A stretch of 64,000 bases of DNA from Rosellinia necatrix (taxonomy: Eukaryota; Ascomycota; Sordariomycetes; Xylariales; Xylariaceae): the NCBI GenBank assembly GCA_021209875.1, contig JAGYVD010000001.1, positions 1,240,001-1,304,000 of the forward strand, read 5' to 3'. Each line of letters starts with the position of its first letter. The first letter of the stretch is position 1. The translations under genes were made by a program, and so were the position numbers. The notes below the pieces were generated by a model that saw nothing but the letters and a program-made list of their open reading frames with translations, did no database searches and was not told the DNA's origin. Positions 1 through 64,000 of this stretch are shown in pieces.

Positions 1-1336
1 CGGTGTTCCGCCTTGTGCTATCGACCATAAGGAAAAGCGGCTCTGTCACTCATTTACCAGGCAAGCTGACCGCCGGCCGGCTTATCGTCTGTGCAGCGAC
101 TATTGCAGTAGATGTTTTGACGCATCGCTGTTTTGTCAAGTATGCTCGACCAATAGAGAGGCAAGCACTTAACATGCTAACTAGTATAGGACCTCATCAC
201 GAATTTCATAAGCTTGCTTGGCCTGTAACAGGCTGAACGTACCGCGAGCCTCCCTTAGGCTGCATAAAGCTGTCCAGCCAACCACCGCCATGATGCCGAA
301 TGGTGTACCCCCCCATCAGCGCTGTTAACAACACAGCTAAAAGGGGAAACATCCGGTTTAAGGTAAAGGCGTACTGTACTGGTAAGGGATGGCGCAGGCA
401 TCTATTTGGACATGCTAGTTACCCGGATCAGGACGCACAGCATCTTGAACTTGTTAGGCTATTGTTGCCGCCAGTTGTTGTTTGTCTCGCCTTGTAGTTA
501 TTTTCCCTTGTTGTTGTCAGGCTCTTTATTCCAGTCCCTTTTTAGCAAACTGGGGGAGGTATCGATCGATTGCATGCCGCCCTAGCCTAGTCCGTCTCCC
601 TCACCACAACTTTCTCGAAACGCCTGAAGTCCACAATCCCCATATTTCCGTATATCCCGCGCGTGTGCCTCGGAACACGCAGTGCTGCATAATACACTAC
701 ATATGTATCAACATCGCTAACTATGGGTCATCTACACTACAGTGGGTAGTGTACACTACTAGATCTTACCTAAGGCAGGGGAGCTAGTGCACAAAGGGCT
801 ACATATGTACTGTCTAACCTTCTCTGCAGGTATGTGTACATAATTTGAGGACTCGTTGAAACAAACAATTTCCAGCACGTCCGCCAATACCAATCCTCCG
901 GACTACACGAGACCCTGAAGCTCTAAAATAACTTGATCCCGAATTCCCTACACTAGAGGCGCCACACTAAAACCACCCATGCTGACCAGCCCTGGCTTAT
1001 CCGATCAAGGTCCGAGATTTGATGCGACAAGTGCCCAACACACTCAAAGTCATCGCGCGAAAACAATGCATGGGGAATATGTACTGTACTATACAGCTTG
1101 GTGCGAAACAATCACTATTTTGGTCCGTCACCATGGCGGAATCCGATGATGGTTACCTAGTTGTTTTGACGATCAAGGAGGACAACGCTGGGTCATCAGT
1201 GTCAAAACCTGCAATATTTAACTAGTTATGTATAACTAGTCATCCACTGATCGTATGTACCGGTATCCAACACCCAACACGCGTACCGTACCAGATGGTG
1301 TACGATATGACACGGTGGGTGTTACTATGAATATCC

Positions 1337-1378
1337 GTCTGTCTGTCTGTCCGTCCATCCATCCATCCATCCCTCCAC
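1337..1378 (+). repeat. CTGT/CATC tetranucleotide microsatellite
   Basis: A run of CTGT units passes into CCAT units and then CCTC. It is a simple-sequence repeat with no sign of coding function. Confidence 0.85.
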
Positions 1379-2705
1379 CCATCAATCTCAACCCCTCAAA
1401 TGCACTCCCTGCCCCTGGGTCTCGCTATGCTCAGCCTACTGTACACTAAACGCCACTAAATAACATATACATGTCCATACTTTATAGCTTTGTGTGTACT
1501 GTAAGTAACGATCAGCGAGGTCACCATAGCAGCCGCTCGGCCATATGAGTCGTTCCACCTCATCTAAACGCTAAGATCTAGGGTTTCGGTAGTTACTTGA
1601 CGAGCTATGTACATTTCCCAAGCTTTTACCGCCTAGGCTGCTACCTCTTTCTCCCTTTCCCTCGTATTCCTCGACAATGGCGACTACGTACTTGTGATTT
1701 CTCCCCCCCGTATTTATAATTGGACCGCTTATTCAAGTACTTACTTCCATTGTGTTGTTTTACAAATGTGTGCACAACTATACCTAGGTAGGTGGGTAAT
1801 ACGTAGCTTTGCGAAGATGCAGTAGGTTTCAATACAACCTCCCGAGTGACATACCACCGCTACCCAATCCAGCCTACTGGCATCGTGTAGGTACACTAAC
1901 TGAGGTACATGCACTAACAACCTAGGCATGTCCTAGTGTACTCGCGCGCCACTGAACCCGCCCCCTGTCTGCAGGGGGCAATCCTCTCATGCTCCCATGA
2001 GCATCAAGATTTGCCGGTCTACCGCACCACACCCACCAGACACATCGTTCCATCTTTCAACTTCAAATGCGTGTTAGTTAGTACCTATCCAACCATTCGG
2101 TGTTGCCAAATAGACGGTATCATCTTTTCATATTGGACATAGGAGCGGCGGCATGGCTCCGTTCGTTATCCTATCATCCTCACAAAATAGGTAACTAGTC
2201 TTTTTTTTTTTTCATGCTCTCTCTATTTTTTTTTTCATGCCCCCTTTCTGTTTTTATTAAATCCATAATGAAATCGGCGAATGACTGGCACTAGTTTGTG
2301 CAATTCCAGGTGGTGCTTCACCGTAGCCATCTCCCCACGAAATGCACATGATACAATCGTAGGTGACAGCCATACACTATTCTACTACGTACGTTTTTTT
2401 TTTTTTTGGTTTCTAGCGTCAGCCGTTCTGACTCGACCAGAGCCAAGAATGCTTGCTTCCCTCGGTCTTCCACATGTGGGGCTCCTCAACGGTTTCTCGT
2501 GCCATCGCGATCCAGAAGAGAAGGCAAGCCACTACTGAGTGCACTAGAGAGCAATTCTTGAACACTAGCTCCGGCGCACATGGCCATTTTTGTTCCAACG
2601 AGCATAACATGGTTTTTTCCACAGGTGATCTTAGACATACATCGGTACTAATTACATAGCATAACACGCGAAGAACTACGTTTGTCTCCCATGAACCAAG
2701 GAGCA

Positions 2706-2788
2706 TGTACACACATACATACGTACATAACATACATACATACGCACATACGCACATACGCAATACATACATACATACATACATACTA
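2706..2788 (+). repeat. ACAT-type microsatellite
   Basis: About 80 bases of imperfect ACAT/ACGC tetranucleotide units. They create artificial His/Tyr/Thr-rich open frames on both strands, which I do not treat as genes. Confidence 0.9.
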
Positions 2789-3250
2789 TACAGTCTGTAC
2801 AGTCCGTACTACTTCGCCACGGACCACAGATGGGGTGCCATCCAACATGGGCATATCGCAGAATGTAATCGGGCCTGGTGCTATGACTTGCTACACGTGT
2901 AAAAAGGATTGCCCATCGAGACGCTTCGGGCAACGTACCGAGCAATTGGCAAACGTCATCTTATGTGCTACGGCTGGGTTGATTCCAGCGTATCATATAC
3001 CATGTCCCGCGGTCGCGGCAAGACATGTCTTTCCCTATCCGACAGGCCTTTTCTGTGAGCAAACACATAGCAAGTACATCCACAGATACACGCTCATGAC
3101 GGTCTAGCGGTGAGAGAAGTAGGCAGCTGCAGACGGATTACATACTACGTAGATGCATTCTGCTGAACATGGGAGACATGGGAAACTGGGTCGCCCCCCT
3201 TCCCCTCACACCAGCCTCCGCATCCCTCCTTCTCTTTCTCCTCCTCTCCC

Positions 3251-3302
3251 TACCCTGCCCTGCCCTGCCCTGCCCTGCCCTGTCCTGTCCTGCCCTGCCC
3301 TA
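3251..3302 (+). repeat. CCTGC pentanucleotide repeat
   Basis: About ten copies of a CCTGC/CCTGT pentanucleotide in tandem, within a pyrimidine-rich strand. Confidence 0.9.
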
Positions 3303-6300
3303 CCGCTGTTGCCCGCACCCATAGCCATCCTCTCCTAGCCCTACCCTCGCCGCAGGAAGCCACTGAAATAAATAGGTCCATAGGAGGGGTCATTATGAAT
3401 CGCAGTGGTCCCCCCCCCCGTCTCCCCTTTAGCGCTCGGCCGGACTAGGCGGATACTACGCTACCTAGTGTAGTGCAGTCTCTTGAGCACTATAAACGCC
3501 TGACGTCCCCTCTTCATCCCATCATCCAAGCGCCAGCCCGCATCAACGGTCCACCGCGGAGCTTCAAGGGGTATGTGATGTATTCATCAAGGGGGGGAAA
3601 CTCACATATCCCACGGTTCTCATTGGGGAAGGAGGGCCAACGTCTTTCTCTGTCTGTTCTGTCTGCCTCTCTGTATGTCTGCGGCGTTGTCCTCTCTCCC
3701 CCCCGCGTGGCCGCAAGGTTCACACAAGCGAGAGGGCTTGTTCCGTCCCGAGTAATCATCGGCCCATGATTCACTGCGCTGGGCTGGGCTCTGGGCTCTG
3801 GGCCTGGCCTACGCTGCACCGCACACCCTGTATACCGTCACGGCTATAATCCTATACATACAATAGTATACCTGGTATACATAGGTCGGTTTTAGTGTAA
3901 GTCGACGCCTGCGCGCCCTATCGCAATTCCGCTTGCTTTGCCCGCTTGCTTTGCTACACTACATATTCTACGCTACATTCTACGCTACACGTTGATCTAC
4001 CCATGCATGCGGGCTGTCTCGTCGGCATAGCCTGCCTAGCTTACCTGTCCGCCATCCCGCTCATCGCCCGCAGGCGATGGATAGGGTGCAATCAGGGTTG
4101 CCTTCGGATGAATAATTCGTCCTCCGGTCGTGTTCGGGAATGCCCACCCCGGTTCGTCGAGAAGGTTCAAGAAAGGGAATTCACATTATTCGCGCATATC
4201 AATCGCTGTTTGATCTTTTTCCAAGATGTGGTAGTTAAGACGACGAGATTATATTGACCATGATATATTTTTCATTATAGTCCTGCCTATGACCTCTGCA
4301 TCATCTTGTTATCACTGGCCCTGTTTCAATAAACCCTCGGATAGGTCCGGCCCTATGCGATGATACTTGATAGTACTCCGAGTTGCAAGGCAAGCCTCTG
4401 AATCGCCAACGATCACTGCCTATATCGGTTTCACTATGAAGCATCAGGCAGTTCTAGACTATCAGACATTTTGCACAAAAAGGCAGTCTCATTCAAAGTG
4501 TAAGAGCTTGCAGTAGCGTCGATTAGTATTACTACCCTCAATATTCGGTTATCCTTCGGCAAACAGGGCGGTTCCTGTTTAGTCTTTCCCTCTATGCGAT
4601 ACGTTGGCGATTTACGCCGCCCATGAGGGAACGTAATATGCGAAACGATGCCACCCGAGGTTTGATGTTTCGACGATGCTGACTGACTGACTGACCAACT
4701 GACTGACTGACCACCCACATCGCCTCCGTCGCCGCCGCTGGCGCGTACCAGTAAGCCCACGTACTCGCGAGCTGGTGCGTGCGACTAGTAAGTCAGAGAT
4801 GCTCCGCTTGTTTTGCCAAATGAATCAAGTTACAGATAGTATCATGACGAAAGCATTGCACAACTGGTGCCGGCCTGATGTACCGTCCTACCAGTACAAA
4901 AACAATGACCCTTCGACCAATCCCAAGCCTCGGAATTGGCATTCCGAATATCCCACTCTAACTACATAGTACAGTATCCTCTCACCTTGGCAGATACGAA
5001 CGCATATTACATAAGAGAGGGGGAGACACAGCACTTACTGTGTGTGGCACATTTTTAGGGGACCTTTTGTTACGGGTTACGGCCTGGCGTCAAATAGTCA
5101 ACTTTCCATGAATGAACGGAACAACGCCACTGACGCGATCCGATGCTCCTTCGCCCCCGAACTATGTCGCCGCTTACGGCAATACTCACGGGGTATTGTA
5201 GGCAACGTCTTGTATCTTTTTTCTGCTCTCCATCATCATATCCCCGAGGTAGGTGCACCAAGTATTATCCGTGTGGCAAGATTATGTCATTCGTCATATA
5301 GAAAGTAGACGCCTAGAAGGGGGAGAGGGGAAGGGGGTCGTTCGTGTTCTGTTGCCTACCCAGGTTATTTCGCAGCAGGCTGATGCGGCCGACGCCCTGA
5401 TAGGTTCGTACGCCAAGGAGTAGAGAATACAATAACAAAAAAAAAAAAAAAAGAATATCACATGTCCGTTCATCGGGTATGCCTAACTGACGAGTCGAAT
5501 CCGGAAAGGGACAGACAGGTATTTGGCATTCCCGGTCATCTCACTCGACGCCACCCGACCTCTTTTCCTCTGTAGAGCAGGCAGCTCTAGTGTAAAAGTC
5601 ATGCGGCTGTCCAGAATCAGAACCCCCGTTACCTGTCCCAGGAAAGAGCTTTGCTGTGCCCCCTCCCCCGTGCCAGTCGGCGCCTGTGCCTCTGGCGGCC
5701 CCAGGAGAGGGGGGGGGAGTGGGAAGAGTCTTGTCCTGCTCCTTTGCCTGCGACGCCATTTCCACCTACCCACGAACAGGATGAAGTGGTGATGCAATGA
5801 TACCCAAGCAAACTGGGGCTGGGCCGTAAAGCCGTTCGCGCTTCTACCGCAGGTACAGTAGCGTAGACTTGACAGCTCTCTCTCACTCTCTTATTTTTTT
5901 TTTCCTTTTTTTTTTTTCTTCCAGTTAGCTTTCTTTATTTTAGAGCAAGAACCACATCCGATCGGTTTTCTACGGAGCTTGGCATTTCGCCAAAGGGAAA
6001 AAAAAAAAAAACCCACTCCCTTCCCCCCCAAACCCAAATCCGCCCCGGCGGGCACTCTGGGAACCAATATGGGCCGTAGGAGTAACGTTTCCGACCCAAC
6101 TTCCCCTTTGCAGGTCAAACCCGGGCTTTGGGCTCTGCGGGGTTCGGATTGAGGGGTGGTTTTATGCGTGGACTCTCTGGTTCCGCTCTCGTGTTGCCTT
6201 GTTTTTTTTTTTTCTTTTAGCGTTCATACGTACACCTCACTCGACATAACCGAACAACGGGGCAGGAACGCCTCCTCGGCAATAGAAAATCGATAGATGG

Positions 6301-6399
6301 CCCGACGGCCGAATCCAGTCGTGCAGCGTCTCCGTTTTCGTAGGCATTTGCTATAGAGGAGGGGGGGAAGGGGGCTCTTTTATTCCGGGACTGCCTGCG

Positions 6400-6433
<34 letters not shown>

Positions 6434-7084
6434 ACTATGGAACGCTTCTGGCCGGTCTATATTGAGGCGGGGCATTGGGCCTCATTCATGCAACTGTTTG
6501 AAACACGGGTTGAAGATGCCTTTAGTTGAAGCAATGGCGTGATGAGGACCAGCGGACCGAGAGGGCAACGGTTGTAAAATGTCTCCGTACTTCGGTTCTA
6601 TTTGCCCTGCTAAACCCCCCCTACCAGCCTTACCGTGGATATATACGGAGCAACGGCGGCCGCCCAAGGGTGGTTGCTCGATAAGACTTACAAGCTTATC
6701 TGGGAATACGCCTATTGGACGTGGCAAATAAATAGAATTTTATAATTCCTCTTAGGTAAAGAACGAAGGGTTGGCGAGATACTACCAGTCTCTGAGAACG
6801 TGCGGGTAGACGATTTACTACAGATCAAAACCCCCCCCTTCAACCTACCGGATTCCGTGCCACATCGAAGGGGGATGATATCCCGAACGGAGCCCGGAGA
6901 AAAGCCGCGACGAGTTAGGTCAAGGAAAAGGTATACATACATACATACACGTACGTATCCAGAGGCAAAATTGGCCATATGGGGGGTCTCTTGAAGGGTC
7001 GACCAATCCGATTCATCAAGGTGCACAGTTGCGATTATACGTTTGCACGTACCCCGTCTGACATGCTTAACCGTGGTTGGAGGT

Positions 7085-7085
7085 A

Positions 7086-7130
<45 letters not shown>
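7085..7130 (+). repeat. CT dinucleotide microsatellite
   Basis: About 45 bases of CT repeat with one interruption. It generates Leu-Ser and Arg-Glu runs in overlapping frames. Confidence 0.9.
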
Positions 7131-7135
<5 letters not shown>

Positions 7136-7323
7136 CCTCTCCTTCCGAAGTCGCAGGGATCGAGACAACCCGGCCGCCGTAACAGCCGGATGATCGCGTC
7201 ACGCGGCAGAGCGCCCGGGGACGGGGACCAGGGATTCACCACATGATACCCGGACGCGCGGTGGGGGTCACGGGGGAAAGGGAGAGGGGGGGCCCGATGA
7301 GTTGATCATCATCCCCCCCCCCA

Positions 7324-7381
7324 ATCGCCGTCGCCGTCGCCGTCGTCGTCACCGTCACCGTCACCGTCACCGTCACCGTCA
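7324..7381 (+). repeat. CGTCGC/CGTCAC hexanucleotide repeat
   Basis: Tandem hexamers shift from CGTCGC to CGTCAC along the array. Open frames across it (Arg/His runs on one strand, Asp/Gly runs on the other) are low-complexity artefacts. Confidence 0.9.
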
Positions 7382-8873
7382 AACCCGTGCCTTTCATTCC
7401 GGCCCCGAGGGACTGGGCACACGAACCTGCCTACCTTCTCACCGGGCGCGGGCGGATGGCCACATGCTGGGGAGGGGAGGGGAGGGGGGGCTTGGGCTTG
7501 GGCTTGATCCACGCATTACCGGGCAAACGTATTGTGGTAGCTGTTACCGTCCCTACGTTTCGCGGCGGACAACTAGCCAGCGGGGCGGGGGATTAAGACA
7601 TATATATGGTCTACGAAATTATTCAATGCTAAAGACTAGTTGATTAAACTATGTGTGTGAGAGAGTTGCCAGGCACGAGGGTTTTTCTTAGCCGACGGAA
7701 GCATTTCATTTAATAAGTAACCCGGCGGCCGATCCGAGGCTCGTGTCACGCACTTATACCACATCTCAAAAGAAAAAAAAAGTTAAAGCGTTGAAGATAG
7801 ACAGATTGTAAGTAGGCGAAGCAAACCCTTAACATGGTGTGTTAACAGTCTAGGCCTTGGTAATACTCGATCATTGTCGGATTCAACCGTCATCGTGGAT
7901 GTTATTATACATACTAAGACCCGCTTGTACTCTCTCAATGTAAACAACATGTGCACTTTGATGTTTTAAGCATATTTACTCAATCCCTGCGAAATAGGCT
8001 GGACAACGATAAACAAGCGGCATAACGACTTAAACCCACACTGAAGTCGAGTCGAGCGAGGTTTGATATCCATAGTCAAAAACAAAACGTATTTTATATT
8101 TGAGCATGCCCAACAAGGGACCGCGAGAATAAAGTGGTATGTTCACCTCGAGTCACGCGAAGCAGTCGCAATTGAGAGTGTTTGTTGCATCCTATCCTGG
8201 CATACGCAGATTTAGCCCTCCCTTTCCCCCTAGTATTCTATGGACACAATCGTCATGAAACGCGGGGGAGAATGGCGGTTGCATATCTCGTAGCCCACAC
8301 AGCATCACATCTCTCGAGGATAACTATGTAACTAGATCCCCAGTGCCTGAGCTACCGTATAGTAATAGAGTTAGCTCCCTCTTAAGCCGCTTGGTCTATA
8401 ACCCGAGAACCCTAATTTTGCACAAGGCCCCTGGGAATGCCGAGTAAATCCACAGGAGATGAGTGGATGCAGGAATATCGCCTAGCTCGAACCCCATGGG
8501 CATTCCAAACTCCCTACCTGAATCAGGTAGATGCTATCCCTCATTACTCGTACAGAGTCCTGTAATTACCGCGGAACGCCATATTTCTAAGTGCAAGCAA
8601 TGCCGCCTTTTTGCCTTGGGTGTATAGCCTAACAATTCCGAATGGCAAACCGAAACATTAACGTATGCCACTAGCGGCAAATATGGGGTTGTCGCCAGGG
8701 GCATAGAGCGTTTCGGTTGGTTAATGCCGTGTCTCGCTCGCCTCTCTTCGTAGAATACCTAATGACGTGATAGCATATGCTGGCGTTTTATCGAACTGGC
8801 TGAAGGGTTCAATGCGGGAGCCAAACAAAAAGAGCCGATCGTCCTGTTGCTCCATTATGTAGAACATGAGTCA

Positions 8874-10559
8874 TTATAGTTGTATTTTGCTGTACGGGAC
8901 AATAGCAGCATCGATAATAGGATTTCGTCGATGGGTCATTGTCTGTTCGGAACCCCATGTTGCTTTCCATGCCTTTTCTTTTTCTAAGGCCTTGTCAAAA
9001 GCTTCTCGACACTCGGGTGGCAACTCGTCCAATATGTCACTCGACACAGCTTCGAGGCCTTGGAATTCGGCGAGGAAAGCAGGAACCTCTCGTCTCTCGT
9101 AAACTGCGGGGGATATACCAGTAGGTGGCGTTTCCATGTAGGTATCAATAACGGTGAAGTTCCGGGCAATTCTGGGGTCCAAGGGTGGAAAGCGGGGGTT
9201 AGTATTGGGATCTGCTGGACTGGATGCATCAATTACTTGTTCAATCCGAGCATGGGTAGGCTGCATGATGGCTGGATATTGCATGATATTGGTATGAACG
9301 TCATAGACCCCAGCCCTATTCTGGCGACGAATAGCGGCGATACCGGCGTTGAAACGGCTATGTCAAGGTTAACTCCATACCCATACGGAACATAAAAGAC
9401 GAATATAATGACCATACCTTGCTTCGCGCGCATGCTCGAGCTGCCAGTTCACGTCAGTGATGTTCACACGCCTCTTTTTGATATCGACCTTGCCGCTCTG
9501 TGCTGGCTGGGATGGTGCTCCGGAATGGTAAACGGCACTGGCGCCATGCCAGGCCACATATTGGTTCTTGTTATACTCCTCGCCTTCGACAAATCTATCG
9601 TTGGGGTCGGCAATCTCGCCTTCGATGACCCCATCGCCTCTGGCCTTCATGACTTCGTAATCATCAAATACCTTCTTACCCCCAACAACGATGAGGGCAC
9701 CAAACTCTCTGAAGACCGAACGAGCTGTTACGACACCTATGGCGCGGCCCTTGTACGAATGCGGGATAATGTTGCGATCAATCATATCCCGCTTCTCTTC
9801 GTCCTCTACGATGATTTTGTATAACCGTTTATGTTTGGTGAAGAAGAGGTATGAGTCTCTAAATCCAACACAACGAGCCGGTTCTGTGGACAGCATGTAA
9901 AGCCTTTCGCCGCGACCAGCAATGGTGAAGGTTCGGCAGCGGTACTCACGCCCACCCTGCAGATGGCCCAGCTTGTCGACCTTGTTCTCGCCCTCGGGGT
10001 CCTCTGGCAAAGCGAGCTCGTCGTCGATAATATCCATAACATTACCCTCTTTGTCGATGGCTTGCTGCGTAGGCTGATACGAGGCACCTTTGCGACCGCC
10101 GCGTCCTCTCCAACCACCACGACCGCGACGCTTAGGAGGATCGTTCGGGTCGCGGGGAGGGTGTTCGATAGGGAGACTGTCCCAGTCCGGTGGCCGATTC
10201 TTTGGTGGGCGGCCCAGGCGACGCCTTCGGACAACTTGCTGTGGTGGGGGCGATGGTGACTTAGCCGAGTGGGCATCAAAGTCTTGGTTATCCTCCTGCT
10301 CTACGCTGGAATCTTCATTCTCTTGCTCCAATTCTTCCTCTTGCTCGGGCCTGGCAAGACTAGACGAGGGCTCGGCTTCAGAGGCGTCGGCGTCGGGCAT
10401 GGCCTCGTCCTCGATCTCGTCAAAGGTTTTAGGGGTGCTCTCTGGTTCAAAAGGCTCTGGTCAATACTCCATGCGCAGCTGCAGCGCTCAGTGATAGTAG
10501 GTCTTACCCATTTTGGCAGCGGCGCGCCTGGCGGCTGCACGACCGGGACGGCGAGCCAT
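8874..10559 (-). CDS. rsc7: Rsc7/Swp82-family chromatin-remodelling complex subunit
   Basis: Predicted 524-aa subunit of a SWI/SNF- or RSC-type nucleosome remodeller (CRC_subunit family, nuclear). Three exons fit: 10,559-10,508, 10,456-9,418 and 9,357-8,874, with introns of 51 and 60 nt and consistent phase. The first exon encodes 17 basic residues starting MARRPGRAAARR. An acidic Glu/Asp stretch, an AT-hook-like RRRRLGRPPKNRPP and an RGRGGWRGRGG run follow. The core contains GREYRCRTFTIAGRGERLYM and the FRDSYLFFTKHKRLYKI block, typical of the family in yeasts and moulds, followed by a tail around VYDVHTNIMQYPAIMQPTH. I chose the ATG at 10,559 because it gives the usual basic N-terminus and splices in phase. 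Rsc7 and Swp82 are paralogues in yeast; moulds generally have one protein, so the symbol follows Rsc7. Confidence 0.9.
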
Positions 10560-11558
10560 ATTGTGTTTTCCTGGAAGATCAATGGTCGAGCTGGATCAGA
10601 TTGGGCCGGGAAGGAGAAGGGTGATACGATCGGACGGCACAGGGGTCGCGCAAGCTACGTGCGCAGCGATTCGTCGATTATGAGGATGAGGATGGAATCC
10701 GGGCCTGGGTATTATGTATATGTGAAACGCGATGCGCGGCACACCGGATCAGGTCACACAGTCCTGGGCGAATGTATAAAACGGGTAGAAGTGATCTGGT
10801 ACGTGTAGAGAGAGAGAGAGAGAGAGAGTGTGTGTGTGTGTGAATGAGGGAGCTGAGGTAAGGTGTTGATGTTAGCGATGCTCGCAGGTATTCGTCAAGG
10901 CTGCCAAGGCAATTATCGAGCTACCAATAAACGCATTATCGTATCGCCTGCGCTTGTAATTGTCCGCAGCTCGGTTTGCGACTCGGCGCGACGGAGTTGG
11001 ACGGCCGGGCGAGCGTTGGCGCAATGGAGGAGCTCAAACGTTATCGCCTTTGATGATGGAGCTGGAGACGCCAAGTTCTCAAAGTCTGGGAACTGTGATT
11101 GGAATGAGGATGGAAAGGCGCGTGAGAGGGAGGGAACATGCATATTTCCTGTATGGGTTTAACCTACCGACCCGCTTAAACCAATACATACTAGCACCAG
11201 GGTAAGCACATATGCAGGTATCAAAGTAGTGTATGTGCCTCTAGAGCTGTGTGGGTCTACTAACAACTATGGGGGATCCAACAGGGATCACGTGGAGCCT
11301 CATTGTGTGTGCAGGCATTCACTGGGGATACTGACGAAGGCATGTAGGCATGTAGGTACGTGCAACTTCCACCAGACAATAGATAGTTATTCCTTCCTCA
11401 TGCACAACATACCTCAGATTTCCTATAAGGGACATGTAAAAATACGTTACATAGCATACCAACCCCGCCCAAATGACCACTCGACGACGCCCACAATTTA
11501 CCCACCTACCTAAGGTTACCTACCCAGGTAGGTAGCTTAGATCCCCTGGAATTTACAG
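10560..11558. other. Intergenic, upstream of the Rsc7-family gene
   Basis: No supported gene. It should hold the promoter of the minus-strand Rsc7-like gene. A GA/GT microsatellite lies at 10,806-10,842 and TACCTAAGGT / CCAGGTAGGTAG motifs lie at 11,505-11,536. Confidence 0.6.
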
Positions 11559-11858
11559 TTAGCCCTTCACAACCACACTGGTAACAGCATCCCTCCTGAC
11601 CACGCTGAACCCATTACAAGCGTCGCCGTGGATGCAAGTGCAAACATCAACACCACAATGCAGGTTGTCGGCAATCTGCAGGGTCCCATCATCCTGACAG
11701 CAATTCCCCCTCCCGCCGCAATACGACGTCATGGATGGGTGGGCGCATTGGAGCCGGAAAAGCACGCTATTGGAGCAGCTGTACGGCGGCACTGCCGAGG
11801 GCGTGGCCTGGGGATGGCCGTATACGATAGTGCCGACGAGTACGAGAAGCGTAGGGAC
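11559..11858 (-). CDS. Possible small Cys-rich secreted protein, 5' end unresolved
   Basis: The open stretch reads TLLVLVGTIVYGHPQA, which looks like a signal-peptide core. It is followed by a compact region with nine cysteines (including CGGRGNCC and CGVDVCTC) and a stop at 11,559. The frame is closed just upstream by TAG at 11,861-11,859, and that AG could be a splice acceptor, so the start codon would lie in an upstream exon I could not place. If transcription instead begins after the TATATAA at about 11,870, the first ATG gives a shorter protein without a signal. It may be a small effector-like protein or a decayed one. I recognise no family. Confidence 0.28.
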   Translation of the reverse strand, partial: VPTLLVLVGTIVYGHPQATPSAVPPYSCSNSVLFRLQCAHPSMTSYCGGRGNCCQDDGTLQIADNLHCGVDVCTCIHGDACNGFSVVRRDAVTSVVVKG

Positions 11859-11861
11859 CTA

Positions 11862-14022
11862 CCTATATGGGTTATATAAGGAGCTGCGTTGGCATCTGCT
11901 TGGATGTATATGCTGGGGTGAAGCAAATGTGTCTCTGACCCTCATATTGTCTGTTGCTTCGCCTCGCACTGTTGGTTCCTTGGTGGTTGGCTGTGCATCA
12001 AGCGCCTTATTTTTGGTATATTCGGTATGTTTTAATGATGCTATGTTATATTTGCATTCATGATTTTGCCCCAGTATTGCAATGATCTGTCGGGAAGCTT
12101 GGAAGGGGGGACGGTTATAGGGCACGGCCTTCCGGTTCTACGACACGGTAGCGTATGCTTTAGCTTTTATCCTATACATGATGAAGGTTTGCTGCCAGGT
12201 CCCTTGTTAGAGATTGGCTTCAGTATGAAGGTATTTCCCACCGCGTGCAGCCCGGTATGTGTCTATCTACCCGTTCACATCTCTAGTTCGGATGCCACGA
12301 GAGTAATGTTGCGCAGAGCCGTTGCCTCACCTTATGAGGAATCTACTCAATCAGGATATTGATATAATTAAGTTACACGGGGTACATCAGGTTCTGGTAA
12401 CAGAGGTAGCTTCCCGCTTGTATGTATGACAGAGAAAAGTACAAGTGTGTGCAACGCAAACCTAGGCGAATTTCTCAAAGCCAGGGGTGTCCTGGCGCAC
12501 GACGCCACAGATACGACTGATTGAAAACGTCCTAGATACAGAATATATGGTGCGTCAAATGGCACCACGGCCTGGCGAGCTTTGGTTGTGAGACTAAACG
12601 TTCATCGTTACGTCTAGGGACGAACAAAGAGGGAATATCATGCTAGGCAATTGTTGAAATAGTTGGTCAACGTAGTTGATGATTATAGACTAGTATTTAA
12701 GGAGTGGCCGGTGTGGTGTCATAACTATAATGCTCCGCAAGCTAGGCCACTATGCAGAAGACGAAATACGTCGTGATACAAATTCTGTGGGAGTGTGTGG
12801 GATTTGGTATCAACATCTGATCCTCGATATGCTGCAGTGAAGCGTGCCGAGAGGACGAGGAGCACATCCTATATAGGGGATGGATATTCTCCTCTTTTAA
12901 GATAACGAGAGGGCTTATTATGTGATGAGTTCTTCTGAGGAAGCTTTCAACTAGGTTAAGCTTTTAGCACTGGATGCGTTAGGCGTAAGGGGTTGTTTTG
13001 AGGCCAAGTGACGGCGACGTACAAGCTAACATCAGTTATTATCTCAGGGGCAGTACTTTATGGTGGGCGCTGTAGATATAACGATATCAATATTGTCATG
13101 TATATAAACTCTATGATTGGGGGAGGAGTGTGCGATACGAGATATAGGACTAGAGGGAAGTTAGCGATATCTATACTCTTACCCACGAGACCAAGTTGAC
13201 CTGATCGATGACCAAAAAGAAACCCGAGGATATCGGCCTCACGGTGGTTTCTTTAGCCCGCTACACTAGCACTTCGGGCCGTTCCTTATGTATGTATGTA
13301 ACGTGTGTCCTGGTATTACGTTGGCTACGATACGGTAGCTCGGAAGCGATGGTGGTGTCGCGACGCGTCAGACTAACATGCGGAGAGGCTAAAAGCCACG
13401 AATCACGAAAAGCTCGAGGCTTCTAAGCTTGCTTCTAATCATCAGTATCTACCAGCGCCAAACAGTTGGTGTCCGCATACTCCAATGCTGTGATGGAGTA
13501 TCCTCGCATATCCGCGAACGCCTATGATCGAAGCGGAGATGTCCCAAGAGAACAAGTTATACCTTGGCGTTCTTGTGGCACGAATTCATGCGCATGTCTA
13601 TAGTAATTTTAAGTGTAGGCGACAGAACCAGGACCGAGAGTCCCAGCTTGGGATCCGAGTAGTAGAACTTAAACTACCCAACTCCGAAACACTCCAGCGT
13701 TTTATTATCGACATGCAGCAGCCGTGCTGGCCTGCCGTGGCGTAGGTGGAGCGGATCAGGCATCGCGATGATCGGTTGGTGGATTAATTCGCGCGCAACA
13801 GGGAACAACGTCAATCTGGGAAAATTCCCTTTTTTGGGTCGTAGGAGATTACATGTTTCCGTAGTATGTAAATCCCATATATAATCACCGTAGAATGTGC
13901 ACTAGGGGAATATATATATACAGGGCGTTTTATACCTAGGCTTTGCTCTCTGAGTTCTCCGCAACCCAGCCTCGTTGGCGTGTTTTGTATAAGTTTAGTT
14001 TTCAGCGAACATTCATATCACG
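11862..14022. other. Intergenic, no gene seen
   Basis: Short open frames only, none with domain features. The segment directly before 14,023 has a TATA-like stretch at about 13,911-13,920 and probably serves as promoter of the LPMO-like gene. Confidence 0.55.
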
Positions 14023-14909
14023 ATGAAGTACGCAACCGCCGGCCTAGTTTCCCTGACCGCTCTAAGTGGTGTCCAGGGTCACGCTGTGATGACATCGCCT
14101 GCTCCCAGAAACGTATGCTTTACATGCCCCCTCCTCTCTACCCTTCAAGGGCTGATGATTTCCTGACAACACATTCCAGACAGGTCCCAAGCAACTAGAG
14201 CGGTGCGGAGCCATCGTCACTGCTGTCCTACAGCGAGGTAATTCAGCCTAGCGCCCCTGTTTGTGAGATGTTTAGCATATATGACGACTAATCGTGGAAT
14301 GAGAATAGATCTCGCCGGCCCCATCGAGAATGCCATGAAAGCTGTAGACGCGAGCTACAATTGCAACGCATACTTATGCCGAGGATACCAATACGAAGAT
14401 AACGTCAGCAAACTCAAAGCCGTGTCGGCCGGCGACGTTCTGACTTTTCATATTGACCTCGTTGCGGGTCATCATCCGGGATATGCCGTGAGTTTCTCTT
14501 CCTCTCTCTCACAATGATATCATGTTAGCACCTGGGAACTGCTAGGTGGCAATACTGACTTACCGTCTATTAATGAAGAATGTTTCTGTGGTTAATTTGG
14601 CATCGAACACCGTCATCGGAGCACCGCTTGTGAGCTGGGCTGACTGGCCTGATTCGACGTCCGGACCCCCGCGTAACGATAGTGAGTGCATACCCAAGTT
14701 TCTGTTCTGCGAACCCCGCTATTTTCACCTCGTTGAGTCCTACTGGCCGAGTGTTACTGACGCCTGAGAAAGCCGATTTCACAGTAACGATACCGAACAC
14801 ACTGGCTAGCGCTTGTGATGAGGGCGGTAAATGTGCCATTCAGTGGTTTTGGTGGTCCATTAGCAACTCTCAAACATACGAGAGTTGTGTCGATTTCTAT
14901 GTGCAGTAG
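14023..14909 (+). CDS. Small LPMO-like secreted protein (chitin-binding type-4-like)
   Basis: Five exons fit in phase: 14,023-14,112, 14,180-14,237, 14,309-14,487, 14,579-14,681 and 14,773-14,909. Introns are 67-91 nt with GTATGC, GTAATT or GTGAGT donors. The 188-aa product has a signal peptide (MKYATAGLVSLTALSGVQG) and a mature protein starting with His: HAVMTSPAPRNTGPK. An N-terminal histidine is the copper ligand of lytic polysaccharide monooxygenases. A second histidine pair (GHHPGY) lies mid-protein, and the C-terminus has WFWWSISNSQTYESCVDF, where a Phe or Tyr would take the axial position. Size and motifs match small fungal proteins annotated as chitin-binding type-4/LPMO-like. Oxidative activity and substrate are not shown by the sequence. 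Confidence 0.75.
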
Positions 14910-15418
14910 ATAGACGACGTTCTGGATTTGGTAGGGGGAAATGAGGTCGAAGTTGGACATGTATGTATATACTGAAGCATATATCCGATCATGGCCTAAT
15001 ACTAGGGTAATCAACCTCATATCTAATTGTAACGAGAGAGTGTCTCACTCTCAAGGTTCCTTTTCATTTTGCTACCTTCAATGAACTCACAAAACGTACC
15101 AATTGAGAGAAATGTATAGCATTTTTATTCTCAAGACAGCAAGGCATCTTGAGACGAAGCTTGATCTTCATTTACCCGTCTGAATGCTGGTGTATAAAAG
15201 GGGGGAAAAGCTCATATTAGGATATATCCCGTTAAATAAGATGCAACTAAGGCGAATCATTGCTCTCCCGTCACGTCACCCTTCCCCTCTCACTCTCACC
15301 CACAAACTACATCTCACTCGAATTCATCATCAACCCAAAAATACTCACGTACATTCCTTACTTACCGTCGAAGCGTCTGCTTCTTCCCCCAACTATATAA
15401 ACCCCCTCACACCCCCCA
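14910..15418. other. Intergenic between the LPMO-like and 2EXR genes
   Basis: No gene. The last 150 bases are pyrimidine-rich and include CACCC-rich stretches and a TATATAAAC box at 15,393-15,401, about 20 bases before the ATG of the next gene. Confidence 0.5.
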
Positions 15419-16411
15419 ATGTCAACCTTCCCCCTCTTCCCCGCGCTCCCCACCGAGCTGCGCCTCGAGGTCTGGCGCGCGCACTTCACGAGCGTGCACG
15501 GGACGCGGATGCACATATTCCACGCCCCGCCGTCCGGCGGTAGCGGGCCGCAATACGTGTGCCAGGACGCGGCGACGGGGGCGGCGGCGGCGCACGACAC
15601 GCTGGCGGCCGCGCGGGCGAGCCCCGAGGCGCGCGGGGTGCTGGAGTCGCTGTTCGCCGTCGGCGACACGCGCTGCCTGCAGCCGCAGAACGACCTGCTC
15701 GATTCCGCCGGGCGGCTGATCGACCACCACGGCCATCTTCCTCCACCGGGCGGTAGCGGTAGTGGTGGCGGAGGCAGTGGTGGTGGTGGTGGTGGTAGTG
15801 GAGGTGATGGAGAGGGCGAGCAGTCGTCGTCGTTGTCGGGGGGTTCCCTGCGCGCGCTGTACGCGGCGGCGGCGCGCGACGAGCTGCGGCGGCGCGCGCG
15901 CGAGTTCGCCCTGGGGCCGGACGACGTCGTGTACGTGGTCGACGGCGACACGACGCGGCTCCTGGCGGCGCTGGGCGCCGCGCCCTGGTTCGCGCGCGTG
16001 CGGCGGCTGGGCGTCCAGGTGTTGAACTTCGCGGCGGGGGCGGTGCCGGGCGTGTCGGACCGGCTGGGCCGCTGGGCGCGGTGGGACGCGCTGCTCTCGT
16101 CGCCGCCCGCCGGCCTGCGGCGGCTCCTGGAGGGGCCCGGGCTCGAGCGGCTCCTCTTGGTCGTCGTTCCGGACCTTTCGGGCGCGACCCGGCTCGCGTG
16201 GAACCCCCGGCCGAACGTGTACGGCTTCGTCGTCGCCGATCCCGATTCTTTCGTCTTGGGCACGGCCGAGCAGGAGCGCGTTGTCCGGAGCCACGTGCGG
16301 CTGGTCTACTCTCGTCTCTGCGAGGCGTTTCCGAACCTAGACGCCGACGCCAAGGTCGGCTGTGTTGCGGATGTGGTGCCCGCGCGAGCCAAGTTTAGCA
16401 TCTATCCGTAA
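15419..16411 (+). CDS. 2EXR (F-box-like) domain protein
   Basis: Intronless 330-aa protein. The N-terminus, FPLFPALPTELRLEVWRAHF, is the characteristic start of the fungal 2EXR family (PF20150), a degenerate F-box-like domain found in large mould-specific families of unknown function. A low-complexity linker of Gly and Ser lies at about residues 110-138, followed by an Arg-rich segment and a C-terminal half ending in FSIYP. The coding sequence is far richer in GC (many CGG/GCG codons) than its flanks, so open frames in all other phases are artefacts. Adaptor or ubiquitin-ligase roles are often suggested for this family but are not shown here. Confidence 0.75.
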   Translation: MSTFPLFPALPTELRLEVWRAHFTSVHGTRMHIFHAPPSGGSGPQYVCQDAATGAAAAHDTLAAARASPEARGVLESLFAVGDTRCLQPQNDLLDSAGRLIDHHGHLPPPGGSGSGGGGSGGGGGGSGGDGEGEQSSSLSGGSLRALYAAAARDELRRRAREFALGPDDVVYVVDGDTTRLLAALGAAPWFARVRRLGVQVLNFAAGAVPGVSDRLGRWARWDALLSSPPAGLRRLLEGPGLERLLLVVVPDLSGATRLAWNPRPNVYGFVVADPDSFVLGTAEQERVVRSHVRLVYSRLCEAFPNLDADAKVGCVADVVPARAKFSIYP

Positions 16412-17627
16412 GTATGCGCTTGTATGTTCATCATTACAGTAAGGCGTCAGTATCGTTCTTATGCAGACAAGCGTACGATGGCTGGGTTATAGTTTCGATT
16501 AATTCAGGCACTCATTACGTGTAGTTACTGCGTGGATGTATCCAAATGAGAGAGCAGCTGTAGGTACGGACAATCATCATGCGTTATATGTCTCTACAAG
16601 ATGGCAAATTAAGCGAAGTATGGAAATGGTCACTATTACAACTGACGCGTGACCGGTAACCTATGAAAATTTCATAGGGTGGAGTATATTTCATATTAAT
16701 AGAAGAATTAAACTTCGTGGTTCAAAGGCTCAATAAGCCGTTATACTTTCTGGGTGGCAGTATTAGGATTGCCTACCAAATCCTAGGCTGGGAGTGTCAC
16801 GTTAGGGGTGCCAACCCGTCTTGGGAGGGCTCAAATCCAAGTGGAGTGGGGATCAAAACACGAGAAAGGGGGAATGATTCACCTTAGAATGGGACCAGCA
16901 ATAGCGGACAGCAGATTCAAGAGAGAAATGCATTGCATGATCATAGACGTGTACCGTCGAATAACACAACCCACAATTCTCCACCAGAGCTTGTGCCGCA
17001 GTCGTAAACATACGTGCCCCCCTGGGCGTCGTCTTCCATATGCTACAAGGAAGACGAGGCGGCTCCATGCACCTTCTGTTTCCTGTCAACCATAGGTGGA
17101 TATGCACTCCCATCGTCCATCGTAGAATCAAACTATCTCGTGATGATAGGTTGGTGATGCACACCATGAAAGCTTCGAATGGCGATAAAGACCATGCGGG
17201 GGGGTTGTTGATACTCTGTTTTTCAAGAGCTCAAGATGTTTCCTTGGGCCCGGGCTGACATCGAGGAAGCCATAGGCAAAAGAAAAAGAAAGAAAGCGCT
17301 CGCGGCCTATGGAATCACCCTGCGGCGAGCGCGCTGTGTTTTATGTTCGCCCTCATACCGAATCTTGCTGCAGCTGCATTGCGAAGCATATGCTGAATAG
17401 GCCGAGGGGCAAATAAAGCCCAAGGTCGTAAACCCTGCAAAACAAACATCGGAGTTGTAGCATTTCCGGGGATAACGAAAGAAGTCGCAAGACTCTTTTC
17501 TCCCTCCAGTACTTGAAGTCATTAAGCCAGTCTGTTGGCCTTTCCACGTCGTTCCGACACACCTCTCTTTTTTACTAGCTGGTGTTTTGGACTTGTTCGG
17601 TGGTTTCCCTTCCGATGTCGACTGCTT
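16412..17627. other. Intergenic, no gene seen
   Basis: Base composition falls back to background after the GC-rich gene. Short frames on both strands (for example a Cys-containing minus frame at 16,853-17,167) have no domain or splice support. Confidence 0.5.
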
Positions 17628-18746
17628 CTAGTTGACTGGCAATCGGTCGAGACTGCCACCTTTGGTAAGCCAATCCGACTCGATCAACGATTCCCGAGCC
17701 TGGTACAGGAAACGATAGGCAGTTTTAATCGTGCCATCACTGACACCTGCTACAGCGGCGATTTGTTTGGAACTCTTGCTCTCGCCCATGAGATGAGAAA
17801 TCATGTAAATGCAGGCTGCAGCGACAGATAAAGGCGAGCGGCCTGCCAGATCCCGAACCGAGGAACTCTTCTCGCACAACTCGGAAGAGATTCTTGCCAT
17901 GAGATGGTTGTTACTGAAACGGAGCCCGCTGCAGTACCTCGCGCAGAGCTCGGTAGCGTTGGTGGCGCTGAGGGTGGGGGCTGGGCCATCCTGGTTGATG
18001 GGACGGATGAAGGGCTTATTCTTCTCGTCCTGGAGGAACTTTTCCAGCATTTTGAATGTCCTGCCAATCTCTTTCTTGGGTACCTTGGTGAGGGCAAAGA
18101 TCTCGCGGAAAGTCCTCGGGGCGTTGGACTGGCGGCAGGCGATAAAGATGCAGCCAGCGATGATGACCTCGGTGGATTTGCCCTTGAAGTACTTGGCATC
18201 GTCGGTCATTTTGAAAATGTGCTTGGCGGCGTCCTGCGTGGTCTTGGAAATATTCATAGCATCGCAGAAGTTGGAGATCTCGCGGTACGCCGCCAGCAGA
18301 GCCGTATTGCTCTGCTTGGTGTCCTTCTCGTTCTTCTTGGCACCTTTATTCTGGAGACGCTGCAATTCTCTCGCGTCCTTGCCGTCGAAAGCGATGTTGG
18401 TTTCGAGCTGAGAGCCATTCAGGAGGGGATTGACGGAGTCGCCGACACGACTCGGGTCGTCATTGTTCTGGTCGTCGTTGGCGAAAGTTCGCCATTCGGA
18501 GCGGGTATCGATGATGCGGTCGCCGAGGACAAGGCCACACGAGGCGCAGACCATGTCGCCCGACGAGAACTCCTCGACGAGATTCGGAGGGAACTCGCGG
18601 CAGTCGGGGCACTGCATGATTTCATTGAGGTTCTGCTGCCAGGGCTGCTCCTTTGGCGCCTTCTGGCCGTCATCGCTAGCGGCGGCACTCGCGCTCTGCT
18701 GGGCGGCAATGAAGGCGTCGGAATGCGACGACACTGCTGTGGCCAT
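17628..18746 (-). CDS. sua7: Transcription initiation factor TFIIB
   Basis: General RNA polymerase II factor, nuclear, bridging TBP and Pol II. The 372-aa frame starting at 18,746 (MATAVSSHSD) is intronless. A zinc ribbon has Cys46, Cys49, Cys67 and Cys70 (CPDC...CASC). The B-reader/linker region reads GLVLGDRIIDTRSEWRTFAN, as in TFIIB of other fungi. Two cyclin-like repeats follow (about residues 140-215 and 245-320), with GKSTEVIIAGCIFIACRQ and GRSPLSVAAACIYMISHLMG as their typical cores. The frame stays open 40 codons upstream, but those residues are repetitive and read as 5' leader, so I chose the internal ATG. The leader has the near-tandem GGGAGTTGGGAGTT motif. Confidence 0.95.
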   Translation of the reverse strand: MATAVSSHSDAFIAAQQSASAAASDDGQKAPKEQPWQQNLNEIMQCPDCREFPPNLVEEFSSGDMVCASCGLVLGDRIIDTRSEWRTFANDDQNNDDPSRVGDSVNPLLNGSQLETNIAFDGKDARELQRLQNKGAKKNEKDTKQSNTALLAAYREISNFCDAMNISKTTQDAAKHIFKMTDDAKYFKGKSTEVIIAGCIFIACRQSNAPRTFREIFALTKVPKKEIGRTFKMLEKFLQDEKNKPFIRPINQDGPAPTLSATNATELCARYCSGLRFSNNHLMARISSELCEKSSSVRDLAGRSPLSVAAACIYMISHLMGESKSSKQIAAVAGVSDGTIKTAYRFLYQARESLIESDWLTKGGSLDRLPVN

Positions 18747-19791
18747 GATGTCGATGGCGATGACGGTAAGGATCGGCAATCGAGAAGATCGATTGGGGGC
18801 GCACGGAGGGAGTTGGGAGTTGGGAGTTGGGAGTGAAGAGTCGAAAGCGGAAAACAAGGGAGACAAAGAGCGTGTTTGCTGCTAGATTGTGCTGCTGCTG
18901 TATTAAGGCGCCGAACAGGTCGGAGTCGCGAGTCGCGTGAGAAGAGAGCCCGGAGAGAATGGGACGGAGGCGCGTGGAAAGATGGAAAATGCTGCTGGGC
19001 AGTGAAAAGGCGGAGGATGTGATGAAGGGAATGGCCTAGAATCTGACTCAGCGCGCAAGGCCAGTAGGCATACTTAGGTAGGTAGGCGCTTGAGGGACGA
19101 GGTTTAGTGTACGAGGCCACTAAAAGTGGGGGTCACAGGTACAGAACGCTTTTTTTAGTTGCCGTAACGTCGAGGGTATGGCAGTCGAGAGTACGCGATA
19201 CTAAAGGTTAGCAGGTGGGTTGTTAGGTTAATCATGAACTGAATGAAGTTCCAACACAAATGGGCTCAAATTGTCAGTATTTATATGCGATATCTCGAAG
19301 GACAATGACATTGCAGGTGACAATGCGGGTTATACAGTTGAATGCGAATCACAACATCTGTTTTTTTTTTTTTTTTTCTTTCTTTCTGACTTTCTTTATT
19401 CATCATATTCATTAGAACTATCAGGGATATGTCGAGGCTTCTAAATGCCTCTTGTTTCTTATTCTTTCCTGTCTTGTAACAGCTCCTGATCGTGGTAGTG
19501 TCTCCTCGTCCAGCTTCACCACACGTTAGATACTTATAATCCCATACAAATGCCTGGGAAACATGTGTCCAAAACAGCGACCTCTATGCTCGCTTTCTCT
19601 TTGCACCCCTTTTAGGAGACAACCTGCGATTAAAACTAAGTAATTCAGCGACGATGACTTCTTGGACATTGTTCCATAGGGGCTGTTTTGCTAGGAGAGG
19701 AATGGGGCATGGATGGGGGATGTGTGTGGCCGAGTCCGCCCCCAAAATTAGGCTTTCTCCTCACAGCCACGAGATAGGCAGCTGGATAATA
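18747..19791. other. TFIIB promoter and intergenic DNA
   Basis: Upstream leader and promoter of the minus-strand TFIIB gene, plus the 3' flank of the next minus-strand gene. Contains GGTAGGTAGGCG at 19,078 and a T-run at 19,361-19,377. No further gene seen. Confidence 0.5.
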
Positions 19792-20421
19792 CTAGCTGCG
19801 TATGACATGGTGGCGAAGAGGCAGGTCGTTCGGGCGGACCGGCGAAGGCTTCTGCGCGGGCTGTGGTAGGGACGGGTGGGAGGCGAATGCTGGATGTTGA
19901 TGATAGAGAGCATGGGCTCTCTTCTCGTTCTGGACGTGTGCCTCCAGCGCTTTCCAGTCGTCCTTTTGGGCGGTCCTCTCGCCCTGTCCATCCACCGGAG
20001 CCTCCGAGAGGTGGTGGCCCTCATCGGGGGCGGCAGAAGATGCCGGAGGGGCATGGGAGCCTAGCGCCAATGACGATCGACCGGCCAGGGACTTCCGTAT
20101 TAACAGCTCGCGCTCCAAATCCCCGCCCAGCTGCCGGCCGGCCCAACCCGGTTCCCTCTTTGGCGAGAACGGTGAGCCTGGGCTCCCCGCCGGCACCATT
20201 CGAAACCCGTTATCGCGATTTCGCCGTGCCTTGATGCAGTGTACTAGCACGAAGACGGCAAGGGCCAGGACGATGAGGGCGCCGATGATGATCACGACAA
20301 GTAACCAGGGGTCCAGCGCGAGGGAGACGGTGTCCCCTCCGTCGCCATTGCCTGGGGGGGCGTTGGACACAGCAGAGGGATGGTTTGTGCCATCATTGCG
20401 CCGGTAATGGAGTAGACCCAT
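19792..20421 (-). CDS. Single-pass membrane protein, function unknown
   Basis: A 209-aa frame from the ATG at 20,421 (MGLLHYRRND). A short hydrophilic N-terminus is followed by one strong membrane segment at about residues 37-62 (DPWLLVVIIIGALIVLALAVF), then KARRNRD. By the positive-inside rule this puts the C-terminal 145 residues in the cytosol. The tail is rich in Pro, Ser, Ala and His with no domain I recognise. This architecture is common among mould-specific conserved membrane proteins. Further in-frame codons lie upstream, but they encode a Pro/Ser/Cys-rich stretch typical of a leader. Intronless. Confidence 0.55.
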   Translation of the reverse strand: MGLLHYRRNDGTNHPSAVSNAPPGNGDGGDTVSLALDPWLLVVIIIGALIVLALAVFVLVHCIKARRNRDNGFRMVPAGSPGSPFSPKREPGWAGRQLGGDLERELLIRKSLAGRSSLALGSHAPPASSAAPDEGHHLSEAPVDGQGERTAQKDDWKALEAHVQNEKRAHALYHQHPAFASHPSLPQPAQKPSPVRPNDLPLRHHVIRS

Positions 20422-22894
20422 CTCGAGGACTATCCGATTTCGAGTGTTGGGAGAATGGCTGATAAGAGAGGGGCATGGCGAGCAACAGATAACAACAACA
20501 GGATGAGGGGGATGCAGGCTATATGAACTCCTCACTCACCCGTGGGGGCGCCGTCTTCTCGAGGGACTGCGCCTTTCCATTGCCTCGCCTATTGATGGCC
20601 GTGCCATCACTAACCACACACAGACATGGAAGGGAAGCAAGCCTGAGTACTGACTGCCACTCTGCGCGGTGGGTAACATCATGCAACGACGTAGTGCTAT
20701 CCTCGGACGACCAGCTAACCAGGCATCGCACCCTTTGGGCGGGGGCCTCGGTGTGGCTTGCAATGCATGCCCTCCTCGTCCCCTTCGAGCCTTTGATGGA
20801 GGAGTCTATTAACGTCTATCCTAGGTGTGGGGCATACATTGGTATAGGGCATTGGTATAGGGGCATTGGTGTAGGGTGTTGGTGTGTAGGGTATTGGTAT
20901 TGGTATAGGGCTTCGAGGAGAGATGGCCTTGGTTTCCTGCCATTCCCTGTCTCTCCCTGTTTCTCCTGTCTCTGTCTGTCCCTTGGGTTGCACTCGCTGC
21001 GACTTGATGTGCCCTTGATGATGGTCAGAGGTGGGCTGTGTGTGACTGATGATTGGTGACTCCCTTCTTTGGTGACTGCCGCCCGCCCACAGTCTGCGTC
21101 TGTCGCTTACCTACATATCTATATACTTACATAGGTGCCTACCTAGGTGCCTACTTAGGTGCCTACTTAGGTGCTTACTTAAATACCTATTTGTATACCC
21201 CCTCCATAGACTGGCTGGTATGGTGACACTGCGGCTTCTGACCACTCAGCTTCGTGATCAATCAATAATACCGTCATTTCTCATCCCCTCGCTTGTTGAA
21301 TCCATGCCTAGTGACGCAAACACGGCAGTACTCATACCAATAGTCAACTTGCTCTCCGTGCTCGCGCTTATTCACATGAAAGACAGCATGGGTGGCATTC
21401 GGCTCGAGTGCACCCGACCAATACACCTCGGGCACTCGCCGATTCAGGCGGAGACAAGTTGGCTACACCAGTGCGAGCGGGAATCATCAATACATGATAC
21501 TAACCAAATGGTTCCATCATCGCCAAGGCGTTTGGCATCGAATTCACTAGTTGAGAATCGTTCGAAGAGAGCGACGATAGCCTACTGAGGAGGCACTGAC
21601 AATGAATAACCCCGGAGTTAGAACAAACCGAGCTTTAGGAGAGGTTGTAGGGAAACCCGCCATCATATGATAGCTTTGTTACTCAGGGTGCCTATCAAGG
21701 AGATTGGGCTTTGGGCAGAGAGTTAGAGGAGTGCTTCGGCGCTGAGGTTTGACTGGGGCGCCGAGGGATATAAATGTTGTGACTTGTACATATCGGAGTA
21801 TGTCGGGCCTGGAGATCTGAAAATATATACGCGCCGACCGAACCGTAGATAATGAGCATGAATTTCATGGTGTGTAGAGAGGCTTTGACTCTGGCAGCGA
21901 TTGCTGCAGCACCCTTCGGCATGCCATGGCTTATCCCCCTTGTATTTTACCTGGGCCGATCACCTTCCTATATAACCGAGGGAGGCAACAGTCAACGCTA
22001 ACTGAATTCTGTCATTGTTCTGCCTTACGAATAACGCTTTATTCAAAATGTGCCCACATACAATTTCTAACATTATATAGGAATTATTCCTGGTAGTACG
22101 GGCTGGGCCTATTCTAAGGGGCGATATTTATTCTATTACGACTTTTACTCCTGGCCATCATCATGATGCATTCTTTATGATTAGTCTATTCTCTCTCGAT
22201 GATGCCTTTTTTTTTTTTCTTCTTCTTCTTCTTAGGTTCGCCTTGTTATTTCTCCTCTATACCACCTTCTCGGCTATTTCCATCAACTGCCGTCCTTGCG
22301 ATGCTAACGAAAATGTCAGTGTTTTTCACGGGGCCATTTACGCCAAAGGAGGGTGTTATTGAATTCAAACAAGGAAAGGGAATTGGCACCAGATTGAGCC
22401 CCAAATTATAGATAGATAGAAACGACAAAGTAAGACTGCGATGAACCTAAAAAACCTCTTATTTTGCGAGTGCTCGCCCAAAGTAGAGAGTTGCAGCGCT
22501 CCTGAACAGTCGGTACGATGGGTTGCGAGTCTAAGACTTTTACAAGAAACGATTTAGGGTAAACTCCAAAGGGCTATCGTCCCATAGGTTTTGATTTGGA
22601 TGTAACTGTTGAAAAGTGTACATACAATGTTATACTATGTACATCTAGTAGGTGGCAGCAATAAGAGCTGCGCGTCTTATTCTATAGTAGTCGTTGGCTT
22701 GATCGTTGAATGCTAAGAAGGACACAAGCATTGTAGCTAGCCAGAAAGGCTTGGCAGGCTTGGCAACGCTTGCTGGGGAACTCCCAGAACTGTGTGTGTG
22801 GGCGGGGTTTGCGGCTCTAGATTGCCGATGCGTAGCCGGATCACTGGATCACTGGATCACTACATACATGACCGCCGGTGTGAACTCGCTTGTC
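20422..22894. other. Intergenic with short tandem repeats
   Basis: No supported gene. Holds degenerate GGTATAGGGCATT-type repeats at 20,840-20,912, a TAGGTGCCTACT tandem at 21,130-21,180, and an 8-bp GGATCACT unit three times at 22,838-22,861. A minus-strand frame starting near 21,866 (MKFMLIIYGSVGAYIF) has a hydrophobic start but no further support. Confidence 0.5.
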
Positions 22895-24528
22895 ATGTTG
22901 CCCATAAGTCGAACCCTCCCCAGAGTCGGCCGGAGAGCAGGGTTGGCGGCGAGCAGAAACAGCCTGTCACCGTACCTCATCCGCCGTCATGTGTCAGTGT
23001 CGTCGACAGGCTCGACTGCCGACCCGACGTTGCCTTTGGCCGGATATCGGGTCCTCGACATGACGAGGGTCCTCGCCGGCGTAGGTCGACCACGTCACCT
23101 AAATCAATGGCTGAGACCTGAGCTAATATTCTCTTACAGCCCTACTGCACGCAAATTCTCGGAGATTTAGGGTTTGTGGTGCACTTCTTCTGCCCCTTTG
23201 GTCGATGGGTTTTGACGGTTATCGACCATAAGTGCAGAGGTTATTAAGATTGAACATCCTACGCGCGGCGACGACACTCGTGCTTGGGGACCGCCTTACG
23301 CGCCCTATCAACCGGGATCCAAACATGAAGGGCCCGGCGAGTCTGCGTATTTCCTCGGGGTACGTCTGTCCGCAAATCCGCGCTGATATATATATATATC
23401 CCTGTACGAATTTGGACATCCGCGTTATGAATCTACATCTCAAATTGATACGGGTCAATAGGTCAATCGCAATAAAAAGTCTCTGGGCCTCTCCTTCCAA
23501 CATCCCGAAGGCGTCGAGATACTGCACAAACTGGCAGCGAAATGCGACATTCTAGTTGAGAATTATCTCCCTGGAAGCCTAAAGAAGTACAAATTGGACT
23601 TTGAAACGATAAACAAGATCAACCCGTCTCTCATCTATGCATCCATCACGGGCTATGGCCAGACTGGCCCGTACGCCGGGCGTGCCGGCTACGACGTTAT
23701 GGTAGAGGCTGAGTTTGGCCTAATGCATATCACTGGGAGCCGAGACGGTCCTCCGGTAAAGGTAGGAGTCGCCGTGACAGATTTAACGACGGGCTTGTAC
23801 ACGAGTAACAGCATCATGGCCGCGCTGCTGGCGCGAGCGAAGACTGGGCGGGGACAGCACATCGACGTAGCGCTGAGTGATTGCCAAACCGCTACGCTCG
23901 CCAACATCGCCAGTAGTTGTCTCATCAGCGGAGAACGAGACTCTGGGCGCTGGGGCACAGCACACCGTGAGTTTTTCACTTGGGCTCCTTGCCACCAGGA
24001 AACAGCCTAACCATGTGCGTAGCATCAATTGTCCCTTATAAGTCGTTCAAGACGAAGGATGGCGACGTCCTCTTTGGCGGCGGGAACGATCGGCTCTTTG
24101 GAATCCTATGTGACGGGCTCGGGAAGCCCGAGTGGAAGACGGATCCCCGATACAGCGTAAATGCACAGCGTGTCGCGCATCGTGTCGAACTTGAGGAGGC
24201 GATTGAGGCGATCAGCATTCGGAGGACGACACAGGAGTGGCTTGAAGTGTTCGAGGGCAAGGGCATGCCCTACGCGGCCGTCAATGATGTTCATGACACA
24301 CTCAACCACGAACATACCAAGGCGCGGAACATGGTAATAGAACTACAACACGGAGAGTGCGGGCCGATCAAAATGGTAAACACCCCCGTCAAGTATAGTC
24401 ACAGCAAACCTGGCGTACGCACCCCACCCCCGACGCTGGGACAACACACCGATGAGGTTTTGGGCGCTCTCCTCAGCTTGGACGGGGAAACTATTTCCGC
24501 ATTGAAGGATACAGGCGCAGTGAGATAA
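22895..24528 (+). CDS. Family III acyl-CoA transferase (CaiB/BaiF), probably mitochondrial
   Basis: Transfers CoA between carboxylic acids, as in the SUGCT (succinate-hydroxymethylglutarate CoA-transferase) and formyl-CoA transferase groups. Five exons fit in phase: 22,895-23,080, 23,140-23,171, 23,233-23,359, 23,462-23,966 and 24,023-24,528 (451 aa). The first 40 residues ([16 protein letters not shown]...) are rich in Arg and Ser and lack acidic residues, as in a mitochondrial presequence. The core follows: [20 protein letters not shown], then [29 protein letters not shown], and [10 protein letters not shown], where Asp250 matches the catalytic Asp of the family. [17 protein letters not shown] crosses the last junction. 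An in-frame ATG at 22,868 would add nine residues. The gene appears intact. Confidence 0.9.
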
Positions 24529-24776
24529 ATTATAGACTTGAGGATGTATATTGGCATAGACGTAGGGTAGAGATCTAATTCATGCTATTTGACACTCTTC
24601 TCCCCATATTCGACCCCTTAGTCAAAAAATAATAATATTAAATCACCTTGTCGCTGCTTAAATTATTAGCAAACTTTGTTGCTCTCGCTTGGTACTGTGA
24701 TGACCTGACTTGATCACGCAAAAACCACGACTCAACTATACTAGCAAGGGCGACTGCACTTAATTCCCAAAATGCC

Positions 24777-25960
24777 ATGCCCACATATGATATCTTCAGC
24801 CCGGTATCGAAAAACTTCCCTGTTACAATCGTCCCCGAGGACTGGGTAAGGCAAGAGATTGAAGCAGAAGCCCCGTTGATTCTTGCAAGGAATTCAGGTA
24901 TCTCTCGGGTATCCTGGTGGGGGGCTAATAGATATCAGAGTTAGTGTGTCCAAAACGTACAGCAGCGCTGAGAAGGTATACTAACTGATGAAAACGCAGC
25001 GTTGACTTAGAGATCGAGGGTGATGGTCGCGAGTGCCAAGGATTCTTCCAGCTTGGGGAGAAGAAAGGTGAAAAGACATGCGAGGAAATACACCCCTATA
25101 ACGATACAATATGCCTTCAAGGTACTAATGGATTGATCCGGTAGGGAATAATTATTGCTTGTATGCAATATTCAAGCACCTATTTATTCAAGCTGGTTAT
25201 CCCCACGCGATTTGTTTACTTTATTGATTTGATAATAATTCGTTAGGCCATCACACACGGCGAAACTGGGCACTTGATGATAGAAGGCGAGTTTGAGTCT
25301 CTCAAAACCATCCATAGTATATCACCGGAACTCACGCCAGTCCCTTATTCACGGGGGAAATTCTACGGCACCACGCTTGGCGGTAATGAGATACGCTCTC
25401 TCCATGTATAATTTCGTGGAGTTGGTAAACAGCCACCCGAACCCATTGAATTCACGGCTCGCCTCGTAGAGCTACATAAGATGTTTCGGTCTTCGACTGG
25501 AAAATTCGGGTTTCACCTTACCACTTGCCATGCGATACTGCCGCAAGCTACGAACTGCTGGGAGGACTCTTGGAAGGTGCTGTACGAGAAACAGCTATCG
25601 CTGATGATTCGTTTCGATGAAGAGAAGCATGGGAAATAGCCGGAATTTCAGATATTGTGCAAGCTTGTTGTAGACAACGTCATACCTCGGCTCCTTAGCC
25701 CGTTAGAATCCGAGGGCCGTGAGATCAAGCCATGCCCACTGCACGGTGACCTCTGGGACGAAAACGCGGCAACTGATATGGAGACCTGGAAACCTTTCAT
25801 CTTCAACGCAGGTTCATTTTACGGCAATAACGGGTGTGAGATCGGTGACTGGAGATCAGCTAGGCATATGCTCAGCAGTGAGGTTTACGTCAAAAACTAT
25901 ATACTTAGCTTCGAAGAGTCTGAACCTTATATGTTAATTGGAACTCAACCAGTAGCCTAA
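24777..25960 (+). pseudogene. Broken fructosamine/ketosamine-3-kinase-like gene
   Basis: Remnant of a fungal fructosamine-kinase-family protein (deglycation kinase fold). Readable pieces: MPTYDIFSPVSKNFPVTIVP at the start, GETGHLMIEGEFESLKTIH, FYGTTLGG, QPPEPIEFTARLVELHK, GKFGFHLTTCHAILPQAT and the kinase signature LHGDLWDENAATDM. From 25,247 to the end one frame is kept but holds TAA at 25,409-25,411 and TAG at 25,637-25,639. The TAG falls where relatives have Trp (GK*PEFQ for G-WPEF), consistent with a G to A change. The first two apparent exons also do not join in phase. The family pattern is recalled, not searched. A 50-nt intron could hide the first stop (GTAATG at 25,383 to AACAG) but would remove the conserved FRGVGK segment. 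Confidence 0.75.
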
Positions 25961-27383
25961 AAATTGGTGTTGCTGCTGATTCAGTTCTACTAACTGAGGG
26001 GATGAGTGCGATGACCCTGAATGAACTTCAAGCGGTACAAGATAAAACTGCAGCCGGCTTCCATGATGCCACAAATAGAGAGTCTAGAGGAAGAAAAGAG
26101 ACGCAAGATGAGTATAGATAAGGCGTGGGATATTGCTAATATACAAGTAAACGAGACGTCATGTTATCGTAAGCTTCCCCTTCGTGACTGATCAATAAGA
26201 CCTGTCACAAGGGCTCCGCATGTGTCGCCTCCTGTCTTTTCTCGCGACACTCTCGGTTTCGGTGAATTCAGGTCTTCCATATCAACAATGTGAAAATGAT
26301 ACAGCATGATGTACTACTCATAATTGATCCCCAGAGGCGATTAGAGATTTCCGTTCCGAATAGGGGAAAAAGACAAGTGGCTAGCTAGCTTTGTTCATTC
26401 GTAAGGGGTAGTCGGCTCGGACTATGCACTAGCCTCACCCCGATGAGTTCCTTTGAATGAACCAGAAGACGCCATGCCGGATTCATGTCTAAGGAGTTGC
26501 GTATTAGACGCACCGATACTGCGCCTCTCATGGCACAGGCTAATGGATGGTCAGCAAATGGAAATTTCGGCAATTTATCTGATCAATCATGGTTGTCTGG
26601 TTGTCGGGAGCCTTCCTGGAAAATAACCATCGGTTACTATTATCACGGTGGACTTGTGTTTCTTGATAATAAAAACTAGGTCTGTGCGAGTATCATTAAA
26701 AAATAAATATATATTTATTATATTTTTAGCTATAGTTTTAGGTAGAAAATTGTTTAATTACCTAAACGCCAATTATTTCTCCTGATGGGCTCGACCAACA
26801 CATGGGTATTCAATCTTCTATCTTTCAACAAGAAGGAGACTTTTCTCTGCGCTAGAGAGAATGAAGTTGCGATTATAATATGCTAAGGAATTGAAATAAG
26901 CTAGTTCCATCCCTTTTTTCTGTCCTTTATCTACGGTTATCGAGAGCCTGCTGAGATAGATACAAAGTACGAAGTAGTTACTGGGAGTGAGGTTCTCGGG
27001 ATACCCGGAGGAGAATTGTTAAACGAGCCACGCCTTGCCTAATGCGTACCAAATCAACCTGCAAAAACGGAATACTGCCTCCTTGGCGCCTAAGAATAAC
27101 CTACACTACAGAGGTGGCGTCCTCCTAGGCATTTTTTGGAGGCATGCACCTAAGCACGTAGGTATGCAGTCCCAGAAATTGAACTGTAACCGGCACACCC
27201 GTGAGGCTGGAAATCGAGTCTAGATCTGGTATCCGTGTTTCTGGCGCGCTCGCTGAAGTGTGACGCTATGTGAACATTTACATACATAAAGCGACTAATC
27301 GATCGCCTAATCGTATCCCGCTTCGACTTCTGTCTACTACTTTGATATCCTGAATCTGCTGTATTCTCGTTAACCGCCTACCC
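25961..27383. other. Intergenic, no gene seen
   Basis: No supported gene. It includes a small AT-only patch at 26,694-26,760. TACGTAGG-type and CCTAAG motifs precede the HET region. Confidence 0.5.
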
Positions 27384-27690
27384 ATGGCGAATGTTGACCG
27401 GCCCGATGCGACGCGGGCGCGGCATCGTTTTCGCCGAGGCTTACTTCTCGTCACATATCGTCATCTTCAGCATTATAATGTGATCGTTAAGCATTCACTG
27501 TCGTGTACAGCATGTAGGCAAGACGCAGAGGGTTTCCACCTGTTACAAGGGCTTTCTTCTGAGGGCGTATGCAATGGCCTGAAGGATGTCATGATTGATC
27601 GAATAACCAACGAGATAAGGCTGGGCAAACTAGTTCCTACCCGGAAGCTGCTTGTACATCCAGCGGTGATAGAAAGTTAGTTAACGCCAT

Positions 27691-29301
27691 ATGTTCACTA
27701 GTGACTTGGTTGCCCTTTCCCTACCGAAAATAGCATCTAACCATGTACGCCCAGAGTTTTATCTTTGCCGTCCCCTTCTTTATATTGAAGCTTGGTTATA
27801 TAATAGTCTCTTCAAAGACAATGCCGCCATGTATAGCGTGTTGCCGTTTCCAGGGCTGCCCGTACTGGAGAAGCCCAGGCTACCAGGCAGGGTTCTTCAA
27901 CTAGTCGAGGGACCTTCGCGAAGCATCCGTCTCATCGAGCCTGCGCCTGGCCAGTCTGCTTGCTATTTTGCGTTGAGCCACAAATGGGGCACATCGAAAA
28001 AGCTTCTGTTAACGCGCGAAACACTGAAAAGCCTGCAGGACGGAATACCTATTCGATCGCTGCCAGGCACATACCGAGACGCTGTTCAGGTTACGGGCCA
28101 ATTCGGATGCTCTTTTCTCTGGATTGACTCATTATGCATATTTCAAGATGACATCGATGCGTGGCTCACTGAGTCCACTCAAATGGCGGACATATTTCGC
28201 CAGGCCACTTGTGTCATCGCCGCGCATTCGGCAAATGATGACAACGAAGGCTTCCTTTCCGCCAACTGGCTCTCTCCAAAACGGACGGGCGCCAGCCCGA
28301 ACTATGCCGGATTCCATGAATGCGTCAACGAGAGCAACCTATCGAAGCGGGGTTGGGTGTTTCAGGAGCGAATTCTAGCAAGGCGCTTATTACACTTCAC
28401 TGACCGCGGCCTGTTCCTCGAAGATGCGTCGGGAATCAAGATTGTGGCCAGGGAGGGCCTCATCTGCCCTCCTGGGGCCTCGCTAGTCGACAACAAGCTG
28501 AACGTGGAAGATGCTTCTCACAGCCCAACCCAATGGTACAGATTGATCGAGCGCTATAGCCATTGCGAGTTGACGTGGGATATCGACAGGCTGCCGGCAA
28601 TCGCTGGCCTTGCCCGGGCTTTCGGAGAACTGACCAGCTCCGGCAGGTTCCTGTTTGGTCTTTGGAGCGAGTCCATCCACTTGGGCCTCCTGTGGAGACA
28701 GACTTCCACGAACACCATCGAGATGAGGGATGCCTATCGTTCCGGGTGGCGCTGCCCAACATGGTCTTGGGGTGCCTGGAAGGGCAGTGTTCACTTCCCG
28801 CCCCATCTGGCGCGTTTTCGGTCCTCGGTTAGACTGGTCCAAGACAAATTGCCCACACCAGATATCATGACCCTAGAAAACCCAGGGCTTCAAAGCCCGA
28901 CGCTGGCCATGTTTTGTAAAGTACGCACTCTAACTGATGTGCAGATTACTTACGACAGTAATGTCGAAGAGACGGGGAAATCGATCAAGAAGGCTTGCTG
29001 GCTCGTTTCGGAAGAGCCTGCCGTGGCCGGGCTGGTATACGTCGATGGTATAAGCCATGGCGACAAACGGACTTTCGATGAAATAGGGTTGCTGCTCGTC
29101 GCTTTCGATTGCGACGAGACGCATGTAGTCGTGGAAGACGGCGAAGCTGATGGGATTAAAACAATAACCAGTCTTACTTATTATTATCTCATCGTAGAAG
29201 CGGTAGACATCGGCCGGATTTACCGGCGCATCGGTACAGGGACTCGTTCTGGGTCGGATATCTGGCGCTGGACCCGTTCAAGAATGGTTCATCTTGTTTG
29301 A
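27691..29301 (+). CDS. HET-domain protein (heterokaryon incompatibility)
   Basis: A 536-aa frame with the three HET (PF06985) blocks in order: YFALSHKWGTSK, then TYRDAVQVTGQFGCSFLWIDSLCIFQDD...W...M.DIFRQAT, and KRGWVFQERILARRLLHFTDRGLFLED. HET domains are fungal non-self-recognition modules; related TIR-like domains trigger cell death. Most of the C-terminal third has no recognisable domain. The N-terminus is uncertain. An ATG-started 98-aa frame at 27,384-27,680 (MANVDRPDATRARHRF, with CTACRQD) lies immediately upstream and could be a first exon joined by an intron around 27,660-27,745, but I could not fix the junction. The frame ends TRSRMVHLV. It reads as an intact HET gene, not as part of a known het locus. 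Confidence 0.8.
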   Translation: MFTSDLVALSLPKIASNHVRPEFYLCRPLLYIEAWLYNSLFKDNAAMYSVLPFPGLPVLEKPRLPGRVLQLVEGPSRSIRLIEPAPGQSACYFALSHKWGTSKKLLLTRETLKSLQDGIPIRSLPGTYRDAVQVTGQFGCSFLWIDSLCIFQDDIDAWLTESTQMADIFRQATCVIAAHSANDDNEGFLSANWLSPKRTGASPNYAGFHECVNESNLSKRGWVFQERILARRLLHFTDRGLFLEDASGIKIVAREGLICPPGASLVDNKLNVEDASHSPTQWYRLIERYSHCELTWDIDRLPAIAGLARAFGELTSSGRFLFGLWSESIHLGLLWRQTSTNTIEMRDAYRSGWRCPTWSWGAWKGSVHFPPHLARFRSSVRLVQDKLPTPDIMTLENPGLQSPTLAMFCKVRTLTDVQITYDSNVEETGKSIKKACWLVSEEPAVAGLVYVDGISHGDKRTFDEIGLLLVAFDCDETHVVVEDGEADGIKTITSLTYYYLIVEAVDIGRIYRRIGTGTRSGSDIWRWTRSRMVHLV

Positions 29302-30325
29302 AGAGGGCATGTACCTACCTATGTTGGCATTTAAGGGTATATCTAACGGCGTTGCTATGTACCCCGACTCATTTATGACACGTGGGATCATTCACCGGTA
29401 CTATCGGGAGACTCTTGATTATAAAAACAAGGTTGGGGATTTGAAGCACTTTGTGTGTTTTGGGTGCGCGAGGGTAAACCAGTTACTAACTGCGGTGTGT
29501 AAATACCACCGACTTCTTCACAGGGGCAACTCTTATGATGAGAAATGGCCGACTTTGCTGATTAATATGCGTAGAGTAGATAGGATTCACATTTTTCAAC
29601 GCCTAAAATACGCTGTTTACAGAATTAGTTGTTCCCCAGAGTGCTAGGGGACCTTGTCGAGGAGGCTCTCAATTGAGCTCTGCTTTAGTGGCGGCTTATG
29701 TAGCATTGTGAAAATGCATCCATCGGCACTCACAAATGTTTATATAGCGCGCACCTATCCGCCACTGCCTTGCGTGCATGTTGGCTGAAGAATCCATCTA
29801 ATACTTCACTGAGAGCGACGCAACCCCGTCAACATCGCGTCGTGATATCATATATGCACTTGGCGGGCAAATAGGCGGGTGGCTAGAACCAATTGAAGCG
29901 AAGAGAAAACTTCGAGGTATATTCGGCTACTAGTATGAGGCCACTAGGGATAAGGCGTATTATGATTTGCATGGGAATCAATGTGTTACATACACTAAAT
30001 GGCCCGTCCTGGTGGTAAGCAGCACACTGTAGCCACAAAGGCCTCGGGCTTCTTATAGCAGATCTAATTATCCCAGGCAAGTAAATTAGTAATCTGCCAT
30101 GGCTGTATTTTATATTAGTGCTCCACCCCCACCGCGCCAACTCGAGGCATGGGTTTCCGGGATTCTGTTTACATACACCTTGCAGTATGGTTGATGTGTC
30201 CAGGTCATGTAGTTATGTTGCTTCTGTCAAACGTACATGTGTAGTTCTGAGCTTATAAGACTGTCCCGTTATTGAATAATAATATTCCGCCTACCGATAG
30301 AAGAGGAACCTCATTGCAGCTCACC
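29302..30325. other. Intergenic between HET and 2OG-oxygenase genes
   Basis: No gene supported. A plus-strand frame at 29,294-29,647 continues from the end of the HET gene in another phase without domain support. The promoter of the next gene lies just before 30,326. Confidence 0.5.
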
Positions 30326-33254
30326 ATGTCTTCAGGACCAGATTTAAATATCCGCCGCTGGAAGGCCAGGTTGAACGAGGTACTCGATGAAATCGAGACC
30401 AAGGGCGAGTTCGCGGTTCAGAAGCAGTACTCCCAGCACACAAATCCGGGCTTGGAAATAGATGGCACCCTGATCGCGTTGCCCCTAGACCCCGCCCAGG
30501 TGCCCCTGATCCGTGATGCATCTCGACAAGCGCCCTTTGGCCGCGGCGACGAGACCTTGGTTGACACGTCCGTGAGGGATACCTGGGAGCTGGATACCAC
30601 TCAGTTTCGCATCACGAACCCGGCATGGGACGCGTTTTTAAACAGCACACTTTACGATGCGTCGCAGCGTCTGGGCACGTCCGTCGTCAGGGCCCAGCTT
30701 TACAAGCTGCTCTTGTATGAGAAGGGCTCCTTTTTCAAGCGCCATAAGGATTCCGAGAAGGTGCCAGGCATGATCGCCACGCTCAGCATATGCTTGCCGT
30801 CGAGGTATAAAGGCGGCGAGGTACACCTGTCGCACGCCGGGAAGGGCCACGTCTTCGACACCAGTAAGAGCATATTCGATCTCTCCGCCCTCGCTTGGTA
30901 TGCCGACGTGACACACGAGATCAAGCCCGTCACGGAGGGTCATCGACTCGTCCTGATATACAATATCATCCACATGGGCGACGGCGCGACGTCTGCCGAG
31001 TCCCTTGTAAAACAGGACCAGAAGCTGCACAAAATCATGTCTATGCTGAATCTTTGTTTCCCCACCCCCAAGCGCCTGCTTTACTTCCTTGAACACAAGT
31101 ACTCTAGGGCGAGCCTAGAGATAGATCATCTCAAGGGGCGAGATCGTGCTGTTTGTGATACCCTACGGAGAGCCTGCGAAGAAAATGGATGGTACTTGTT
31201 TTTGTGCAATGTGACCAAAACGAACTCAGGTACCGGCTCATATGCTGGAGGGTGGTATGATGAGGATGATGACGAAGACAAGGGCCCAGAGCTAGTTATG
31301 GACACTGTCTCTACATGCAGTGCTGAGGTCTTGGCCTCGATGGTTGAACTGGACAAGAATGAAATTCTGGGACCCGACCCGTATAACACACGAGATGCGG
31401 ACAGCGAATCGGAGGGCCAGGACACTGGAAACGAGGGTGCGCCTAGAGAGTACAGATACCATGATTCGGTAAGTTATCAACCCGCACAGTACGTAGACCT
31501 GGCGTCTGTCTCTTAGTTGTTTTAGGTATTAGGGAGATGTATGCTAATAGTTTTAGGCTGCCGTCCTCATCCCAAAGAGAAAAATTGACCAATTTGTTGG
31601 TTCTGACATTGACACGGAAGTACTCTTCAACTTAGTTGTGCAGGACCTTGAAGAGCACCCCGAGGATCCCAACGCTTGCGAAGTAGTCGTTGAATTTCTG
31701 TCAACGCTAGATAACGCCGCCTGGAATCTATCGGCGATGGTATTGTCATTGGCTTGGGGCATGGAAAAGGACACAATGTTTCGAGCTGCTATCCGTGCGG
31801 GATTCAGGAAAGGTGTGCCGAATGTTAGTATTGTCCGAATTCTAGCTGGAATAGTAAAAGACAATCCTACCGAACCAATTGACTGGGATAAGAGGTACGT
31901 GAGATGAATAACGACGGGGCAGAAATTGGTGTTAAGATGGAGTATGTAACTAACGTCTCCTCAGTTTTGGTCAGTTTGTGTCGAATCATGTCAACCTCGC
32001 GGAATTATCCCGATCCTTGGATACCATCGAGCGCATGCTTAATCCCGGCGACATGCAGGCCTCATTCCGGCAATGGCGAGTAACGATAACAATCTTAACT
32101 TTCGAGAGTAGAGAGTCTCTAGTGATTGAGGATCACGATGTCATCATGGAGCTCGCAGCTCTTCACTGGGACAACGCTGACTGGGTCAACAATACGTAAG
32201 CTTATTAATGTTCGGCGGTTTTGACGCCAGATGAAACTCTTTGGGTCCTGGAACTGATTCTTTTAAACCTCCCTCTAGGCTCCTACCTAAAATCCGGGAT
32301 TGCTCTGATGGAAAGCTTCTTTCTACATTTGTTTGCTCTTTATTACGAAAAAGCCGGGAAGGTTTGCTTAATAATGCCCCGGATATAGCTAATACTCTCC
32401 TCGAGTCCAGCATGTCAAAGTTGCACTTAACCCCAATCAAATTTCACGAGACGAGAAGAGATGGGAGCGACTGGCTAGAGAGCGAGCGATTTTGTCAGCT
32501 GATAAATGACTGTTTGTTGTCGGGTTTACAGCAAGCTGTCGATGAGTTGCTGCGTCTAAGTCTTCCGGCTGTCAAAGCTGCTCCCAAGCACGGCCGGGGA
32601 ATCATTGATACGACTCGTCTGCCAATCCTAGCCGAGGAGTTACTTTTTCGCATGTGCACAGACTTTGGGAAGAGCAAAATGCCACCCAGCAAGCCAGCCC
32701 GTGACTTCGTCATTGGCGTGCTCAAGAAATTCGTGCTTGCGGATCTACCTAAATGCCCACGACAACTCCATGGCCATGCCCACACCCGACGAGGCTGCAA
32801 AAAGTGCAAGCACTGCAAAGAGCTCGACAGCTTTTTGGTTTCAGCAAGCCAGAAGGAAGCCGAATTCCATAAGGCGTCTCAGATCTGCTCGCATTTGGAA
32901 TCGCGACTACCGAAGACTCTGTTTAGATACACGCAACGACCTATACCGCAGAGTAAAAAGCCGCAATATATAATGAAAGTGATTAAACTAGACCTAGAGT
33001 ATCAAGAGGGTCTGAAAACGTACAAACGTGGACTACGTTGGGTTGTCACAAAGCTTAAGCCTTTCCGTACCGAATACATGGAGCAGCTCCTGGGTGCCAG
33101 CACATACAGTGAAGTCGTTATGCTGAATCAACTGCCGCATTCCAAAGACGTTGAGCCCATGAAGGGGGGAGAGACTCGGCTTGGGAAAAGGAAACGAACT
33201 CAGGGGGAAATTAAGCTGTCTATTCCCAAGAGACCGTGTCCCGGAACAGTCTGA
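30326..33254 (+). CDS. 2OG-Fe(II) dioxygenase domain protein, 895 aa
   Basis: Four exons fit in phase: 30,326-31,468, 31,557-31,894, 31,965-32,195 and 32,279-33,254, with introns of 70-88 nt and a GCTAATAG-like branch region. The N-terminal third is a prolyl-4-hydroxylase-like Fe2OG domain. The iron ligands are visible as His140 and Asp142 (FFKRHKDSEK) and His197 (DVTHEIKPVTEGHRL), with Arg207 to bind 2-oxoglutarate. An Asp/Glu-rich stretch follows, then about 500 residues without a recognised domain. These include the cluster HGHAHTRRGCKKCKHCK, which could bind a metal, and a basic tail (RLGKRKRTQGE). Large proteins of this layout are common in moulds and uncharacterised. The ATG at 30,326 sits in CACCATGTC and is preferred over an upstream TTG extension. 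The substrate is unknown. Confidence 0.85.
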
Positions 33255-34802
33255 GGGATCGAAGCACACGCAACAAGGAAGTAATATTTGATTTGGGTAA
33301 TGCACCTTGAGGAATGTTGGCCATAGCCTAGGCGCGAGATTGAGCAAGCTCTTACAAGTTACAACTACGTAGGTCTTGGAATGTAAGAAGGAAGTCATCG
33401 TATCGGCGATTTGCGTAGATAATTGAAGGAGTAGGAGATAAGACTAGTTGTCAGATAGAGATCTTGGGCGAGGGCAGGTCAGGCGGAATCGTGCCACCGT
33501 CGCGAGATGGACGGGTAGTTCGAACAGCGTTACTAATTATAATTCACAATATTCGTTAGTTCTTTCACATACTATGATAGTCTCCAGAGAACACGCTGAC
33601 GACAAACCCATTTCGCAACCGGCTTCTCGTATGTACCCTTCATTGCATTTGTTAGGGGCTCCCTGTGCTGAATCTTGACCGCACCAGATTCTCCCGTCAG
33701 ATCGCCTGTACAGCAATGTGCCCATTAGCAATTGAAGGACTAGGCAAAAATATATATGGGGGGCCCTGTATCCTTAACGTATGCGGCTTGACTTTGCTCT
33801 GAGACTGACGATGCGACTGATGCAGGGATGAGGTTAGCTCAGGAACCTCGTGGTGGTGTGCCTATTCAAAAGCTCGCCTGTGACTGGAGTGGTTGCCAAG
33901 GCGCTTGGGATGTTTTTGGCTCTATCCCGCATCTATCTGCCGCCCCAGCTATCTAATTACACTTCCCTTTTCAAGTTTATTGCCGCTGGCTTGGTCCGCC
34001 GCATAACGAGGGATTTTCCGCTTGCGTCATGTATATGATTCTTCCTGGCTAGGATGGACGCTTAAACACATTGACTCCCCCGACCGACTAATTAGGCATT
34101 GGCGGGTTATTTTAGCTCCCTTCCATCTTCTCTAGCGCTCGCTGTTGAGACTTGGGAGTGTGCGGCGAAGAATACTCAGGTGAAGCACTCGGGATCGGCC
34201 CGTCACATCGACGTGTTAGCCGGGCGAACCAGCTACCATGCCGTCTTGTTCGCTAAGATGTAGGGATTGCCATATCATGAAGCATCCGCACCGAGTGTGT
34301 ATCATTGTTCTCTCGTCGTCTACGCGCTCTAATCTACGGCCAACACGCACGGCGCAGTTGCGGTGGTCGGGACAAAACAAAAGGAGAGGTTGCCTCACGC
34401 GCCCTCACTTTCTCCGGCCTTCTCTGCCTACTAATACCCACTCCCTAGTCTGGGGAAATCCCCGATCGGGAAGGGCGTTGGGGAACGTCACATTCCGCGA
34501 GACCAGAATCTATAAGCGTCCCAATCATTGAACCCACGCTGCCGGGAAATGCGGGGATAACATAGCGTAGCAGCATGACTACCCGAGTCGCTCCAGTAGG
34601 TTGACGGCTAGTTGACCCCTAGCCGGCAACCAAAGTGAGGTCATTGCCAGATCATGGCGAGTGTTGATGCGATAGGCGGGAAATCAAGCTGTGCCTGAGA
34701 TATCCAGAGACCTCTTGCTAGTATATTAGTGGAGGAGTCTCGCCTTCTTGTCGGACCATGCCGTCTCTTAGATCGTCACACCCGTCATAATTGGATTTCA
34801 AA
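33255..34802. other. Intergenic, no gene seen
   Basis: Short frames without domains or splice support. Contains a TATATATGGGGGG stretch near 33,752. The 34.7 kb end is the promoter of the secreted hydrolase gene. Confidence 0.5.
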
Positions 34803-36999
34803 ATGGCCGCCCTCAGGAAGTTTGCACTCCTGGTGCTCGCCGTCTATTCTGAGCACCAGGTCCTGGCTGCCCTGGACGGGGCCGCTCTCGCTAAGCAATA
34901 CTTTGACAATGACGCTCTGTGGTACGTAGACAGGATTCCATTCTTCGAAGCCAGCGATGCAGCGATCCAGGAAGTGTATTACTACCGATGGAAGATCTTC
35001 CGATCCCATCAACGTGACCTGGGCGTCAATGGCTGGATCACCACCGAGTTCATCGACGATGTGAATTGGCAGACCTTCCCGTCCGGCTCGCTTAACGACG
35101 CCACCCAGTTCCATCTCAATGAGGGCCGTTGGTGCCGCGATCGTCGTTTCTGGACCGACTATGCCAAGCACATGTACGGCCCGTTGAGCAACCCGCGCCA
35201 TTTCTCCGAGAACATGGCTGCTTCCATATGGAATGCTTATTTGGTCGACGGTGACCAGTCAGCTATCACCGGCCTTCTTGGTAGCATGCAAAACGTTTAC
35301 AACCAGTGGCAGGGTGACCATTACGACTCGTCTAAGGGCCTATTCTTCATTGAGCCACTCGCGGATGCTACCGAGTATACCATCGCAAGTATCGATGCCT
35401 CCTGTGGGACAGATGGTTTTGGAGGAGGGGATTCGTTCAGACCCAGCATTAATGCGGTGAGCTTTTCTCGGGATATAACGCCTACACTTAATGCAACACA
35501 GCGCCTGTGGCAGATTTCCTAGGTGGTGTGGGCTTATTGTCGGTCTACTAACTATGGTCTCCATATAGTATCAATACGGCAATGCTCTTGCTATTGCCAA
35601 TATCGCCAAGCTGACAGGGAACACCGGCGTTGCAAACGACTATACTGCCAGGGCAGCGGCTATCAAGGCTAACGTCCAGGGATCCCTCTGGAACTCCACG
35701 TACCAGCACTTCATCGACAGACACTATCAAGCTACTTCTTGTGTCAAGTACTGGGATTTCATTCGTGGCAGAGAGCTCGTTGGCTACGCGCCTTGGTTGC
35801 ACGACCTGCCAGACGACAGCGCCGTATATGCACCGGCGTGGAAGCACATCCTCGATTCTTCTCGGCTGGGCGGCCCTTACGGGTTGCGTACCAACGAGCC
35901 TAGTTACCAATACTATATGGTTCAGTATCGCTATCTAGGGGACCTTCCTGAATGCCAATGGAACGGCCCTGTGTGGCCATATCAGACTTCGCAGACGCTC
36001 GGCGCGCTCGCCAATGTGCTAGACCACTACCCTACAACCGCGGCGCAGAACGTCATCACAACTTCTGATTACATGCAGCTGTTGGCCCAGTACGCAAATA
36101 TGCATTACAACAAAAACCGAGGCGGCCTGCTCGATATTGAGGAAGACTATAATGGCGACACCGGAGCACCCATCGTGGGTCTGGACCGATCGCCTCACTA
36201 CTTCCATTCCAGCTTTGTGGATCTGGTAATTTCGGGGCTTGTGGGCATTCGGCCGCGCGCCGATGATGTTCTCGAGATCAATCCACTTGGTGGCTCATTG
36301 AGCTACTTCCGCCTCCAGGGGGTCAGGTATCACGGCAACGAGGTTGCCATTCAATGGGACTCGACGGGTTCGAGATATGGCACCAAGGGGTTGGTAGTCG
36401 AGGTCGGGGGTGCTGTCGTCGCGACATCGGCGACGATGAGGCGCATCACGGTCAACGTGTCCCGCAAGAGCCCGCTCGCGCCCAAGAGGCACACTTCGCT
36501 GGCCATCCAGTTGCAGAACAAGGCGTACTATTCCGACATACCCGCCTACCCCGTCGGCAGCGTCTCCGTGGCCAACGCGGACGCCTTCAAGGTCCAAGAT
36601 GCCATCGATGGCCGGACCTGGTTCTTCCAGCAGCCGACCAACTCGTACCAGATCCCGCATGGGTGGCAGACCCCCGCCGGCACGGGCGCATCCGTCTGGT
36701 ACATGGTGGATTTCGGCACCAGCACAAGCCTGCAGAGCGCAGAGCTCGCGTTCTACGCCGACTCGAGCGTCGGCACGCCGACCTCATACCATGTCGAGTA
36801 CAACACGAGCAGCGGCTGGAAGAGCGTGTCCAACGCCAAGTACCCGACCATCGTGGCGAATGGCATCACGTACGCCTCGTGGACCGCGGTGTCTGCGAGT
36901 CAGTTCCGCCTCGTGTTCACGGCGCCCACTGGCAAGCCGTCTCGACTAGTCCAATGGAAGTCATACAGCGATGTGGTTGATGGTACTGTGTACTCGTAG
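34803..36999 (+). CDS. Secreted MGH1-like glycoside hydrolase with C-terminal discoidin-like domain
   Basis: Two exons, 34,803-35,456 and 35,569-36,999, joined in phase 0 across a 112-nt intron with a CTAAC branch site, give 694 aa. A signal peptide (MAALRKFALLVLAVYSEHQV) directs secretion. Residues from about 30 to 480 read as an alpha/alpha-barrel hydrolase of the mannosylglycerate-hydrolase/GH63-like type: ALWYVDRIPFFEASD, YYYRWKIFRSHQRDLG, GFGGGDSFRPSINAYQYGNA and QWNGPVWPYQTSQTLGAL. The last ~140 residues (AIDGRTWFFQQPTN to the end) resemble an F5/8 type C / CBM32 domain that could bind sugar. The enzyme probably acts on an alpha-linked glycoside outside the cell; the substrate cannot be read from sequence. 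The ATG at 34,803 is the first in frame. Confidence 0.85.
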
Positions 37000-37900
37000 T
37001 CATCATAGTAGTCTTGGGGTCCGTTCGTACATACCCTTAGGCAGACATGGGTGGTCCAGAAGTTGTTGGCCTTTTTCATCGCTATCTTGACGCTTCGTCA
37101 TTCCCGAATTGAGCATGAGATGTGTTGTGAATCTGCTGCTGGCCTCGGTTCTCCGATGGAATATCATTAGCTGGCCTGGCCTGCCATTTGAATCAAGTTG
37201 CGCGTAGTGGCAATAACCCGCATAGGTTTGGCATAGGTTTGGCATAGGTTTGGCATAGTAACTATAGTCCAGAAGTGGGCATTTGGGCCTTAGGTTAGGT
37301 AGACTGTGGCAATAAGAATGCGCCGCACTGGGTTGGGCTGTCTGGGCTGCCCTTAGGTAAGTGCTTATGTGCCTCCATTAAACATCTCAATCTGTGCCTT
37401 CCATCTGGTCGTGTCGACCGTCTGCCTTTTGTTGACTAGGTAGGTACCTAGGTAAGTAGGTAGGTACGTAACCTATAAGGGTGTTTGTTAGTGCAGATGG
37501 GTAGAAGGTGAACGAACCCCTCCTCCTTCCCTATTCCCTATTGACTACCTAGAGCGGCAGGAGCCATGGAGTACAGTCACGTGCCCCTCACGTGTTTCAC
37601 CTCCACCTACACTTTCCCTCCCGTTCACCTTCCTATCCGTCCTATCGACCTGGCTTTCTATATCGGAAACACGCAGTCAAACGTTGCATCCTAGAACGAT
37701 AATCACAGCTCTCTTATTTATTCCTCCGGGATAAAGGGAGATGGTGGGCCCCGACCGCCAGAGCGACCTGCCCTCAGAAAAAGTACCTACGCTACCGTAG
37801 GTACCTAGTTCCGGCACTTATTTACCTAGGTACCTCACCTCACGTTCATGGCAACAACGCGCCAATTGGATCACTTTGGGCTGCCATCTACGACCGCGAA
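37000..37900. other. Intergenic with TACCTAGGTA motifs and an 11-bp tandem repeat
   Basis: No gene. It holds an 11-bp unit CATAGGTTTGG repeated about 3.5 times at 37,221-37,258. TACCTAGGTA-type motifs are dense at 37,437-37,470 and 37,784-37,836. An out-of-frame ATG at 37,848 opens an 80-codon frame overlapping the start of the PHD gene and could act as an upstream ORF. Confidence 0.6.
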
Positions 37901-39389
37901 ATGGAAGACCGTTCGAAGGCCCCTGAAACGGGGCTTGGGGGAGATGTTGTCACGGCCGAGACCTGTCCGTCACCAGGCGATCAACGTCCAGTCCCTGCTG
38001 CAAGTCCTGCTGCAAGTCCTGCACCAAGCTCCACGAGTTCCATGGGACAGCGACCTTATGTACCCCAGTTCTCTGCCGCCACACAGATGATATTGTCACG
38101 CATTAGCAGCAAGCCGGGGAGTCTATCGGCCGCTCTTTCTTCGGCCTCTTCCATGGCTAGAAGCATTGAGAAGTCCGCCTTCGATGACGCCAAGAGACGC
38201 CTGGTTATGAACATGAATACCTCCTTAACGATGCCTATGCCAACTCCGCGGCAAGGGCAGCCTAGCTATATGCCTGATTCGTTCCAGCTGCGCACGTCAG
38301 CACCTATGCCCACCGTAGGGACGGCAAAGCCTGCCCCTACAAAGGCTTCAGTCCCTAAGCCCTCCCTATTGAAGTCGAAAGGGAAGGCGCTACGGGGCAC
38401 TAAGCGCAAGCGAGGCAAGGAGAACGAAGGTGCGTCGTCAAGCCAAGGAGAATTGTCTGATAGTGACGTGGACGCGGTAGCGAAGGCTCGGGCGGCTGCC
38501 ACTATGACAAAATCAGGCCGGCAGGTTCAGAAACCGGCACAGTTCAACCCGGTAGAGTCTGTAACCCCTCAGAAGCGAAAGCACTATGGAAAGCGTACTG
38601 CGGACCAGGCTCTTTGCAAGGTGTGCACAAGGGGGCTCAGCCCAAACATGAACCAGATTGTCTTCTGCGATGGATGCAATTTCTGCTGGCATCAGATGTG
38701 CCACGATCCGTACATCGACGATGATGTCGTCAGTGACGAGAACCGTTCGTGGTTCTGTAGCCGTTGCATGTCGAAGCGGGAGAAGGCCCTGGCCAAGAAA
38801 AAGACGATGACAGACCACAAGGGCGTCAGCTGGGCATCTAAGAGCGCCGCTCAGGTACCTTCTCTACCTAACACATGTCCACGCTGCCATTATGCTGACC
38901 GACATACAGAAGCGAACATACCTCACCAACATCCCACATGCCCAATTAGTCAACATCATAATGTATAGCACAGAGCTCCACCCAGACCTCCCCATCTTCC
39001 CCGCCCAGGAGTCGGGGGCGTCTACCAAACGGGGCGGTCAGGGTGGGTCTACAGGGTCTGCGGCTGGCCCCTTCTCGCGAGTTGACTCAAGGCTTAGTGG
39101 ACCGGTGAACTTTAATAGCACGGTATCGACCCCGGACGCAAGGGGCTCGGACACAGGCGGAAAGCCAAGGACGAAACGAAAAGGCTCTACCGAGACTCAG
39201 GGCCAAGGGGAACGTGAATCATCGGTCGAATCGGTTCTCCCGGCCTGGCCGAAGGTCGGGCAGGGCGTTCTAGCCGGCCTGGAGATGAATGAGGATGATT
39301 TGCGTGACAAAAACGATTTCGAAGCCTTCAGCGTTACCACCTATGACGGTAACGGCCGGAAGGTCATGGAGAATGGTATGCCCGTCTGA
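37901..39389 (+). CDS. PHD-finger protein
   Basis: Two exons, 37,901-38,854 and 38,910-39,389, with a 55-nt intron (GTACCT...CATACAG) in phase 0, give 477 aa. The first 230 residues are disordered, rich in Pro, Ser, Met and Lys, with a basic patch GTKRKRGKE as a likely nuclear signal. A single PHD finger follows with Cys239, Cys242, Cys256, Cys259, His264, Cys267, Cys286 and Cys289 (CKVC, FCDGC, CWHQMCHDP, WFCSRC). PHD fingers usually read histone H3 tails. A short conserved-looking block after the intron, KRTYLTNIPHAQLVNIIMYS, may be a helix used for partner binding. The rest is disordered. Likely a chromatin reader; its complex cannot be told from sequence. Confidence 0.85.
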
Positions 39390-39879
39390 CAATATGAGAA
39401 ATGTAGTGTGCGTAAAGTCGCATTGATTCACTGACCTAACTACTGTCCCGGCAACTCTCTGGTTCTGTTTGGCGAGGCATGGTTGTTTCATTATGTTTGG
39501 CTTGGTGTTCAAAGTGCTTTGCATCATAGCCTGCCTTGTGAGCTTTGCCGGCGTTCTGGGGGTAAAAACGGCGTAAAGGGGGAATTGATACCTGCTGGAA
39601 TTTTAGTCTTGTTGGTGGCCTTTTACTGGTCTCACATGTACATTCCGAGACATATGTTTAATTAAGGCTCACTCGCCTTTCCTGTGAACCTACTTGACGT
39701 GTAAAGGAGCACCTCCACACGGCACCGGTCTAATCTTCTAAGTTAGAACCCAGCCGAAAACCTCAGATTCAATTACCGGTATCGACGTTTGCGAAAGGAG
39801 CAGCATGACCTCAGGTTGTAGGGGGGTTGTGTTTAATGTTAATATTTTCAGTCGGAGACCAGAATATCATATAGCTATG
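39390..39879. other. Shared 3' region of convergent genes
   Basis: The PHD gene and the minus-strand GH16 gene converge here. No gene or distinctive element beyond ordinary AT-leaning 3' sequence. Confidence 0.5.
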
Positions 39880-41304
39880 CTAACCGCTCCCAGGAAGTTC
39901 GTATCGCGTCGGTTCTGGAGGCACCTCCGCCGGTAACTCGGCGATATTCTCATCTGCTCTTTTTCTCCGAAACAGGTTAGCCATCCACCCAGACATACCT
40001 CTTCCATCGAGCTCGGAGACTGGGTTCCCCTGCATTTCCTGTGGCCCCCCTTTGGGGTGATCTTGAGGCGGGACTCTTGTCTCGAGGGGTCGACGTCGAC
40101 GCAGGCAGTAGAAAGCTGTGGTGCCGAGTACAATAGCGCCGCCAACCACGCCGACCACTATTCCAGCTATAGCCCCCTTTTCGAGGCCAGAACTGTGGCT
40201 GCTCTGATTGGACGGCACGGGAGACCCTAGAGAAGACTTAGGGGGACGTTTCAAGCTTAGAGGATACATGGTCATACCTGACGTGGGAGCTGGTGTGCTA
40301 GTTGTGCTCGTCTGGGTGCTTGTTCCAGTCGTATTCGCTTCCGCCTTCTTTATCTCTATGCTATCAAATGTTCCGGTTTGATCCTTGTAACTGTATTCCG
40401 CAATCCCTTGTGCTTCTGATGTCCCCCCGCCATAGTCAATAAGCCGTACACTTTGCAAGTATGCTATGAAAGGGGCGTCGTCGAAGTTAGTTAACCCGCC
40501 AGCCCATGCGACGGTGCCTTCCGGAACGTTTGATTTGCCGGCGACCCAGGTTCCCATCTTGAGTTGCGCGGGGGTTTGCCTTTACCATGGTGAATTAGTG
40601 CTTCTCTAACCTAGGGGTAGTATAGGATCTATACTAACGGGAATTGTCTGCCGCTATCCGCATCTTCGTACTTCAGTGTCCGTACTATTTTCCCGTCGAC
40701 CATCCATTGGATTCTCTCCGACGTCCAGTCTACGGCATATGTGTGAAACTGGAGTGATGGGTCGCTGATGTTATGGTAGCCACCCCGATCGAAACTTGAA
40801 GTATTCCCTTTGCCAAAATAGTTGCTCTGGAGCTGGCTTTTTTCGCCGCCAACTAAGTCCTAGATATCGTTCTGTATCAGCCCCGAAATTCCCATATCAC
40901 GCGAGCGCCTGAGACACACTTACGATATCGATTTCATCGAGACAATCGCTTTGAAGCACCAAGGCCGTGACGATACCTGTACCCCGAGCGAACTTCAAGG
41001 TGACCTCCAGCCGCCCGAAGAAGATGTATTGAGGCAGGGTCAGTGTAGGCGCATCGTTCTCCTCCCATATTATGAATTCCAACCCAGAAGACGGGTCTGT
41101 CCCAAACGTCGAGTTATCCGACTTCTCGAAAGCGCCGCCTTCGTCTGTGATGAAATCATAGTAATTGCCCCTGCCAAGAGCGGCGTTCGCAGGACATGTG
41201 GTCTGTAGAGGATCGCAGCTGATAGCAGCATAAGTCACCGCAGCGGATATTAGCACCGATACTAGGAGCGGGGCCGTGCCGCGCCGGGCGGCACTTCTCG
41301 TCAT
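39880..41304 (-). CDS. GH16 glycosidase/transglycosylase with C-terminal membrane anchor
   Basis: Three exons, 41,304-40,924, 40,859-40,639 and 40,579-39,880, give 433 aa; introns are 64 and 59 nt. An N-terminal signal (APLLVSVLISAAVTYAA) leads into a GH16 domain of the Crh-like cell-wall type. The active-site strand CLDEIDI ends exactly at the first junction (Glu124, Asp126) and continues as DLVGG. Aromatic and barrel motifs follow (FHTYAVDWTSERIQWMVDG, QTPAQLKMGTWVAG). A Ser/Thr-rich stalk precedes one membrane helix at about residues 336-359 (GAIAGIVVGVVGGAIVLGTT), followed by LRRRRP and a cytosolic tail. The usual third catalytic residue, Glu in ExDxE, is replaced by Asp128 in this splicing model. 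It probably remodels wall glucan or chitin-glucan links, if active. Confidence 0.85.
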
Positions 41305-44300
41305 CGTCAATGAAGCGGAATGTTGAAGCCTCCGGCCGTGAGCCGGGAGTTGAAAAGCATGAAGGAGGGAACGAACTCCGAAGCCCACAACCTCGCGAGG
41401 AGTATTCCACACCAAAGTCAACCATTTCCCGATCCTCCGTATCCTGTTTCAAGGGTTCTGACATGCACCCTTTCCCCATTGGACGACGCCGGCGGCAAAG
41501 GATCTACCCTGATCTCGCTTGTCGCAATGCGTCTCAGTATACCGGGTTTACAAAGCAGGCCGGGCCATCAATACGACCCTGCAGTTTCCCCTCGGCGTCA
41601 GCGTATCCCAGGCCCAGATATCATAGGGAAGGATTTTCGTGGACGTGTCTCCGCCTCCCCTCTGATCATGAATATTAATGCAGGTATTCGCTTAATATAC
41701 TACCAAACTAAAATTGAGCCCTACTACGTATATATAAGTTCCTTGACAAGCAAATCGGACCCTTGCGGCTTTTCTTCTCAAAGATGATTGATTTTCAATT
41801 TATTAGTGGTGTTGGTTTGTAGTGGACTATCCAAAGTAGCATTCATCACCTACAGCACATGTCCATAGCTAAATAATCAAGAAAGCAGCCCCCACTGACC
41901 TATTTGACCCTTCGTAAGAATATCACTATGCCTAGAAATCTCGTGCTTCGTACCGGATTATATAAGACTGCATGTCAAGACAGCTCTAGATTCACGGGGC
42001 CTCATTTGCATATGGGTGATCAAGTAGTGTGGAAATGATGTGTATATCCCACACGGCACGCCATCTGATGTTCAGGGGCTAATGACTGCTTGTGTCTGCC
42101 TTGCGACACGCAGATTACCCTAAAAGGATGCAATATGTTGTTTAGTGATTACTGGTCGCGCAACGGTCATTCTCCCGAACTGGGCTCTCAACCAATCGCA
42201 TTAGAGGGGTTCCTAAAGGATTCCAAAGCGTGCAACCTGTCTCATCGCGGCTTTACAATCCCTTTCAATTTTAACAGGCTACGAGATGTATATACTAATA
42301 AGGTTCTTTAATACAACACTGCGAGCCGTAAATGAAGTACCTTTTGAAAGATTTATAGCCTAAACCAACTTGGCAACTCTCATGAGCCTTAGGGTCCGGA
42401 AGTCAAATTTTCTACTGAATATGGATTTTATAAATATTCAAAAGCGTTTATTGTCATGTCATAGGTGATATGATCTACACGAAACACCTCAACATTCGGA
42501 AACTTAACTGCCGTTAATCCCAATCACTGCCCCCAAAACTCGAGCACCCTCTTTGGCATGCTATTTCAAGAATCACGTCAGTCTTTATTAGTAAATCAGC
42601 TTGTAGAATTTGTAGATACTATCGGCTCAAAGGCAGTCCGCCTGCTCGGTGTAAGCTACCTAGTTGGGGTAATCCTCGCACAAAGGGCTGATGCAGGGAG
42701 TAACTACAAATTAAGATGGCTGTTCACAGGGATACAGCTGAACTATCAAGATAATGTACTTACCATGGCACCCTTCTTCAATAATATGCACCTGGTGAGC
42801 GCTAGTGTCCTTCGCGAAGGGGAAACAGAGGTCGGTGTCCCCGCGCGGCGTACATACGAATGCCAACACAAACCGACAGCTGGTAGTTACTTATAGTACA
42901 GTACCTGCTTGAGGCTCTTTGGGGTCCGCTTATTTCTTTTTAGATACTCCCTTTCTTCCCGTTGTGCCTCGGTGAGGTCCCGGGGCCTTAGTGTTTAGCT
43001 ATCTTACCTTCCTTACTAGGTTCGCAACTTAGCGCGATGCTCTCGGGTCTTCCAACTGCTGTCGGTGTGTTGGTTGCTGCTTATATCCCACTGCTTGCAA
43101 CGCTTCTTTATTAAGGGATGCAGAAGAGCCGTTGTCGATCAGCGACTCGATTCCACTTATCACTCCTATGCTTACCATGGCCGATTCTATCGATGGATGA
43201 AGGGAGTGTCTGCGATCTCCGCACGCGCGCCGTTATCCGGGAGTAGATGGCCTTATGATAATTAGATACAAGTATAATCTCCCAATATACACCCTCATGC
43301 TACTCGGTCGTGGTGTAAGGTCGTGAAGTCGCCGTCACTAATCACATCGATTCAAACTCAAGCTCTTACACTCTCGTTCACCCCCATAGAAATAGCCATC
43401 GCTGCCAATTTGATTGATATCAACAAGACTACCAATATCATTATAGGCAGCGACATTCATAAAAGCTCACGTCAAGATTAATCACGACTTCTAAAAATTT
43501 TAGAAGGAAAAGCAATAGGGATCGAATTCAGCGATAGCCAGGCTATACCGATCAACGCGCTCCCGGGTACATTTAAGTAGCGTATCGCATCTTTACAAAC
43601 CTCGCAGTCTTGGAGGATGTTGGGGGAGCGTTGCCTAAGGGCGTGTACACGGACGGCAATGGAACTCGTACCTTTGACTTAAGCCGCGTCAAATCATTTT
43701 GCCCGGTCCTGCTGTCAACTTCAAGTAGACAAGGCGCATGCACTCTTCATCTATCGCTATTTGTATCGCGATGGAAGATTGAAAGTTTAGTTATAAGTAT
43801 CTTCTTAGTAAGGGTAGCAATCTTATGATACTGGTTATGGTACAGCACGCTAACTGGGACATCTGGGACAGGACGGCAGATGACCTCGTGCACAAGGGGT
43901 TCGGGGGACCAATCCAAGCCTTTGGTGGACCCGGAGGCGGCAGTATTTTATGCTCAGGGCGGCATTTCGCATCGATCCAGATATCATGTTTCCCGCGCTC
44001 CTCGTCTTTTGTTTTGGTCTTCGCCCAGAGCTGGTATAATAAAGATATGAAGATGGTGACGGCGGAGAGTATCAAAGTCCTCACCCTGAGTCTAGGACAT
44101 TGATCTTCACCTGGGTGGTCGAGGCTCGTATCTTTAGGCGCGGAGCTATAACCACCTACCATCTGGTGGACGGGAAAGCTCTATCTACACTGTTCGTCGT
44201 CACTACCTGGTTACCACCTCTGACGTACCGTGACTAACGGCGCCTAGGGTGGTATTCTTTCGCCATCCTTCTCCCGTGACTACATAAAGTCCTAGAGGAG

Positions 44301-45951
44301 TTCCAGTATAGGTGTATGCAAATACTAAACGCTGTATGAGCCGCACATATGTTGTGCGCCTAGTGCTTCGCGGGCTGCTTGATATGGAGCCCACGCGTAG
44401 CCCTCACGGGCCATAGGAGGAACCATACTGGATCCCCCTAGAGGATACTTATCGTCCCGTGCTAGGATCGCCGTGTTCTCAACCGCGCGGTGTGCGATCT
44501 TGTGACTTATTATGGTCGATCGGCCGCTCGGCGTGCAGCGCTGCGATAGGGGTCCTGGTACGACAAGACGAAGTTCATTTCGTCTTAGCTTTGGTGTTGG
44601 TCCTTTTATAGGTCGTATCGATGAACTCCGCAAATGTGTTCACCGATTCACGAAGGTAACTAAAGTGGAGAGTATTCGCCGTCTCGGGCCCGGCTTGGCT
44701 CGGGGATTACTGAACTAACTTGATGTATGCACTCGCCGTCTGCTGCTTCACGGGAGTGTCATGCTTTGCCGTAACAGGTGCCCTTGTCTACTTATGGAAA
44801 TTTTTTTTGCCTGGGTAGACTTACTTTAGCATACATATACATCTTTAATACGGGTTGTCAGCTTTAAGTTCTTGCTTTGATTATTTGAAAGTGCTTATGT
44901 TGACTGGGTCTCAAGGCGAGGTATATCCACGCGATCTCCCTCCGTCGGCTTGGCTTCGGCTTAATGAGGCCGGCCTTATGACTGGGTAGGGGTCCTAGAT
45001 CGTTTGGTTATCTAGGTAGTACTAACGCACGTTTGCAAAGGAATAAGCTCAGGACAGGATTGAGGAGGCATTAGCTTTACAGTAGGCGAGGATATGCCGA
45101 CCGGGACTAGGTGTATAGTCACGACCTGGTTTGAATCCCGTCGCGGCCGGGATTTTTAGAAGCCAGAAACCCACGCTAAGAGAATATTAGCATCAGTTAC
45201 GGTTACCAAACCCATGTCACCCCTGACTCGCGGCTGACACAAATATATGTGGCTCATCTCGTATTCGAACGATAGCTAGGCTGTGGATATTAATCGGGAA
45301 TGCTTTGGATTATTGACACCGCTGGGCCGTAGCACTGTAGTCTGTAGGTACGCTCACACCGACTATCTGAGCCGGTCCTACTTGCCAGAACCACCCGTGA
45401 TGATTCGAGTGCTATTCTGCAAATAGCCGACACAAGTTCATATACCCGCGACCGTTTGAGTACCAGCAGCTATCAACCAGTTCCTAAATAGCGTGCAAAC
45501 CCCACGGGGTCCGTTTCATTCGCAATGGAGAATGGATGCACGTGTGGAAGGATTGACGAGTTAAAAGAAAGTTCATTTGCCTAAGCGAGCTAGGATCAGA
45601 TCTACGAGATCTGCAGTCGACGAAGGTCCCCCGGGGCCTTGCCCTGGATCTGCCCCAGATATAAAGCATCTGCAGGCGGTCTTTGATTGTTTCGGATTAA
45701 TAAATGAAGGGGATTCGACGGATACTTACCAGGCTTGGTAACGAGCTTGCTTTCGGTTGGGCCATATAATCTTGCCATCGGGACCTCCAAGAGATATCGG
45801 ATATCGATCGTGACCCTGTCACACATGTAACTGTGCGCCCATACTTAACCACGAATAGAATAATCACCTCCGTCTACGTGTATACTTTCCTCTCAATCAT
45901 AGACAACGAAAGCCTCAGAGCAGTTTATGTTCTCCCTCTAGTCCCGCCACA
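41305..45951. other. 4.6 kb with no convincing gene
   Basis: Apart from one weak frame listed separately, I see only short frames. Scattered pieces could be gene relics. One is a plus-strand stretch at 43,610-43,740 (GVYTDGNGTRTFDLSRVKSF). Others are minus-strand pieces at 45,826-45,602, which ends at a GTAAGT donor, and at 44,633-44,325. None can be joined into a gene. Confidence 0.5.
43791..44162 (-). CDS. Possible small membrane protein
   Basis: A 123-aa frame with an ATG at 44,162. A charged N-terminus precedes one membrane segment (RTLILSAVTIFISLLYQLWA, about residues 29-48). KTKTKDEERGK and a Pro-rich tail (ILPPPGPPKAWIGPPNP) follow. No family is recognised and there is no splice or expression evidence. 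It could be chance; I list it because the hydrophobic segment and ordered tail are more gene-like than neighbouring frames. Confidence 0.25.
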   Translation of the reverse strand: MVGGYSSAPKDTSLDHPGEDQCPRLRVRTLILSAVTIFISLLYQLWAKTKTKDEERGKHDIWIDAKCRPEHKILPPPGPPKAWIGPPNPLCTRSSAVLSQMSQLACCTITSIIRLLPLLRRYL

Positions 45952-46305
45952 ATGCGCACCCCAACGCTTCTAGCCCTCGCGTTCTCCATCCTACCCACCG
46001 CCCGCGCCGCGGCAGGCGCCTGGCCAAGCTGCGATCCGAGCTGCAAGAGCTGCGGATTATACTGCAACGAGGGCTGCACAGCTCCACTCGTCTTGAGTGA
46101 GTGCAACCGGTGCCTATACTGCCGGCGCGAATCGTCGTCCTGCGGTTTTGTGCAGATCGGTCCATCGTCGGATCAGCCGCCGGACCCGGCCTACTGCGCC
46201 ATGTGCCAAGACAGCTGCCATTGCTATATCGATGCCAAGTGCTATGACAATACGACGACTACTTCCAGTCCTTCGCCGTCAAGCTCGGCGGCGGCGGCGG
46301 CGTAG
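45952..46305 (+). CDS. Small cysteine-rich secreted protein
   Basis: Intronless 117-aa frame. The signal peptide MRTPTLLALAFSILPTARA is followed by about 75 residues with 14 cysteines in short spacings (CDPSCKSCGLYCNEGC, ECNRCLYC, CAMCQDSCHC). The tail is low-complexity Thr/Ser/Pro and ends in five alanines. An even cysteine number and a secretion signal point to a disulfide-stabilised extracellular protein, as in many mould effector or antimicrobial candidates. I recognise no family. The Ser/Thr/Ala end could be a weak GPI signal but lacks a clear hydrophobic tail. The stop is followed by a purine-rich stretch (46,320-46,440). Confidence 0.6.
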   Translation: MRTPTLLALAFSILPTARAAAGAWPSCDPSCKSCGLYCNEGCTAPLVLSECNRCLYCRRESSSCGFVQIGPSSDQPPDPAYCAMCQDSCHCYIDAKCYDNTTTTSSPSPSSSAAAAA

Positions 46306-47034
46306 TTGTAATAGCCGCAAGGAGGGTTGAAGAAAAAGGGGGGGAAAGGGGAAAAGGGGAAAGGGGAGGGTGAGAAAGGAAGTTTGGTCGTTGGAGTTGG
46401 AATGGAATGGAGAGCAGAGCAAGGCAAGGGGGTGATGTGATCTCTTGGTGATACCGGTCTAGTCTACTTACGGTCGTGCGGTTGGTCAGCGTGTCAAAAC
46501 GGTAAACTCTGCCGGATTGATACCTGCCATTTCACGGCGTTAAGACGGTGGGATGGGGGGCTTCCGCGGCCTGAGGAGTCGCATACCCCCTTACAGCGGA
46601 AGCACTGGCTGTTGAAGATTAATACACACATCGCATGTGCAGTATGTACATCCACTTCCAGCCTATCACACTCGCGCATACTTAGCATGATCCACACAAT
46701 CAGGATTATACCTAGATATTGCTTTATAGGCACCTACACTAGGTGGCTGTGTCACAAGAGGCTAAATAGTAAGTAAGTAACGAGAGAAAAACCATGGCAA
46801 TTCTCTCACCTAGTCCAGAGATTGCAATTCTGGACAATCCTCATATTTGACTTGGGAACCCGTTTATTTAACACCACATCATTCTTTCTTATATATATGC
46901 ACCTACTTCACTATTCTGTTTATGGGATAGATATTTTATCAATTGGAGCCGTGGACCTCAGTCCCGCAGTGGGGTTCCCCGCAGTCGCCGAGGGGCTCAG
47001 ATACTTTAGCTTTCATAACGAGTTTCCACGCCAT
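46306..47034. other. Intergenic before the tRNA gene
   Basis: A G-rich purine tract at 46,336-46,378, no gene. Ordinary sequence leads up to the tRNA start at 47,035. Confidence 0.5.
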
Positions 47035-47041
47035 GACCGGT

Positions 47042-47052
47042 TGGCGCAATGG
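47042..47052 (+). promoter_or_regulatory. Internal A box of the tRNA gene
   Basis: TGGCGCAATGG, the conserved tRNA positions 8-19, matches the Pol III A-box pattern. It ends two bases before the first insert, so the insert spares it and only lengthens the A-to-B spacing. Confidence 0.75.
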
Positions 47053-47054
47053 TA

Positions 47055-47111
47055 GTACGTACTCACATTGATTCACTCTGTCACCCACTCATAACTAACA
47101 AACAATTGCAG
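47055..47111 (+). other. 57-nt spliceosomal-like intron in the tRNA D-arm
   Basis: Lies after tRNA position A21, before G22. It starts GTACGT, has CTAAC at 47,095-47,099 (branch adenine 13 nt before the end) and ends TTGCAG, like the introns of protein genes in this window. Its length, 57 nt, is also typical of them. Removing it restores the D-stem exactly. The boundaries could shift by one base (G at both ends), but the GT...AG placement is the natural one. Splicing is inferred, not shown. It could instead be an insertion that inactivates the gene. Confidence 0.7.
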
Positions 47112-47127
47112 GCGTATAGACCTCCTA

Positions 47128-47157
47128 CTTAAACACCATTCATTGGCTGTAGAGGTC
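47128..47157 (+). other. Canonical 30-nt tRNA intron at position 37/38
   Basis: Begins directly after A37 and ends before A38, the standard place for nuclear tRNA introns. Its 3' part contains AGAGG, which can pair with the CCU anticodon, as expected for the anticodon-intron pair recognised by tRNA-splicing endonuclease. Confidence 0.8.
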
Positions 47158-47171
47158 AGTCTAGGGTTGCG

Positions 47172-47182
47172 GGTTCGAGTCC
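47172..47182 (+). promoter_or_regulatory. Internal B box of the tRNA gene
   Basis: GGTTCGAGTCC, a perfect match to the Pol III B-box consensus GGTTCGANTCC, in the T-arm. Confidence 0.85.
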
Positions 47183-47198
47183 CGTGCTGGTCGCTTTC

Positions 47199-47206
47199 TT
47201 TTTTTT
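47199..47206 (+). terminator. Pol III terminator
   Basis: Eight T residues beginning six bases after the discriminator base of the tRNA, as for an active Pol III gene. Confidence 0.8.
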
Positions 47207-48164
47207 AGGTCTATTAATTGCATACATACATTATTCATTTGATTCGCCTCTTCACCCGGTCTTGCGAAATATGCGTAAACAAATATCTTGACAGTAGGTT
47301 CGTTTTTGATATGGTCTAGAAATCTATTTTTTATGCAGTCAATCTATCAATTACCCTACCTAAGTTTTAATGTTATGTAGGTAGGTACTTACTGTGCTTA
47401 CCGGTGGCTTCGTAGGTACCTCCCCCGGTTCGGTGGAGGTAGCTACACCCCCACTATCGATACTTCAATATCCAGTTAACGAACGAGGAATCGATGGTAA
47501 TTGTCGCTGTTTTACTATCTAGCATGGCAAATTTGTAGAAATTTTGCTAAAGTTGTTTGTAGTGAATGACTTATTTGCTTTTTTTTTTTTTTTCGCTCTT
47601 TTTAAAGTGGCCAGTACCTACCGCTAAACACTCAACCGGAGTTTGCCACATGTTTTCCCCCGCCGTGTATCAAGTAATTAGTGTAGATGCGCATGGGAAT
47701 CAGTCTGATTGTCTCTTAAGGCCCACCACCTAGCCGCGAACGAGTCAGATGATTGGTCCAGTCACCCCTCTGACCCACACATTCTATATAGCTAAGCTCC
47801 TTCCAACGCGAACGCGCCCACCAGCTAGCTTCCTGTCGCATTTTCTAAAGTTCGTCCAGCGACTGATCACCGTCCGAATGCTTACGAGGTACCTCTACTT
47901 TAACTTATAATTTATACATACTTTACCTAGGGCGTAACTGAGCTTCTAGCTAATTCACCACCTACTCTTCACAATACATTTCCATTGACTCTTACTTACT
48001 CTTGTACAAGAATACGTTGGTCATCGGCATCCTCCTTACGTTATCGAAACATACTGCGACCACAAACACGGGCACGAACCATTATTGCTGTTCGATATAT
48101 ATGCTGCCACACAAGTAGTCCACCTATTACGGCGGCCGATCAGGTTGTTCTCAAATCAACCACA
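47207..48164. other. Intergenic, promoter of the Bre2 gene
   Basis: No gene. Contains repeated GTAGGTAGGTAC / GGTACCTCC motifs at 47,375-47,450, a T-run at 47,579-47,594 and GAGGTACCTC at 47,886-47,895. The segment to 48,164 is the likely leader of the next gene. Confidence 0.5.
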
Positions 48165-50045
48165 ATGGCTACAAACGACGAGCTGCCAAAGAGGCAGATA
48201 ACGCCTGTTCCAGTGCCCGTGCTTCCATCCACCATTCCCCAGAAGCGAGTTCTGGAAGATGACCATGCGCCCTCCATCCCATCGCCGCTGAACCCGAACC
48301 AGAACCCAAACATGCAGTCGTACGATGACTCGAATACTATAGCCCGTGATAAGCCTACGCGGGCTAAAAAGGAGTCGGTGAAGAAGCGAGAATCCAAGGC
48401 TGGCGTGGGCATTGGAGTTGGCAGCGCTGCCCTGAACGGCGCTGGAGGCGGCGGTAGCGGCGGTGGCAGCATCGACAGCTCGAGGGCCACGCCTGATTCT
48501 AAGTTCGGGGAACGAATCCCCAGCGAGTCTTCACCCCTGCGATTCAAGCTCGCTCCTCCTAAGCCCTCCGATTTCGATCCCGCGCGCGGCCCTATATTCA
48601 CTCATCATCATGATGTTCCCAACCCCGATAGCTCTATCTTGCCTTTTTTTGAGACCTCAGAACAGTGAGTTACCTCTTCCCATCCTGGTATTCTGTCTCC
48701 TAAGCATTAATGAGACAGCTTCCGCTAACACGTGCCTGTCTCAAGCGTTTTTAACAAGAAGAGTTATCATTACTTGCACTGCATTGCCGATCCCATATTT
48801 CCCTCCTCTTTCTACTACCGTCAAACCGAGCCTGAACCTTACGGTCCCCACATTAGCTTCGAAGATGCCTCTACACACATGTACTTCGACCAGTCAGGGC
48901 GCCACGTAACGACAGATAAGGGGTTCCGGATGGCTAGGGCAAATGTGGCCGTGCGTGAGGGGACTTGGTATTGGGAATGCAAGATTACCAGGGGAATTCT
49001 AAAAGGCGACGCGGGGACCAAGAACGCGAGTAGTAGCAAGGACACGGCGTATCAGCCCGAGTCCCACGGCCATGCGCGCATAGGCTTCGCTAGACGAGAA
49101 GCGTCACTGGACGCCCCCGTTGGGTTCGACGCCTACAGTTACGGCCTGAGGGACGTCTCCGGCCAGAAAGTGCATATGTCCCGACCCAAGGACTTCTTCC
49201 CCCCGGGCGAAGATATGAGAGAGGGCGACGTAATTGGCCTAGAGATTCGACTACCATCAGAGCATCTACACCGGAAGATTGTTCAGGGGCAGTATAACCC
49301 CGCAGTGGACTTGAATGAGGAGGAGGAGGAGCGCGCTATGGAGGCTGCTAATATCATCCGCGATCGGATACCCATTCGGTTCAAAGCGCATATATACTTT
49401 GAGAAGATCGATTACCACACCACCAAAGAGCTAGAGGACCTGATGAACCCTTCGCCCGCGGGGACATCTAATCAAGCGAGTAATAGGCCAGGCGACAAGC
49501 CAAATCCAAACCACGCCGTCCCTGCCCTCCGCACTCTACCAAATTCATATATCAAGGTGTACAAGAATGGAGAATTAATGGGCACTCCATTCACAGACCT
49601 ATTCGCCTTCCTCCCCCCCGCATCTAAACCTCAGGTACAAGTCGGGGCACGAGAGGGTAAGGACGACGGCATGCTCGGATACTACCCCGCCATCAGCGTA
49701 TTCCGGGGCGGTGCGGTTGAGACTAACTTCGGGCCTGACTTCTGGTACCCTCCCCCCGGCTATGCCACAGCCCAGGGTGACACGGAGATGGTGGATGTGG
49801 ACGAAGACACGGTGCGCGTGAGCACACCGCGGCAGAGTATACTGCAAGCGACGCGGTCCATCTCCGAGCGATACGACGAGCAGATCGTCGAGGACATCGT
49901 CGCCGACGTGGTCGACGAGGTCGACTTCTGGATGCAGGACGGCGCGCGCGTGCTCGACCGCACCGGCGGGCGAGACGAAAAGGCGGAGCCGGTCGGTATT
50001 GCGCCTGCTAGCGAAGAGATTAAGGAGTTGGTCCAAGACGATTAG
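48165..50045 (+). CDS. bre2: COMPASS subunit Bre2/Ash2 (SPRY domain)
   Basis: Subunit of the Set1/COMPASS histone H3 Lys4 methyltransferase, nuclear; with Sdc1 it supports Set1 activity. Two exons, 48,165-48,664 and 48,746-50,045, with an 81-nt intron in phase 2, give 599 aa. The first 165 residues are disordered (Pro, Ser, a Gly-rich run). The SPRY domain then runs from about residue 185 to 490: GFRMARANVAVREGTWYWECKI, GHARIGFARREASLDAPVG, YSYGLRDVSGQKVHMSRP and GDVIGLEIRLP. Towards its end, NSYIKVYKNGELMG and GYYPAISVFRGGAVETNFGPDF are conserved in Bre2/Ash2L. An insert between the SPRY halves (LMNPSPAGTSNQASNRPG) is low-complexity. An acidic C-terminal helix follows. The ATG at 48,165 follows CAACCACA and is the first in frame. 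Confidence 0.93.
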
Positions 50046-50989
50046 TAGACCATCAGCATCTGTTACATCTTGATACGATCCACGCTCTACCGGCGACGTC
50101 ACGGACAGCACACTCCCGCTTACCTACAGGTAGAGGCCGCCACGACGTGCGGCCACCTTGCGTGCCTTAAATAGATGGCACCAATCCCGTTGACAAGGCG
50201 TACGCGGATCCCAACTAATTAGGGACCAAAAATAGGTGGCGGTTTCTGTATATATCCTATAGAGGTAGAAGATGTCCGCCATGGGACTGCCACCTCGCCC
50301 CCTTATTACGATGAAAGTAACAAGGCGGCTCTTTCAAGCGGGTGTTGTGCGCTGCGAGGTCATGTTTAAAATGACATTCACTTCTCGCGTCGATTACTAG
50401 GCAGGACAGCGTACCTGGAAAGTGCTAGAAAAGTCATGACTTATCTGAGGAAGAGCTGGCCAATCGGCTCTTTTGAGGGACACCAGTAGGTAATAGCACC
50501 CTATATATATATATATATAGGTAATTGACTGAATTAATGGGCAATTCCTCTATTATCCACAATGCTTGGATATCCTCGCGCTACCTCATTCTCCGGCCAT
50601 GCTTACAGGTGAGAATGAACAAATCAAAGCAACTAACTAACTCCGTTGATGAATAAGCGCGCTTGCTCCGAGGGCTCGTTGTGGCGGGCGCGCCAAACCC
50701 ATCGATATTATCTCATCTGTTTCTCAAAATTGATTTACTATCTATTCTATCCCATCGGATACCAGCCAAGGAAAGGGGCAGATCAAGTGAATTGGTTTAC
50801 CATGGATTAATTCGTACCGAGACCCCCTAGTGCTAAAAAAAAAAAAGAATCGTTCCGGGTATCATTTCATCGTCATGATCGCATCCAATCCATCCATGTA
50901 TAAAAAAAAAAAAAAAAAAAAAAAAAGAATAAGAATAATAATAATAATAACCGGCCAAAAAACGAAAACTTTTCCCTGCCTTTTTCAGC
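50046..50989. other. Shared 3' region of convergent genes
   Basis: Bre2 and the minus-strand gene converge here. A TA-dinucleotide run lies at 50,502-50,518 and A-runs at 50,835-50,846 and 50,901-50,926. No gene. Confidence 0.5.
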
Positions 50990-52435
50990 CTAATCTCTCG
51001 CGGCCGCCGCCCCGTCGCGAACCACGTTTGTGTCAGTAGTAGTTGTCGTAGTTGTCGTAGTGGCGGCGGAGGCGGCGGTGGCCAACATGGGATCATCCGG
51101 CAGCTCCTCAACCCTAGGGCGGCCCTCGATGGTATCGTCCGTCTTCCCTTCAGCGTTGGCGTCGGCAGTTCCGGCGGCGGCGGAAGCAGCGTCGGCGGCC
51201 TCCTGCTCGAGGCGGACCTCGCGGCCGCGCTTGTAGCAGTACCAGAGCATGGAGAGGAGGAGGAAGACGGCGAGGCTCCAGAGGACGTTGGTGCCTATGA
51301 AGGCGGGGAAGCGGGTCTTGAGGGCGTTTACGATGCCCTTGAGCAGGCCGACGAGGGCGCCGGGCTTCGTGACGAGCTCGTGCAGGTTCCCGGGGGCGAG
51401 GAACTTCTTGGCGGCGCCCTTGAGGCCGCCCTTGGCGCCCGCCTCCTCGGCGCTCAGGCCCTGGGCCTCGGCGGCGACGGCGAGCAGCTCGGGCGCGAGC
51501 GTCGAGGTCAGCTTCTCGGGCAGCTGGGCGACGAGCTTCTTGAGGCCCGACGGCAGCCGCTCGTAGCCGCGGGCGATGAGGCCGTCGCGGTCGTCGAGGA
51601 GCGACGTCAGGTCCCCGTACGCCGTCGGCACCCCGCGCACCAGGTCCCGGAGCACCTGCGTGAACCGCCGCACCGTGTCGGCCGACTCGGCCGAGAGCGA
51701 GAAGGCCCGGTCGTCCCGGGCCGCGAGGTCGAGGTCGTCGAGGACGCGCGCCATGTCGTCGTGCTCGCGCGTCGCCTCCGCACCCGCCGGCACGGCGAGG
51801 TGGTCGGAGTAGAGACCCGACGGAGATGCCGTCGTCGTCGTCGTCGCCGCTGCCGCCCCCGCGGGCTTGCGCCGCAGGGATATGTTCCGCGATAGGTTCG
51901 TCACGAAGCTGAAGCGCTTCGGCTTGTCGCCCGAGTGCCGCTGCTCCTTGTCCTTATCTTTATCCTTGCCCTTGCCCTTGCCCTTGCCCTTGCCCTTGTC
52001 ATCTCCCCCCGCGTCCTTGCTGTCGCCCGCCTCGCTGGACGTGTCGCTGTCGATGTCGATGACGGGTGTCTTGACGCGCGGGGGCAGCGGCGGCGGCGGG
52101 CCCTCGTCTTCGTCGTGGACGCTCGCGTCCGCCGATGTCAGGCGCTCGAGAAACTTCTCGTCCTCGTGGTCGAGGATGGGCGTGCCCTCGATCGAGACGG
52201 CGTCGGCGCCGCCGCCGTCGTCGTCTCCGGCCGGCTTCGAGATAATCTGGGCCGCTGGGGGTGACGCGGAGCCCGGCGCGGCTCCCGATCCTCCTATCGC
52301 CGTCTTATCATTGGTGATTTCCGGCGGCGCGGGTTTCTTGTCATCCTTGTCCTGTTGCTCGGACTTTTGCTTCGCGGCGGCCGCCTTCTCGTCCCTGTGC
52401 TTCTTCACCTTTTTGTATGAGAAGTATTCGAGCAT
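50990..52435 (-). CDS. Conserved fungal membrane protein, function unknown
   Basis: A 481-aa intronless frame starting MLEYFSYKKVKKHRDEK at 52,435. The N-terminal half is disordered and charged, with PPPPLPPRVKTPVIDIDSD and an alternating Gly-Lys/Asp-Lys run (about residues 150-165) encoded by a hexanucleotide repeat (CTTGCC on the plus strand). A folded helical region follows (about 215-375: MARVLDDLDLAARDDR, TQVLRDLVRGVPTAYGDLTSLLDD, LPSGLKKLVAQLPEKLT). One membrane helix at about 379-400 (NVLWSLAVFLLLSMLWY) precedes CYKRGREVRLE and a short tail. It resembles a group of mould proteins annotated only as conserved or ring-like; I see no zinc ligands. The helix near the C-terminus suggests tail anchoring. 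Confidence 0.75.
   Translation of the reverse strand: MLEYFSYKKVKKHRDEKAAAAKQKSEQQDKDDKKPAPPEITNDKTAIGGSGAAPGSASPPAAQIISKPAGDDDGGGADAVSIEGTPILDHEDEKFLERLTSADASVHDEDEGPPPPLPPRVKTPVIDIDSDTSSEAGDSKDAGGDDKGKGKGKGKGKDKDKDKEQRHSGDKPKRFSFVTNLSRNISLRRKPAGAAAATTTTTASPSGLYSDHLAVPAGAEATREHDDMARVLDDLDLAARDDRAFSLSAESADTVRRFTQVLRDLVRGVPTAYGDLTSLLDDRDGLIARGYERLPSGLKKLVAQLPEKLTSTLAPELLAVAAEAQGLSAEEAGAKGGLKGAAKKFLAPGNLHELVTKPGALVGLLKGIVNALKTRFPAFIGTNVLWSLAVFLLLSMLWYCYKRGREVRLEQEAADAASAAAGTADANAEGKTDDTIEGRPRVEELPDDPMLATAASAATTTTTTTTTDTNVVRDGAAAARD
51960..52000 (+). repeat. Coding hexanucleotide repeat
   Basis: CTTGCC-type hexamers in tandem inside the preceding gene encode the Lys-Gly/Lys-Asp run. Slippage would change protein length in frame by two residues per unit. 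Confidence 0.85.
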
Positions 52436-53227
52436 CTTCGATGACTTCGCGGCCGGCGGGGGGAGGGAGGGGTTTGAGGAAAGAATTGGGGTACTAGATT
52501 ATAGTGATGAAGAGGTCTAAGTTGAATTGATGTGCTCGAAAGCACGGGGCTTATTTTATTTATAAATTACTTCGAATGGGTCTGGTAATATTACCGATTC
52601 TCAGATAGATAGATAGATAGAAATTGTAAGGGCTGATTAGGTGGCCCAGTCGGAGGCCGTTGAAAGCTCTCTCCAGGCAGATAGGTCGAAGATTACGTCA
52701 GTGGGTGGAGGGTGGGGGCCGGGGGGTTGTTAACGCACCGCCACACAGCTTAAGCAAGCTCTTACGCCAAACACTAAAGTGTGGCAAATTACAACAGGGT
52801 GCCTACCTGATATGCTGCTGCCAGGGCAATTCGTCCTTCCCTAGCCCTCCAGACTCATCCGGATACAAACTTACCGTATCTAAAGTTCATGGAGAATTTG
52901 GTTTGAGAGAGGAATGATACGAATACTATAAATACGGACAAAATTACCGTCGCGTTTCATTCCTGGGTATCATAATGTAGAATTACACAATGAGACAGCT
53001 AACGTGGTGCACATCTTTGGCTTTGGTATCAGACCTGAGGCCCCCTACATAAGAGCCTTGGTGCTTTGTTGAAGAGCCGAGCCCGAAGCCAGCGTCGAAG
53101 CCATGATATCTCGATGTATCTCTGGCCTTCCCCTTATTCGCTTTCTCATGCCGTCCATTTTGGACGCCGAGGCCGTCTCACGTCCTCATGGTTCCCTCTC
53201 ATGGTTCCCTCTTATGGCGTCGTTCCT
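52436..53227. other. Intergenic between two minus-strand genes
   Basis: Promoter side of the membrane-protein gene and 3' side of Nse1. A GATA tetranucleotide run lies at 52,601-52,620. No gene. Confidence 0.5.
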
Positions 53228-54235
53228 TCATTCCTCGTCCCCGTCCTCATCTCCATCTTGATCCCCCTCCTCGTCGTCCTCGTGCATGATGTCTTCGACC
53301 AAAGTACTGTTCCTGGGCCCTTTCCCACTGCGTCTCCGGCCCCGCTGATACGCTTCCGTTTCCGTGACCGCTCTCTCGCCCACAAAGTGCCGTCCCGTCC
53401 ACTCTTTGCTGCATTTGGGGCACGCAGTCCGCCTCCGCGTCCTAAAGAAGGCCTCGGCGCAGTTGTCATGCAGTCGAACCAAGCAATCTCGCTCCGCGCA
53501 CCGCTGCCCAATCGTGATGACGTCCTTACACGCCTCACATATTTTGACGCGCTGCCACTCGTCCTCCTCGGCATCCGGGTCGTTGTACGACTCGAGCAGC
53601 CACGAGCGCAGCTCCAGCAGCGCCCGGGCGCTGAGGCAGTAGAAGCCGTCGCGGCTGCGCTCGAACCAGCCCTCGTCGACCATGCTGTGCATCACCGTCT
53701 CGACCTCGCTGGACTTGAGCCCCCGGGGCGCCTGGGCCTGCTGCTGCGCCTCGGAGTTCTCCATCTCCTCGTCCCCCTCCTCCGGCCGCGGCGGGGCCCG
53801 GAGCTTGTTGGCCTGCATCTCGTCGAGGCACAGGGCCTCCATGCGCGGGGTGTTGTACTTCTCGAACATGGCGTCGATGACCCGCTTGACGAAGGCGATC
53901 TCGTCGGCCGAGTGCAGGGTGGCCAGCTGCGTCAGCGGATCCGACGTGGTGTTCACGATGGCGTAGACCCGCTCCTTGCGGATCTGGTGCATCGTACTGC
54001 GTATCTCGAGGTCGAAGGGGGAGACGGCGGCCGAGGCTGCCGACACGTACGACTCGAAGTCCTCCTGTGTGATCTGGTCGGGCTCTACGGCCTCGCCTTC
54101 TTGCGCCGTGAATATGGCCGCCAGTACGGGCTGCGATTGCCTGAGAGTCATGGAGCCCCTGGCCAAGAAGGCCTGGAGAAATGCGCGGTTCCCATCGTTG
54201 TACTGGCCGACGAGGTCATCTTGTTCGTCGTCCAT
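53228..54235 (-). CDS. nse1: Nse1, RING-like subunit of the Smc5/6 complex
   Basis: E3-ligase-type subunit that pairs with Nse3 and Nse4 on the Smc5/6 complex in DNA repair; nuclear. Intronless, 335 aa from the ATG at 54,235. The N-terminus (NRAFLQAFLARGSMTLRQSQPVLAA) and the winged-helix region (about residues 75-220: IRSTMHQIRKERVYAIVNTTSD, FVKRVIDAMFEKYN, GWFERSRDGFYCLSARALLELRSWL) match the Nse1 family. The zinc domain has C4HC3 ligands Cys233, Cys236, Cys246, Cys251, His256, Cys259, Cys272 and Cys275, ending CPKCSKEW. The acidic C-terminal tail is typical of mould orthologues. It is the last ordinary gene before the AT-rich block. Confidence 0.93.
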   Translation of the reverse strand: MDDEQDDLVGQYNDGNRAFLQAFLARGSMTLRQSQPVLAAIFTAQEGEAVEPDQITQEDFESYVSAASAAVSPFDLEIRSTMHQIRKERVYAIVNTTSDPLTQLATLHSADEIAFVKRVIDAMFEKYNTPRMEALCLDEMQANKLRAPPRPEEGDEEMENSEAQQQAQAPRGLKSSEVETVMHSMVDEGWFERSRDGFYCLSARALLELRSWLLESYNDPDAEEDEWQRVKICEACKDVITIGQRCAERDCLVRLHDNCAEAFFRTRRRTACPKCSKEWTGRHFVGERAVTETEAYQRGRRRSGKGPRNSTLVEDIMHEDDEEGDQDGDEDGDEE

Positions 54236-54770
54236 GGCGACGGGGCTGGTCTGAGTAACCTATGGTTTTGAATTACAGCCCAATTTCTCCGTTCAGCGAG
54301 GTAATAGAGATGTTGCCTGTGCTCTATCTCTAGTACGTGTGGGCTGTACGCCGGCGCTGATATTGGCGTTGAAGTGTGAATTAGAATTAGATTCGCGAGG
54401 GAACATGCAAACATGTAAACTACATGTTGCACGACGCGCTCTTGTCTCCTTACAAACGCGTTAATGAGTACCGAAATCTTTTGAGGCGCCTGGTAGCGGG
54501 GTCTGTAGTGGGATGCAATTTAGTAACATAGGTACTTGCTTAGCTGGTTAGCTACCGACAGTACCTAGGTAGTCGCTTAGTGCCGCCTTGACTGCAGTAG
54601 CTGAGACCTTGCCCAGCGGCGTGTGGGGCATATATGCACATAACCTAGCAGGGGATGTAAGGAGTGCCTATAAGCACCTACCTACCTACTTACAGTCGGT
54701 CCACAAAAATGACGATCGGGTGGGTACTAAAAGGTACTTCTGTAAAAAACATATATTAATTAAAAATCTA
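54236..54770. other. Nse1 promoter and edge of the AT-rich block
   Basis: No gene. Includes a GTACCTAGGTAG motif at about 54,561. Composition turns abruptly AT-rich at about 54,745. Confidence 0.55.
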
Positions 54771-55089
54771 ATTTAATAGGTATAAAAAATTAAAATCATA
54801 TTATTATAGATTTTAATTTTAAGTTTTATATATTATTTTAAATTATTATTTATTATTATAAATAAAAAGAATTTTATGTTTAAAGTTTTAATTTAAAAAT
54901 TTTATGCTATATTTTAAATTAATCATATATAAATATTGTTATATATATAAAAGTTAATAAAAATTAAAATTAGCTTAAAATTATATTAAATGTTTAAAAA
55001 TAGTAATTATAAAAATAAAAAATATTAATATATTTTTAAATAATTATTTTTATTTTAAATATATTTTTTTAAGTAATTTTTTTAAAAAA
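54771..55089. other. AT-rich DNA left of the retrotransposon
   Basis: More than 90% A+T, no gene. The retrotransposon appears to have inserted into sequence that was already AT-rich, or into another RIP-degraded repeat. Confidence 0.6.
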
Positions 55090-55291
55090 TGATACGCGCC
55101 AACAGAGGAGTCGCTTATATAAGCGCTGTAGCCCCACCTGTAGCGTGGTAAAGCTATGCACCCTACTACTTAGGACTAGCTTTAATAAATAGGCCCTGGC
55201 CTATACATTTAGCTAGATTTATAAGTTAGATTAGAATAATTAGATCTTTATTTTTTATAATATATTTTTATTTTTTTATAATGTATTTTTA
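55090..55291 (+). repeat. 5' LTR (RIP-mutated)
   Basis: Starts TGATACGCGCC and matches the solo LTR at 60,705-60,909 along its length, except that most C are T and some G are A. The 3' half is almost fully converted to A and T. Confidence 0.8.
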
Positions 55292-58119
55292 AATTAGTGC
55301 TTTTATAACGTTTTTTATAAAAATTAAACTAAACTATTTTATTTTTTTATTTTAATAAAAATAAAAGCATTTTTAAGCAACAGATTTTATAATTTATAAA
55401 AAACGCTTGTGTTATTTTAATTAAATAAGCTAAAGCTACAGCTTATTTTTTTATATTATATATTTTTATTAAAACTAAAAACTATTTTAACTAGCAATTT
55501 ATATTAAAATTTAAAAAGTTGTTTAAATAACTATAATTAATTAAAAACGTTGGAAAAAATTTTATAAAAACATAGTTATAACAGCAGTAAGCTTAATATT
55601 ATATTTTTATATTTTAGCTAGCAATAATATAAACGTTGCAAATATTTATTTTAGCTGTTAAATATAAAATATTTATTTTATTATTTTATTTTATATTATA
55701 GTTTATTATATTAATTTATTAAGCTTGTTTATAATTATAAATAAAAAAATAAACTTATGTTTAAAGTAATATTTTAAAATAAAAACAGTTAAATATTAAA
55801 TTAAATAAAAATTATAAAAATTATAAAATATTTAAAATTTAAACTAAAAATAAACAACTATTAAAAATAATAAGTTAAAAAGTAAAAATTAATAACGTTT
55901 TTTAAAAAGCAGAAAAAAACTAAATTTTTTTAAAACTAGGTTTTAATTAATATATAATTTTTATTTTTTTTATAAAATAATAAATAAATAAAAACTATAA
56001 AAAAATATAAACTATAATAGCTAATATAGCTAAAATAATAAAGCAAAGCTTAGATTTAAAAAATAAAACTGTGCAGCTATTAGCTATAAAAAAAAAAAAA
56101 AAAAAACAATATATATAATAAAAGCTAGCAATAAAAAAAACATTTATTTAATTTAGCATTTTTATAATTTAACTGTTATTTAGCTAAATATTTATAAGTT
56201 AATTAACGTTAGAATAACTATTAATTGTTTTAAATAAAACGTAAAAATAAAAAAAAAAAACCGGCTTATTAGCAGACTTAAATTTATTAAAAAATTTATT
56301 AAACTTAAATTATAAAAATAATAAAATAAACAGCTAGTTTTAATATAACTAAAAATAAATAAACTTTATAAAAACTTAAATTATAAACGTTTATAGCAAA
56401 AATATTAAGCTATAAAAAAAATCAGCATTTTTAATTTTTTATAACAACTTTAATGATTTAAACGTAATAAAAAAAAAAACATAATATTTATAAATATTTA
56501 TTTTTTATTAATTGTTTGATTTTATTTTTAAAAACAAAAAACATGTTATAAAACAAAAAATAAATTTTATTATTATTTTAAATATTTTTATAAAACCTGT
56601 AGTTTTATAATAAAATAATAAACTAAGCCTGACTATTTAAACTAAGCTATATTATAAAAATATTAATTATATTATTAAAGTTATATAATAACGTTTTATA
56701 ATAAACGTAAATATTATAACTTAAAAGTTTAAAAATAATTATTTAATTTTATAAAATATATACTAAAATTTATATATATTATTATAATATATATAAAAGC
56801 AATTAAAATATATATACGTTATAAATATTTTAAATATTAATAATAGCAACTAGTGTAAAATAATAATATAAATTTATAACAATATAAAATTAAAAATTAA
56901 ATAATTTTAAAACTATTTATTTAAAACTAAAAAATAAAAAATATATGTTTAAAATTAAAAAGTTTAAAATAATTTATAAAATTTAACTAAAAATTATTAA
57001 TAAACGAAAAAATATAGCGTATTTAACGTAATTTATAACTTTTAATACTTTAAAATATATAAATAAAGCAAGATTTTTTTTAAAAAAAATCGCTACTTTT
57101 TATAAAATCGATTAAAAAACCGGTTATACAAGCGATTTAAAAAATAATATTAAAAAAACAATAATAAAAATAAATAATGTTATAATGTTTGCAAATATAA
57201 TTATAATTATAATTATAATAATTAATATAACTATAATTAAAAAATAATTGTTTATTTAATTTTTTTAAAAATAAAACAATTGTTAGAACTATAGCAATTA
57301 GTCACAGTTACTTACAGCTGTTATTTTAATAAGTTGTACGCTAGCAGAATTTTTATATAAGATTTAAAATAATGCTATACATAATAATGATTTAAATAAA
57401 ATAATCAAGCATAATAAATATTATATAATAAAAAATTATATTCTGTTTTACGCGTAAATAATATATATATTATATATATAAAGCTTATTTAATATTAATT
57501 AATTGTTGTAAAATGTAACTATAAATTAGCAAAAATAAAAATAAAGCATATTTAAAATTTAATAAATTTAAACAAGTTTTTATATTATATTTTAAAAATT
57601 TTGCTTTATATAAACAAATTATTTTTATATAATAAAAGCTTAAAAAATTAATTTTAAATATTTATATTTTTATATGTTTTATTATATTTTAAAGTTATAA
57701 TATAAAAGTTAAATATTAAAAGCGATAATATATAATTATATAAAATTATTTATTATATAAAAACTAAATAATATATAAATAAACTTTTAAAAACCTGTTT
57801 ATTAATTTATTATTAAAACTTGTTTATTTATTTTTAATATATTTTTATAATAATTTTAAAACAATTATATAATAAAAAAACTTTTATTATATATAATAAT
57901 ATTAAATAATATAATAAAATTGCAACAAACTATAGAATTAATAAATATATTATATAAAATGCTGTTAATATATAATATTAAAAATAAAAGCTTAATATTG
58001 CAACTATAACCTTAATTATACTTAATATATAAACAGCCCGTTATATTTTAAAATATAAATATTTAAATATAACCGGCCAGCTACTATAAAAATTATATAT
58101 CGAGAACTTTAAATTATGA

Positions 58120-58260
58120 CACAGTCAGGAAGAGGGGGGCTCCTTATCTAGCTAGCGTAGCTAGCTAGATAAGGATTGTGTAGATTAGATAAGGTACTAG
58201 CCTAAGGCTTCTGGTCCCGCAGGGACCAGGAGCCCTTCCTTCCTTAATTCTACATCACAC
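58120..58260. repeat. GC-balanced palindromic island inside the element
   Basis: A perfect 16-bp inverted repeat with a 3-base loop lies at 58,141-58,175 (TCCTTATCTAGCTAGC, loop GTA). A second hairpin with 8-bp arms lies at 58,211-58,229 (CTGGTCCC, loop GCA). GGGCTCCT and AGGAGCCC flank them in opposite orientation. The stretch has normal base composition, unlike its surroundings. It may be a small nested foldback/MITE or an end of another element; I see no clear target duplication. Confidence 0.7.
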
Positions 58261-60704
58261 TTTTACAGACTTAACCACACTACCCCTAGTAAACCTTACT
58301 AAATTATAAACGTATAAAACATAAAATTAACTCTACAAGCTGATTTAACAAAAGCTGCTTAATATATTAAACAAAAAAAACGTACGATTTAGCAGCAACA
58401 ACAGCTTTATACAAGCAGTCAAGCTTACACAGATCGCACAAAAGTAATATATGCTAAACAAACCAGAACGCCTTTCGTTCACACCTACACCAGTGCCTAT
58501 ACGAACACTTAACTTGCCTACCCCAAGCTAACAGCTTCGTACAAATACAGACAATACAGGCACCCTACAGCCTGAAACACTACCTAACACTGTTCCTATT
58601 CTCCCTTAAAAACGCAGACCGTCTACAGGCCTACTTTAACAATACAAGAAACGTTATCATACAACAAAACGGAAAGACCATATCTGTTGTACGCAAATAA
58701 GGACACCCATTCTTTAATACAAGCCTCTAAAAAGCTGGAATATATTTTACTAAAATAGAGCTAAAGCGTTTGTACTGCCGCTTTAGACACTTTTATATAA
58801 AAAAACTATATAAGCTGCTAAGTTATATAAAATATAATATAAACTATTTAATTCTAAAAAAAATTCAGAAGTTCTGTTATTACTGCTAGTTGTATAACTA
58901 AACATTAAAACGTTTTAAATTTTTAATTAAAAATAACTATAATTTTAATTATAAAATTATAATTAAGATTATATAAATAAATAATAAATAAATGCTTTAT
59001 ATTATTAATGCTTTATATTATTTTAAGCTGCAATATTTTTAAAATTTATATTTATATATAACATTTAAAAAGCATTATATAAATATTAGATTAATATATA
59101 TTAAAAATTTTTAATTATGTTATATATAACTTAAATATAAATTTTTATTAAAGAAATTTTAAAACTAAGCTAGAATAATTAGTATATAATATTATATAAT
59201 GCTTATTAAAGCTTATTAAATAATAAGTAAAATTAAACAAATATATAAATTATTTTGCTATATATATAATATATTAAAAATAAAAATTAAATATTATATA
59301 GAATAAAAATTAATTTTATAAATAATAATTAAAGCTTTAAATAATATTGCAGGTCTAAACAGACTAATACTTATTTTGTTAATATTTAAAGCATATTTTA
59401 AAATTAATTAAGATTTACCCTTTTTTATTAAATATTGTACGAAAAGTAGAAGCAATAAAAAAAGCTATAAAAATATTGCGTAAAAAACGGGCTAAAATTA
59501 AAATCAACCGTGTAATTAATAAACACAATAGTTTAGTTATATATAATATACTTTTATTACTTTTAAAAAACAAAGTTTTAATATAAAAAAAAAAAAGGTT
59601 AGCAAAGGCTGTACAAGATTTAATTAATTAAAAGATTTAATATAGTTGTTAATTTAATTAATAGCCTGATATAATTTTAATATATTTAAATTAAACTATA
59701 TTATTATATAATAGATAAATAATAAACTAATAGACAGAAGATATTTTAAACTGTTTAATTATTTATTATATAAAAACGTGGCAGACTAAAAAAAAAACGT
59801 TATTATAAATGCTGATATATAGGCTATATTTATATAAAAGCTAGATAATATTTTTATAATAGTAAAAAAAACAGCAGATGTATGTTTTAGTAGTAAAGCT
59901 TTAGGAAAATAATATAATTATTATATAAAAAATATTTTAGTTTATTAAATATATTAAATTTAAATATAATAAAGTTTGAATTTTAAGTTTAAACTTATAT
60001 AAAATAAAAAAAAACAACTTAATTATATAAAAATTAAAACTTGTTATATAAAAATATAATAACGCTAAAAAAAATAATATTTATATAATTTTTAATTATT
60101 TAGTAAATAAGCTAAAAACTGCTGCTAGCACTTAAACTTTTACTAATCTACGATTATAATATTTTAAGCAAACTTTAAAATATTATATAAACGTATATAT
60201 AATTAAAAATAAACTAGTAAAAAAATTTTATATAACTATTTAGTAAACTTAAGCTAAAATATTTTAAAAAATAATTTTAAAAATTATATAACTGCTATAT
60301 AAACTAGCAAAATTAAAACTATATTAATTTAAAACTTACTACTAATACTACTAAAAATAATTAAACATATTTATATTTATATATAATTTATATTTATTAT
60401 ATATAATAAAATAACTAAAAAATTTTAATATTATTAGCCTATAAATAGATAATATATTTAGTTTTATTATATTAAACTTTTTAAAAAAAAATATATAGCT
60501 AAAACAAGCTGATTTTTATATAAAGCTAAAAAAATATTTCGACTAAAACATTTAATTAAATTTAATAGCGGTTAAATTATATTATTATATAAAAAAATAT
60601 TATTTTAATATAAAAAAAACAAAACAAATAATTAGCTTAAATTAACCTTTATATAATAAAAACTGTTTAAAACTATATTTTATAACAGGCTAAAAAAGCT
60701 TATA

Positions 60705-60909
60705 TGAGAGGTGCACCATGGGGGGGGTGAAAAATGTATTGTAGAAGATGAAGATCTAACTATTCTGATCTAACTTGTGGATCTAGCTAGGTGCGTGGGC
60801 CAGGGCCCACTTATTAGGGCTAGTCCCAAGTGGTGGGGTGCGTGGCTTTGCCACGCTACAGGTGGGGCTACAGCGCTTATATAAGCGACTCCCCTGTCGG
60901 CGCGTATCA
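60705..60909 (-). mobile_element. Nested solo LTR, nearly unmutated, reverse orientation
   Basis: A 205-bp sequence beginning TGATACGCGCC and ending CACCTCTCA on the minus strand, so TG...CA. It is flanked by a perfect 5-bp duplication, TTATA, at 60,700-60,704 and 60,910-60,914. Same family as the two outer LTRs but GC-normal (GGGCCCTGGCCCACGC intact). No internal element region adjoins it. Confidence 0.85.
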
Positions 60910-62896
60910 TTATATTAATAATATATGCTAATTAAAAGTTTTATATAACTTATTAATAGCTGTTTAAATAATTAATCCAGCTTTAAACAATATTAAAAAC
61001 TTAAACTAAAAAATCTAATAATAAATAAACAACTTTAAATAAAGTTTAACTTTTATATTATTAAACTTAATATATATAAAACTGTTTATTTTTATTAACA
61101 GATTTTATAAATAATATTAATATAAGTTTTAACTTAGATTTTTATTATATTAACAATAGAATATTATATAAAAAAAGTTAAGTTTTAAAATAATTAAAAA
61201 TATTATATATTAAAACTTTAATAAATATAAAAAGTTATTTAAAATATTTTAATAAATAAGCTGTATAATATAATTAATAAATTTAATAATATAATAGCTT
61301 TATATATAACGATTTAAAAATTTTTAGCTATTTTAAACGTTTTTTTAGTCCTAATAGTTTTATGTTTAAATTTAAAATTATTATACAACTATTTAATTAA
61401 ACTAAATATAATATAAAAAAACGTTTAATAATAAATATTATATCGCTTTAAAATCGTATAAAAAAGAAATTTTTAAAATATAATAAATTAATAATGCTAA
61501 TAATTTAATAAACATATTTATTAAATAAAAACTAAACTAAGCTTTAAAAACCTAGTATTTATAAACAAACTAACCGTATAAGTTAAAACATATATAAAAT
61601 AAACTAAAAGCAAAAATAATAAAAAGCAAGGTTTATATAATAATAAACGCTACTTTTTTATATAATAATAATATAAACCTTATTTTATTATATAATAAAA
61701 AATATAAGCATAACTAAAAACCTAACCTTTTAAAAAAACAGGCCTTAATAATATAGTAATAATATATACTATATTTAATTATTATATAACTTAAGTTCGA
61801 TTTTTAGCTAAAACTTGCAAAGTTTAAAGTTTATAAAAAAACATTATAGACCCCACACTTTGTTATTTTTTTATTATTTTTTTTATTTTTAAATATTTTT
61901 TATTTTTTTTTTATATAACAACAGCCTAAACTTTATTTTATTTATATAAAAAAAACATATAACTATTACTAAAAGCCTAACTTTTTAAAAAACAGGCCCT
62001 AGTAATATAATAATAATATATATAATAGTTAGCTGTTATACGTTTTAAGTTTAATTTCTAACTAAAGCTAATAAAGCTTAAAAATCTATAGTCTATAAAT
62101 AGATTAATACAATAAACTTTAAGCTTTATATTTTTTTTATTTATATATAATAATTAATTGTTTTTTTTTTACGCATAAAAAAAAAACTACGTATAAGCTA
62201 CACTTTTATTTTTATATTTATATAAACTATATTTTTATTTTTATATTATTTATATATAAAAGAGTAAAATATAAAAAAAGCAAAAAACAAATTTATTTAA
62301 CCCCCTTTTTTTTTTTTAATTATAATTAAAATATTACGTTTTATATAAGCGTTAAATATAAAAAATATAAACGTTTTTTTAAAAACTAAAGATTTAATAA
62401 TATAAGCTAAATAAAACTTTTTAATTATAGCAGCAGCTATTATATAGTTTATTTATATATATTTTTAAATATTAAACTTTTTAGTTTTAAACTAAAAAAG
62501 CTTAAAAATAGCTTTTATAATAAATAAATTTAGCTTAAACGTTTATAAAAACGTTTAAAACTGTTATTTAAAATAAAATATTATAAAAAACAGCAGCAGT
62601 AATAATATTTTAATATTTTATTATATATAAAAATTTATTAGTAAAAAAAAAAATAAAAACATATAAATAATTATCTGTTTAAAAAAAAAATTATATATAT
62701 TAATATATAAAAACTATATTAAAGCCCAGCAGGCCTAAGTTTTTATAAAAAAAGCGGTAAACTTTTATTTAGCTGTTTTTTTTTATATAAATAAAGTTTA
62801 TAAACTATAAAACATTTTTTATTAAAAAAAGCATAAAATAAAAACAAAAGCAGGCAGGCAGCATAAAAACAGCAGCAGCAGTAGTAAAAACAGCAG

Positions 62897-62927
62897 CAAA
62901 TATTATTATTATTATTATTATTATTAA
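62897..62927 (+). repeat. ATT trinucleotide run
   Basis: Tandem ATT within the degraded element, next to GCA/CAG-rich bases. It produces an Asn run in a reverse frame that I do not regard as a gene. Confidence 0.75.
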
Positions 62928-63732
62928 TGCTGCAGCTTTTAAAAGTTAGCATTTATATTATATAAAAAAAAAGCTACTATATATATATAAAAAAAAAAAA
63001 CAAACAGAACAGCAGAACAGAAAATTAGCTATAAATAAAGCCGTATATATATTTAAGCAGCAGAAGGCACGTTAGCAACTTTAAGCTTAAGCTTAAACAT
63101 TAAACAGCAGCTATATAAAACATATATAAATTAAAAGCTATATATAAACAAAAAACTTTATATAAAAAAACAACTATATATAAACAAATAATTATATATA
63201 TATAAACAATTATATATAAGCAGAAAATAATATATAAATAAAAAACTATAACTAAAAAAAAAACTAATATTAAAACTATAGCAATTAATCATAATTATTT
63301 ATAGCTGTTATATATATATAATTTTATATAAATATATAATATATATATTATATATTTATATATAGCATATATATTTTATATATAAAACAAGCTATATTAT
63401 TACTATTATTTTAATAAGTTATACGCTAATAGAATTTTTATATAAAACTTAAAATAATATTACGCATAATAATTACTTAAATAAAATAATCAAGCATAAT
63501 AAACATTATATAACAAGAAGTTATATTCTGTTTTATATATAAACAGTACATGCATCGCACATACAAAGCCCATTCAACATATAATATAATAAAAAATTTA
63601 TTAAAAAATATTAAAACTAGCACAGCTTATAACTAAAAATAAAAGCTAGCTTAAAAAAAAAAAAGCGCTTTTATAAAAGCATGTAATAAAATTGCTAAAG
63701 TTAGCAAAAGCTTAAAATTTAACGCGGCACTT

Positions 63733-63937
63733 TAATACGCGCCGACAAAAGAGTTGCTTATATAAGCGCTGTAGCTTTACCTATAGCGTAACAAAGCTAC
63801 GCACTTTACTATTTAAAACTAGCCCTAATAAGTAGGCCCTGGCCCACGCACCTAGCTAGATCTACAAGTTAAATCAAAATAATTAGATCTTTATCTTTTA
63901 TAATACACTTTTTAACCCCCCTATAGTGCACCTCTTA
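63733..63937 (+). repeat. 3' LTR (RIP-mutated)
   Basis: Starts TAATACGCGCCGACA, where TG has become TA, and ends GTGCACCTCTTA, where TCA has become TTA. Same length as the solo LTR. Less mutated than the 5' LTR. Confidence 0.8.
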
Positions 63938-64000
63938 AAAAATTAAAATTAAAAAAGCTAAAAATAAATTTATTTAATTTATATAGTTTTTATATATAAT

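Follow-up and report, generated by a model that had tools for sequence, protein, structure and literature searches.

Can a nuclear tRNA gene carry an intron of the kind that is removed from mRNA by the spliceosome? The question is raised by a tRNA-Arg(CCU) gene of Rosellinia necatrix (gene A, 47035-47193 of the window, the whole 64,000-nt stretch analyzed, C1:1240001-1304000), in which an earlier note had placed an mRNA-type intron beside a normal tRNA intron. Upon re-checking, the sequence and coordinates given for this gene proved correct, and the claim is now supported at the sequence level by GT-AG inserts in three more tRNA genes (genes B, C and D) and by two intron-containing U6 genes found in the genome (49.1 Mb, 12 contigs). 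We hold with good confidence that gene A is a working Pol III tRNA gene interrupted by a spliceosomal intron of U2 type, the 57-nt insert, and that the inserts of the other three genes are to be read in the same way. This reading follows from the closing of the cloverleaf without the insert, splice signals in four of four inserts, the identity of exons among tRNA-Lys(CUU) genes, the absence of an intact CCU gene among those found, and the U6 introns. The features of gene A are as follows.

47035..47054, plus strand: exon 1 of tRNA-Arg(CCU), with the 5′ acceptor strand, 5′ D stem and D loop to A21; pairs with the 3′ part
About 47042-47052, plus strand: A box, inside exon 1
47055..47111, plus strand: 57-nt insert of GT-AG build, putative spliceosomal-type intron at 21/22
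47055-47060, plus strand: 5′ site of the insert, GTACGT
47095-47099, plus strand: CTAAC of the insert, presumed branch A at 47098; the insert's 3′ end is TTGCAG
47112..47127, plus strand: exon 2, with the 3′ D stem, position 26, 5′ anticodon stem, anticodon CCU and position 37
47128..47157, plus strand: ordinary 30-nt tRNA intron at 37/38, given by ARAGORN as (37,30)
47158..47193, plus strand: exon 3, position 38 to discriminator G73
47172-47182, plus strand: B box, GGTTCGAGTCC, inside exon 3
47199..47206, plus strand: run of eight T, resembling a Pol III terminator

No tRNA was found in the window by ARAGORN without intron mode or by Rfam cmscan at the gathering score, nor by cmscan of 46950-47300 with E up to 1, and the raw gene gave only a malformed tRNA-Ser in ARAGORN's intron mode. 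With 47055-47111 removed, ARAGORN called tRNA-Arg(CCT) with intron (37,30), and with 47128-47157 also removed it called an intron-free tRNA-Arg(CCT), in which 21 of 21 stem pairs are closed, four of them G-T. The cloverleaf, then, closes only when the insert is taken out in addition to the 30-nt intron, as had been claimed, and the A box, B box, T8 run and all stems that had been listed as signs of an intact gene are present. ARAGORN is lenient, accepting a 57-nt deletion as Arg(CCT) with (37,30) at 15 of 96 offsets (13 to 27 nt from the 5′ end), so that these calls locate the insert to the D arm and not to an exact nucleotide. A stricter D-arm score left two best among 71 products; GT-AG cuts yield two of the 71, and the 57-nt cut is one of the two best. 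Two registers of the insert lead to the same product, one of them GT-AG. An uninterrupted paralogue, tRNA-Arg(CCG) (L091; 72% identical to gene A), has the same D-arm layout and no insert. Among 453,998 segments of 57 nt (both strands of about 230 kb, the window included), just one combined GTRNGT, CTRAC and YAG; since the window was in the scanned set, that segment is insert A itself, and its intron-likeness exceeds chance. Folding of the whole precursor was uninformative (z 0.19). The next coding sequence downstream begins at 48165. Two proteins encoded on the two sides of the tRNA gene match R. necatrix at 99% and 100%, and a third protein is closest, among the matches listed, to Nemania and Xylaria (91%).

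A count of the other CCU genes had been set beforehand as a check. The genome was scanned with patterns that join a CCT anticodon loop to a downstream T loop, which gave 17 + 17 places and 31 more with T at position 32; 20 were run through ARAGORN (all 17 of the first set and three of the second) and the others were judged from the pattern match. None of the CCT-loop places is an uninterrupted tRNA-Arg(CCU), and patterns of such a gene also had no match in one genomic-contig and one viral-contig collection, as expected of those collections. The genome scan gave gene A and a single other gene, which is itself interrupted, so both CCU genes found (2/2) carry inserts, and the scan gave no intact supplier of the tRNA, which the earlier note had named as a finding that would count against its claim.

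L041, contig C11, minus strand: gene B, tRNA-Arg(CCU), no 37/38 intron

The 60-nt insert of gene B (GTAAGT...CTAAC...CACAG) lies directly after G19 (19/20), and its removal restores a tRNA-Arg(CCT) with 20 of 20 stem pairs; two registers give this product, one of them GT-AG. The raw gene scores 24.2 bits with the Rfam tRNA model, below the cut-off of 29. The best D-arm score is shared by 19 of 68 products, among which the spliced one is the sole GT-AG product; structure by itself is thus weak evidence and leaves the cut site of gene B unfixed. The nearest relatives in the tRNA set are Arg(TCT) for gene B (66%) and the Arg(CCG) gene for gene A, and the two CCU genes are 59% identical to each other. 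Given separate positions and no detectable similarity between the two inserts (p 0.55), two independent gains most likely account for A and B.

The other two interrupted genes were found through a tRNA family search (63 candidates scored, 61 matches listed), gene C as a 132-nt match whose T arm is interrupted by a large insert and gene D as a weak match that proved to be the 5′ part of a second interrupted tRNA-Lys(CUU).

L162/L203, contig C1: gene C, tRNA-Lys(CUU), 59-nt insert (GTGAGT...TTAAC...CAAG) at 52/53
L202, contig C10: gene D, tRNA-Lys(CUU), 84-nt insert (GTATGT...CTAAC...CTAG) at 52/53

Each of these inserts has four registers with the same product, one of them GT-AG. The exons are identical at 74 of 74 nt in all five Lys(CUU) genes (C, D and the uninterrupted L001-L003), while the inserts of C and D have no overall similarity (p 0.83) and one 9-mer in common, at the branch site (p 0.036). 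Exons held constant beside unrelated-looking inserts are best explained, as far as sequence comparison goes, by selection on the spliced product. Of ten pairs of 3′ flanks, that of C and D ranks first in similarity, though narrowly (30 identities, 0.77; the runner-up 28, 0.76), and their 5′ flanks gave no similarity signal. The simplest reading would be one gain, then duplication, then divergence of the intron with the exons held constant; the alternatives are that the same site was hit twice, recently and separately, or that gene conversion homogenised the exons, either of which would weaken the argument for function of C and D. Gene C departs from the other genes in ending with AAG and in having TTAAC in place of CTAAC. 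The B box of both genes is remade by the last G of the intron together with GTTCGACC. All five Lys(CUU) genes (L001, L002, L003, L202, L203) have a 3′ trailer in common, with an A-rich start followed by TCCYGATGC or close to it, and a predicted hairpin of differing sequence ahead of the T run.

The reading that survives best beside a spliceosomal one is that the interrupted genes are dead copies, silenced by their D- or T-arm insertions while other genes supply the tRNAs. In a 2014 review, eukaryotic insertions in these arms are described as lying mostly in one of many synonymous genes and are supposed to mark pseudogenes (PMC4090602). Three uninterrupted Lys(CUU) genes are present, so genes C and D need not work, and AGG codons might be read through wobble by Arg(UCU), which has an ordinary gene (L038). 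The genome does contain truncated tRNA genes: on C7 a decayed 3′ remnant of a gene like A (L010 1501-1559; 86% over 59 nt, without the 5′ half) and two Leu(TAG)-like 3′ pieces without 5′ halves (L040 and L134, near a B box). We nevertheless regard dead copies as improbable, since the Arg(CCU) genes have no intact synonym among the genes found, stems are intact and promoter boxes whole in all four genes, the Lys exons are unchanged while their inserts diverged, and the inserts bear full intron signals, for which a dead insertion has no reason.

Those signals follow one build. The extended 5′ site and 3′ end are GTACGT and CAG in A, GTAAGT and CAG in B, GTGAGT and AAG in C, and GTATGT and TAG in D, all within the GT...AG rule, and the branch-site motif (CTAAC in A, B and D; TTAAC in C) fits CTRAY or comes near it and stands at a usual distance from the 3′ end, as in U2-type introns. 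The presumed branch A lies exactly 13 nt from the 3′ end in four of four tRNA inserts (47098 of the window; L041, L202, L203), as against 11 nt in two U6 introns and 17 nt in two mRNA introns; the placing of GTACGT, CTAAC and TTGCAG in spliceosomal positions was confirmed for insert A. Its size had been likened to that of local mRNA introns, and the likeness holds: the inserts measure 57, 60, 59 and 84 nt (A-D), compared with U6 introns of 53 and 60 nt and with two nearby mRNA introns of about 112 and 81 nt, the former in a GH gene and bounded by protein homology, the latter in a SPRY gene and placed by motif, the homology alignment having run through the intron. Counting CTAAC-linked GT hexamers in 224 kb gave 639 compared with a shuffle mean of 640, and hence no local intron consensus. 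None of the insert sites (21/22, 19/20, 52/53 and 52/53) is the canonical 37/38. All four inserts lie between an intact A box and an intact B box, T runs stand 3′ of all four genes, and removal of the insert leaves in each the layout of a functional gene, with cloverleaf, A box, B box and terminator.

Other classes and origins of intron were also considered. Group I or II self-splicing introns have a large catalytic core of hundreds of nucleotides; the inserts are 57-84 nt long, and no Rfam match was obtained in the window stretch. U12-type introns are marked by an ATCC-type 5′ site and a TTCCTTAAC-like branch site, and these signals were absent from the four inserts upon inspection. Inserts A and B each matched only themselves in a genome search, which revealed neither an introner-like family of many near-identical copies nor a donor intron for either. 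That either insert is kin to the other or to a U6 intron was likewise rejected: of six comparisons the U6a-U6b one alone was clear, and the best p for an insert was 0.026 (B against U6b). No junction repeat at A or B rose above shuffles (5′ against 3′ junction similarity, p 0.52 and 0.59), which speaks against tandem duplication. Reverse splicing, which the earlier note proposed as the origin, would fit the clean boundaries of the inserts but gained no direct support from the donor search or the junctions of A and B.

The two U6 genes found (47 candidates scored) both have an intron after GAAGAT, of 53 and 60 nt and with GTGAGT...TACTAAC...CAG (L160 1501-1653, minus strand; L161 1501-1660, plus strand). 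Each intron holds a B-box-like stretch (GTTCGAACC and GGTTCGAGTC), which raises the possibility that the U6 promoter draws on the intron. Introns of mRNA type are described in U6 of fission yeast and other fungi and in U3 snoRNA of fungi (PMC10484740 and PMC5832005), and a 2017 paper gave U3 and U6 as the sole small structured RNAs for which frequent interruption was known (PMC5832005). The present inserts resemble these in being spliceosomal-type introns of a small structured RNA, U6 being also a Pol III transcript, but they interrupt a tRNA, a class of RNA for which dedicated splicing enzymes exist. Ascomycete nuclear rDNA contains mRNA-type introns. That case, too, is an mRNA-type intron in a non-coding gene that is not transcribed by Pol II; it differs in that rRNA is a Pol I transcript, whereas a tRNA intron must fit an internal Pol III promoter.

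A second alternative is that the tRNA splicing endonuclease removes the inserts from their non-canonical places through a bulge-helix-bulge (BHB) fold, as in archaea and the red alga Cyanidioschyzon merolae. In archaea, C. merolae and nucleomorphs the D and T arms of tRNAs do contain introns, sometimes accompanied by another at 37/38, and for tRNA-Ile(UAU) of C. merolae introns are given at 12/13, 37/38 and 53/54, those of the D and T arms being thought to leave first (PMC9602550 and PMC4090602). In our genes, A and C have four of four central-helix pairs in the GT-AG register, and one non-GT-AG register of D has three of four central pairs and three inner pairs. A 4-bp central helix with both flanking helices exists in no register of A-D, the best (central, outer and inner pairs) being (4,1,0) for A, (3,0,0) for B, (4,0,1) for C and (3,0,3) for D, and the occurrence of GT, CTAAC and AG in four of four inserts would be left unexplained. 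The archaeal and C. merolae introns are removed by BHB and tRNA endonuclease, whereas here we find GT, a branch site and AG with no full BHB; nucleomorph tRNA introns are 3-24 nt long, compared with 57-84 nt here. Removal by this route is accordingly very improbable. The canonical nuclear intron at 37/38 has its counterpart in the 30-nt intron of gene A, from which the 57-nt insert differs in position, signals and presumed enzyme.

How widespread such inserts are was judged from 161 B-box places, which gave 134 distinct sites in the scan; the 27 places outside it comprise 13 tRNAs of the family search that were examined later, three on the mitochondrial contig and 11 left out (two tandem clusters on C2 and C10 and one further C10 place). 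The first de-introning scan, blind to T-arm inserts (97 sites without a proper ARAGORN call, 3890 GT-AG cuts), gave calls in A, B, L020 and L119, and the second, which allowed T-arm cuts (98 sites, C added by hand, 4194 cuts), gave the same sites and C. From their sequences L020 and L119 were judged to be chance calls, because there is no clear 5′ splice consensus and L119 belongs to a tRNA-like repeat family. Control dinucleotide pairs also gave three to six ARAGORN calls each in the first scan and three to 12 in the second, partly in the same genes, so such calls carry little weight by themselves. Apart from A-D, 79 ARAGORN calls (80 less the mis-typed D) show no insert outside the anticodon loop, with the limit that ARAGORN can take an insert elsewhere for an anticodon-loop insert, as it did with D, and that some others are probably mis-typed. 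None of the 10 ordinary tRNA introns of at least 36 nt that were inspected is GT-AG. Inserts of the new kind thus occur in four of about 83 nuclear tRNA genes examined, and more interrupted genes may exist in this genome, since tRNAs with other T loops were visible only through the family search. ARAGORN misses or mistypes all four genes, and the Rfam tRNA model detects only C and, of D, the 5′ part; genes of this class may thus go unnoticed elsewhere. That ordinary sequence was read as intron by permissive programs, or that the assembly is in error, is extremely improbable even though ARAGORN accepts many deletions and calls control cuts, because the Lys insert is fixed by identity to uninterrupted copies independently of any tRNA program (four registers, one GT-AG), intron-like segments of fixed length number about 2-4 per million windows, and one build is common to four loci on three contigs.

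Taking the inserts as spliceosomal introns, we infer from sequence their transcription, removal by the spliceosome, the order of steps, function and the number of gains. The transcript of gene A, made from the A and B boxes, would be spliced first by the spliceosome, restoring the D arm, after which tRNA endonuclease and ligase would remove the 30-nt intron at 37/38 from the refolded body; the order would follow because the endonuclease cut requires a folded tRNA body. Gene B (19/20, no 37/38 intron) and genes C and D (52/53) would take the same spliceosomal route, and in C and D the insert would be removed ahead of end processing because RNase P and tRNase Z require the T arm. Spliceosomal introns would have entered tRNA genes of this lineage at three distinct sites and been accepted in the stretch from A box to B box, a placing that leaves the internal promoter unbroken. 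A lengthened spacer between the two boxes is compatible with type 2 Pol III promoters. On balance we lean toward a fuller version of this account, with repeated entry of spliceosomal introns between the two boxes and a supply of Arg(CCU) wholly dependent on the spliceosome, the window gene needing the endonuclease too, so that AGG decoding would be tied to splicing capacity.

The usual view is that tRNA and mRNA splicing are separate, each with its own enzymes, and a 2026 review of non-canonical splicing takes tRNA splicing to be independent of the spliceosome (PMC13149111). No nuclear tRNA that needs both machineries was known to the earlier note, and our search of the open PMC literature, at the level of titles and the starts of abstracts and with subscription papers and preprints outside its scope, likewise gave no report of a spliceosomal intron in a nuclear tRNA gene. 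Should these genes be functional, tRNA maturation would be among the tasks of the spliceosome, at least one pre-tRNA would have to pass through both machines in sequence, and the supply of a tRNA could hinge on how active the spliceosome is. For the study of intron gain the set also offers a test bed: the insertions are at three sites, one isoacceptor has two of these, and the Lys genes have uninterrupted sisters with identical exons within one genome.

Two further observations concern the genome at large. The repeat family that includes L119 is dispersed and tRNA-like, with an A box (GGCCTAGCGG), a B box (GGGTTCGATTCCC) and a T run and no normal cloverleaf, and looks like a Pol III repeat by its sequence; its sites include L017 (two), L031, L097, L100, L104, L110, L112, L113, L119, L125 and L127, and number 11 by a strict pattern and more by eye. 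On the 188-kb mitochondrial contig C12, tRNAs recur about 114.7 kb apart, so the mitochondrial genome is probably a circle of about 115 kb that was assembled more than once round.
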